NCBI GenBank assembly: GCA_015056565.1
Contig: SVGB01000014.1
Span: 1-64,000, forward strand
DNA length: 64,000 nt
Origin: Butyrivibrio sp.
Lineage (GTDB): Bacteria > Bacillota > Clostridia > Lachnospirales > Lachnospiraceae
Direction of reading: 5' to 3'
Shown here: piece after piece, positions 1 to 64,000 of the stretch
Layout of the letters: every line of letters starts with the position of its first letter
Numbering within the stretch: the first letter of the stretch is position 1
The notes under the pieces: generated by a model
Told to the model about the DNA's origin: nothing
The model's input: the letters and a program-made list of their open reading frames with translations, nothing else
Database searches by the model: none
Translations under genes and position numbers: made by a program

Positions 1-78
1 CAAAATGACTCAGGGAGGATGAGTCCCGAGGATAAAAAATCTTACCTCTTCAGTTCTGAATAAAATTCCCAAAGACAG

Positions 79-106
79 AGACACGGGTCAGACCCGTGTC
101 TTTTTT
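79..106 (+). terminator. Rho-independent terminator of the upstream (off-window) gene
   Basis: AGACACGGGT-CAG-ACCCGTGTCT stem followed by TTTTTT. Confidence 0.85.
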
Positions 107-112
107 ATTGCC

Positions 113-141
113 TTGACAGTGGTGGTATGATTGTATACAAT
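113..141 (+). promoter_or_regulatory. Sigma-A-type promoter with overlapping palindromic operator
   Basis: TTGACA (113-118), 17-bp spacer, TACAAT (136-141); perfect 12-bp palindrome ATTGTATACAAT (130-141) covers the -10. Confidence 0.75.
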
Positions 142-182
142 TATACCAAAGTGTGTTTATAGAAAGGCAATGGGGCTTAACT

Positions 183-1616
183 ATGAGTGATCAGACTACT
201 TTTCAGAATCGACCTGTGACAATGAACGAGAAGAATAACCTGCTTAAGATCGAAGAGCACATGTATATTCTTGATGACGTTGTCAAACCAAACGTATTCA
301 GAAACATGTTTCCGTATGAGGAGATTCCTAAGATCCCTTTTAACGACAGGATTGTTCCTCACAACATGCCAAAAGAGATTTGGATAACGGATACTACTTT
401 CAGGGATGGACAGCAGTCCAGAGCACCATACACCACAGATCAGATCGTAAGGATCTTTGACATGTTCCATGAGCTTGGCGGTCCCAACGGAATGATCCGC
501 CAGAGCGAATTCTTTTTATATTCAAAGAGCGACAGAGATGCAGTCTACAAGTGCATGGAGAGGGGCTATGAGTTCCCTGAGGTTACCAGCTGGATTAGAG
601 CCAGTGAAGAGGACTTCAAGCTGGTAAAAGAGATCGGAATGAAGGAAACCGGTATTCTTGTAAGCTGCTCTGATTACCATATTTTCTTAAAGCTCAAGAT
701 GACAAGAAAACAGGCACTTGAGCATTATCTTAGTATCATCAGGTCATGTCTTGAGGAGGGCATAAGCCCAAGATGCCACCTGGAAGACATTACAAGGGCA
801 GATATCTACGGATTTGTAGTTCCTTTCTGTATCGAGCTTATGAAGCTCAAGGAGGAGTACAAGATCCCAATCAAGATAAGAGCCTGCGACACAATGGGCT
901 ATGGCGTCAATTTCTCAGGTGCTGTTATTCCAAGAAGTGTCCAGGGTATCATTTACGCTATCAACACCAACGCTTCAGTGCCAAGTGAACTGATCGAGTG
1001 GCATGGCCACAATGATTTCTACAAGGCTGTCACCAACTCAACTACAGCCTGGCTGTATGGATGTGCTTCTGTTAATACATCACTGTTTGGAATCGGTGAG
1101 AGAACAGGTAACACACCTCTTGAAGCCATGGTATTTGAATATGCTCAGCTCAAGGGACACCTTAATGGTATGAACACCCAGGTGATCACAGACCTTGCTG
1201 AGTACTATGAAAAAGAGATCGGATTTACTGTTCCTGCCAACACACCATTTGTTGGTAAGAACTTTAATGTTACAAGAGCAGGAATCCATGCTGACGGACT
1301 TCTTAAGAATGAGGAGATCTACAACATCTTTGATACTGAAAAGTTCTTAAGAAGACCTCCTGTAAGTGCGGTTTCCAATACCTCAGGTCTTGCGGGAATC
1401 GCTCACTGGATCAATGTGCACTATGGTCTTAGGGATGAGCATGCTCTTGACAAGAAGTCAGAGCTTGTTTTAAAGCTTAAGGACTGGGTAGATAAAGAGT
1501 ATGAACATGGCCGTGTAACAGTAATGACAGACGGCGAGCTTGTTGCCAAGATTGATGAAGTTGGAAAAGAACTTGGCATTGTAGTTAAGGAAGGAGAAGT
1601 GGTTACTTTAAAGTAA
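183..1616 (+). CDS. HMGL-like/2-isopropylmalate synthase family protein, probable (Re)-citrate synthase
   Basis: DTTFRDGQQSRAPYT catalytic-site motif and WHGHNDFYKA; co-located with icd. ATG at 183 preferred over the GTG at 153, which lies too close to the predicted promoter. Confidence 0.75.
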   Translation: MSDQTTFQNRPVTMNEKNNLLKIEEHMYILDDVVKPNVFRNMFPYEEIPKIPFNDRIVPHNMPKEIWITDTTFRDGQQSRAPYTTDQIVRIFDMFHELGGPNGMIRQSEFFLYSKSDRDAVYKCMERGYEFPEVTSWIRASEEDFKLVKEIGMKETGILVSCSDYHIFLKLKMTRKQALEHYLSIIRSCLEEGISPRCHLEDITRADIYGFVVPFCIELMKLKEEYKIPIKIRACDTMGYGVNFSGAVIPRSVQGIIYAINTNASVPSELIEWHGHNDFYKAVTNSTTAWLYGCASVNTSLFGIGERTGNTPLEAMVFEYAQLKGHLNGMNTQVITDLAEYYEKEIGFTVPANTPFVGKNFNVTRAGIHADGLLKNEEIYNIFDTEKFLRRPPVSAVSNTSGLAGIAHWINVHYGLRDEHALDKKSELVLKLKDWVDKEYEHGRVTVMTDGELVAKIDEVGKELGIVVKEGEVVTLK

Positions 1617-1628
1617 TCCACAAATATT

Positions 1629-2309
1629 ATGGAAAATCGCGATTTAAAACAGGAAGTCACTGACAAGTACTCCCTGCGAGGCAGAGTCTTCAACAGGATA
1701 AGAGAGGACATTCTTAACGGCAAATACAAAGACCATGAGGAGCTTAAAGAGGTTGCCATCGGCAATGAACTTGGAGTCTCAAGGACACCTGTCAGAGAGG
1801 CTTTTCGTCAGCTTGAGCTTGAAGGTCTTATCCAGATAATCCCCAACAAGGGAGCTTATGTTACAGGCATAAAGGCCAAGGACATTCAGGATATCTATAT
1901 GATCAGGTCAAGGCTTGAAGGTCTGTGCGCAAGATGGGCATGTGACAACATTACAGATGAGCAGCTTGAGGAGATGGAAGAAGTTATTTACCTTGCAGAG
2001 TTCCACGCAGCCAGAGGTCACATGGAGCAGATGGCTGAGCTTGACAACAGGTTCCATACAATCCTCTATGAATCATGTAACTCCAAGATGCTTGAGCATC
2101 TTTTAAAGGATTACCATCAGTATGTATGGCGCGTAAGACAGCAGACTCTTTCAAGCGGAAGAGGCGCTGTATCAAATGTAGAGCACAAATATATCATGGA
2201 AGCCATCAGGGAAAAGAATGCAGACAAGGCTGAAGAACTTGCCAACCAGCATATGGTCAATGCCTATGAGAATATGGTAGACCAGGGCCTTTTAGAAATG
2301 TACGACTAA
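1629..2309 (+). CDS. GntR family transcriptional regulator (FadR/FCD type)
   Basis: N-terminal wHTH ([12 protein letters not shown]...[21 protein letters not shown]) plus an FCD-like helical domain. Confidence 0.9.
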
Positions 2310-2335
2310 GAAAACCAACTATAAGGAGAAAAGCA

Positions 2336-3541
2336 ATGAGTAAAGTTACTATGACCACCCCTATTGTAGAGATGGACGGAGATGAGATGACAAGAGTCCT
2401 TTGGCAGATGATCAAGGACAAGCTTATTCTTCCTTACATTGATCTAAAGAGCGAGTATTACGATCTTGGTCTTAAGCACAGGGATGAGACTGACGACCAG
2501 GTAACAATTGACAGCGCCAACGCTACATTAAAGTACGGAGTAGCTGTAAAGTGCGCAACCATCACACCTAACAATGAACGTGTCACAGAGTATAATCTTA
2601 AGAAGATGTGGAAGAGCCCAAACGGAACTATCAGGGCTATCCTTGATGGAACAGTGTTCAGAACCCCTATAATGGTCAAGGGTATAGAGCCCAATGTAAG
2701 GACCTGGACAAGTCCAATAACTTTGGCAAGACACGCTTACGGTGATGTTTACAAGAACGTAGAGATCAGAGTGCCAGGACCTGGTAAGGCTGAGCTTGTA
2801 TTTACAGGAGAGGATGGAAAAGAAATCCGTCAGACCATCCACGAGTTCGATGAGCCAGGTATTATCCAGGGTATCCACAACAAGGATTCGTCCATAAGAA
2901 GCTTTGCAAGAGCCTGCTTTAAATATGCTCTCTCAGAGAAAAAAGAGCTCTGGCTTGGAACTAAGGATACAATATCAAAGACCTATGACAGAAGATTCAG
3001 AGAGATCTTTGATGAAGTTTATGAAAAAGAGTTTAAGGCTGATTTTGAGAAGGCAGGGATCACCTATTTCTACACCCTTATTGATGATGCTGTAGCAAGA
3101 GTAATGAAGTCAAAGGGCGGATTTATCTGGGCCTGCAAGAACTACGACGGCGATGTTATGAGTGATATGGTATCATCAGCATTTGGTTCACTTGCCATGA
3201 TGACATCAGTACTTGTTTCACCAACTGGAGTATATGAGTACGAAGCAGCTCATGGAACAGTACAGAGACACTACTACAAGTACCTTAAGGGTGAGCCTAC
3301 ATCTACAAACCCTGTAGCAACTATTTTTGCCTGGACAGGAGCCCTCAGAAAGAGAGGCGAACTTGACGGCATCAGCGGACTTGTGGAGTGGGCTGATAAA
3401 ATGGAGAAGGCAACTCTTTCAGTTATAGAATCTGGCCGTATGACTGGAGACCTTGCACTTATCACATCACTTCCAAATCCGGTAAAGATGGGAAGCGAAG
3501 AGTTTTTAGATGCAATAGCGCAGGAATATGCTATACTTTGA
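2336..3541 (+). CDS. icd: NADP-dependent isocitrate dehydrogenase
   Basis: Full-length eukaryote-type [51 protein letters not shown]. Confidence 0.95.
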
Positions 3542-3566
3542 AGCAGAGATTTAGTTTTGGAGTTTA

Positions 3567-5561
3567 GTGATGATTCTTTCAGTACACGGAATAAATAAAA
3601 GTTTTGATGGAAAGGACATCCTTAGGGATGCCTCTTTTCATGTGGAAAAAAATGAGAAAGTAGCTGTTGTTGGCATTAACGGAGCGGGAAAGACAACCCT
3701 TATTAAGATGATCGTGGGACAGCTTCCTCCTGACGACGGCGAGATTATTTTTTCCAAGGATATAACCTGGGGATATCTTGCCCAGAACCAGAACGTTGAT
3801 ACAGACAACACGGTATATGAAGAACTTAAGGAAGTAAAAAAAGACGCCATAGAGCTTGAGGAAAGTATAAGACAGGCTGAGTATGACATGAAACACCTTG
3901 AAGGTGCAGAACTTGAAGCACTCCTTGATAAGTACACCCGTATGAACGAGCAGTACCAGAGAATGTCTGGTTATGCCTGGCAGAGCGAGGTGAATGGCGT
4001 TCTAAAGGGACTTGGCTTTCTGGAAGAGGAGTTTGATAAAAAGATAAACACCCTGTCAGGAGGTCAGAAGACAAGAGTAGCTCTTGGTAAGCTTCTTTTG
4101 CAGAGCCCTGATCTTATAATCCTTGATGAGCCCACAAACCACCTTGATATGAATTCCATAAGGTGGCTTGAAAACTACCTTCTTAACTACAAGGGGGCAG
4201 TTATCATCGTATCCCACGACAGATATTTCCTTGATAAGATCGCAGAGAAGGTCATTGAGGTAGAAAACTGCAAAGTCTCAAGCTTTATTGGCAATTATAG
4301 TGATTATGCTGTTAAGAAAGAGCAATTGCGAATTGCCATGTGGAATGCCTACATCAAGCAGCAGGCTGAGATAAAGCACCAGGAAGAAGTCATAGCCAAG
4401 CTTAAGTCCTTTAACAGGGAGAAATCCATTAAAAGGGCTGAGAGCAGAGAAAAGATGCTGGATAAGATCGAGGTTTTGGACAAGCCCGCCACCATTGATG
4501 ACAGCATGAAGATAAGTCTTAAGCCTGTGTGTGAGAGCGGAAACGATGTTCTGTCTGTTGAAGGTTTGTCCAAATCCTTCGGAGATGAGAAGCTCTTTTC
4601 TGATATTAATTTCGAGATCAAAAAGGGTGAGCATGTGGCCATCATCGGTGACAATGGAACTGGTAAGACCACTCTTTTAAAGATAATAAACGGCATTGAG
4701 AAGATGGACGATGGCAAGATAACCCTTGGGGTTAAGGTCCACATTGGCTACTATGACCAGGAACACCACGTTCTTCACGACGACAAGACGCTGTTTGAGG
4801 AGATATCTGACGCCTATCCAACCCTCAATAACACTGAGATAAGGAATACTCTTGCTGCATTTCTTTTCACAGGAGATGACGTATTTAAGAGGATAAAGGA
4901 CCTCTCTGGCGGCGAGAAGGGAAGAGTATCACTGGCCAAGCTTATGCTGTCAGATGCAAACTTCCTTATCCTGGATGAGCCTACTAACCACCTTGATATC
5001 ACCAGCAAGGAGATCTTAGAGTCAGCAATTTCAGGCTATGAGGGAACAGTTCTATACGTAAGCCATGACAGATATTTTATAAACAAGACTGCGAACAGGA
5101 TCCTTGATCTGACCAGAGGACAGGTGGTTGAGTATATAGGTAACTACGACTACTACCTTGAGCATGTGGAGGACAGGACAAAGCGCCTGTTTGGTGAAGA
5201 TACCACAAGTGGCGCCGCGCAGGCAGCTCTTCAAAGCGGAAGCTATAAGTATGAGGGTAGCAAGGCTCAGGCAGATACCTCGGCAGATCAGCCAAAGTCC
5301 ACTGGCGGAGCTGGGGACTGGAAAGCACAGAAGGAAGCCCAGGCCCTTAAAAGAAAGCTGGAGGCTGCTCTTAAAAAGTGCGAGGAAACAATAGCAAAGC
5401 TTGAGAAGAGGGAAAAGGAGATCACTGAGGCGCTCTCTGATCCGGCTGTTGGAACAGACCTTGGGAAACTGAGGGCTCTTACAGATGAGCAGACAGATAT
5501 TCAGGAAAAACTCACATCTTTGTATGAGGAGTGGGAACAGCTTTCGGAAAATTCAGATTGA
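3567..5561 (+). CDS. ABC-F family ATP-binding cassette protein
   Basis: Two ABC domains (GINGAGKTTL, GDNGTGKTTL; LSGGQKTRV, LSGGEKGRV), a linker and a C-terminal coiled coil; no TM segments. Confidence 0.95.
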   Translation: MMILSVHGINKSFDGKDILRDASFHVEKNEKVAVVGINGAGKTTLIKMIVGQLPPDDGEIIFSKDITWGYLAQNQNVDTDNTVYEELKEVKKDAIELEESIRQAEYDMKHLEGAELEALLDKYTRMNEQYQRMSGYAWQSEVNGVLKGLGFLEEEFDKKINTLSGGQKTRVALGKLLLQSPDLIILDEPTNHLDMNSIRWLENYLLNYKGAVIIVSHDRYFLDKIAEKVIEVENCKVSSFIGNYSDYAVKKEQLRIAMWNAYIKQQAEIKHQEEVIAKLKSFNREKSIKRAESREKMLDKIEVLDKPATIDDSMKISLKPVCESGNDVLSVEGLSKSFGDEKLFSDINFEIKKGEHVAIIGDNGTGKTTLLKIINGIEKMDDGKITLGVKVHIGYYDQEHHVLHDDKTLFEEISDAYPTLNNTEIRNTLAAFLFTGDDVFKRIKDLSGGEKGRVSLAKLMLSDANFLILDEPTNHLDITSKEILESAISGYEGTVLYVSHDRYFINKTANRILDLTRGQVVEYIGNYDYYLEHVEDRTKRLFGEDTTSGAAQAALQSGSYKYEGSKAQADTSADQPKSTGGAGDWKAQKEAQALKRKLEAALKKCEETIAKLEKREKEITEALSDPAVGTDLGKLRALTDEQTDIQEKLTSLYEEWEQLSENSD

Positions 5562-5626
5562 CCGAAATAGTACGCGAATATATAATATATGAGATTCTAT
5601 AAGCATTTGTAAGGAGATATACGGCC

Positions 5627-6259
5627 TTGAATCGTTTATATATACCATTATTATGGGAACTTTTGTTTATTATAACGACAATCCACTGGCCTAAATATAC
5701 CCTGTATCTTTTCTTCGTTTTCTATCTGGGAATCTTGTACTACTTTTATTATTTTTACAAGCAGTTTTCATTTAGAAAGCTCAAAAAGAACTTTGGGCGC
5801 ATTGTGACCTTTTGGATTCCGGTGGCACTTACCTTTGCCGGACTGTACATTGCAAACTATATAAAGGTACAGATAATTCCCTATAAGTTTATTGGGGTAA
5901 GGGATGGAACAGTTCAGATAATCTATCACAATGAATTATTCCCAACAATTATCTATGCTCTGATGATGATAGTGATAAAGCCTGTTGCGGAAGAGCTCTT
6001 TTACAGAAAGGCTCTTATCAAGTTTGGCAGTAAAAAGAAGGTTATAGCCTTTACTGTTCTGAGCCTTGTTTTATGTGCACTATCAAGAGCCCATGGACTT
6101 CTTGGAATAGCAGAGTGGATGCTCATGGCTCTTCCTGTGACAATAGCATATGTGGCTACAAGGAATATCTACATCTCCCTGACTGCTCACGTGCTCTTTG
6201 AGTTTTACGACAATATATATTCAGTTGTCTACGCTATTGCAAGGATATTTAACAGATAA
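5627..6259 (+). CDS. CPBP family intramembrane metalloprotease
   Basis: Multi-TM protein with EELFYRK and downstream H motifs. Confidence 0.8.
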   Translation: MNRLYIPLLWELLFIITTIHWPKYTLYLFFVFYLGILYYFYYFYKQFSFRKLKKNFGRIVTFWIPVALTFAGLYIANYIKVQIIPYKFIGVRDGTVQIIYHNELFPTIIYALMMIVIKPVAEELFYRKALIKFGSKKKVIAFTVLSLVLCALSRAHGLLGIAEWMLMALPVTIAYVATRNIYISLTAHVLFEFYDNIYSVVYAIARIFNR

Positions 6260-6317
6260 CAGGGTGTGATAGCTTTGCCGGTGACTTTATGTGCCGGCAT
6301 AATTTTTTTAGGAGGAA

Positions 6318-7277
6318 ATGTGTATGGGAGCTTTTATGAAAAAGCAAAAGGTTTTTACCCAGGGGGAGAACCCTCTGAAAAAGGGCAAGAAGGCAATTAT
6401 CATCGCTTTTGTTGTTATCTTTGCTCTAGTGTTTGTCAATAACTGCTACTATCAGGTCAAGGAGCAGGAACAGGCAATCCTTACAATGTTTGGAAAGGTC
6501 CTTAGAGTTGATACCGCAGGTCTTTATTTCAAGGTTCCTTTTGTTCAGAGTGTCCATAAGGTAGATATGACAACCCATGGAATCGGGATCGGTTACACAA
6601 TCGAAAATGGACAGAATATAACTGTTGAAGATGAAGGGATCATGATAACCTCTGACTTTAACTTTGTAGATATCGATTTTTACCTGGAGTACAAGGTAAG
6701 TGATCCTGTTGCTGCGTACTACAATTCAGAGAACCCTGACCTTATCATGAAGAATATGGCTCTTGCCAGCATCAGGAATACAGTTGTCAATTACCCTGTT
6801 GATGATGTCATCACAACAGCTAAGGGACAGATCCAGTCAGAAGTAAAAGAAAAACTCCAAAAGGAACTTACTGACAAGAACATAGGTCTTACAGTAGTAA
6901 ACCTTTCTGTTCAGGATGCTGAGCCACCAACAGCAGAGATCGTACAGGCATTTAAGTCTGTTGAGACTGCCAAGCAGGGAAAAGAAACTGCAGTTAACAA
7001 TGCCAAAAAGTACCAGAGCGAAGAGCTTCCAAAGGCAGAGGCTAACGCAGATAAGATCGTCCAGGATGCAGAGGCTCATAAGGAAGCAAGGATAGCTGAG
7101 GCTCAGGGACAGGTGGCAAGATTTAATGAAATGTATGAGCAGTACAAGCTCCAACCCTATATCACCAAAAAGAGACTATTCTACGAGACCATGGAAGATA
7201 TCCTTCCTGATCTTAAGGTGATAGTAACTGATGGCAATACCCAGCAGCTTCTGCCGCTGGAAGGCTTTAATAACTAA
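6318..7277 (+). CDS. hflK: SPFH/Band 7 protein, HflK-like
   Basis: N-terminal TM, band-7 domain (VKEQEQAILTMFGKV...), paired with an HflC-like gene. Confidence 0.85.
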   Translation: MCMGAFMKKQKVFTQGENPLKKGKKAIIIAFVVIFALVFVNNCYYQVKEQEQAILTMFGKVLRVDTAGLYFKVPFVQSVHKVDMTTHGIGIGYTIENGQNITVEDEGIMITSDFNFVDIDFYLEYKVSDPVAAYYNSENPDLIMKNMALASIRNTVVNYPVDDVITTAKGQIQSEVKEKLQKELTDKNIGLTVVNLSVQDAEPPTAEIVQAFKSVETAKQGKETAVNNAKKYQSEELPKAEANADKIVQDAEAHKEARIAEAQGQVARFNEMYEQYKLQPYITKKRLFYETMEDILPDLKVIVTDGNTQQLLPLEGFNN

Positions 7278-7288
7278 GGGAGGAGCAT

Positions 7289-8176
7289 ATGGAACAGCAG
7301 AAAAAGGGAAGTTTCCTAAAAGTATTTATAATTGCCCTGGTAGTTATAGCGATTATGGTTTTAAGCTCAGGGTTTTATGTAGTTCATCAGAATGAATACG
7401 TAACAGTAAGAAGATTTGGTAAGATCATTTCAATTGAGAAGGAGCCGGGACTCCACTTTAAGGTTCCTGTTGTAGATGATACACAGTCAATAAGTGCAAA
7501 GGTTGTGCTTTATGACATTCCTGCATCAGACGTAATAACCAAGGACAAGAAGTCCATGATCACAGATACTTACGTTTTATGGAAGGTATCAGACCCACGT
7601 AAGTATGTTCAGACCCTTAATGCCATCGAGGCTAGAGCTGAAGAGAGAATTGAGGCATCTGTTTACAATGCCACCAAGAATGCTATTTCATCCATGACTC
7701 AGGACGAAGTTATTGAAGCAAGAGGAGAACAGCTTACTAATCATATCACAGAAGAGGCAGAGGCTGACATGACAGGTTATGGCATTACAATTGTCCAGGC
7801 TCAGATCAAGGCTCTTGATCTTCCTGACGACAACAAACAGGCTGTCTATGACAGAATGATCTCTGAGAGAAACAACATCGCAGCTTCCTACACGGCTGAG
7901 GGAGAGGCGGAAGCACAAAAGATACACAACCAGACAGACAAGCAGGTTGCAATTGTAACAGCACAGGCCCAGAAGGACGCAGCAGTCCTTGAGGCTGAAG
8001 GAGAAGCTTCCTACATGGAGACTCTTTCACAGGCTTATGATACAGAGGAAAAGGCAGATTTCTACAGCTACTTAAGAGGTCTTGATGCTCTTAAGGCTTC
8101 AATGAAGGGCGATAAGACAATTGTCCTTGATAAAAACTCTGAGCTTGCCAAGATCCTCATGGGCAGCTTTGATTGA
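7289..8176 (+). CDS. hflC: SPFH/Band 7 protein, HflC-like
   Basis: VVHQNEYVTVRRFGKI, ISERNNIAASYTAEGEAEAQKI. Confidence 0.88.
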   Translation: MEQQKKGSFLKVFIIALVVIAIMVLSSGFYVVHQNEYVTVRRFGKIISIEKEPGLHFKVPVVDDTQSISAKVVLYDIPASDVITKDKKSMITDTYVLWKVSDPRKYVQTLNAIEARAEERIEASVYNATKNAISSMTQDEVIEARGEQLTNHITEEAEADMTGYGITIVQAQIKALDLPDDNKQAVYDRMISERNNIAASYTAEGEAEAQKIHNQTDKQVAIVTAQAQKDAAVLEAEGEASYMETLSQAYDTEEKADFYSYLRGLDALKASMKGDKTIVLDKNSELAKILMGSFD

Positions 8177-8193
8177 TACTGAAAAACTACCGA

Positions 8194-8222
8194 CCCCGTA
8201 CAGTTTATGTACGGGGTTTTTC
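8194..8222 (+). terminator. Rho-independent terminator after hflC
   Basis: CCCCGTACA-GTTTA-TGTACGGGG followed by TTTTT. Confidence 0.9.
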
Positions 8223-8414
8223 TTATGCTGCATTGTGATATAAAAAACAGTTGATTTTTGGAAAAAGATGTTGTATTTTTCTTATGTAAGATTTATTGTG
8301 TATTAGTTCTTTAAACAAAGCATTATTTGCAGTCGTTTACTAATTCCCACAGATGATAATTTATAAATGTAATTGATTTTTGGTGCCTTAGTGGGCACAG
8401 ATAAGGAGAAATAC

Positions 8415-9902
8415 TTGAGAGAAAGGTACGAGACACTTAAACTTAATGACCTTCGTGAAATAGCGAAGAAAAGAGGTATCAAGGGAGCAACAGGCATGAA
8501 AAAGTCTGAGATCATTGATCTTATGTGCGAACTTGATGAAAAGGAAGCTGCGGCCAAGAACTCTGGTCTGGCTCAAATTGACAGCAGCAAGGAAGAAGGG
8601 AAAGCATCTTCCCAAAAGCCCAAGAAAAAAATAGTTGTGGCATCTGGAAATACCAGTGCAAAACAGGGCGGAGATTCTCAGCCCAAGAACAAGAAAGAGG
8701 CAGTTAAGAAGCCTTTGGATGAAAACGTTAAGGAAGTAGCTGTCAGCAAGGAAGAACCTGCGGAAACCGAGATAGTAGATGGCGATCAGGCATCAGGCAT
8801 ACTTGAGGTGATGCAGGATGGCTATGGATTTATCAGATGTGAGAACTATCTTCCTGGTGAGAACGATGTTTACGTTGCACCATCACTTATCAGAAAGTTT
8901 AATCTTAAGACTGGTGATATATTAAATGGCCTTTGCAGAGCCAAGAAGGAGACAGACAAGTTTGCAGCTCTCCTTCGTCTTGACACTGTTAATGGCTACA
9001 AGCCTGAGGTCGCCATGGGAAGATGGGATTTTGAGAAGATGACTCCAATTTTCCCTAATAACAAAATAAGACTTGAACAGCCTGGAAGCAGTGTTGCCAT
9101 GAGGATCATGGATCTTATAAGCCCAATTGGTAAGGGACAGAGAGGAATGATCGTATCTCCTCCTAAGGCTGGTAAGACAACACTTCTTAAGGAAGTTGCC
9201 AAGTCCATCCTTAAGGGCAACAGCGATATTCATCTCATCATCCTTCTTATTGATGAAAGACCAGAAGAAGTAACAGATATCAAGGAAGAGGTAGAGGGAC
9301 CTAATGCAGAGGTTATCTACTCAACCTTTGATGAGCTTCCTGAGCATCACAAGAGAGTTGCTGAGATGGTAATGGAGAGAGCAAAGCGCCTTGTGGAACA
9401 CGGCAAGGATGTGGTCATACTTCTTGACTCCATCACAAGGCTTACAAGAGCGTATAACATTGTAGTTCCTCCTTCAGGAAGGACACTTTCTGGTGGTCTT
9501 GATCCTGCAGCACTTCATATGCCAAAGAGATTCTTTGGTGCAGCAAGAAACATGAGAGAGGGCGGAAGCCTTACAATTCTTGCAACTGCTCTTATTGAGA
9601 CTGGTTCCAAGATGGATGATGTTATCTACGAGGAATTTAAGGGAACTGGTAACATGGAGATGGTTCTTGACAGGAAGCTTCAGGAGAAGAGAATATTCCC
9701 TGCTATCAACATTCCTAAGTCAAGCACCAGAAGAGAAGATCTTCTTCTTACACCTGAAGAACTTGCTGCTATCAACAGCCTGAGAAAAGGCTTCAACAGC
9801 ATGAAGGCAGATGATGCAGTTGATCAGTGCATCAACCTTTTTTCAAAGACCAGAAACAATGTAGAGTTTGTTCGTATGGTTGAAAAACAGATAAGATTTT
9901 AA
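8415..9902 (+). CDS. rho: Transcription termination factor Rho
   Basis: [58 protein letters not shown] at 8403-8408 sits 6 nt before an in-frame TTG at 8415, so the listed start at 8373 is probably too far upstream. Confidence 0.95.
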
Positions 9903-10759
9903 ATATCTCTAAGGTCCAGCAGGCTTGCGATTTCTCTAGCCTGCTGGGCTATTTTTTCGTCTTTTTTACTCTGTCTTATTGAGCCTCTTTCTACGTGCTC
10001 TAAATTGCTGGGATCAAGAGGATTACCAGAGATTGTGATGGTGCGTGGAATTGCAGGAGCCTCATCCTTTGCGATATCTTCTTCAACCTCTTTAACCTGC
10101 TCCTGTTGAGAAATGGCAGGATTGAGATTGGTCTCAGTTTCAGTAAACTGCTGTTTCCTCTTGGTATCGAGAAGACCTACGAGATCCACATTGAGGTTAG
10201 ATATGGTGCAGCCTACTGCTCTTTTGCCATCAATGTCAAAAAGTCTGACAATCGTAGAAGAAACTTCGTAACTGTGCAGAGTTGCTCCATATGTAAAGCG
10301 CACATTGAGAGAATCACCAACTTTTACCTTGGTGTAATTGTCTAAGATAAGAGCCATGCCTCGCATGGAAATGTCGTAGACGATACAGTTCTTAAGGTTT
10401 TGATTGTCACCGTTTACTGACATGACGCCAAGCTTTTCAATATTGAAGCGCTGAGCTCGTCTTGAGTTTTCTGGCTGAAGCGAGGAAGAACTTTTGATCA
10501 GATGAAAATAACCATATCTGGTTTTTACGGGAGTGATGGTAGTAGACATAAATCTGTAGACTCTGCCATCTCTTTTATTTTTGATCTGTACGTTGGATGG
10601 TTCAAGAAACTGCATATATTTTCCAAAATATTCCATTGGCTTTACTAAAAGTCCGGCAGATACGCCAAAGATTGCCTCTGTCATAAGAACTATGTTGTGG
10701 CCATTTATGCTTGCGTGAATTTTTACTGCAGAACCATTAGAAATTTCGCTGACTTTCAT
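9899..10759 (-). CDS. PilZ domain (c-di-GMP-binding) protein
   Basis: RRAQRF...VYDISMRGMALIL PilZ signature. Stop overlaps the rho stop by 4 nt. Confidence 0.75.
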   Translation of the reverse strand: MKVSEISNGSAVKIHASINGHNIVLMTEAIFGVSAGLLVKPMEYFGKYMQFLEPSNVQIKNKRDGRVYRFMSTTITPVKTRYGYFHLIKSSSSLQPENSRRAQRFNIEKLGVMSVNGDNQNLKNCIVYDISMRGMALILDNYTKVKVGDSLNVRFTYGATLHSYEVSSTIVRLFDIDGKRAVGCTISNLNVDLVGLLDTKRKQQFTETETNLNPAISQQEQVKEVEEDIAKDEAPAIPRTITISGNPLDPSNLEHVERGSIRQSKKDEKIAQQAREIASLLDLRDI

Positions 10760-10845
10760 CAGATACCACCCCCAGAGCTTCTACTTTTAAGCTATATTTT
10801 ATGATATACTACACGTGGAAAAAAATCTACAACATGGAGCGTACT

Positions 10846-11541
10846 ATGATAAAAGAAAACATAGGTGTAGTACAGGAAAACATAAAAAGGGCCTGTGAAA
10901 GAGCAGGCAGAGATGTACAAGATGTAACTCTTATTGCAGTGAGCAAGACAAAACCTGTATCTGATATCAGACAGGCAATGGAGGCTGGACTGACAGTCTT
11001 TGGAGAAAACAAGGTACAGGAGATCAGGGAAAAAACAGAGGAGATTAAAGAAAATGTGGACTTCCACATGATAGGCCATCTCCAGGCAAACAAGGTAAAA
11101 TATCTTCCTGGTAAGGTTGTAATGATCCACTCAGTTGACAACGTAAAGCTTGCTCAGGAAATAGAGAAGCAGTTTGCCAAGGCTGATATGAAGATAGATG
11201 TGCTTATCGAGGTAAACATGGCAGGAGAAGATACCAAATTTGGTCTTTCTCCAGAGGATGCGCCTTCATTTGTACAGGAGATCAGCTCACTTTCCCACCT
11301 TAACATCAGGGGACTTATGACCATTGCGCCATATACAGATGATCCTGAGAGCAACAGGATTTATTTTGCAGGGCTTCGCAGTCTGAAAGATAAGATAAAT
11401 GCCATGAATATCCCTGGAGTAAATATGGATACCCTTTCCATGGGCATGACAGGGGATTATGAGGTTGCAATAGAGGAAGGAGCTACCTTTGTAAGAGTTG
11501 GCACAGGAATTTTTGGAGAACGTAATTATTCAATCGTGTGA
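10846..11541 (+). CDS. YggS/PLPBP family pyridoxal-phosphate homeostasis protein
   Basis: LIAVSKTKPVSDIRQAMEAG, FGENKVQEI, HMIGHLQANKVKYL, LSMGMTGDYEVAIEEGATFVRVGTGIFG. The start codon among upstream in-frame ATGs is uncertain. Confidence 0.93.
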   Translation: MIKENIGVVQENIKRACERAGRDVQDVTLIAVSKTKPVSDIRQAMEAGLTVFGENKVQEIREKTEEIKENVDFHMIGHLQANKVKYLPGKVVMIHSVDNVKLAQEIEKQFAKADMKIDVLIEVNMAGEDTKFGLSPEDAPSFVQEISSLSHLNIRGLMTIAPYTDDPESNRIYFAGLRSLKDKINAMNIPGVNMDTLSMGMTGDYEVAIEEGATFVRVGTGIFGERNYSIV

Positions 11542-11620
11542 CGAAAATCTAAAATAAATATAAACGAATTTACACTAAAATAAGTAGATAGTATAATTGA
11601 TTCTATAGGGAAGGAAAGAT

Positions 11621-11893
11621 ATGCTAAAGACAGTACCTTTATCTAAGAACTTATCTATAGATCAGTTGAATCACTTGATAGACACCGGGCATGTGTTTGT
11701 CACTCCATTTGGTCTTAACAGAACCTGTTACATTGTAGTAAACCATAAACCATTCATGGTCATTGCTACAGATGTATCGATCAGAGGAGTACAGCTGTCG
11801 GGATCCTGGTATACATGGGAAGAAGTCGAGGCCATGGGCGGTGTTTATGATTCTGAATTTGAGGCCTTAAAAGCCATAGCTGATGGGGCGTGA
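11621..11893 (+). CDS. Small hypothetical protein (90 aa)
   Basis: ORF with AAGGAAAG upstream of the ATG, followed by a terminator. Confidence 0.7.
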   Translation: MLKTVPLSKNLSIDQLNHLIDTGHVFVTPFGLNRTCYIVVNHKPFMVIATDVSIRGVQLSGSWYTWEEVEAMGGVYDSEFEALKAIADGA

Positions 11894-11896
11894 TAA

Positions 11897-11921
11897 AAAA
11901 GGAAGCTGAGAGCTTCCTTTT
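11897..11921 (+). terminator. Rho-independent terminator
   Basis: AAAAGGAAGCT-GAG-AGCTTCCTTTT. Confidence 0.8.
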
Positions 11922-12031
11922 AATTTGCGGCAAATTATAAATTATTCATAAATTGCCTTAAACATAGAGTATTATTGAGGTTTTTGTGCTAAAATATTTC
12001 TCACGTATTGAATTTGGGGAGGCTCTTGGCT

Positions 12032-13183
12032 TTGACATACGTTTTCTATTACGTTCAAGCGCATATTGCTTGTATTCTTTTGCTATCTATAGTTTTTTAC
12101 AAGATAGTAAAGGGTGTTAACAAGCAGGCATCACAGATATATTTAGGTAATCTTGTTGTTACACTGATGCTTTATTATATAGCTGAGATATTCTGGGCAC
12201 TTGTTGATGGCAGTGCTATAAGCTCTGGACCAACAATGCTTTATCTTTCTAATATTTTCACCTACATCTTAATAAGCGTTGCAGCCTATTACTGGTATAT
12301 CATTTCTGAGGCACTTCAGAGAGACAAACTCATTGAAAATGCTGTACTTAGAAGGCTTCTTGCAACTCCGGTCCTGGTGTCAGCACTTCTTGTTATTACT
12401 GCATACAGGACAGGACTTGTTTTTTATGTTGATGAAAATGGCAGGCTGGTAAACGGAAGCTTTTACGTTATTCTTGTAATTGTTCCTTTTGCTTACCTTA
12501 TTGCATCATCTGTTAAGGCATTTAGCAGATTTGCCAACAAGGACAGATATGTTGACAGAAATATCTATTTCATGATCGGAGTATTTCCTTTTGCACCTAT
12601 CATTCTTGGAGCAATGCAGGCTATTTACTGGCGAGTTCCTTTTTTGTGCTATGGAACAGTAGCAGCAGTTTATTATGTATATCTGACAACTCAGGACAAT
12701 CTTATTTCTATAGATCCTCTTACACAGACCAATAACAGGAATCAGCTTTATAAGTATCTTGTTCAGAAGATGCGTCAGGAAGAGCAGGGAATGAGTCTTT
12801 TCCTTATCATGGTTGACATTGAAAGACTCAGAGATATCAATGAGGCCTATGGACATGCAGAGGGCGACAGGGCGCTTAACAGAGTAGCAAGAGCTATCAA
12901 GGACGCCTGCCAGGGATCCCGCAGCAGGATGTTTGTATCAAGATATGGAGCAGATGAATTTGTGGTTGTGGCTGAGATGGCCTATAGAGCTGAGGCAGCA
13001 TGGCTTGCTGACCAGATCAAGAATGAGGTCAAGAGAGCTACAAATGTTGATCGTGCTCCCTATGACATCCATGTAAATGTGGGTATATCCCAGTACGATT
13101 ATCAGGCTCCTGTATCAATACAGTCATTTATCGCAAGGGCTGATTCAGACCTGTATCAGAACAAGAAGTTAAATGCCAATTAA
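12032..13183 (+). CDS. Multi-TM GGDEF-domain protein
   Basis: N-terminal TM segments; IDPLTQTNNRNQL and SRYGADEFVVV. GGGGAGG at 12016-12022 favours TTG at 12032 over the listed 12008. Confidence 0.8.
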   Translation: MTYVFYYVQAHIACILLLSIVFYKIVKGVNKQASQIYLGNLVVTLMLYYIAEIFWALVDGSAISSGPTMLYLSNIFTYILISVAAYYWYIISEALQRDKLIENAVLRRLLATPVLVSALLVITAYRTGLVFYVDENGRLVNGSFYVILVIVPFAYLIASSVKAFSRFANKDRYVDRNIYFMIGVFPFAPIILGAMQAIYWRVPFLCYGTVAAVYYVYLTTQDNLISIDPLTQTNNRNQLYKYLVQKMRQEEQGMSLFLIMVDIERLRDINEAYGHAEGDRALNRVARAIKDACQGSRSRMFVSRYGADEFVVVAEMAYRAEAAWLADQIKNEVKRATNVDRAPYDIHVNVGISQYDYQAPVSIQSFIARADSDLYQNKKLNAN

Positions 13184-13272
13184 AACAGTGAATTAACGAA
13201 GTTTATAACTAGTCCTGCAAGAATAAATGCTGCAAGGATTGCTATCGCATATATATATTTCATTCTTCCCAT
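13180..13272 (-). CDS. Small single-pass membrane peptide (30 aa), not in ORF track
   Basis: Translates to MGRMKYIYAIAILAAFILAGLVINFVNSLF; AGGAGGAGC just upstream of the ATG. Confidence 0.6.
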   Translation of the reverse strand: MGRMKYIYAIAILAAFILAGLVINFVNSLF

Positions 13273-13395
13273 AAGTGCTCCTCCTGCCTTAAATTTCTCT
13301 GGCTCATGCGCCAAAGAAGCTTAACTGTGATAATATTATATTATAGCTGGTTTTGCGTTATATGCACAGCAGAAGGTAGATTGGAGGGCATCGGT

Positions 13396-16062
13396 ATGCA
13401 GATTTATGTATCTGGGAATGTGCGTAGAAGTGGTGACGGATCCATGGAGCATCCTTTTAGGACAATCCAGGAAGCAGCGCTTATTGCAGGGCCTGGGGAT
13501 GATGTACTTGTTGCACCTGGTATCTATAGAGAGTGGGTACGACCAGCCAATTCAGGCACAGACAGTGAACGGATCAAATATGTGAGCATGGTTAAGGGCG
13601 AGGCAGTCATAACTGGTGCTGAGCGCTTAAATGGATGGGAGAAGTTTGAAAACATCTGGCGTGTTCGCATTCCTAATAGTTTCTTTGGGGATTACAATCC
13701 CTATACAGATGTAGTTTTCGGCGACTGGTTTTTTACATCTGAAAACATTCCACACACCGGCGAAATTTATATTGATAACAGATCAATGACAGAGGTCTTT
13801 GACCTCTCTGTTTGCATGCATCCGCAGATCGACAAAAGATCCTGGGATCCTGACTGGACCAGATACGTATGGTTTACAGCCCAGGAGGGTGGGGATACTG
13901 TTATCTACGCTAATTTTGGGGACAGGGATCCAAACGAAGAAAACGTTGAATTTGCTGTAAGACGAGCATGCTTTTACCCTGAAAAAGAAGGGGTAAACAA
14001 TATCACCTTAAGAGGCTTTACTGTAAGATGTGCTGCTACCCAGTGGGCTCCACCAACTGCTGTACAGATGGGAATGATTGGCCCTCACTGGTCCAGGGGA
14101 TGGATCATAGAGGACTGTGATATCTATGAATCCAAGTGCAGCGGAATATCCCTTGGGAAGTATTATCAGAAGGGCAATAACAACAAGTGGAGCATGACTT
14201 TTGTCAAGGATGGAACTCAGACCCAGAGGGATGCAGTCTGTCAGGCTGTGAATGAGGGCTGGGATAAAGAAAAAGTTGGCTCCCATATAATAAGGCGATG
14301 TGATATCCATGACTGCGGTCAGACTGGAATCGTTGGTCATATGGGCGGAGCTTTCTCTGTCATTGAAGATAATCATATCCATCATATAAATAACAAGCAC
14401 AATCTGAAAGGCGCAGAGATTGGCGGTATCAAGCTTCATGCTGCTGTTGATACCATCATAAGGCGAAACCACATTGACCACTGCACAAGAGGTATATGGC
14501 TTGACTGGCAGGCGCAAGGGACCAGGGTTTCCCAGAACTTCTTGCACGACAATATTCCGCCGGAAGGAACCTTTATTGAAGATGGACTTTCACTTGGAGA
14601 GGATATCTTTATTGAAGTGTCCCATGGGCCTACTCTTGTAGATCACAACCTTCTTCTCTCGGAGATGGCAGCAAGGCTCAGTACCCAGGGAATAGCTTTT
14701 GTACACAACCTTATAGCCGGATCCTTTACCTGGGTTGGAAACGGAACTGATAACAGCACCAAAAAGCTGTCTTCAGACAGATACACACCTTATCATCTGC
14801 CGCATTCTACCAAGATTGCAGGGTTCATGACAATCCTTCACGGAGACGCAAGATTCTATAACAATATCTTTTTGCAAAAAGAGGTACGTCAGGACCTTTT
14901 GGACTATTGTACAAAAGAGAATATGGATACTCTGGACAAGGCTAATTTCATAGTGGGAACCTGCCCATACAACAAGTTCCCAACAGCCCCTGAGTACTTT
15001 GCAAGATTTAAGAAAAATGTCTTTGCTGAATATGGATCCAATGATGTCTACTACGACCATCTTCCTGTATATACAGGAGGCAATGCATATTTCAATGGCG
15101 CAAGGCCATGTGATACTGAGATAGCAGCCCATGTGGATAAGGATCACAAGATAAGTCTGTATCTTGATAATACAGATGGAAGATATACCATTCACACCAA
15201 TCTTTATGAGTATCTTCCAAGGAATTTCACAATGCCCATCAATACTGAGAGTCTTGGTATTGCTTTTGAACCTGAGCAAAGGTTTGAAAACCCTGACGGA
15301 AGTCCTATCATGTTCGACAGTGACTACTTTGGAAGAAAGAGGGGACTGCATCCAGTTGCAGGACCATTTGAGGAGTGCAACACAGACAGGTTTACTGTGA
15401 CAGATGAGTTTGGCTCCTACAGAATAAGTGGAAGGGATAACCTAAGGATTGAGGGTCCATGGCAGGAGTTTTCCGAAGCGTTGGAAAAAGATCAGGAGTC
15501 TTTAGAAACCAAGGATAAAAGATCTGAGGAAGATGGGCCTGATATTCCGGAGCCTGGCGATGAGCCTGAGGTAATAAATGCAAACATCATGCTTACGGGA
15601 TGTGAGGATGCCGGGATATCTTTTCCCTATGAGGGATCTCTTTTCCAGGTAAGAGATATGTTTGTAAAGGGCAATGAAGTGTGGCTCTATGACGGAAACA
15701 GTGACAAGCTTGTGGAGCTTGACTGTGAATACGGAATTTACAGAAGCCTTAAAAAATGGTCTGTTGGCGCATTACAGTCAATAGACGTCTCTGACGACCA
15801 TAACTGTGAAGGCTTTGTAAGGACTGCAGGTACACTTTTGTGTATCCTAAGTAAAAACATGGCAAGTGATCCAGCTGATACCTGTAATGCCATTCAGGAC
15901 AAGGTTAATCAGGGAATAGAACCAAAGGGTATAAAGATGCGCTTTACCACCAAGTACCTTAAGTTTATCCGCAACAAGAAGTTTATATCTCTTGAGGATG
16001 TTATCTACAGGATAAACAAGGCTGGTATGGATATAGTCACAGAGAGACTTGAAAAACTCTGA
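13396..16062 (+). CDS. Right-handed beta-helix glycosidase, GH120 beta-xylosidase-like
   Basis: Motifs recalled from GH120 XylC-type enzymes: YREWVKP-like YREWVRP, FFGDYNPY, VFGDWF, IKLHAAVDTIIRRNHIDHC, WLDWQAQGTRVSQN, VSHGPTLVDHN. Start refined to ATG 13396 after TTGGAGG. Confidence 0.75.
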   Translation: MQIYVSGNVRRSGDGSMEHPFRTIQEAALIAGPGDDVLVAPGIYREWVRPANSGTDSERIKYVSMVKGEAVITGAERLNGWEKFENIWRVRIPNSFFGDYNPYTDVVFGDWFFTSENIPHTGEIYIDNRSMTEVFDLSVCMHPQIDKRSWDPDWTRYVWFTAQEGGDTVIYANFGDRDPNEENVEFAVRRACFYPEKEGVNNITLRGFTVRCAATQWAPPTAVQMGMIGPHWSRGWIIEDCDIYESKCSGISLGKYYQKGNNNKWSMTFVKDGTQTQRDAVCQAVNEGWDKEKVGSHIIRRCDIHDCGQTGIVGHMGGAFSVIEDNHIHHINNKHNLKGAEIGGIKLHAAVDTIIRRNHIDHCTRGIWLDWQAQGTRVSQNFLHDNIPPEGTFIEDGLSLGEDIFIEVSHGPTLVDHNLLLSEMAARLSTQGIAFVHNLIAGSFTWVGNGTDNSTKKLSSDRYTPYHLPHSTKIAGFMTILHGDARFYNNIFLQKEVRQDLLDYCTKENMDTLDKANFIVGTCPYNKFPTAPEYFARFKKNVFAEYGSNDVYYDHLPVYTGGNAYFNGARPCDTEIAAHVDKDHKISLYLDNTDGRYTIHTNLYEYLPRNFTMPINTESLGIAFEPEQRFENPDGSPIMFDSDYFGRKRGLHPVAGPFEECNTDRFTVTDEFGSYRISGRDNLRIEGPWQEFSEALEKDQESLETKDKRSEEDGPDIPEPGDEPEVINANIMLTGCEDAGISFPYEGSLFQVRDMFVKGNEVWLYDGNSDKLVELDCEYGIYRSLKKWSVGALQSIDVSDDHNCEGFVRTAGTLLCILSKNMASDPADTCNAIQDKVNQGIEPKGIKMRFTTKYLKFIRNKKFISLEDVIYRINKAGMDIVTERLEKL

Positions 16063-16091
16063 AAAATATTTGTTGAGGAAAATTTTTATTT

Positions 16092-17369
16092 ATGGAAAAA
16101 AGAGCTAACTGGTACGAGCTTGATAATGCAGCCAAGATAGTACCATCTACAGCAAAAGGAGCTAATACCAGGGTATTCAGGCTTACCTGTGAGCTGACAG
16201 AAAAAGTTGACGAGGATATACTCCAGAGGGCACTTGATGACACAGTGCTGGAATTTCCATTTTTTAACTGTGTCCTGCACAGAGGAATATTCTGGTACTA
16301 CTTAGAGGACAGCGACCTTAAGGCAGTGGTGGAAAAGGAACATACACCAGCCTGCCTTCCGCTTTATATACCAGGGAAAAAGAACCTTCTTTACAGGGTC
16401 AACTACTTTGAAAAGAGGATAAACCTCGAGATGTTCCATGTACTTGCTGATGGAACAGGAGCTTTTATGTTCTTTAAGGCCCTGATCATCAGGTATCTGC
16501 AGATAAAGTACGACTTAAGCCATGACATCAAGCCTGTAGATGAGTTTTCTGTTGAGGAAAAGAATGAGGATGCTTTTACTGGCAATTACAACAAACAAAA
16601 GGGTCTGGGGCAGCTCAATGAGATGAAGGCTGTAAAGGCTTATCAGATAACAGGAGAGGTGGATGATAATCTTTTGCCACATCTACTTGAGGGAACAGTG
16701 TCTTCCAAAAAGTTTATTGAGCTGGCCCATAAGTATGATGCCACTGTTGGAGTGCTTTGCGTAGCTCTTTACATTAAGGCTATTATTCAGGGCATGAACA
16801 GATTCCAGAAAAGACGACCTATAGTTGTGAGCGTTCCGGTTAACCTTCGCCAGTTTTATAAGAGCGGAACAGCAAGGAACTTTTTTGGAGTAATAAACAT
16901 TGAGTATGACCCCGCTGATTATAACGGGGAGCTAAAGAGCATCATAGATCCTGTTGCCAAAGACTTTAAGGACAAGCTCTCAGCTGAAAATATTGAAAAG
17001 ACCATGAATTCCTATTCAACCTTAGAGCACAACCTGGCCATCAAGATGGTTCCACTGCCTATCAAGGACCTTGTAATAGGCTATTTTGACAGGGCAGCTA
17101 AAAAAGGCGTTACCACATCAATGTCTAATCTTGGACAGATCAAGATGCCGGAAGAGGTTTCTGAATACATAGAGAGATTCAGTGCCTTTATGACGGCTTC
17201 TTCACAGCAGGTATGCGTATGTTCTTACAAGGACAAGATGGTATTTGGCGAGGTATCACCCTTTAAGACCCACAAGTCCATGCTTAATTTCTTCAGGTGC
17301 CTAACACAGGAAGGACTTGAAATTGAGCTTGGCACCAATGACTACGATGAATACGACAAACATAAATAA
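16092..17369 (+). CDS. Condensation-domain/alcohol-acetyltransferase-like protein
   Basis: HVLADGTG (HxxxDG-type motif) in a BAHD/condensation-like fold context. Confidence 0.6.
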   Translation: MEKRANWYELDNAAKIVPSTAKGANTRVFRLTCELTEKVDEDILQRALDDTVLEFPFFNCVLHRGIFWYYLEDSDLKAVVEKEHTPACLPLYIPGKKNLLYRVNYFEKRINLEMFHVLADGTGAFMFFKALIIRYLQIKYDLSHDIKPVDEFSVEEKNEDAFTGNYNKQKGLGQLNEMKAVKAYQITGEVDDNLLPHLLEGTVSSKKFIELAHKYDATVGVLCVALYIKAIIQGMNRFQKRRPIVVSVPVNLRQFYKSGTARNFFGVINIEYDPADYNGELKSIIDPVAKDFKDKLSAENIEKTMNSYSTLEHNLAIKMVPLPIKDLVIGYFDRAAKKGVTTSMSNLGQIKMPEEVSEYIERFSAFMTASSQQVCVCSYKDKMVFGEVSPFKTHKSMLNFFRCLTQEGLEIELGTNDYDEYDKHK

Positions 17370-17387
17370 CTATAGAGGTATGGATAC

Positions 17388-18053
17388 ATGCAGGTTTGTA
17401 AGAAATGTAATATCAAAATAAGAGGAAGAAAAGAGTGCTGTCCGCTTTGCCAGGGAAAACTATCTGAGGCAGAGGGAGATGAGAATGCGGCGTTTCCAGT
17501 TCTTGAAAAGAGAAAGATAACCAGTATCACTTTCTTCAAAGTATGTACTTTCATATTCATTACCATGGAGATCATATTTGGCACCATTAACATCATGACA
17601 GAAGGCAAATATTCTTTTATTGGCCCTATCATGCTGGGAGCTTTGGTTGCCTGGATCGATATCTATGCCACGATGTATCTTAGGAACAACCTTATTAAGG
17701 TCATAACATTTGAGGTGCTGGTGGCTATCGTCGTGGACTTCTATATCGACTTAAAGACAGGGTTTTACGGCTGGAGTGTCAACTGGATGATCCCAATGAC
17801 ACTTATAGGTCTTGCTATTGTGACCATTGTTACGGCTCTTATATTAAAGCTGAGGCTTGATGAGTACATTCTCTATATAGTTTTTGACTTTATCATGGCA
17901 CTCTGCCAGATCATAACAATCAAAAATGGCATGAACACACTGCCATGGCCAGCAGCCAGCAGTATCATGTTCTATCTTATCCTCATTGCAGCCCTGGTGA
18001 TCTTCAGATTCAGGGATCTTAAAAATGCTTCGGAGAAAATGTTCAATCTATGA
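17388..18053 (+). CDS. Zinc-ribbon plus multi-TM membrane protein
   Basis: CKKCNIKIRGRKECCPLC N-terminal zinc ribbon followed by several TM segments. Confidence 0.75.
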   Translation: MQVCKKCNIKIRGRKECCPLCQGKLSEAEGDENAAFPVLEKRKITSITFFKVCTFIFITMEIIFGTINIMTEGKYSFIGPIMLGALVAWIDIYATMYLRNNLIKVITFEVLVAIVVDFYIDLKTGFYGWSVNWMIPMTLIGLAIVTIVTALILKLRLDEYILYIVFDFIMALCQIITIKNGMNTLPWPAASSIMFYLILIAALVIFRFRDLKNASEKMFNL

Positions 18054-19231
18054 GTTTGACTAACAGGCACAAAAGAAACTTAAAAGCAGGCATTGTATTT
18101 GCCTCAAGAGCTGGAGATTTTGTAGAAAACAGGATTGGAAAAGCTATAGAAAACTCTGGTCGTAAGGCAGAAGATCTGCCTGATGAGCCAAAGCCAATGA
18201 CCTGGTACAGAGTTCCGCTTGAGAGGGGACTTTCTGGCGATGGGTCCGAGTATTACATCTATGTAAAGCTTGGAGACCCAGATAAACTGTGCGTATTTTT
18301 CTCAGGAGGGGGAGTGGCATGGAATGAGTACACTGCAGCCCGCCCTGTAACAGGGGGCAAGGTGGCAGCAGGCCAGCCTAACTACTATTGGAATAATCTA
18401 AGACCTTTTACCCAGATCATGAATATCAATGTGGGGATAACTGATATTGGCAGCGAAAAGAATCCCTTTAAGGACTGGAGCTTTGTTGTAATAACTTATG
18501 CTACCGGTGATTTTCACGTAGGCAATAATGATTATCCTTATAAAGCAGAGGATGGAAGCGATGAGGTTCTGCACTTCCATGGATATGTTAACTTCCTTCA
18601 GAGCATGGCTGTGAGTAAAGAGCTTTTTCCAAAGCCAAAACAGATACTGATAGCAGGTAATTCTGCCGGAGCTTTTGCGGTTCCTGCCCTTGCTGGGGAA
18701 ATAGCGGATAACTATTATCCCTCAGTAAAGAATATAACTCTGTTTTCTGACTCAGGTCAGCTTCTTTATAAGAACTGGAGAAAGACAGCAAAAAACATAT
18801 GGCAGTGCAAAGAATCCATATGGAAGCCAATCCGCACAAGCAATATCACTCTGGACTGGTATAAGGATCTTTATGATAAGCATGGCGAAAGATTCAGATA
18901 CCTGTATTCCAGTTCTGTAAGAGATTATCTTTTAAGTGCTTATTACAATGACATTATCAATAAGAAGTATAAAAGTGATTCGCTGGTACAGGAAGAGTAT
19001 TTCCGCCAGCTGCAGGAGATGGTGGCTGAGCTTAAAAAGCTGACTCCACACTTTGGGATATTCTTAAATGAATGGAAGATACCTTTGATAACCATGGGTG
19101 GCACTGTGCATACAAGTGTCAGAGAACCTCATTTTACACTGTTTTCGCAAAATGGGATAACAATGGCAAAGTGGCTTAAGGATGCCACCGATGGTAAGGT
19201 TTATGATGTGGGACTTGATCTGCTTAAGTAA
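18050..19231 (+). CDS. Pectinacetylesterase-like serine hydrolase
   Basis: FFSGGGVAWNE and GNSAGAFAVP nucleophile elbow; start overlaps the previous stop (ATGA). Confidence 0.75.
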   Translation: MSLTNRHKRNLKAGIVFASRAGDFVENRIGKAIENSGRKAEDLPDEPKPMTWYRVPLERGLSGDGSEYYIYVKLGDPDKLCVFFSGGGVAWNEYTAARPVTGGKVAAGQPNYYWNNLRPFTQIMNINVGITDIGSEKNPFKDWSFVVITYATGDFHVGNNDYPYKAEDGSDEVLHFHGYVNFLQSMAVSKELFPKPKQILIAGNSAGAFAVPALAGEIADNYYPSVKNITLFSDSGQLLYKNWRKTAKNIWQCKESIWKPIRTSNITLDWYKDLYDKHGERFRYLYSSSVRDYLLSAYYNDIINKKYKSDSLVQEEYFRQLQEMVAELKKLTPHFGIFLNEWKIPLITMGGTVHTSVREPHFTLFSQNGITMAKWLKDATDGKVYDVGLDLLK

Positions 19232-19233
19232 GA

Positions 19234-19404
19234 TCAGTCTATAAAACACTGCTCGATGCGCTCTTCGTATTCACCCCTTAGCTCCTCAGGGATATCATAC
19301 TCGTCAAGAGCCTCGGATACTGACCAGTGCTCGTTGACCATTGAGCGTAGAATGTTGCGGATCACACTAAGATCAAGTGCTTCTATAGTAGCAACGTCAG
19401 TCAT
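19234..19404 (-). CDS. Small acidic hypothetical protein
   Basis: 56-aa ORF MTDVATIEALDLSVIRNILRSMVNEHWSVSEALDEYDIPEELRGEYEERIEQCFID, preceded by GAGG. Confidence 0.6.
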   Translation of the reverse strand: MTDVATIEALDLSVIRNILRSMVNEHWSVSEALDEYDIPEELRGEYEERIEQCFID

Positions 19405-19509
19405 ATTTTCATACCTCCTCATAAAACATAACACATTACCGTTAAAAATTATCTTTAACTACAATATATTGTAGTTTATAATTTTTTATATACAAGTATT
19501 GACATTTCA

Positions 19510-20718
19510 ATGTTGAGTGTTTTTGTAAAATATGCACAGAAATGTAAGGGGATTTTCATGCATATGACTACAATGGTTTTAATTCTAGCAATACTGGGGC
19601 TTGTGGCGTCTGCCTTTTTAGTGGGAGGCGTCATCAGTGCGGCTGTGCTTGGCTTTGGAATTTATCTTTTTATAAAAGACAAGACCATAGAAAACCTCAG
19701 GATCATTGCCATATCGGCTGCAGGAGTTATCCTGCCAATCATCATGTATCTAAATACATACGGCTTTCATCTTCCATACGATGATGGCAGTGGAAGGAAC
19801 GCATATAAGACCATTCTTGCCACCAATTATGAGAACCTGGGAATAGATCTGTTTGGAAAAGAAAGGTCTAAAGAGGCATCCATGGCTGCTGAAAGTGGGG
19901 AAGCTGATACTGAATATATAAACGCTAAGTCAGAAATAGCAGACGACGCTGCCTTAGCAGAAACTAGCGAAAATGTTGAGAGTGCACTGGCCAGGCTAAA
20001 AAACAAAAATGAGCAGCAGGGTGAAAACTCTGAAGCTCAAGAGAATTCCGGGAGTATCTTTGAGAGTCTTGACAGCATCCGCAAGGAAGACAAAAACAAA
20101 GGCGGGATTGTGAGCATTGCTCCTTCTGATGATAATATGCCATCCTATGGAGGGCTTCCTGTGGGAACCATACTGATCGCTCAGTACTTCCGCGAGGACG
20201 ATCACAACTGTAATCCGGTCCTTGTGCTTCAGAATAAGACAGGAGACCTTGTAAGATACGAGTGCAGGTTCATTGCAAGGGATAAGGAAGGTGAAGAGCT
20301 TGCTACATCAGAAAAAACAGTGGAAGTTGTAAGAGATGGAGCGCTCTTTGTATTTGAAGGCCGTTTTGATAAAAGAGATTTAGGCGGCAATATCCCGGAT
20401 TCCTACGAATTCTCAATCACCAAGCGTGAACCCTATGAAGATGACATGGCAAATCTGGTGTCAGTATATACAGCTACAGAAGGTTCGTCAGCCCTTCTTA
20501 CTGCAGAAAATAAGAGCGACAGAAAAGTCAAAGTAGATGCCTATGTTCTGTTCTTTGATGGAACTGAACTTGTGGACTGCATGTGGATGATTCCCCAAAA
20601 CACCGATGAAGTCTGCCTTGACCCAGGCAGCGCAGCCACAATAAGGGGAGATGCATACTACCGCTTTGACAGAGTTGAGACCTTCTACACCGCCTACGAA
20701 GCCATCGGAGAAGGGTGA
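19510..20718 (+). CDS. Hypothetical membrane-anchored protein
   Basis: N-terminal hydrophobic segments, then a soluble acidic region. Confidence 0.65.
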   Translation: MLSVFVKYAQKCKGIFMHMTTMVLILAILGLVASAFLVGGVISAAVLGFGIYLFIKDKTIENLRIIAISAAGVILPIIMYLNTYGFHLPYDDGSGRNAYKTILATNYENLGIDLFGKERSKEASMAAESGEADTEYINAKSEIADDAALAETSENVESALARLKNKNEQQGENSEAQENSGSIFESLDSIRKEDKNKGGIVSIAPSDDNMPSYGGLPVGTILIAQYFREDDHNCNPVLVLQNKTGDLVRYECRFIARDKEGEELATSEKTVEVVRDGALFVFEGRFDKRDLGGNIPDSYEFSITKREPYEDDMANLVSVYTATEGSSALLTAENKSDRKVKVDAYVLFFDGTELVDCMWMIPQNTDEVCLDPGSAATIRGDAYYRFDRVETFYTAYEAIGEG

Positions 20719-20746
20719 CTTTTGCAGTATTCTGGTGAGTCAAACT

Positions 20747-20826
20747 GGACGAGACACGGGGACGGTTCTTCTGTCTTGTTTTATCAAGATAAAATAAGAC
20801 AGAAGAACCGTCCCCATGTCTCGTCC
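20747..20826. repeat. Long perfect-type palindrome (REP/MITE-like)
   Basis: 39-bp arms 20747-20785 / 20788-20826, one mismatch and one G-T pair, 2-nt loop. Confidence 0.85.
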
Positions 20827-20922
20827 CCGTGTCATGAAAGCTTTATACTATGTTTAGTATTTTGTGCAAAAGGGTGTGATATACTGATAATAAGGCGGTT
20901 TATTGGTTGATCAGGTGGTGAG

Positions 20923-23900
20923 ATGGCTATGGGAAATGAGATTGGTAATCTGGAAAAGAGAAAGAAGTGGACCAAGGTAATCTTTAAGGCTTTGCAGGTT
21001 ATTATCTGGATGGCACTGACAAGGACGTGTGTATATTCGGCCTTGCATGGGGAGAACATGACGCTTCAGTTTTTGGGAGAGCTGGATTTTGCTTTTATAC
21101 TTTTTCCATATCTTTTGCTTGGTGGTTTGTATGGATATGTCATTTCTTTTGTCTCGTTTCTTATAAGCTTTACCTGTGCCATATTATTTGAGATGGAGAC
21201 GGCTTATTGCATGGCTGTATTTTTGGCAGCTACTACATGCTTTGCGCTGTTTTCTCAGTATTTTTTCTTTAAGACCATAAAAAAGACCCTTATTGCTTCA
21301 TTTACAACTCTTTTGGTCACTTCATCTGTGGAATTCTGGTGTGTCACTGTGCTGGCGGCGTCAGAGTTTAACACAGAGTCTTTCAAGAACTATCCGCTGT
21401 TTCTATTAAAAGAGATTTTGATCATATTTGGTATTGGCTTTATTCTTTATCTTTTTTACACCAAAGCTCCGGATATCATAAAGATGATATTTCCCATTGG
21501 TGCTGGCTACACAAGCGCCTACCAAAAAGATGTGGAGATCCAAAGAAGTGTCAGGAAAACTAAGATAAGCATTAAGATCACGGCCATAATTATTGGTATT
21601 GAGCTTATGCTGGGCCTTGCAGTTTCAGTTTTCATGATAGCTCTTTTCCCGGATATGAAGGACATGTTGGTCAACAACATCAAAGACCACAGACAGGAAG
21701 TTGTAGAAAGCACAAAAAAAGAGGTCGAAGATGGAGACAGTGATCTAACAATAAAATATATTGAAAATATGAACTTCGTCATGGATAACTACGCACTGAC
21801 CTACGATATCAAGATGGTGCTACTTATGCTATGCATTGGTGTTCCCCTTGGCGGAATTGCCAACTTCTATATCAAGTTTACAGTGGGGGGACCTCTTGGA
21901 GTTCTGTCTGACTTTATGTATGAATACACCAATGCAGATGACGATCAAAAGCTCCTGGTGGGAGAAAAGGTGGACAAGATCCGCACATTCTCAAAAGATG
22001 AGATACATGTTGTGGCGCAGTCCACAAAGGAAATGGTTCATTCCATAGAGGATTATATCGAGAGGACCAGGCAGGAGCAACAGCTTAAGCTTGACCTTGA
22101 AGTTGCCCAGAAGGCCAGTGAAGCAAAGAGCAGCTTCCTTTCAAACATGTCCCATGAGATCAGAACACCTATAAATGCAGTTCTTGGCATGAACGAGATG
22201 ATCCTTAGGGAAAACAGTGACCCTCAGATCGAAGAGTACGCCCAGAATGTTAAGAGCGCAGGCAATTCCCTTCTTGGAATAGTCAATGATATCCTTGATT
22301 TTTCCAAGATCGAAGCTGGGAAAATGGACATACTTAACGTGGAATACCACTTAAGCTCCATGGTCAACGATCTTTTGAACATGATATCCGTAAAGGCTGA
22401 AGATAAGGGGCTTGAAGTTATTGTTAACGTGGATGAGAAAACTCCCGACAAGCTCTTTGGCGATGAGGTCAGGATAAAGCAGTGCGTCACGAACATCCTG
22501 ACAAACGCTGTTAAGTACACTGAAAAAGGCAGCGTTACATTAAATGTAGGCTTTAGAAAAGCAGAAGATGATGACGAAATATATCTGAAATTCCAGGTTG
22601 TTGATACAGGTATCGGAATTAAAGAAGAGGATCTTTCAAAGCTCTTTTCACCATTTGAGAGGATCGAGGAGATCAGAAACAGGACCATTGAAGGCACAGG
22701 TCTTGGCATGAGCATTGTCAAAAAGCTCCTTGCCCTTATGGATACAAAACTTGTGGTTGAGAGCGAATACGGCAAGGGCTCAGATTTTTCTTTTGAAGTA
22801 AAACAGAAAGTAGTAAGCGCAGAAGAAATCGGAGATTTTAAGGAAAAGTATAAACTCTATCTAAAGAGCCTTAAAAAGTACCACGAGTCCTTTACGGCTC
22901 CTGATGCTGAGATCCTTGTGGTGGATGATACCGCCATAAACTTAACGGTGGTGAAGGGACTTTTAAAGAGTACGCTTGTTAAAGTGGATACTGCAGAGAG
23001 CGGAAAAGAGACTTTGGCATTAGTCACAAAAAAGAAGTATGATGCCATATTCATCGACCACCGAATGCCTGAGATGGACGGTCTTGAGACCCTTGCAGCC
23101 ATGAAGGAGCTGGAGGGGAATCTTAATACAGACACTCCATGCATAGCGCTTACAGCCAATGCTGGTTCTGGCGCAAGGGATGAGTACATTGCTGCAGGGT
23201 TTGATGATTATCTCTCAAAGCCTGTGGATGGAAAAGTGCTTGAGAGAATGCTCATGCAGTATCTGCCAGAGGGAAAGGTTCTTGCAGCTTCAGCGTCAGA
23301 TGCGTCAATGGAAGACGATAATAAGCCTGAGCTTTCTAAGGATGAGCAGGGCGGAGGAGATTTTCTTGGAAGGCTACAGGGTGTGGACCTTAACGAGGCA
23401 CTTACAAACTGCGGAAGCCGTGAGATACTGATGGACGTGGTAAAAGAGTTCCTCATATCCATAGACAAGAAATCCGGCGACATTGAAAGCTTCGCAAATG
23501 ATAAGGACTTCAGGAATTATACAGTTGCAGTCCATGCCCTTAAGAGCTCAGCAAGACTTGTGGGAGCCCTGCAGCTTTCTAAAGATGCAGCATATCTGGA
23601 AAAGTGTGGCAATGATGAGAATGCTGAAGAGATAGCTGCAAAAACACCGGAACTTTTGGCACTTTACAGAAGCTACAAAGACAAGCTTTCTGCAGCAAAT
23701 GAAGATGAAACATCAGATGATGACAAGGAACTTATTTCTGATGACGAACTTGAAAGTGCATTTTCTGACATGAAAGAGCTGCTTGAGGCATATGATTTTG
23801 ATACGGCAGATGGTATCATGGATATGTTAGATACTTACAAGATCCCTGATAGCAAGAAAGAGAAGTTCCTTAAGGTAAAAGAGCTTATGGCGGCAGTGGA

Positions 23901-23928
23901 CAGAGATGCGCTTTTAGAGCTGTTATGA
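20923..23928 (+). CDS. Hybrid sensor histidine kinase (TM-HisKA-HATPase-REC-Hpt)
   Basis: SNMSHEIRTPINAVLGM, GTGLGMSIVKKLL, ILVVDDTAINLTVV...DHRMPEMDGLE, and HALKSSARLVGA (Hpt). Confidence 0.93.
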   Translation: MAMGNEIGNLEKRKKWTKVIFKALQVIIWMALTRTCVYSALHGENMTLQFLGELDFAFILFPYLLLGGLYGYVISFVSFLISFTCAILFEMETAYCMAVFLAATTCFALFSQYFFFKTIKKTLIASFTTLLVTSSVEFWCVTVLAASEFNTESFKNYPLFLLKEILIIFGIGFILYLFYTKAPDIIKMIFPIGAGYTSAYQKDVEIQRSVRKTKISIKITAIIIGIELMLGLAVSVFMIALFPDMKDMLVNNIKDHRQEVVESTKKEVEDGDSDLTIKYIENMNFVMDNYALTYDIKMVLLMLCIGVPLGGIANFYIKFTVGGPLGVLSDFMYEYTNADDDQKLLVGEKVDKIRTFSKDEIHVVAQSTKEMVHSIEDYIERTRQEQQLKLDLEVAQKASEAKSSFLSNMSHEIRTPINAVLGMNEMILRENSDPQIEEYAQNVKSAGNSLLGIVNDILDFSKIEAGKMDILNVEYHLSSMVNDLLNMISVKAEDKGLEVIVNVDEKTPDKLFGDEVRIKQCVTNILTNAVKYTEKGSVTLNVGFRKAEDDDEIYLKFQVVDTGIGIKEEDLSKLFSPFERIEEIRNRTIEGTGLGMSIVKKLLALMDTKLVVESEYGKGSDFSFEVKQKVVSAEEIGDFKEKYKLYLKSLKKYHESFTAPDAEILVVDDTAINLTVVKGLLKSTLVKVDTAESGKETLALVTKKKYDAIFIDHRMPEMDGLETLAAMKELEGNLNTDTPCIALTANAGSGARDEYIAAGFDDYLSKPVDGKVLERMLMQYLPEGKVLAASASDASMEDDNKPELSKDEQGGGDFLGRLQGVDLNEALTNCGSREILMDVVKEFLISIDKKSGDIESFANDKDFRNYTVAVHALKSSARLVGALQLSKDAAYLEKCGNDENAEEIAAKTPELLALYRSYKDKLSAANEDETSDDDKELISDDELESAFSDMKELLEAYDFDTADGIMDMLDTYKIPDSKKEKFLKVKELMAAVDRDALLELL

Positions 23929-23950
23929 GCAGATAAAGGAGACTTAACAT

Positions 23951-24721
23951 ATGGATAAAAGGGTTCTGCTAATAGGCGGTGGAAAGAGCTTTATGGTCAC
24001 CTCTATAGCCAATGAACTAAAGAGCAAAGGCTTTGAAGTTATAACAGCTCAGCCTGACGTAACAGAAATCGAGAGGATTGAAAATAAGCCATCAGTCTAT
24101 CTTATCTATGTGGATGACATAGAGGATATGATGGAGCTGTTCGTATACCTAAGGGATCGTACAGTTGAGGACGACTTATCCATCAGCGTTATAGGTTCTC
24201 ATGATGAGATGGAAAAGATCTACGGCACTGCCCACAGGGACAAGATCGCTGCGATATTTGAAAGACCTGTTAACGTAAAAGAGCTTGGTCAGAAGATGAT
24301 AGAGGTGGTTGAAAAAGAAGACCTTCGCCTTCAGAAAAAGAGGATCCTTGTTGTTGATGACGATGGCACAATGCTAAGGACCATAAAGAGCTGGCTATCA
24401 GAAAAGTATCAGGTATTTATGGTAAATTCCGGAATGGCGGCCATAACCTTCCTTGCCAAAAACGAGGTGGATCTTATCCTTCTTGATTATGAGATGCCAG
24501 TTACAACAGGACCACAGGTTCTTGAAATGCTGCGGAGCGAACCTTCAACAAGCGGGATTCCTGTTATGTTCCTTACAGTCAAGAGTGACAAGGAAAGCGT
24601 TATGAAGGTGGTTTCACTTAAGCCTGAGAAATATCTTTTGAAAACGATGCCACCGGCGGAGCTTATCGCGAATATAGACGAATTCTTCGAGAAACAAAAA
24701 GCAAAGAAATTCATGGAATAA
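23951..24721 (+). CDS. Response regulator with N-terminal receiver-like and C-terminal REC domains
   Basis: KRILVVDDDGTMLRTI...LLDYEMPVTTGPQVL in the C-terminal half; N-terminal half has a similar size and fold pattern. Confidence 0.85.
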   Translation: MDKRVLLIGGGKSFMVTSIANELKSKGFEVITAQPDVTEIERIENKPSVYLIYVDDIEDMMELFVYLRDRTVEDDLSISVIGSHDEMEKIYGTAHRDKIAAIFERPVNVKELGQKMIEVVEKEDLRLQKKRILVVDDDGTMLRTIKSWLSEKYQVFMVNSGMAAITFLAKNEVDLILLDYEMPVTTGPQVLEMLRSEPSTSGIPVMFLTVKSDKESVMKVVSLKPEKYLLKTMPPAELIANIDEFFEKQKAKKFME

Positions 24722-24741
24722 ATAACTATTGGGAGGTTAAA

Positions 24742-25050
24742 ATGACAGTCGGAAGAGAAGATCTTATCCATTCACTTGCAAAATCCATGGGTGTTGGTGG
24801 GGAGGCCCAGAAAAATCAGTATGTTGCCACAAAATATAACGCTGACAGCGGCACAATCTTCACCAATGGTCACATGATCAATAAGACTACTATAGAGCAG
24901 GCAAGACAGTACTTTACAGTTCAGTACAGAAAGCTTGCAGAAAAGGACGATGAGGGCGCCAAGGACATGGCAGGCATTTATGAGGTTGCAATGGAGGCCA
25001 TAAATATGATGATAGAAAGTGGTCAGGGCGGAGCACCAACTCAGGGATGA
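24742..25050 (+). CDS. Hypothetical protein (102 aa)
   Basis: Good RBS (GGGAGG), co-directional with the kinase/regulator pair. Confidence 0.65.
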   Translation: MTVGREDLIHSLAKSMGVGGEAQKNQYVATKYNADSGTIFTNGHMINKTTIEQARQYFTVQYRKLAEKDDEGAKDMAGIYEVAMEAINMMIESGQGGAPTQG

Positions 25051-25227
25051 CAGGCAATTCTAAGACAACAGGCTAAACCACAGGTATAGTACGGAAGCCT
25101 TGATTTTACCTATGCTTTCAGATATATTTATTTTATGTAAGACAAATGCATTTTTATGCAATAGTCGTACCAAAAAAACTTGAAAAAGGATTTGACAGTT
25201 TATGGAATATAGGGGCGACAAGTTGGT

Positions 25228-25283
25228 AATAAGCTCGGAGACGGGTCTTGAATTTACGTTCAGGACGTGGCTCTGAGCTTATT
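25228..25283 (+). promoter_or_regulatory. Structured leader hairpin upstream of the AAA+ cluster
   Basis: AATAAGCTCGGAG/CTCTGAGCTTATT 13-bp stem (one G-T), small internal loop, GTCTTGAAT/GTTCAGGAC stem, TTAC loop. Confidence 0.55.
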
Positions 25284-25315
25284 TTCATTAAAAATATAGT
25301 GCGAAAGGAAAAATC

Positions 25316-27118
25316 ATGGAAAACGCAATTAGAAACGCAATTAGAAACACAATTAAATATATGCTATTTGGAATGTTTGCAGGGGCGATATTTCTTTTGA
25401 CACCAAGGACAGTCCATGCTGAAGTAAAAACCTATGAGATTGAAATGATCGATGTTGGAGATGGAATTAAGGTGCCTGCTGATTATAACAATCTTAAGGT
25501 TAAAAATGAAAAGGGTGAGTATGCTGTTTTGCCAAATCCCACAGAGCAGACCTATGAGCCTGTTCCGATTCCCTTTGAAAAATGCACATTTGATGATATT
25601 GGATGGAACATGTCAAAGGAGCTTGAAGGTGGCTATAAGGTGAAAAAGTTTTTTATGTTTGACCTTAGACCGGAACGCGAAGTTGTTATGCGTCCACATG
25701 CAGAAGGGCTCCTTCCAGATTATAACACTAAAGACGGATATGAATACTATGAAATAACTGATGGAGCCGGTAATCTGGTTTGCAGATATGGTTTTGATGC
25801 TCAGGTAGATCTCACATCTGGATTGCGACTGGTTTATCACATGATGATTGCTGAAGAGGATGGAGATGTATCATGTACGACCTATGGCGATATTCAGCCA
25901 TATAAAAGGGAAAGCGATGGAAAACAAGATATCGTCGTAGACGCTCTGGAAAAGCCCGGGGCTATATCTTATAAAGACGTAGAGCGCCAGATTCAGGAAG
26001 AATATATTTCCTCAACAATAGGTGGAGGTGACGAAGAATTTTACCAGTCAGGACTCTATCTTAAAAGTCACACGACGCTTAAGGATGGAGAGATTGATAA
26101 ATGTTACATGTATGACTACGATACTCCGGCATGGCATGAAAAAAATAATAGCACTCCGGTCATAGGGGATGGCTCTGAGGACAGCTATATGCAGATGTGG
26201 TATGACTGCAAAGATCTTGAAATCTGGAGATTTGAGATTCCTTTGGGTAAGGATTATCAAAAGGGTTCAAATGTGCCACCACAACGATATCTTGATCGAC
26301 AGATACCAACTGTTGTTCATCCAAGATACTCTGATGAAGCTTTCTATGCTTTGAAGATCCAGTATTTTAAGCCTGAATTGATGAGAGAAGGCGAATGCAA
26401 AGAGGATTTCTGGTATTTTACCAAGGAGGACTATGATTTTCTTGTGGCCAATAACATTACAAGTGCAGAAGTTATCTTTTCACAATACCCGGAAATGACC
26501 ATCAAATATAGCGAGGCATTATATGACCATGAGGCTACGATAAATGCGCTTAATAAAGCAATGCGTCAGCACAGGGATGCCATAAGCAAGATAACACAGG
26601 TAAATACTGAGGAAGAACCTAAAGATGGGGAAGGAGCACAGGACAGCAAAACATCTGGAGAGAATGCAGGAGCTACCCCGCAGTATCGGGAAGGATATCC
26701 GTATTATACTCAGAAGATCACCGGAGATGTGCCACCAATAAAGGGCATGATTCCGACAATGTGTGAAACATGGATAAAAGATGGCCATTATCATGTGTCT
26801 CTCTATGATGATAATTGGAATCGTGTATGTAAGCAGGATCTTCCTGCAGGCGACTGGTATACCCATCAATATGTGTACTTTACGTTTATATCTGTTATGG
26901 ATAATAATACTGTCGTATTTCAGATTGCAGGTTCAGACAGCCCAGTAAGTGGAAACATAAACTACGTACAAGAGTCAGATATTGAAACAGAAAATGGATA
27001 TACAGGATCTACTGACTACTTTAACCGTGATGACTACTCAGGGCCTCTTGATCAGTATGAAGGTCAGCAGGAAATTGAATATCAGACTCCTACATTAAAT
27101 GTACCAAATGAGGATTAA
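25316..27118 (+). CDS. Secreted hypothetical protein (600 aa)
   Basis: Signal-peptide-like N-terminus ending TVHAEVKTYE; no family recognised. Confidence 0.75.
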   Translation: MENAIRNAIRNTIKYMLFGMFAGAIFLLTPRTVHAEVKTYEIEMIDVGDGIKVPADYNNLKVKNEKGEYAVLPNPTEQTYEPVPIPFEKCTFDDIGWNMSKELEGGYKVKKFFMFDLRPEREVVMRPHAEGLLPDYNTKDGYEYYEITDGAGNLVCRYGFDAQVDLTSGLRLVYHMMIAEEDGDVSCTTYGDIQPYKRESDGKQDIVVDALEKPGAISYKDVERQIQEEYISSTIGGGDEEFYQSGLYLKSHTTLKDGEIDKCYMYDYDTPAWHEKNNSTPVIGDGSEDSYMQMWYDCKDLEIWRFEIPLGKDYQKGSNVPPQRYLDRQIPTVVHPRYSDEAFYALKIQYFKPELMREGECKEDFWYFTKEDYDFLVANNITSAEVIFSQYPEMTIKYSEALYDHEATINALNKAMRQHRDAISKITQVNTEEEPKDGEGAQDSKTSGENAGATPQYREGYPYYTQKITGDVPPIKGMIPTMCETWIKDGHYHVSLYDDNWNRVCKQDLPAGDWYTHQYVYFTFISVMDNNTVVFQIAGSDSPVSGNINYVQESDIETENGYTGSTDYFNRDDYSGPLDQYEGQQEIEYQTPTLNVPNED

Positions 27119-27122
27119 TACT

Positions 27123-27668
27123 ATGGAAAAGAAAAAATATATAGCAGGTATTGTGCTTTTTATGACGCTGCTTCTTGCAGGCTGCGGAAAAGAAAATGTG
27201 GCAGAAACAAACTCTGGAACAGAGGTTAGTACTACAACGGACGCCAAGGCGCTTGAAACAGAGACAGAAACTTCAAATGAAGTATCAAAAGAGGAATTTG
27301 ACCGCCTTGCAGCGGAGAATAAAGAGCTTTTGAATCAGGCTATGACTCTTATGTATGAGCAACATCAGACTTTGGCAAATGAAGACCTTCTGCCATCATT
27401 TGAATCTGGTAAATTTTATACAGATACCACGATCAGACATCAGGAAATGACAGCTGCAGCTATGATGATGCAGAATGTGATCGATGGTACAAGCGACTAT
27501 AGCTCGTTATTACCGGAGGTCCAAGACGTCAATATGCTTGAAGGAATCGAAATAGCGGACTTTGAAGAAGTTTCTAAGGAAGATCTTGAAGAGGCCATAA
27601 ATGAGGTAAGAGCTCAGAACGAAGCACTTTCTGAGCTTATCAGTAAAATGTCGCCCAATAGCAAATGA
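27123..27668 (+). CDS. Putative lipoprotein
   Basis: MEKKKYIAGIVLFMTLLLAGCGKE lipobox; start refined to the ATG at 27123. Confidence 0.75.
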   Translation: MEKKKYIAGIVLFMTLLLAGCGKENVAETNSGTEVSTTTDAKALETETETSNEVSKEEFDRLAAENKELLNQAMTLMYEQHQTLANEDLLPSFESGKFYTDTTIRHQEMTAAAMMMQNVIDGTSDYSSLLPEVQDVNMLEGIEIADFEEVSKEDLEEAINEVRAQNEALSELISKMSPNSK

Positions 27669-27707
27669 TTGTATAAAAGCGATATACATCAGAGGTGAAT
27701 TTCGGAG

Positions 27708-29669
27708 ATGATCAGATTATTCCAAAATAGGAACACTGTTAAAGGTTTTGCCTATATAGATTCATGGATCAATATGTACCTTAAGGAGGTAAGCATCGAT
27801 AATGATGATGAACTGAGGGGCGTATTAAAGCTGATATTCTTTTTTAAAAATAATGAGGACATTTCAAAGAGGGATTATCCCTTGTTTTTGAGGGATTACT
27901 TTGGAACCCATAGAGACTCTGGCTTATATGGACGCTCAAAGTTTTCGCTGGTTTTGCAAAACAACAAAGAAGCAGTGGTTGAAATCGTGATAAGTGCACC
28001 CATTTCTGAAAGTGACAAAAAGCTGCTTATAAAGACAGCCGGAATGCTTTGCGATGGAGAATGGACAGAGGATAAATTTGAAAGCGGGCTTAAATTTCTT
28101 TTATGGAATGCTGGTCAGCAGGAGGACCTTAGAGACAGGCGCTTTATGCTGGCAAACCTCCGCTATGGAATGGATAAGATCCTGGAAGATAAGGGCGAGA
28201 TCGATCCGGACAGGATACCTTCAAACATTTTCTATCTGTTCAGGTTTCCCAAGATGCAGATTGAGTCTCTTGAGAGGTTCATAATCGCTCGCTATGAAGA
28301 ATTCAATGGATCTTTAAGAGGAGAAAGAGATAAAGATGCCCTTGCCTGGTTTATAGATCAGGCAAGGGAGGTTTTTAAAGAATATCAAAATGGTAGAGAA
28401 GAGGCTCCTTTTTTCAGGCTCCTTTGTAATTTGCGTGAAGATATAGAATATGATCATGAGTATTTTGAAACCCTTGCGGAACCGGTAATTGAGTGGCTTT
28501 TGGAGGAACTTCCTTTTGCATACTTTAGCTGGTTTGGTAATGAGGATGAAAAGCAGCCCTGGCAGGACGGAGAATACTTATCATCCATGGAGCTGCTTAG
28601 GGAGATGCATACTAATCTTTTTAAAGCCCCGGATGTAGAACCGTCAAGGCTCTATGCATATTTAAACCGCTTTGTCATTGGACAGAACAGGGCAAAAAAG
28701 ATCCTGTCAACTGCAATTTATGGTCATATGAAGCGGATCAGGCACAAAAGAGAAAAGTTTCTTCCTGACGCTGTGCTCCTGGTTGGCCCATCAGGAAGCG
28801 GAAAAACTGAGCTGGTGCGGCATCTTATCGACGCTACCATGCTTCCTGCTGCCATAATTGATGTTTCAGGAATGAACGGAAGCCAGTATTCAGGGGGACT
28901 TCACAGGGAACATCTTCTGATAGAACTATTAAACAAGGCAAATGGAGACCTTGAAAAAGCACAAAACGGGATACTGTTCATGGATGAGTTTGATAAGCTT
29001 CTTATCCCATCCTATGACAAAAACGGCATAGATACCCATGATGAGGTCCAGAGTCAGCTCCTTACTGTCATCGAAGGAAGTGAGATACCCGTTACCTTCA
29101 GAGACGAAAAAATCTTGTTCGATACCTCAAGACTTCTCTTTATCCTGGCAGGTGCATTTCAGGGAATTGAAGAGAATATAAGGGAAGATTCAGATAAGAA
29201 CATGAAGACTAGTGGAAGCATAGGCTTTGATGCTTCACTACAAAAAGACAGCCAGGTAAAAATGGACTCAAAGAGTGTGACGACAGATGTTCTGATATCT
29301 TTCGGCATGAAGCGTGAGCTTGCTGGAAGGATTGGAAGCGTTGCTGTACTTGACGGTCTCTCTCGAGATGATCTTAAAAGAATCCTTACCCAGCCAAAGA
29401 ACAGCATACTAGAGAGATTTCAGGATGAATTTAATGCTCTTTGTGGTGGGGAGCTTGTTCTTGAAGATGATGTAATTGAAAGAATAGTTGATAAGGCAAT
29501 GTCTTATAAAGTTGGAGCCAGGGGCTTATCAATTGCTCTTAGAAAGATGCTTTCTCCCGTAATGTATGAGGCTCCGGATCACAGAGACTGCAGATGTGCA
29601 AAACTGTCTCTAAAAGGCGGCGAAATTTTTGCGGAGTGGATCAGCTCTTTTAAGGAGGCCATGCTTTGA
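27708..29669 (+). CDS. ClpX-like AAA+ ATPase with novel N-terminal region
   Basis: FVIGQNRAKKILSTAIYGHMKRI, GPSGSGKTELVRHL, GILFMDEFDKL, GSIGF loop, GARGL sensor-2. Confidence 0.85.
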   Translation: MIRLFQNRNTVKGFAYIDSWINMYLKEVSIDNDDELRGVLKLIFFFKNNEDISKRDYPLFLRDYFGTHRDSGLYGRSKFSLVLQNNKEAVVEIVISAPISESDKKLLIKTAGMLCDGEWTEDKFESGLKFLLWNAGQQEDLRDRRFMLANLRYGMDKILEDKGEIDPDRIPSNIFYLFRFPKMQIESLERFIIARYEEFNGSLRGERDKDALAWFIDQAREVFKEYQNGREEAPFFRLLCNLREDIEYDHEYFETLAEPVIEWLLEELPFAYFSWFGNEDEKQPWQDGEYLSSMELLREMHTNLFKAPDVEPSRLYAYLNRFVIGQNRAKKILSTAIYGHMKRIRHKREKFLPDAVLLVGPSGSGKTELVRHLIDATMLPAAIIDVSGMNGSQYSGGLHREHLLIELLNKANGDLEKAQNGILFMDEFDKLLIPSYDKNGIDTHDEVQSQLLTVIEGSEIPVTFRDEKILFDTSRLLFILAGAFQGIEENIREDSDKNMKTSGSIGFDASLQKDSQVKMDSKSVTTDVLISFGMKRELAGRIGSVAVLDGLSRDDLKRILTQPKNSILERFQDEFNALCGGELVLEDDVIERIVDKAMSYKVGARGLSIALRKMLSPVMYEAPDHRDCRCAKLSLKGGEIFAEWISSFKEAML

Positions 29670-38724: not shown

Positions 38725-39546
38725 ATGCAAATGAGCATCGGAACAAATATTAAGGGACTTCGTGAGGAAAGAGGACTTACCCAGGAGCAGATTGCAGAAG
38801 CTCTTGGTGTTAGCTTTCAGGCGGTTTCATCCTGGGAGAGGGATGAGTATAAGCCTGATACCGACAGGGTAATAAGGCTTGCTGAAGTATTTGATGTATC
38901 AGTGTCAGCAATTCTTGAGGAGAAGCACAAAGCCTTTAAGACCAAGGAAGCTATCTATAACTGGGAACATATGAAGACCTATGTGAAGACTTCTGCCAAG
39001 AACCTGGGCCTTGATAACACCTTTAAGGCTGTGGATTTTGCGGTGGAAGCCCATGAGGGACAAAAGAGAAAGAGGTCGGTGATCCCATATATCTACCATC
39101 CGCTTAATCTTGCCTGTCACGCTCTTTCCATGGATATCAAAGAGGACGATGTGATAGCAGCCTGCATGCTGCATGATGTGGTGGAGGACTGCGGAGTTAA
39201 GCTTTCAGACCTTCCTGTAGATGATGATACAAAAGAGATAGTAAGGCTGATGACTCGCCCTAAATGTTCAGATAAGGAGAGGGATGAGGTTAACAGGCGT
39301 TATTACAGCGAGATGGAGAAAAATCCAAAGGCCTGCCTTGTAAAGTGTCTGGACAGGTGTAACAACCTGACCACAATGTCTTTTGGCCTTAGCAGGGACA
39401 GGATATACAGAATGATAAAAGAGACAGAGGAGTACTACCCAAAGCTCATTGCTGTTCTTAAAGCAACGCCAAGGTACAACAGCGCTTCCTGGCTGCTTAG
39501 ATACCAGATGGAGAGTATGCTTGATATATACAAGAGGCTTATGTAA
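38725..39546 (+). CDS. XRE HTH fused to RelA/SpoT-hydrolase-like HD domain
   Basis: HTH LREERGLTQEQIAEALGVSFQAVSSWE; HD motif HPLNLACHALSM...AACMLHDVVEDCG; VKCLDRCNNLTTM...KETEEYYPKL. Confidence 0.8.
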   Translation: MQMSIGTNIKGLREERGLTQEQIAEALGVSFQAVSSWERDEYKPDTDRVIRLAEVFDVSVSAILEEKHKAFKTKEAIYNWEHMKTYVKTSAKNLGLDNTFKAVDFAVEAHEGQKRKRSVIPYIYHPLNLACHALSMDIKEDDVIAACMLHDVVEDCGVKLSDLPVDDDTKEIVRLMTRPKCSDKERDEVNRRYYSEMEKNPKACLVKCLDRCNNLTTMSFGLSRDRIYRMIKETEEYYPKLIAVLKATPRYNSASWLLRYQMESMLDIYKRLM

Positions 39547-39558
39547 AAAGGGGAGAAA

Positions 39559-40710
39559 ATGAAACTTTTAATTCATGACCTTAATGACGAGGAATGGCAA
39601 AAATTAGCAGATAGCTACGAGGGATATGAAGTAATATCTGATAATGGAACAATAAAGCCTTGTGTCGGATGCTTTGGCTGCTGGCTCAAGACTCCCGGAA
39701 AGTGCCTTATTGACGATGGATATGGCAGGATGGGAGAGCTGATCCACAAGGCTTCAGAGGTAGTGGTGATCAGCAGTTACACCTACGGCGGTTTTAGCAG
39801 TTTTGTTAAAAATGTGTTTGACAGGAGCATCGGACTTGTCCTGCCCTTTATGTTCATCAAGGATGGTGAGATGCATCATAAAAAGAGATACGAAGAGGAA
39901 AAAGAGATCTCTTTTATCTTCAGAAAAAGTAGTTTCACGGAAGAGGAAAAGGCTCATGCAAGGCAGTACGTAGAGGCTGTGTGCAGAAATTTCCATGGGA
40001 TCATAAAGAAAGTGGAGTTTGAAGAGTGCATCGAAAGTAAGACTGTAAATTTGTTTGAAAGACAAAGTGAATACGGGGGAAAAACTGTACTTATTAATGG
40101 TAGCCTAAGAGGTGATAACTCTAATTCCAGGAAGTTTATGGACAGACTCTCAGGAAAACTTGGGGACTGCGCGGTTTCTTTTAATCTTTTGTCTTATTTA
40201 AATAAATATGAGGAACTGGCACAGATTGTTTCATCAGCAGATAAGGTTGTTTTTGTGATGCCTCTTTATGTGGACGGAATTCCTTCACAGGTCCTAAGGC
40301 TTATGGAAATGCTTGAAAAATCCGGCAAAGATCCGGACAAGAAGATCTACTGTATAGCCAATATGTGATTTTATGAGAGCCATCAGATAAGAAACCTTCT
40401 TAGCATGGTCAAGGAATGGGCGGATAAATCAGGATTTATCTACTGCGGAGGTCTTGCGATCGGGGCTGGAGAGATGGTAGGCAGCATGATGAGAATGCCA
40501 GATCCTTCTAAAGGTCCTGCAAAAAATGCGACAATTGCAATTGATGAAGTGGCAAAGGCAATTAAAGAAGGAGCTTATATTTCTGATATTTATGCTGATG
40601 CCAGCAAGTTCCCAAGATTTTTATATATGTTTGCAGCCAATTGGGGCTGGCCAAGGGGAGCCAAGGCAAATGGCATTAAGCCAAAAGAACTTTATCATAG
40701 GTGCGAGTAA
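39559..40710 (+). pseudogene. Flavodoxin-family NAD(P)H-dependent oxidoreductase interrupted by in-frame TGA
   Basis: CVGCFGCWLKTPGKCLIDD; TGA at 40366-40368, after which the same frame continues FYESHQIRNLLSMVKEWADKSGF...GLAIGAGEM. Confidence 0.75.
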
Positions 40711-40765
40711 ATATGATATCATAGACTTACCGTACTAAAAATCGTTTAGCCAAGGAGAATTATTT

Positions 40766-41749
40766 ATGCGACGCAGGTTGATCACAGCAGCTTTAATTGG
40801 TGCTATCAGCACTATGATGTTTTCTACTACAGCTTTTGCAGCAACTAACGAACTTACAGGACTTCCAGTGGACGACTCAATAGCTACCCAAAGACCTGTA
40901 GCCATCATGGTTGACAATGAAAAGAAGGCACTTGCACACTTCGGAACAGGAGAGGCTGATATTGTCTATGAGATGATGAACAGCACAGCCAATGGAAGAG
41001 TTACAAGGCTTATGTGCCTTTATAAGGACTGGCAGAATCTTGGACAGACAGGCAGCATCAGAAGTGCGAGAACAACCAATGTCATGCTGACTGGAGAGTA
41101 CAATGCAGTTCTGATTCATGACGGCGGACCTAAATATATAAAGACATATCTGGCACAGCCTTACGCTGCACATCTAAGTGGAAGCTTTTCGAGGATCAAG
41201 AATGGCAAGCCTACTGAGTACACAGAGTACTGCTTCGGATCTGAGCTTGTTTCAAGATTTGCTAAGGCTGGACTTCCAACTACATACACATATGGACTTG
41301 AGAGGCCTACGCATTTTCTTTTCAATGATACGGATGTTGTAAGGGAAGGCGCACCTGCAGGCACAGTTGATCTTAATGGAGTATTTCCTCACAACAGGAG
41401 TATACTTACATTTAACCCACAGACTAGTACCTATGACTACTCTGAGTACGGCGCTCTTCACCTGGATGCTGAAGATGGTCAGACTCTTACTTTCAAAGAT
41501 GTGATCCTGCAGGAAGTTTCTTTTAACCAGCTTGATAAGAATGGATATATGACCTATAACGTTGTGGGCTCTGGAAATGGATATTATATCTCAAACGGCG
41601 TTGCTATTCCCATTACCTGGTCAAAGGGAAGTGAGACTGGTTTTACTCATTACTATGATGCAGGTGGAGCAGAGCTTATGATCAACAGAGGTAAGATTTA
41701 TATAGGACTTGTGCCTTCTGATACCTGGGGGTCACTGGTAATTGGCTGA
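40766..41749 (+). CDS. DUF3048-type secreted protein (YerB-like)
   Basis: Signal peptide; RPVAIMVDNEKKALAHFGTGEADIVYEMM, QTGSIRSARTTNV. Confidence 0.8.
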   Translation: MRRRLITAALIGAISTMMFSTTAFAATNELTGLPVDDSIATQRPVAIMVDNEKKALAHFGTGEADIVYEMMNSTANGRVTRLMCLYKDWQNLGQTGSIRSARTTNVMLTGEYNAVLIHDGGPKYIKTYLAQPYAAHLSGSFSRIKNGKPTEYTEYCFGSELVSRFAKAGLPTTYTYGLERPTHFLFNDTDVVREGAPAGTVDLNGVFPHNRSILTFNPQTSTYDYSEYGALHLDAEDGQTLTFKDVILQEVSFNQLDKNGYMTYNVVGSGNGYYISNGVAIPITWSKGSETGFTHYYDAGGAELMINRGKIYIGLVPSDTWGSLVIG

Positions 41750-41872
41750 TAATAGTAAATGGTAACAGGACCGAAAGAGTTGTTGTTTTTGAATTGATGA
41801 TATTATAGTATTAGTAATAGGGGACTCAAATAAAAGACATATTATAATACAACATAAGAAAGGAAATGTTCT

Positions 41873-42019
41873 ATGACATATGCAAATGAAAATGTAAATG
41901 GGGTAGATTTTATACTGTCACTACAGAATTCAAACGATTACGACAATACTAACGCGTGGGAAGTAGACTCCTGGCCAAACTATGAGGAGTATCACGACTC
42001 TTGGTATAATGCCTACTAA
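41873..42019 (+). CDS. Putative RiPP precursor peptide (48 aa), not in ORF track
   Basis: MTYANENVNGVDFILSLQNSNDYDNTNAWEVDSWPNYEEYHDSWYNAY; AGGAA 7 nt upstream; immediately followed by and overlapping a radical SAM/SPASM gene. Confidence 0.75.
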   Translation: MTYANENVNGVDFILSLQNSNDYDNTNAWEVDSWPNYEEYHDSWYNAY

Positions 42020-43148
42020 TCCAGCGTTTATAACACCAATCATCAAGGTGGTTGAACACTGCAATTTTACTTGTGAATATTGCAGGTATGCCAACCACCC
42101 ACCCAAAGACAACTCTATTATGTCTGTGGAGTTGTGCAAGAAGATCATAAAAGAAGTATGTGAATATAATATTTCTCAAGGTATATTTAATATTTCCCTT
42201 ATTTTTCATGGAGGAGAACCTCTGCTTTGGGGAAAAGATAGATTTGAAGAAATCTATCAGTTTGAACAGGATCTTAGGAAAGAGTACCCTGATATTAAAA
42301 TAAAAAATGATGTTCAGACAAATGCTTTCCTTATCGATGAAGAATGGATATGCTTGTTTAAAAAAATGAAGTTTGACGTGGGGATAAGCATTGATGGTCC
42401 CTCTGACATTAATTTTCATTATGGGAAGATGGGCCAGAAAGCTTCTACGGAAACTGTATTAAAAAACATCCATTTACTACAGGAAAATGGTATTAAACAT
42501 GGGATTTTAAGTGTTATTACAGAAAAGCATTTCCCATATGCTAAAGAATATTTTGATTTTTTGGAAAATGAAAAAATAGATAATGCCGGATTCTGCTATT
42601 GCTATAATCCGTTAGATGATTATGCAATTGATGCAGAAAGGCTTGGTAGTTTTTTGTGTGAGTGTTTTGACATATACTACAATTCTGTTCGCAGAGTCCA
42701 TATCCGAGAATTTGAAAATTTAATCAAAAGGATTTATGGCTTACATAAAAACAGTTGTGTGTGTAAAGAACGTACAGATTGTGGCAATTTTATGGCATTT
42801 ACACCAAATGGAACAGTATGTTTTTGTGACGCTTACGAAAAGGATTCAAAAGTAGTAGGCAATATCCAAGAGGAAGATATTCTATCTGTAATAAACTCCA
42901 AATCATATAAGGATACTAAGGCAGAATATTGCTCAACAGCTGAAACAACCTGTAAAGATTGTGAATTTAAGTGTGTTTGTGGCTGTGGATGTTCAAGAAG
43001 TGATATCATTTTGGAAAGTGGTGAACGTAGAAATTATTTTTGCTCGACTAATAAAATTCTTTGCAGCCATATTTTAGAAGTTGTTAAAAATGATAAAAGG
43101 CTGGCTGAACAGAATCAGAAGATTATCGAACCATTAAAGCTCCTTTAG
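42009..43148 (+). CDS. Radical SAM/SPASM peptide maturase
   Basis: CNFTCEYC (CxxxCxxC), FHGGEPLLW; SPASM Cys cluster CVCKERTDCGNFMAFTPNGTVCFCDA...CKDCEFKCVCGCGC. ATG 42009 overlaps the precursor stop; the track start is 41982. Confidence 0.9.
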   Translation: MPTNPAFITPIIKVVEHCNFTCEYCRYANHPPKDNSIMSVELCKKIIKEVCEYNISQGIFNISLIFHGGEPLLWGKDRFEEIYQFEQDLRKEYPDIKIKNDVQTNAFLIDEEWICLFKKMKFDVGISIDGPSDINFHYGKMGQKASTETVLKNIHLLQENGIKHGILSVITEKHFPYAKEYFDFLENEKIDNAGFCYCYNPLDDYAIDAERLGSFLCECFDIYYNSVRRVHIREFENLIKRIYGLHKNSCVCKERTDCGNFMAFTPNGTVCFCDAYEKDSKVVGNIQEEDILSVINSKSYKDTKAEYCSTAETTCKDCEFKCVCGCGCSRSDIILESGERRNYFCSTNKILCSHILEVVKNDKRLAEQNQKIIEPLKLL

Positions 43149-43201
43149 GGGGCTGATCAAATTTTTTGAGTGGTTGCCAGAGTTTAGGGCTATGTGCATA
43201 G

Positions 43202-43321
43202 TCAGACGTGGTTTCTACAGGATTCCATGGATGGGAGCATATTCCAGAGGCTCTTCAGCTTATGAAGGACAAGCCTGCTGACCTTATCAAGCCTGTTGTT
43301 ATTCTTGATAACCAGCCTTGA
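43202..43321 (+). pseudogene. C-terminal remnant, zinc-dependent alcohol-dehydrogenase-like
   Basis: Frame reads SDVVSTGFHGWEHIPEALQLMKDKPADLIKPVVILDNQP* directly after a stop at 43199; resembles an MDR C-terminus. Confidence 0.5.
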
Positions 43322-43350
43322 ATAGAATAAACTGAATTTTATAGAATCAG

Positions 43351-43376
43351 AAGGACGGTCATTGGCCGTCCTTTTT
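43351..43376 (+). terminator. Rho-independent terminator
   Basis: AAGGACGG(TC)-ATT-(GG)CCGTCCTT followed by TTT. Confidence 0.85.
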
Positions 43377-43438
43377 CAGACAAAGACTTAGCCCTTTAAT
43401 GAAAATGCTAAGACTGTGACAGCAAATGGAGACTTATC

Positions 43439-44266
43439 ATGAGTGTAGAAGCATATTTAAATCCGGATTTTACAGTAGGCAAGAAGCTCTTATTTCTTTT
43501 AGTGACAGCTGCCTTATTAGGAATCGGAATAGGGTTTATATATCTGGTATCACTTCTTGTTCTCGGGAGAGACATACCGGTGGGAAACAGGAAACAGGCA
43601 GTTCTTGGAGCACTGGAAGACAAGGTACAGAGATTTTTTGAGATGATAATTGCAGGGACTTCCGTTATGTCTTTTTCCTGCGCATATGTTATCATCAACC
43701 ATGTGAACACTCTGGTACAGTCAGGAGTAGCAGGGAATCTGACGCCTATGGAACAGCGCCTTATTGAGGCCTGGGCAGAGGGCAAGGACTTCGTGCTTCT
43801 TTTGCTTATCTGTTTATCCTGTGTGATCAATACTATTTTGGATTCTCTGATCATTCCTTTAAAGAAGCTGTCCAAGGCGGAAAAGGCTACCATGAGGATG
43901 CTGGCGATGTTCTATGTCATTATCCTTTTGATGTACCTTAACTACATCGGAGATGAAAGTCAGTATAGCCCGGTTATGATGTATTATTTTGGCTTGATGA
44001 TAGGTAGATTTGTTTACTTTGATGCATCCTTTAAGGATTTCCTTGAAGCTTTAAAGAATATGTTCTTCAACCTGCCATATATGGCACTTAGCCTTGCTTT
44101 GACAGGCGCGTTGTGTGCCTTTGGCTTTGGTGTTGGATATTTCCTTGAAAGAAATTACTTTATCATGGGTATTTTCTATACACACTTGTTTATGCTTGTC
44201 TGCATATTTGTTATCCATCTTGTGTGGATGATAGTTAAATGTGCTGGCAATAAAGATAAAGAATAA
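43439..44266 (+). CDS. Hypothetical multi-TM membrane protein
   Basis: Several hydrophobic segments; no family recognised. Confidence 0.7.
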   Translation: MSVEAYLNPDFTVGKKLLFLLVTAALLGIGIGFIYLVSLLVLGRDIPVGNRKQAVLGALEDKVQRFFEMIIAGTSVMSFSCAYVIINHVNTLVQSGVAGNLTPMEQRLIEAWAEGKDFVLLLLICLSCVINTILDSLIIPLKKLSKAEKATMRMLAMFYVIILLMYLNYIGDESQYSPVMMYYFGLMIGRFVYFDASFKDFLEALKNMFFNLPYMALSLALTGALCAFGFGVGYFLERNYFIMGIFYTHLFMLVCIFVIHLVWMIVKCAGNKDKE

Positions 44267-44293
44267 AATATTGGCATTTTGGAGGATGTTAGT

Positions 44294-44815
44294 ATGAGAA
44301 AGCTATTAGTTGTAATTGACATGCAAAAGGACTTCGTTGACGGAGCTCTTGGTACTAAGGAGGCAGTGGCTATTGTTCCAGCTGTTGTAGAGAAGATAAA
44401 GAGCTATGACATTGGTGACGTATTTGCCACAAGAGATACTCATCAGGAAAACTACATGCAGACCCAGGAGGGAGCTAATCTTCCAGTACCGCACTGCATT
44501 GAAGGCACAGAAGGCTGGGAGATTGATAAGGAAGTTGCAAAGGTCCTTGATGGCGCAACTATCATCAACAAGCCTACTTTTGGATCAACTATCCTTGCTG
44601 ACGAGATCGCGCAGATCGCTGCAAAAGAGGAAATTGAAATTGAGCTTGTGGGTCTTTGCACAGATATCTGTGTTGTGTCAAATGCTCTTATGCTGAAGGC
44701 TGTTATGCCAGAAGTTAAGATATCCGTGGACTCAAAGTGCTGCGCCGGAGTAACACCACAAAAGCACGAAGCAGCTCTTGAAACCATGCGCTCCTGCCAG
44801 ATCAACGTGATGTAA
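44294..44815 (+). CDS. Cysteine hydrolase, isochorismatase/nicotinamidase family
   Basis: LLVVIDMQKDFVDGALGT, NKPTFGST, ELVGLCTDICVVSNALMLKA. Confidence 0.9.
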   Translation: MRKLLVVIDMQKDFVDGALGTKEAVAIVPAVVEKIKSYDIGDVFATRDTHQENYMQTQEGANLPVPHCIEGTEGWEIDKEVAKVLDGATIINKPTFGSTILADEIAQIAAKEEIEIELVGLCTDICVVSNALMLKAVMPEVKISVDSKCCAGVTPQKHEAALETMRSCQINVM

Positions 44816-44825
44816 CGAAACAAGA

Positions 44826-44918
44826 CAACAGGGGTGGACCATGGGGACGGGGTTAGTGGTTCATTGGAATGATTTCCAATGAACCACTAACCCCGTCCCC
44901 ATGGTCCACCCCCTGTTG
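44826..44918. repeat. Long palindrome (REP/MITE-like), second type
   Basis: Arms 44826-44869 / 44874-44918 pair over their whole length with one bulged base; loop TGAT. Confidence 0.88.
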
Positions 44919-45193
44919 CATATGTACAATATTACTTTACTGCTTTAAAGCAAGTTGTGCATCTTTTATAGTTTTTGTGTGATAATCAGACAAAATATGT
45001 ACAAGATTTTTGTTAATAAGTACAAAAAATAAAAAATATATAAACAACCCTATTGCATTTTGCACAAAGTGGCGATATGATTAGTTTGTCGTTAAGAACT
45101 GACCGATAGTCGAGATTGTAATATTTGGATTCTTGGAAAGTTAACGGTGGCAATATGATCAGTCATTATTTAAAAATTATAGAGAGCCTTGAG

Positions 45194-45250
45194 AAAAGAG
45201 TAAGGGTTAAATGAGGGAGAACCTCATTTTACTTTGTTTGCTCTTTTTTT
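45194..45250 (+). promoter_or_regulatory. Leader terminator-type hairpin upstream of glpP
   Basis: Outer AAAAGAG/CTCTTTT, inner AAATGAGG-GAGAA-CCTCATTT, T-run. Confidence 0.65.
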
Positions 45251-45266
45251 ATTTGACTTATTGGGT

Positions 45267-45848
45267 ATGAAAAATCGTGAATTTATTAACAAGATTGAGA
45301 TAAATCCTATCATCGCAGCAGTAAAAAATGATGAGGGACTTGAAACAGCACTTACAGAAGATGTGGAGATCATCTTTGTGCTATACGGGGATATATGTAC
45401 GATCCCGGGAATAGTAAAAAAGATAAAACAGGCCGGTAAGGTGGCTATGGTCCATGTGGACCTTATAACAGGGCTTAATAACTCCAAGGATGTGTGCCTT
45501 GACTTTATCAAGAATAACACAGAGGCTGACGGGATCATTACAACCAAGAGCAACCTCATAGCTCACGCCAAAGAGCTTGAGCTAAATACAGTGCTTCGAT
45601 ACTTCATCCTGGATAGCATGGCACTTCAGAATATTGAGAAGCAGGCAAAGAGTCCTGGAGTAAGGCCAGATATCATAGAGTTTTTACCAGGTATCGTTCT
45701 TCCTAAGATGATCAAGAGGATCAACAAGGTCAGCAGAGTTCCGATAATAGCCGGGGGGCTTATCGCGGACAAGGAAGATGTAATGAATGCTCTGGACGCC
45801 GGGGCACTTGCAATCTCAACCACCAATGAGATGGTTTGGGGGCTTTAA
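45267..45848 (+). CDS. glpP: Glycerol-3-phosphate-responsive antiterminator
   Basis: FINKIEINPIIAAVKNDEGLE, VHVDLITGLNNSKDVCLDFI, IEFLPGIVLPKMIKRI, AGGLIADKEDVMNALDAGALAISTT. Confidence 0.93.
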   Translation: MKNREFINKIEINPIIAAVKNDEGLETALTEDVEIIFVLYGDICTIPGIVKKIKQAGKVAMVHVDLITGLNNSKDVCLDFIKNNTEADGIITTKSNLIAHAKELELNTVLRYFILDSMALQNIEKQAKSPGVRPDIIEFLPGIVLPKMIKRINKVSRVPIIAGGLIADKEDVMNALDAGALAISTTNEMVWGL

Positions 45849-45907
45849 AGAGAAGTTAAAGCGAGAGAGCTTTAAATAATTTTTTCACAAGAAAAAAGGA
45901 GGGTTAA

Positions 45908-47413
<1,506 letters not shown>

Positions 47414-47475
47414 TAAGCGGTCAGACTAAATTAGTGAAAAAAAATTTACATATACTCAAAAGGGGGTAAAAACAA

Positions 47476-48198
47476 ATGAGTGTTTATTTAGGCGAGTTTA
47501 TTGGAACTATGTTACTTGTTCTTCTTGGCGATGGCGTTTGCTGTAACGTAAGCCTTGAGAAGTCAGGCTTCAAGGGTGGCGGAGCTGTTCACATCCTTAT
47601 CGGATGGGGTATGGCAGTTATGGTTCCTGCATTTGCAATGAGCAATTTCACAGGATGCCCTTCAGCATTTAACCCTGCAGTTACAATTGGTATCGCTATC
47701 AGAAGTGGTGACTGGAGCACAGTAGTTGGCCAGATCATAGCTCAGATGCTTGGTGGATTCCTTGGCGCAGCTATCCTTATGGTTCTCTATGGAGATCACA
47801 TCAAGGCTACAGCTAATGATGATGTTGTTCGCGGATGCTTCTGCACAGCACCTTCAATTCCTAACCAGGTACTGAACTTCCTTTCAGAGTTCGTAGCTAC
47901 ATTCGTTCTTGTTTTCACACTGGCTCTTATCCCAGCTGGAACAGACCGTGTTGTATGGCCACTTGTTTACGGTGTAATCGTTGCTTGCGGCGCTTCCTTC
48001 GGTGGACTTACAGGATACGCTATGAACGCAGCAAGAGATACAGCTCCTCGTCTTGCATACCTCTGCCTTGCACCTAACTTTGGCAAGAAGAATGGTAACT
48101 GGAGCTATGGCTGGATCCCTGCAGTAGCACCTATCTGCGGCGGTATCGTTGCATCTCTTCTTTACAATGCACTTGCAGCTGCTCACATGTTTGGTTAA
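47476..48198 (+). CDS. glpF: Glycerol uptake facilitator (MIP family)
   Basis: FNPAVT and MNAARD aquaporin NPA-type motifs; multi-TM. Confidence 0.92.
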   Translation: MSVYLGEFIGTMLLVLLGDGVCCNVSLEKSGFKGGGAVHILIGWGMAVMVPAFAMSNFTGCPSAFNPAVTIGIAIRSGDWSTVVGQIIAQMLGGFLGAAILMVLYGDHIKATANDDVVRGCFCTAPSIPNQVLNFLSEFVATFVLVFTLALIPAGTDRVVWPLVYGVIVACGASFGGLTGYAMNAARDTAPRLAYLCLAPNFGKKNGNWSYGWIPAVAPICGGIVASLLYNALAAAHMFG

Positions 48199-48267
48199 TC
48201 AAATATGATTTGTGCTTGCACAAAGACCAAATTGTAGTATTATTAATTTAACTTGATATTGAAGCGG

Positions 48268-48324
48268 AGGCGAGAGTGAGCACATATCTGTGGGGAACAC
48301 AGTTTGCTTTCTCTCGCCTTTTTT
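48268..48324 (+). promoter_or_regulatory. Leader terminator-type hairpin between glpF and glpA-like gene
   Basis: AGGCGAGAG/CTCTCGCCT outer stem, AGCA/TGCT, inner CTGTG-GGGAA-CACAG, then TTTTTT. Confidence 0.75.
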
Positions 48325-48370
48325 GAGCAAAGCTATTGTTTATCTATATCGATCTATAAAGGAGACAATT

Positions 48371-49822
48371 ATGACGTACGATGTGATCGTGATCGGAGCT
48401 GGTGTTACCGGTTCTGCAGTCGCAAGAGAGCTTTCCAAATATGAAGCTGAAGTTTGCGTACTGGAAAAATGCGAGGATGTCTGTGAGGGAACATCCAAAG
48501 CTAATTCAGCCATCGTTCACGCTGGATTTGACGCAGCTGTTGGTTCACTTATGGCCAAACTCAACGTCCGCGGCAACGAGATGATGGATGATCTTGCAAG
48601 AGACCTGGATATACCATTTAAGAGAAATGGATCTATGGTTGTATGCATCCACAAGGAAGCTCTTGACGGGCTTAAGGACCTTTATGACAGAGGCGTAAAA
48701 AATGGTGTTAAGGATCTTAAAATCTTAACTAGAGAAGAAGCTCTTGAAATGGAGCCAAATCTTTCTGAAAACGTAGAAGGAGCACTTTGGGCTCCAACAG
48801 GTGGAATCATCTGTCCGTTCGAACTCAACATTGCTATGGCTGAAAACGCTAATATGAATGGCGTTGACTTCCGCTTTAACACAGAAGTTGAAGATATCAA
48901 AAAAGGCGAAGACGGCAACTGGCACCTGCGCACCAACAACGGTGAGTATGTTGCAAGATATGTTGTCAATGCAGCTGGTGTCTATGCTGATAAGATCCAC
49001 AATATGGTAAGTGCAGACAAGATGCACATCATCGAGCGTAGAGGTGATTATTGCCTTCTTGATAAGACTGTCGGAGGACATGTAAAGCACACGATCTTCC
49101 CACAGCCTACAAAACTTGGTAAAGGCGTTCTTGTATCTCCTACAGTTCATGGAAACCTCATTGTTGGTCCTACAGCAGTAGACATTGAGAACAAGGAAGG
49201 AAACAACACCACAGCAGCTGGTATCGATGATCTTATTGCCAAGGCAGGAGATCACGTAAGAAACCTTCCTATTAGGAACGTTATCACATCCTTTGCTGGG
49301 CTTCGTGCTCATGAGGAGCATCACGAGTTCATAATCAAGGAAGTTGATGATGCCAAGAACTTTATCGACTGCGCCGGAATAGAGTCTCCAGGTCTTACCA
49401 GCAGCCCTGCTATAGGCGAGATGGTTGGAAACATGATGAAGGAAATGATGAACCTTAAGCCTAAGGCAAACTGGATCAGCACCCGTAAGGGTGTTAAGAA
49501 GACAGAAGGTCTTAGCATTGAAGAGAGAAATGAGCTCATCAAAAAGAATCCTGCATATGGAACAATCATCTGCAGATGTGAGTCCATTACTGAGGGAGAG
49601 ATCCTTGATGCTATCCACAGACCACTTGGAGCAAGAAGCCTTGACGGCGTAAAGAGAAGAACTCGCGCCGGAATGGGCAGATGTCAGGCTGGTTTCTGCT
49701 CACCACGTACAATGGAGATCCTCCACAGAGAGCTTGGTATTCCATATGAGAAGATCACCAAGAGCGGCGGTAAATCCAACATTGTACTTGAGAGAACAAA
49801 AGGGGAGGTAAGCGGGTCATGA
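48371..49822 (+). CDS. FAD-dependent glycerol-3-phosphate dehydrogenase-like (GlpA-type)
   Basis: DVIVIGAGVTGSAVARELS; C-terminal BFD-like Cys motif CRCES...GMGRCQAGFC. Confidence 0.88.
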   Translation: MTYDVIVIGAGVTGSAVARELSKYEAEVCVLEKCEDVCEGTSKANSAIVHAGFDAAVGSLMAKLNVRGNEMMDDLARDLDIPFKRNGSMVVCIHKEALDGLKDLYDRGVKNGVKDLKILTREEALEMEPNLSENVEGALWAPTGGIICPFELNIAMAENANMNGVDFRFNTEVEDIKKGEDGNWHLRTNNGEYVARYVVNAAGVYADKIHNMVSADKMHIIERRGDYCLLDKTVGGHVKHTIFPQPTKLGKGVLVSPTVHGNLIVGPTAVDIENKEGNNTTAAGIDDLIAKAGDHVRNLPIRNVITSFAGLRAHEEHHEFIIKEVDDAKNFIDCAGIESPGLTSSPAIGEMVGNMMKEMMNLKPKANWISTRKGVKKTEGLSIEERNELIKKNPAYGTIICRCESITEGEILDAIHRPLGARSLDGVKRRTRAGMGRCQAGFCSPRTMEILHRELGIPYEKITKSGGKSNIVLERTKGEVSGS

Positions 49823-51087
49823 AGACATATGATATCGTAATTGTAGGCGGCGGCCCTGCTGGCCTTGCGGCAGCTGTAGCTGCAAAAGAAGCTGGTAATG
49901 ACAGCATTTTGATCCTTGAAAGAGATCATGAGCTTGGCGGAATCCTCAATCAGTGCATCCACAATGGTTTTGGACTTCACACCTTCAAGGAAGAACTCAC
50001 AGGTCCTGAATATGCTTACCGTTTCATCAAGCAGGTGCTTGATCTTGGTATAGAGTATAAACTCAACACAATGGTTATGGACATTGCTGCAGACAAGACT
50101 GTCACGGCAATGAACAGAGAAGATGGAATGTTCCAGATCCCTGCCAAGGCAGTTATCCTTGCAATGGGGTGCAGAGAACGTCCTCGTGGAGCCCTTAACA
50201 TCCCTGGATATCGTCCTGCAGGTATCTTCTCAGCAGGTACAGCCCAGAGACTTGTTAACATCGAAGGCTACATGCCAGGAAGAGAAGTAGTTATCCTTGG
50301 ATCTGGTGATATCGGACTTATCATGGCAAGAAGAATGACTCTTGAGGGCGCCAAAGTTAAGGTTGTAGCAGAGCTTCTTCCTTATTCCGGAGGACTTAAG
50401 AGAAATATCGTTCAGTGTCTTGATGACTATGGAATCCCTCTTAAGCTGTCCCACACAGTAGTTGATATTGAGGGAAAAGAGCATGTGACAGCCGTTACTA
50501 TTGCTGAGGTTGGCCCTGACAGAAAGCCTATTCCTGGAACAGAAGAAAGGTATACCTGCGACACACTCCTTCTTTCCTGTGGACTTATCCCAGAGAACGA
50601 GCTTTCAAGATCTGCCGGCGTTACAATGAATCCTGTAACCTCAGGTCCTATAGTTAACGAGTCACTTGAGACCAATATCCCTGGCGTATTTGCCTGCGGA
50701 AACGTCCTTCATGTACATGATCTTGTTGACTATGTTTCTGAAGAAGCTAAGAGAGCTGGTCAGAACGCTGTTAAGTATATTGCAGATGGCTGCAAGGATG
50801 AAAAGGGAAGCGACGTGATCGAACTCTTTGCTACTGAGGGAGCCAGATATACTGTTCCAAGTACTATCAACAAGGCAAGAATGGATGACCTTCTTACCGT
50901 AAGATTCAGAGTTGGTGATGTTTACAAGAACTCATTCGTAAGTGTTTACTTTGATGATGAGAGAGTAATGCACAACGAGAAGAGGATCCTGGCTCCTGGT
51001 GAGATGGAACAGATCATCCTTCAGAAAAAGAAACTTGACGAGTATCCAAATCTTAAGAAGATAACTGTAAAGATAGAAAAGGAGTGA
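49819..51087 (+). CDS. FAD-dependent oxidoreductase (GlpB/pyridine-nucleotide-disulfide type)
   Basis: DIVIVGGGPAGLAAAVAAKEAG, GSGDIGLIMARRM; ATGA overlap with upstream gene. Confidence 0.88.
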   Translation: MKTYDIVIVGGGPAGLAAAVAAKEAGNDSILILERDHELGGILNQCIHNGFGLHTFKEELTGPEYAYRFIKQVLDLGIEYKLNTMVMDIAADKTVTAMNREDGMFQIPAKAVILAMGCRERPRGALNIPGYRPAGIFSAGTAQRLVNIEGYMPGREVVILGSGDIGLIMARRMTLEGAKVKVVAELLPYSGGLKRNIVQCLDDYGIPLKLSHTVVDIEGKEHVTAVTIAEVGPDRKPIPGTEERYTCDTLLLSCGLIPENELSRSAGVTMNPVTSGPIVNESLETNIPGVFACGNVLHVHDLVDYVSEEAKRAGQNAVKYIADGCKDEKGSDVIELFATEGARYTVPSTINKARMDDLLTVRFRVGDVYKNSFVSVYFDDERVMHNEKRILAPGEMEQIILQKKKLDEYPNLKKITVKIEKE

Positions 51088-51094
51088 CAAGCTG

Positions 51095-51460
51095 ATGGAA
51101 ACAAGAGAACTTACATGTATCGGATGTCCCATGGGATGCCTTCTTACAGTTACTTTAGATAATGGTGAAGTTACGGAAGTAAAGGGCAATACCTGTGCAA
51201 AGGGTGACATCTACGCAAGAAAAGAAGTTGTTAATCCCACAAGGATCGTAACAAGTACAGTTAAGATAGAGGGTGGTGACAAAGAGAGAGTCTCAGTAAA
51301 AACTGCAAATGATATTCCAAAGAGCAAGATCTTTGAAGTTATGAAGGATATCGATGCAGCGTGTGTGAAGGCTCCTGTCCATATCGGAGACGTACTTGTA
51401 AAAGACGTTGCTGGATGCGGCGTTGACGTTATCGCCACAAGAAATGTAGAAGCTGTATAA
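51095..51460 (+). CDS. DUF1667 family CxxC protein
   Basis: ELTCIGCPMGCLL, glp operon context. Confidence 0.88.
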   Translation: METRELTCIGCPMGCLLTVTLDNGEVTEVKGNTCAKGDIYARKEVVNPTRIVTSTVKIEGGDKERVSVKTANDIPKSKIFEVMKDIDAACVKAPVHIGDVLVKDVAGCGVDVIATRNVEAV

Positions 51461-51492
51461 AAAAGTATTGCAACAATCATCCGGTTGATTTA

Positions 51493-51540
51493 GAATACAA
51501 AGTGTACTAATACTAATAGTACACTTTGTATTCTTTTTTT
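51493..51540 (+). terminator. Terminator of glp operon
   Basis: GAATACAAAGTGTACTA / TAGTACACTTTGTATTC 17-bp perfect stem, 7-nt loop, T-run. Confidence 0.9.
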
Positions 51541-51646
51541 GTGTAGAGCACCTGGTGAGGTCTTTTCGAACCTGGTGCGAACCACTCACGTGCACTTAAA
51601 GAGGTTCTTTCGAATTTAGTGCAGCGTGAGCTGATGAGGGAACAAC

Positions 51647-52036
51647 ATGAGCATGATTAATTTCCAGGATAGTAGACCTATCTATGAACAGATAGTCGAG
51701 AATTTCAAAATGCAGATGTATAAAGGGATCCTGCAAGAGGGCGATCAGATGCCATCTGTAAGGAGTCTTGCAGTGGAATTGTCCACCAATCCCAATACTG
51801 TTCAAAAGGCATATGCAGAGCTTGAGAGACAGGGATTTATTTACACTGTCAAAGGAAGGGGTAACTTTGTTAAGGGTGATGCTCTTTTAAAAGACAACAA
51901 GAAAAAAGAGCTTGTGGACAAGATTGTGGAGCTGTTTATGGAAGCTCATGAGATCGGATTATCAATTGATGAGCTGGTATCTGATATCAAAGAGCATCTT
52001 GCAAGGATAGAAAGTGGGGAGAAAAAGTATGATTGA
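51647..52036 (+). CDS. GntR family regulator (YtrA type)
   Basis: DSRPIYEQIVENFKMQMYKGIL, MPSVRSLAVELSTNPNTVQKAYAELERQGFI; short C-terminal region. Confidence 0.92.
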   Translation: MSMINFQDSRPIYEQIVENFKMQMYKGILQEGDQMPSVRSLAVELSTNPNTVQKAYAELERQGFIYTVKGRGNFVKGDALLKDNKKKELVDKIVELFMEAHEIGLSIDELVSDIKEHLARIESGEKKYD

Positions 52037-52934
52037 ACTTTTAGATCTGTCTAAGGATTTTGACGAGGTAAAAGCAGTGAATAGCGTCTCATTAAATGTC
52101 CTTGATGGAGAGGTGTTTGGCCTGGTGGGGACCAATGGCGCAGGAAAGAGCACCATCCTTAGGATAATCTCAGGAGTTATAAAGCCGGATTCTGGAATTG
52201 TTCTTGTGGACAAGAGACCAGTTTACGACAACCCGGAAGTTAAGAGTGATATCTTTTATATTTCAGATGATCAGTACTTTTTGCCGGCAGCAACACCTGA
52301 AGAGATGGCAAGCTACTATGATGAGATTTACAAAAACTTTGATAAATTAAGGTTTCATAAGCTGTGTACTGGCTTTGGCATTGATACCAAAAGAAGGATA
52401 AGTACTTTTTCAAAGGGAATGAAAAAACAGGTTTCAATAATCCTTGGCCTCTGCGCAGGAACCAAGTATCTTCTTTGCGATGAGACCTTCGATGGTCTTG
52501 ATCCTGTAGTAAGACAGGGAGTTAAGAGCCTTTTTGCAGCAGATATGTCTGACAGAGGACTTACACCAATAATTGCATCCCATAACCTTAGAGAGCTTGA
52601 AGATATTTGTGATCACATAGGTCTTCTTCATCAGGGAGGAGTTATCCTTTCTGAAGACATTGAGGACATGAAGCTCAGGATGCAGAAGGTACAGTGTGTA
52701 TTCCAGAATGAAGAGGACGAAAAGGCTGCAACAGAAGGTCTTGAGGTACTTCTTCATGACAGGAGAGGAAGGCTTTCCACATATACGATCCGTGGGGACA
52801 GAGAGGAAGTGGAGAGTGCTTTCAAGAGAGGAAATCCAGTATTCTTTGAGGTTTTGGCACTTTCACTGGAAGAGATCTTTATTAGTGAAACGGAGGTAGT
52901 TGGGTATGACATCCGCAAATTTGTCCTTGGGTGA
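52029..52934 (+). CDS. ABC transporter ATP-binding protein
   Basis: GTNGAGKSTILRII, FSKGMKKQVSII, LLCDETFDGLDP; ATG 52029 after GGGGAG. Confidence 0.92.
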   Translation: MIELLDLSKDFDEVKAVNSVSLNVLDGEVFGLVGTNGAGKSTILRIISGVIKPDSGIVLVDKRPVYDNPEVKSDIFYISDDQYFLPAATPEEMASYYDEIYKNFDKLRFHKLCTGFGIDTKRRISTFSKGMKKQVSIILGLCAGTKYLLCDETFDGLDPVVRQGVKSLFAADMSDRGLTPIIASHNLRELEDICDHIGLLHQGGVILSEDIEDMKLRMQKVQCVFQNEEDEKAATEGLEVLLHDRRGRLSTYTIRGDREEVESAFKRGNPVFFEVLALSLEEIFISETEVVGYDIRKFVLG

Positions 52935-55068
52935 GAAAATTAAAAACAGAAGAACGTACCTTAACAGAACGCTTTGGACAAGCCTTGTTGTTACGCCATT
53001 TTATGCTGCATACTTTATTCTTGGCGTTATCATGATGGTTTCAAGATCCATCAACTATGCAAATGTTTATCATCAGACTGCCGAGCAGCTTCGTATGGAG
53101 AAGATTAGTGCTGTAGCTAATATTGTAGGTTTTGGATCAATTGCATGGATCCTGGTAGTAGGTACAGCTGTAATGTTTGCACTTCAGGGCTTTTCCTATG
53201 TATTTAATGTAAGTCAGATGGACTTTTATTTAAGTCAGCCCACCACAAGAGCCCAGAGGATAAAGAAAAACTATTTAAATGCCTTTGGAACATTCATTTC
53301 AATATACGTTTTGACAGAAGCTGTTGCACTTATAATTGCTGCAGCCATGGGAGCTGTAAATGGCAATGTTCTTATGTCAGCTCTTATTGAAACAGTAAGG
53401 TCCATAATACTTTTCTTTGCTTTTTATAACATGACGGTACTTGCCGTAATGCTTAGTGGTTCACTTCCTATAGCTATACTTGTAACCGCCGGTTTTACAT
53501 TTCTTTCGGTTATCATATTTGGAGAAATAGCTCTGTTTAAAGGAATTTTCTATTCAACCTTTTATGGTGAGGAACCCTTTAGAGTATACCTTTCCCCAAT
53601 CTATGACAGAATTTCTGCGATGAGCCATCTTATCACTGTAACTAAGGATGATCTTCTTAAAGCAGGATATATCACTAAGTGTATAGATTGCATCATTGAC
53701 AAGGAAATAGATATCTTGATCGTGGGGGCACTTGCTTTTGTGGCAGTTCTTATCTTTGCAAAGCTCCGTCAGGCGGAGATGGCTGGAAAGAGCATTCCCT
53801 TCAGACCATTCAGATGGTTTATCAAGGTTATTTCCTGCGCTATCGTTGGCGTTGGAAGCGGTTATTTTGTTTATCTTGTCTATAGCTCAGTATGGAATGC
53901 CAAGCTCTATGTGATGATGTGCGCTATCATGGTTATTGCAACTATCTTTGCAGGCTGCATCATAGAAGTGATTCTTGAGGGCAACATAAGGCGCATGTTC
54001 AAGGGAATGGCTCAGACAATAATGGCAATAGCACTTGTAATACTGACGTTTGTGATCTACAAAGGAGACCTTCTTGGATTTGACAGCTTTGTTCCTTCAG
54101 CTGAAAAAGTTGAAAGCTGTGCCATCTTAAATGGTGAAAGAACTTTCAATTTCTATAATGGTTTCTATAGTGAGAGCCGTTTTAGCAGCAACGAGTTTAT
54201 GAAGCTTACAGATGTAGAATCCTTCATAGAGCTTGCAAAAGTGGGAATGGAGACACAGAAAAAAACAAAAGATAGCGAGAATAGAGGCCTTTATATAAAC
54301 TCTGGCTATCAGGTGGGTATCCTTTACAGAATGAAGAATGGAAAGGATATTTACAGATACATAACAATTCCTTACGACACAGTTGATGACAGCCTTGATA
54401 GAATTGTTTCCAGCAAAGAGTATAAAATTGGAAACTTTGAAGTATTCCAGGATGACTATATCAGAGAAAATTCTCTTTTGGCATCAAACAGTACACTCAG
54501 GTATGTGACACCGCTTGAGAGTAAAGACACGAAAAACTTCGACTATGCGAGGTTTAGTGATGCTTACAGGCAGGATATTCTTGACCATTACAGCTTCAAG
54601 GATATGAAGGATAAGATGCCAATAGGCTCAGTTGAATATGAAGTCAACGATGGAAATTATGTATATGGATCTTTTGATGTGTATGACACCTATAGTAATA
54701 CCATTGCACTTCTAAAAGAGTATGGTATATATTCAGAAACCACTTTGACAGTAGATGACATAAGAAAGATCAATGTTATAAACTATTATCCAGGATATGA
54801 CCTTGAGCAGATGGAAGATGGGGAATATATAAATATTGATGCCCCTCAAAACAAAGAGATGTCATATACTGATAAGGACAAGATGGAAGAAATCCTTGGG
54901 GCAGTTGTTTCCACAGATTTCTGGAATCCCTGGTATAACTACAACAATAATAATCAGCAGTACAGTGCTCAGATATATACAAATGATGACAGATCAAAAT
55001 ATGATACGGCTTACTATACATTTTTAAAGGGGAAGGTTCCTGATTTTGTCGTTAAGGATACTAACTGA
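52900..55068 (+). CDS. ABC-2-like permease with large extracytoplasmic C-terminal region
   Basis: Multi-TM, overlaps the ATPase gene. Confidence 0.75.
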   Translation: MGMTSANLSLGEKIKNRRTYLNRTLWTSLVVTPFYAAYFILGVIMMVSRSINYANVYHQTAEQLRMEKISAVANIVGFGSIAWILVVGTAVMFALQGFSYVFNVSQMDFYLSQPTTRAQRIKKNYLNAFGTFISIYVLTEAVALIIAAAMGAVNGNVLMSALIETVRSIILFFAFYNMTVLAVMLSGSLPIAILVTAGFTFLSVIIFGEIALFKGIFYSTFYGEEPFRVYLSPIYDRISAMSHLITVTKDDLLKAGYITKCIDCIIDKEIDILIVGALAFVAVLIFAKLRQAEMAGKSIPFRPFRWFIKVISCAIVGVGSGYFVYLVYSSVWNAKLYVMMCAIMVIATIFAGCIIEVILEGNIRRMFKGMAQTIMAIALVILTFVIYKGDLLGFDSFVPSAEKVESCAILNGERTFNFYNGFYSESRFSSNEFMKLTDVESFIELAKVGMETQKKTKDSENRGLYINSGYQVGILYRMKNGKDIYRYITIPYDTVDDSLDRIVSSKEYKIGNFEVFQDDYIRENSLLASNSTLRYVTPLESKDTKNFDYARFSDAYRQDILDHYSFKDMKDKMPIGSVEYEVNDGNYVYGSFDVYDTYSNTIALLKEYGIYSETTLTVDDIRKINVINYYPGYDLEQMEDGEYINIDAPQNKEMSYTDKDKMEEILGAVVSTDFWNPWYNYNNNNQQYSAQIYTNDDRSKYDTAYYTFLKGKVPDFVVKDTN

Positions 55069-55084
55069 TAAAAGAAAACATAGC

Positions 55085-55951
55085 ATGACAGCAAATAAAA
55101 GAAAAAGCCTGATTTCCTGGCTTTTTCTTTTGCCGTCACTTCTTGGAGTGACACTATTTTTTGTTGCTCCATTCTTTGTTGTTATCTATTACTCTGTTAT
55201 AGACAACCCGATTCAGGGGAATTTTGTGGGCTTTGAAAACTTTATAAATGTCTGGAACAATGCGGCTTTTAAGCAGGCAGGTATAAACACTCTTAAGTTT
55301 TCACTTCTGGCGGTTCCACTTGCAGTACTTCTATCTCTTTTCCTTGCAGCAGTTATGGAATCGAGGATCCCTGGAAAGAGCTATTTCAGGACTTTTTTCT
55401 TAAGTCCCCTTATGGTGCCTACAGCTTCTGTGGTACTTATATGGCAGGTTTTATTTAACTACAACGGGATCATAAATAATGTTCTTAAGTTCTTTGGAAG
55501 TGACAAGATAGATTTTCTTAAGTCGGATAAAGCCCAGATCGTTATCGTAGTTCTTTTCCTGTGGAAGAACCTTGGATATAACATGATCCTGTTTATGGCA
55601 GCTCTTGCAAGTATTCCCAAGGAGCTTATGGAAGTGGCAGTCCTGGAAAATGCCAGCAAATTTCAGGTTTTCTGGTATGTAAAGGTCAGGTTCATGTCAT
55701 CTACGATACTGTTTGTGGCCATTATGTCCCTCATCAATTCATTTAAGGTTTTCAGAGAAATTTACCTTATGACAGGAGATTACCCTTATAGCAGTCTTTA
55801 TATGATGCAGCATTTTATGAATAATACCTTTGCATCCCTTGATTATCAGAAACTCTCTTCAGCAGCCATAATCATGTTCATTGTGGTCTCGGCCCTTGTT
55901 TATGTGATGTATCAGGTTGAAAATTTCTATGGAAAGGACCTTGAAGGCTAA
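55085..55951 (+). CDS. Carbohydrate ABC transporter permease (MalF type)
   Basis: Binding-protein-dependent permease signature region ALASIPKELMEVAVLENASKFQVF. Start is a choice among in-frame ATGs. Confidence 0.88.
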   Translation: MTANKRKSLISWLFLLPSLLGVTLFFVAPFFVVIYYSVIDNPIQGNFVGFENFINVWNNAAFKQAGINTLKFSLLAVPLAVLLSLFLAAVMESRIPGKSYFRTFFLSPLMVPTASVVLIWQVLFNYNGIINNVLKFFGSDKIDFLKSDKAQIVIVVLFLWKNLGYNMILFMAALASIPKELMEVAVLENASKFQVFWYVKVRFMSSTILFVAIMSLINSFKVFREIYLMTGDYPYSSLYMMQHFMNNTFASLDYQKLSSAAIIMFIVVSALVYVMYQVENFYGKDLEG

Positions 55952-56883
55952 TGGGGATGATGGTCAGAGGAAGCGATAGACTTCGCATCCTGCAAAAAAG
56001 AAAGAGGATAGATAAGCTAAAGACGACAATGGTAACAGCTATGGCTGTACTGTTTGCGTTAGTTTTTCTGCTTCCAATAATACTTACCTTTACCAACTCG
56101 TTTATGTCAGCATCTGAGATAAGCGCAAATTACGGAAGCATATTTGCTACTACTGATAAAGGCGGAAAAGTCTTTGTTTCAAAGACAGTAAACCTAAAGC
56201 TCATACCTGATATGATAACCTTAGGACAGTATATTACAGTGCTGTTTAAGAGTCCGGAATATCTTTTTAAATTCTGGAATTCAGTAATATATGTAGTACC
56301 AATCGTGGTAGTACAGCTGGGAATAGCAACCCTTGCTTCATATGGATTTGCAAGATACGACGGGAAGTTTAAAAGAGCTATCTTTTTTGCATATATAGTA
56401 ATGATGCTGATGCCGTATCAGGTAACATTGGTTCCAAACTTTTTGGTTTCAAAATCCCTTGGCCTTTATGGAAGTGCCTGGTCCATACTTCTTCCGGGAT
56501 TTTTCTCGCCTTTTGCAGTGTATCTTCTTACCAAGTTCATGAAGAGGATACCCACAGAGGTCATGGAAGCAGCATCAATTGATGGAGCAAATGAGTGGAT
56601 GATCTTTTCAAGGATATGTATGCCGCTTTGTAAGGGGGGACTAGCTTCAATCGCCATTTTAGTATTCTTTGACTATTGGAATATGGTTGAGCAGCCACTT
56701 ATTTTATTGCCAGATGCAGATAAGCACCCGCTTTCGGTGTTCTTATCCAGGATAAATACAGGAGAGATCAGCCTTGCATTTGCTGTGGCGGTGATCTATC
56801 TGGTGCCACCACTTCTAATTTTCCTCTATGGAGAGGATTATCTGGTAGAGGGAATTTCCTACCAGGGAGGAATAAAGGGATAA
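55951..56883 (+). CDS. Carbohydrate ABC transporter permease (MalG type)
   Basis: MKRIPTEVMEAASIDGANEWMIFSRICMP EAA loop; overlaps upstream stop. Confidence 0.9.
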   Translation: MGMMVRGSDRLRILQKRKRIDKLKTTMVTAMAVLFALVFLLPIILTFTNSFMSASEISANYGSIFATTDKGGKVFVSKTVNLKLIPDMITLGQYITVLFKSPEYLFKFWNSVIYVVPIVVVQLGIATLASYGFARYDGKFKRAIFFAYIVMMLMPYQVTLVPNFLVSKSLGLYGSAWSILLPGFFSPFAVYLLTKFMKRIPTEVMEAASIDGANEWMIFSRICMPLCKGGLASIAILVFFDYWNMVEQPLILLPDADKHPLSVFLSRINTGEISLAFAVAVIYLVPPLLIFLYGEDYLVEGISYQGGIKG

Positions 56884-56886
56884 TTT

Positions 56887-58458
56887 TTGGAGAGTAATAT
56901 GTCAGAAGAAATCGTAGTAAAAGAGCAAAATGAAATCGAATTAAAGGATGGGGAAAAGAAACCTCCTAAAAACAGAAAGGACATGGTCAAGAACTTTGCC
57001 ATTGGATTTTTGTCCGTAATGCTTGTTCTTACTTTCTTTTCCAATACCATCATGAATTATTCGCTGCCCCAGGTGGTGACCAGACAGATCATGGGTGGCA
57101 GCATAAGCCCTCAGATAAGGGGAACTGGAACTGTAAGTGCTGAAGATCCATATAATGTTACAGTCAAGGAAACCAGAAAGATCTCAGGTGTTGCTGTTAA
57201 GGAGGGCTCTCACGTTGAGATAGGCGATGTTATCTACTATCTCGAAGACAAGGAGTCTTCAGAGCTTTCTGAGGCAAAAGAAAAACTGGATACCATGGAG
57301 CTTTCTTATGAACAGGCTCTTTTCTCCGGAGATGTGCCAAACGATGTCATCACCAATGTAAGAAGCGGCAGGAATACCACATTTGATACCTATCAGGCAG
57401 AGCTTGCGGAGGCTAATACCAATTACAACAACGCCTTAAATGCAGATAATGAAGCTCAGGCTGCAATTGATTTTGTGACCCAGAAGGGAAACTATGACTC
57501 AGCTGGTAACTCCTACAATGCAGCAACTCCAGAATATACCCTGGCACAACTTCAGTATGAACTGGTTGTTGCACAGCAGGAAGAGAATGAAGATAGGATC
57601 AAGGAACTTAACGAGCAGATCGCGAGTCTGACAAGAGATTCCAGTCAGCTTGAAAACTACGGCGGTCAGCAGGAATTAAGCTATAGCCAAAAGCTTGCCC
57701 TGCTCAATCAGCAAAAAGCCAAGACAGCAGCAGATTTGAAGGCAGCGGAGAAGGCCAAGACTGAGCTTCTTACAAGTATTAAAACAGAGATAAGCCTCTG
57801 CCAGCAAAGAGACAAGATCAAAGAGCAGAAGGATAAGATCGCCAAGCTTGAAGAAGAATCTGTTGGAGCTTCTGTAAAAGCACCAGTTGCAGGAACTTTA
57901 TCAAGTGTAAGTAAGGTTGCTGGAGAGTCCACCTCAGCTGATGAAACCATAGCAGTTATTCAGGTTGATGGAAAAGATATGACTACAAGCTTTTCTGTAA
58001 CCAATTCCCAGGCTCAGAAGCTCAAGGTTGGAGACAGCGCAAGACCTCAGAATATCTGGCAGTTTGGTGATGACTTTAAGGCGACTTTAACATCAATTAA
58101 AAATGATAAGACAGACCCTGCAAATAAAAAGCTCCTTACATTTAAGCTTGAGAGCAAAGACTTAACACCTGGTCAGTCCATTTCTCTTTCAATTGGAGAA
58201 AGATCAGTGGAATATGACCTGGTAGTTCCAAACAGTGCCATAAAGACAGACAGTAACGGAAAATTCATCCTTGTGGTCAACAGTAAGTCAAGTCCACTTG
58301 GAAACAGATACATCACATCCAGGGTAGATGTAAATGTTCTTGCAAGCGACGACAACAACAGTGCTATAACAGGCGCAATTGACGGAGATGAATTCGTTGT
58401 GACAACAGCTACATCACTTATAAAACCGGGAGATCAGGTGAGGCTGGCAGAGCAGTAA
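56887..58458 (+). CDS. HlyD/RND-adaptor-like membrane fusion protein
   Basis: N-terminal TM, biotinyl-lipoyl-like halves flanking a coiled coil (VKAPVAGTLSSVSKVAGE). Confidence 0.85.
   Translation: MESNMSEEIVVKEQNEIELKDGEKKPPKNRKDMVKNFAIGFLSVMLVLTFFSNTIMNYSLPQVVTRQIMGGSISPQIRGTGTVSAEDPYNVTVKETRKISGVAVKEGSHVEIGDVIYYLEDKESSELSEAKEKLDTMELSYEQALFSGDVPNDVITNVRSGRNTTFDTYQAELAEANTNYNNALNADNEAQAAIDFVTQKGNYDSAGNSYNAATPEYTLAQLQYELVVAQQEENEDRIKELNEQIASLTRDSSQLENYGGQQELSYSQKLALLNQQKAKTAADLKAAEKAKTELLTSIKTEISLCQQRDKIKEQKDKIAKLEEESVGASVKAPVAGTLSSVSKVAGESTSADETIAVIQVDGKDMTTSFSVTNSQAQKLKVGDSARPQNIWQFGDDFKATLTSIKNDKTDPANKKLLTFKLESKDLTPGQSISLSIGERSVEYDLVVPNSAIKTDSNGKFILVVNSKSSPLGNRYITSRVDVNVLASDDNNSAITGAIDGDEFVVTTATSLIKPGDQVRLAEQ

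Positions 58459-64000: not shown

Follow-up and report, generated by a model that had tools for sequence, protein, structure and literature searches.

Three-residue cyclophanes are known from separate enzymes: OscB forms them between Trp and Asn or Asp, XncB between Trp and Asn or Trp and Arg, and YxdB between Tyr and Asp (PMC11002830). Predicted two-gene clusters with Aro-Xaa-Asn precursors also exist, and the radical SAM network of Kostenko et al. (2022) contains unassigned clusters (19, 27 and 63) of predicted RiPPs within the sulfatase-maturase subfamily, with precursors that carry Aro-Xaa-Asn or Aro-Xaa-Xaa-Asn motifs built on W or Y (PMC9062424). The stretch of DNA analysed here (the window; 64,000 nucleotides of a Butyrivibrio sp. 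contig, SVGB01000014.1) carries a short ORF with motifs of this kind directly ahead of a radical SAM/SPASM gene. The two genes may well be a minimal RiPP cassette in which the enzyme closes several adjacent three-residue cyclophanes of the triceptide type, mixing Trp and Tyr; judged from the sequences, the probability of this reading is roughly 60%.

The precursor and maturase genes

A homologous precursor-maturase pair, in the same order and with the same kind of overlap, is carried by the Clostridiales MAG NALB_7961_5 (L001), and the features of the window pair are best read beside it:

41860..41864, + strand: Shine-Dalgarno-like AAGGA, 8 nt before the precursor ATG (read directly)
41873..42019, + strand: precursor peptide of 48 aa, MTYANENVNGVDFILSLQNSNDYDNTNAWEVDSWPNYEEYHDSWYNAY (sequence, homologue at L001:5850-6002 and codon comparison)
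41873..41956, + strand: presumed leader, residues 1-28, with the conserved stretch NG[VI]DFIxSLQNSxDYxNxNA (alignment with L001)
41939..41947, + strand: aromatic-x-Asn motif 1, Y23-D-N25 (YGN in L001)
41957..42010, + strand: presumed core, residues 29-46, WEVDSWPNYEEYHDSWYN (alignment with L001)
within the core, + strand: triads WPN (34-36), YEE (37-39), YHD (40-42) and WYN (44-46)
42009..43148, + strand: radical SAM/SPASM maturase of 379 aa (ORF, profiles and alignment)

Direct reading bore out the precursor sequence, coordinates, ribosome-binding site and stop/start overlap proposed in the initial annotation. The last 11 bases of the precursor ORF overlap the maturase start (ATG 42009); an alternative in-frame ATG lies at 41982, and the homologue favours 42009. 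The boundary between leader and core would fall between residues 28 and 29. The peptide matches no precursor family model among the NCBIfam and Pfam profiles, and it is short enough to escape many annotation pipelines. A promoter scan gave nothing above shuffles, and no Rfam families were found in the window.

The L001 precursor is an overlapping 50-codon ORF, MANTQEFNNGIDFIQSLQNSQDYGNENAWEVDSWPNYEEWHDYWNDYSGA, ahead of its maturase. It is 67% identical to the window precursor, and the maturases are 72% identical. Between the precursors, 31 of 48 residues are identical in register, and 19 of these 31 shared codons differ synonymously, arguing that the protein sequence of the precursor is under selection. 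The dN value is 0.15 in the C-terminal part vs 0.38 in the N-terminal part (dS is too high for an estimate), and a block of 13 residues (27-39), NAWEVDSWPNYEE, is invariant. The genes that flank the two loci are unrelated. This comparison with the homologous pair argues that the short ORF is genuine and under selection; in both genomes it is coupled to, and kept together with, a radical SAM/SPASM gene. The initial annotation had suggested scanning for short ORFs ahead of other maturases of the type; such an ORF is present in L001, the sole close homologue, but not in the more distant relatives viewed (a sulfatase maturase and a Cetobacterium plasmid enzyme). Nothing similar was seen upstream of the Cetobacterium radical SAM gene (H14/L028) or of H21/L029.

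The assignment of the larger gene to the radical SAM/SPASM enzymes, also made from the sequence at the outset, holds: both domains were found (radical SAM PF04055, 62 bits; SPASM PF13186, 35 bits), the CX3CX2C motif is retained as C18, C22 and C25, and the SPASM cysteines, aligned to 4k36/4k37, are C315-x2-C318-x5-C324-x3-C328. The top NCBIfam match is the sulfatase maturase model TIGR03942, at 203 bits (cut-off 349). Significant similarity that stays below the cut-off was found to makers of aromatic cross-links, namely DynA (159.6 bits, cut-off 450), GrrM/OscB (135, cut-off 310), YhhB (130, cut-off 445), AmcB (126, cut-off 425), XyeB (113, cut-off 450) and FxsB (105, cut-off 370), so that none of the curated cut-offs of the last five is reached; the DarW model scores 131.8 bits and the DarE model 103 (cut-off 650). 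The L001 maturase behaves likewise, with 193 bits against TIGR03942 and no named cyclophane family reached. These scores argue that the pair lies outside the sulfatase-maturase, DynA, GrrM/OscB, YhhB, AmcB, XyeB and FxsB families, and among the named families they place the window enzyme closest to the sulfatase maturases, ahead of every cyclophane maturase. A structure prediction from the two sequences was unusable (mean pLDDT 44).

Genomic site and distribution

The surroundings of the cassette were compared with the same site in other genomes of the genus. Three further features lie there:

41753..43305, + strand: variable segment holding the cassette, of low GC and absent from the close relatives G470 and G428
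43202..43320, + strand: zinc alcohol dehydrogenase remnant, matching the gene at 1767-2834 of L020 (genome G424)
43350..43375, + strand: intrinsic terminator hairpin with a T run (z -4.5), common to relatives without the cassette

The GC content of the cassette is 32-35%, vs mostly 41-45% on both sides. In G470 and G428, whose flanks are about 90% identical to those of the window, hardly anything separates the DUF3048 gene from the stretch that leads up to the gene at 43439, and in G424 a zinc alcohol dehydrogenase and a CobW-type GTPase occupy the same site. The remnant in the window joins a 29-bp internal scrap of the dehydrogenase gene (43202-43230) to its 3' end (43222-43320). The absence of the cassette from G470 and G428, the dehydrogenase and CobW genes in G424 and the dehydrogenase tail here together argue that the cassette sits in a variable site. 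It may have been inserted here, or it may have been lost from the relatives. No transporter or protease adjoins either the window copy or the L001 copy, which extends to both loci what the initial annotation had seen at one.

Several other observations concern this region. The junction in G470, which corresponds to window positions 41752 and 43306 (L019), falls at a GATAA repeat that would allow a small deletion; the repeat copies are TGATAA after DUF3048 and GATAACCAGCC in the dehydrogenase tail. The 3' end of the dehydrogenase gene and the terminator recur in many genomes of the genus at 78-92% identity, sometimes as a short relic, whereas similarity in the flanking genes is mostly about 70%; L021:1824-2180 is an internally deleted copy of the gene. 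Positions 43439-44266 encode a 275-aa protein, apparently of membrane type, that is present in most of the genus and has no Pfam match (E 1e-5), and positions 35636-38617 encode a 993-aa protein with at least two modules of AAA ATPase plus lid.

The cassette is rare, and one other copy, in L001, was found. No third precursor-maturase pair turned up among 1,987 genomes, drawn from samples that overlap, or among viral contigs, phages and plasmids. Searches for a maturase of the same type returned none from 78 further genomes of the genus, from the family, order, class and phylum samples or from the genus of the relative, at strict thresholds (E 1e-40 to 1e-60) and in overlapping samples, and distant relatives may exist; maturase searches of viral contigs also found nothing. 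Several candidate matches were set aside. When viral contigs were searched with the precursor alignment, L023 and L024 gave exact nine-residue matches to AWEVDSWPN, which are ascribed to chance since the surrounding 374-aa ORF resembles a phage structural gene. The plasmid and phage tblastn matches are all below 30% identity and mostly annotated as sulfatase maturases, the sole other match in the phylum sample (L022) is a true sulfatase maturase, and PADLOC matches to viperin reflect the shared radical SAM domain only. A 9.4-kb plasmid of Cetobacterium somerae (NZ_CP092524.1) carries an orphan radical SAM/SPASM gene that overlaps an MFS transporter gene (L028:2953-5377); it scores 248 of the 349 bits set for the sulfatase maturase model, and no clear precursor was found with it.

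Conserved motifs and the predicted product

The initial annotation based its case for cyclophanes on the aromatic-x-Asn/Asp triads. The triads are present, but their count alone is weak evidence in one peptide: the 4-5 aromatic-x-N/D/E triads stand only weakly above those of shuffled peptides (p about 0.09-0.18), because the peptide is so rich in N/D/E and in aromatic residues. The aligned pair is more informative. All five triads are kept in both precursors, as YxN, WPN, YEE, [Y/W]HD and Wx[N/D], with YHD 40-42 replaced by WHD and WYN 44-46 by WND in L001; the exchanges from the window to L001 (Y40 to W, N46 to D) thus stay within the motif class. In the gapped alignment, five of the seven shared Trp/Tyr residues have N/D/E at i+2 in both peptides, namely Y23, W34, Y37, Y/W40 and W44, the partner of the last adjoining a 2-residue indel such that this acceptor is maybe not strictly homologous. 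The corresponding counts at i+1, i+3 and i+4 are two, one and two. Joint permutation of the aligned pairs gives p 0.006 for i+2 over the whole peptide and 0.011 over residues 21-48, values that come from one comparison of the two known family sequences, and the same shuffling gives no enrichment at the other spacings. W29 is invariant and lies off the motif, with V at i+2 and D at i+3.

The spacing conserved here is that of the aromatic-x-Asn/Asp motif of triceptides, from i to i+2, with Y and W, and N and D, interchanging, which makes a poly-cyclophane peptide the best inference for the product. The mixture of W and Y with N and D that was put forward at the start also fits: W-N/D, W-N and Y-D rings are each known from a separate system (PMC11002830). 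In the proposed scheme, the precursor would be the substrate. Its N-terminal part (NGxDFIxSLQNSxDYxN) would serve for recognition and its C-terminal part would be the core, and translation of the maturase would probably be coupled to that of the precursor through the overlap. The maturase would take a beta-hydrogen from an Asn or Asp, perhaps also a Glu, that follows a Trp or Tyr at i+2, and the beta-carbon would then be joined to the aromatic ring. Up to four three-residue cyclophanes could form, or five counting YDN, with a loss of 2 Da each, and the rings at residues 34-42 would lie directly side by side. The leader could be removed and the product exported by enzymes encoded elsewhere, or the product could stay intracellular. 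Ring chemistry, ring number, the leader/core boundary, processing and biological role are all predictions.

The family scores invite another reading: the larger gene could encode an anaerobic sulfatase maturase that has diverged and whose target protein is encoded at some other locus, with the short ORF being a chance ORF or a leader. TIGR03942 heads the matches, the best PDB relatives by sequence are the anSMEs 4k36/4k37, and the anSME sequence CDFY aligns with CDAY here. However, the TIGR03942 score falls 146 bits under the cut-off, while a true anSME used as control (L022) scores 401 bits and exceeds it; the PF00884 sulfatase profile has no match in the genome of the window (G000, 87% complete), with 10 of 14 control genomes positive, and none over the cut-off in the genome of the relative; and what the two loci have kept of the short ORF is its protein sequence rather than its DNA sequence. 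The low score and the failure to find PF00884 render a sulfatase maturase very unlikely. The originally proposed reading as a precursor with its radical SAM/SPASM maturase is well supported, by the conserved pair, the overlap, purifying selection and the sulfatase that was not found.

A RiPP pair might nonetheless carry some other modification, such as rings from i to i+3 (WEVD and others), aryl ethers or C-N links as in darobactin and dynobactin, an ester or cross-link through Asp/Glu, or epimerisation. This has an appreciable, if minority, chance of being right. In its favour, W29-x-x-D32 is unchanged between the two peptides, the models for DynA and DarW give some of the better HMM scores, scores below the cut-offs leave the chemistry unfixed, and Aro-Xaa-Xaa-Asn precursors are predicted for another cluster of the same enzyme subfamily (PMC9062424). 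Against it, one shared aromatic residue has N/D/E at i+3 whereas five have it at i+2; the precursor has no Cys for a thioether variant; and the core, unlike that of darobactin, has no Lys or Arg. A further possibility, an improbable one, is that no secreted cross-linked product is made: the peptide may instead be processed into a small cofactor or a signal, or may remain bound to protein inside the cell. Such a role would suit the lack of transporter, protease, immunity and regulator genes beside either copy, the unrelated flanks and the failure to find a C39 peptidase in the genome of the relative. Yet two genes for C39 peptidases occur elsewhere in the genome of the window, other two-gene radical SAM RiPPs are predicted (PMC9062424), and as to chemistry this reading overlaps the cyclophane explanation.

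A more far-reaching version of the cyclophane reading is doubtful at present. The pair would belong to a new triceptide-like family, in which one enzyme links Trp and Tyr to Asn, Asp and also Glu in contiguous three-residue cyclophanes, so that WPN-YEE-YHD and then WYN form a rigid ladder of adjacent rings, and it would be a stand-alone cassette moving between anaerobic Clostridia. Glu, which YEE would require as acceptor in either version, is not among the partners listed in a review (PMC11002830). If the cyclophane reading in general is right, the cassette would represent a rare maturase branch in anaerobic Clostridia that is separate from the compared families with names, and one whose substrate packs Trp and Tyr triads closely together and may use Glu as a partner. 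Both genes lie within 1.3 kb, which makes the chemistry easy to test and maybe useful in peptide engineering.

Comparison with known systems

The enzyme shares its domain layout and cluster cysteines with the anSMEs (TIGR03942; PDB 4k36-4k39), its nearest HMM family, and differs from them in its conserved partner peptide, in the sulfatase that was not found in the genome and in its score (203 vs 349 bits). The darobactin and dynobactin maturases DarE and DynA are related SPASM enzymes that also make aromatic cross-links; the window core is presumably unlike the cores of their precursors. The cassette resembles clusters 19, 27 and 63 of the radical SAM network, a likeness drawn by description only and one in which cluster 27 has the spacing i+3 (PMC9062424). 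Compared with the triceptide systems, the cassette has no transporter or protease nearby and a precursor outside the family models. It is like the triceptide enzymes (XncB/XyeB, OscB/GrrM, MscB/FxsB, YxdB, YhhB and HaaB) in pairing a radical SAM/SPASM protein of about 380 aa with an adjoining short aromatic-x-Asn/Asp precursor, and unlike them in mixing W and Y motifs in one core, in having Glu in one motif and in placing triads directly next to each other.
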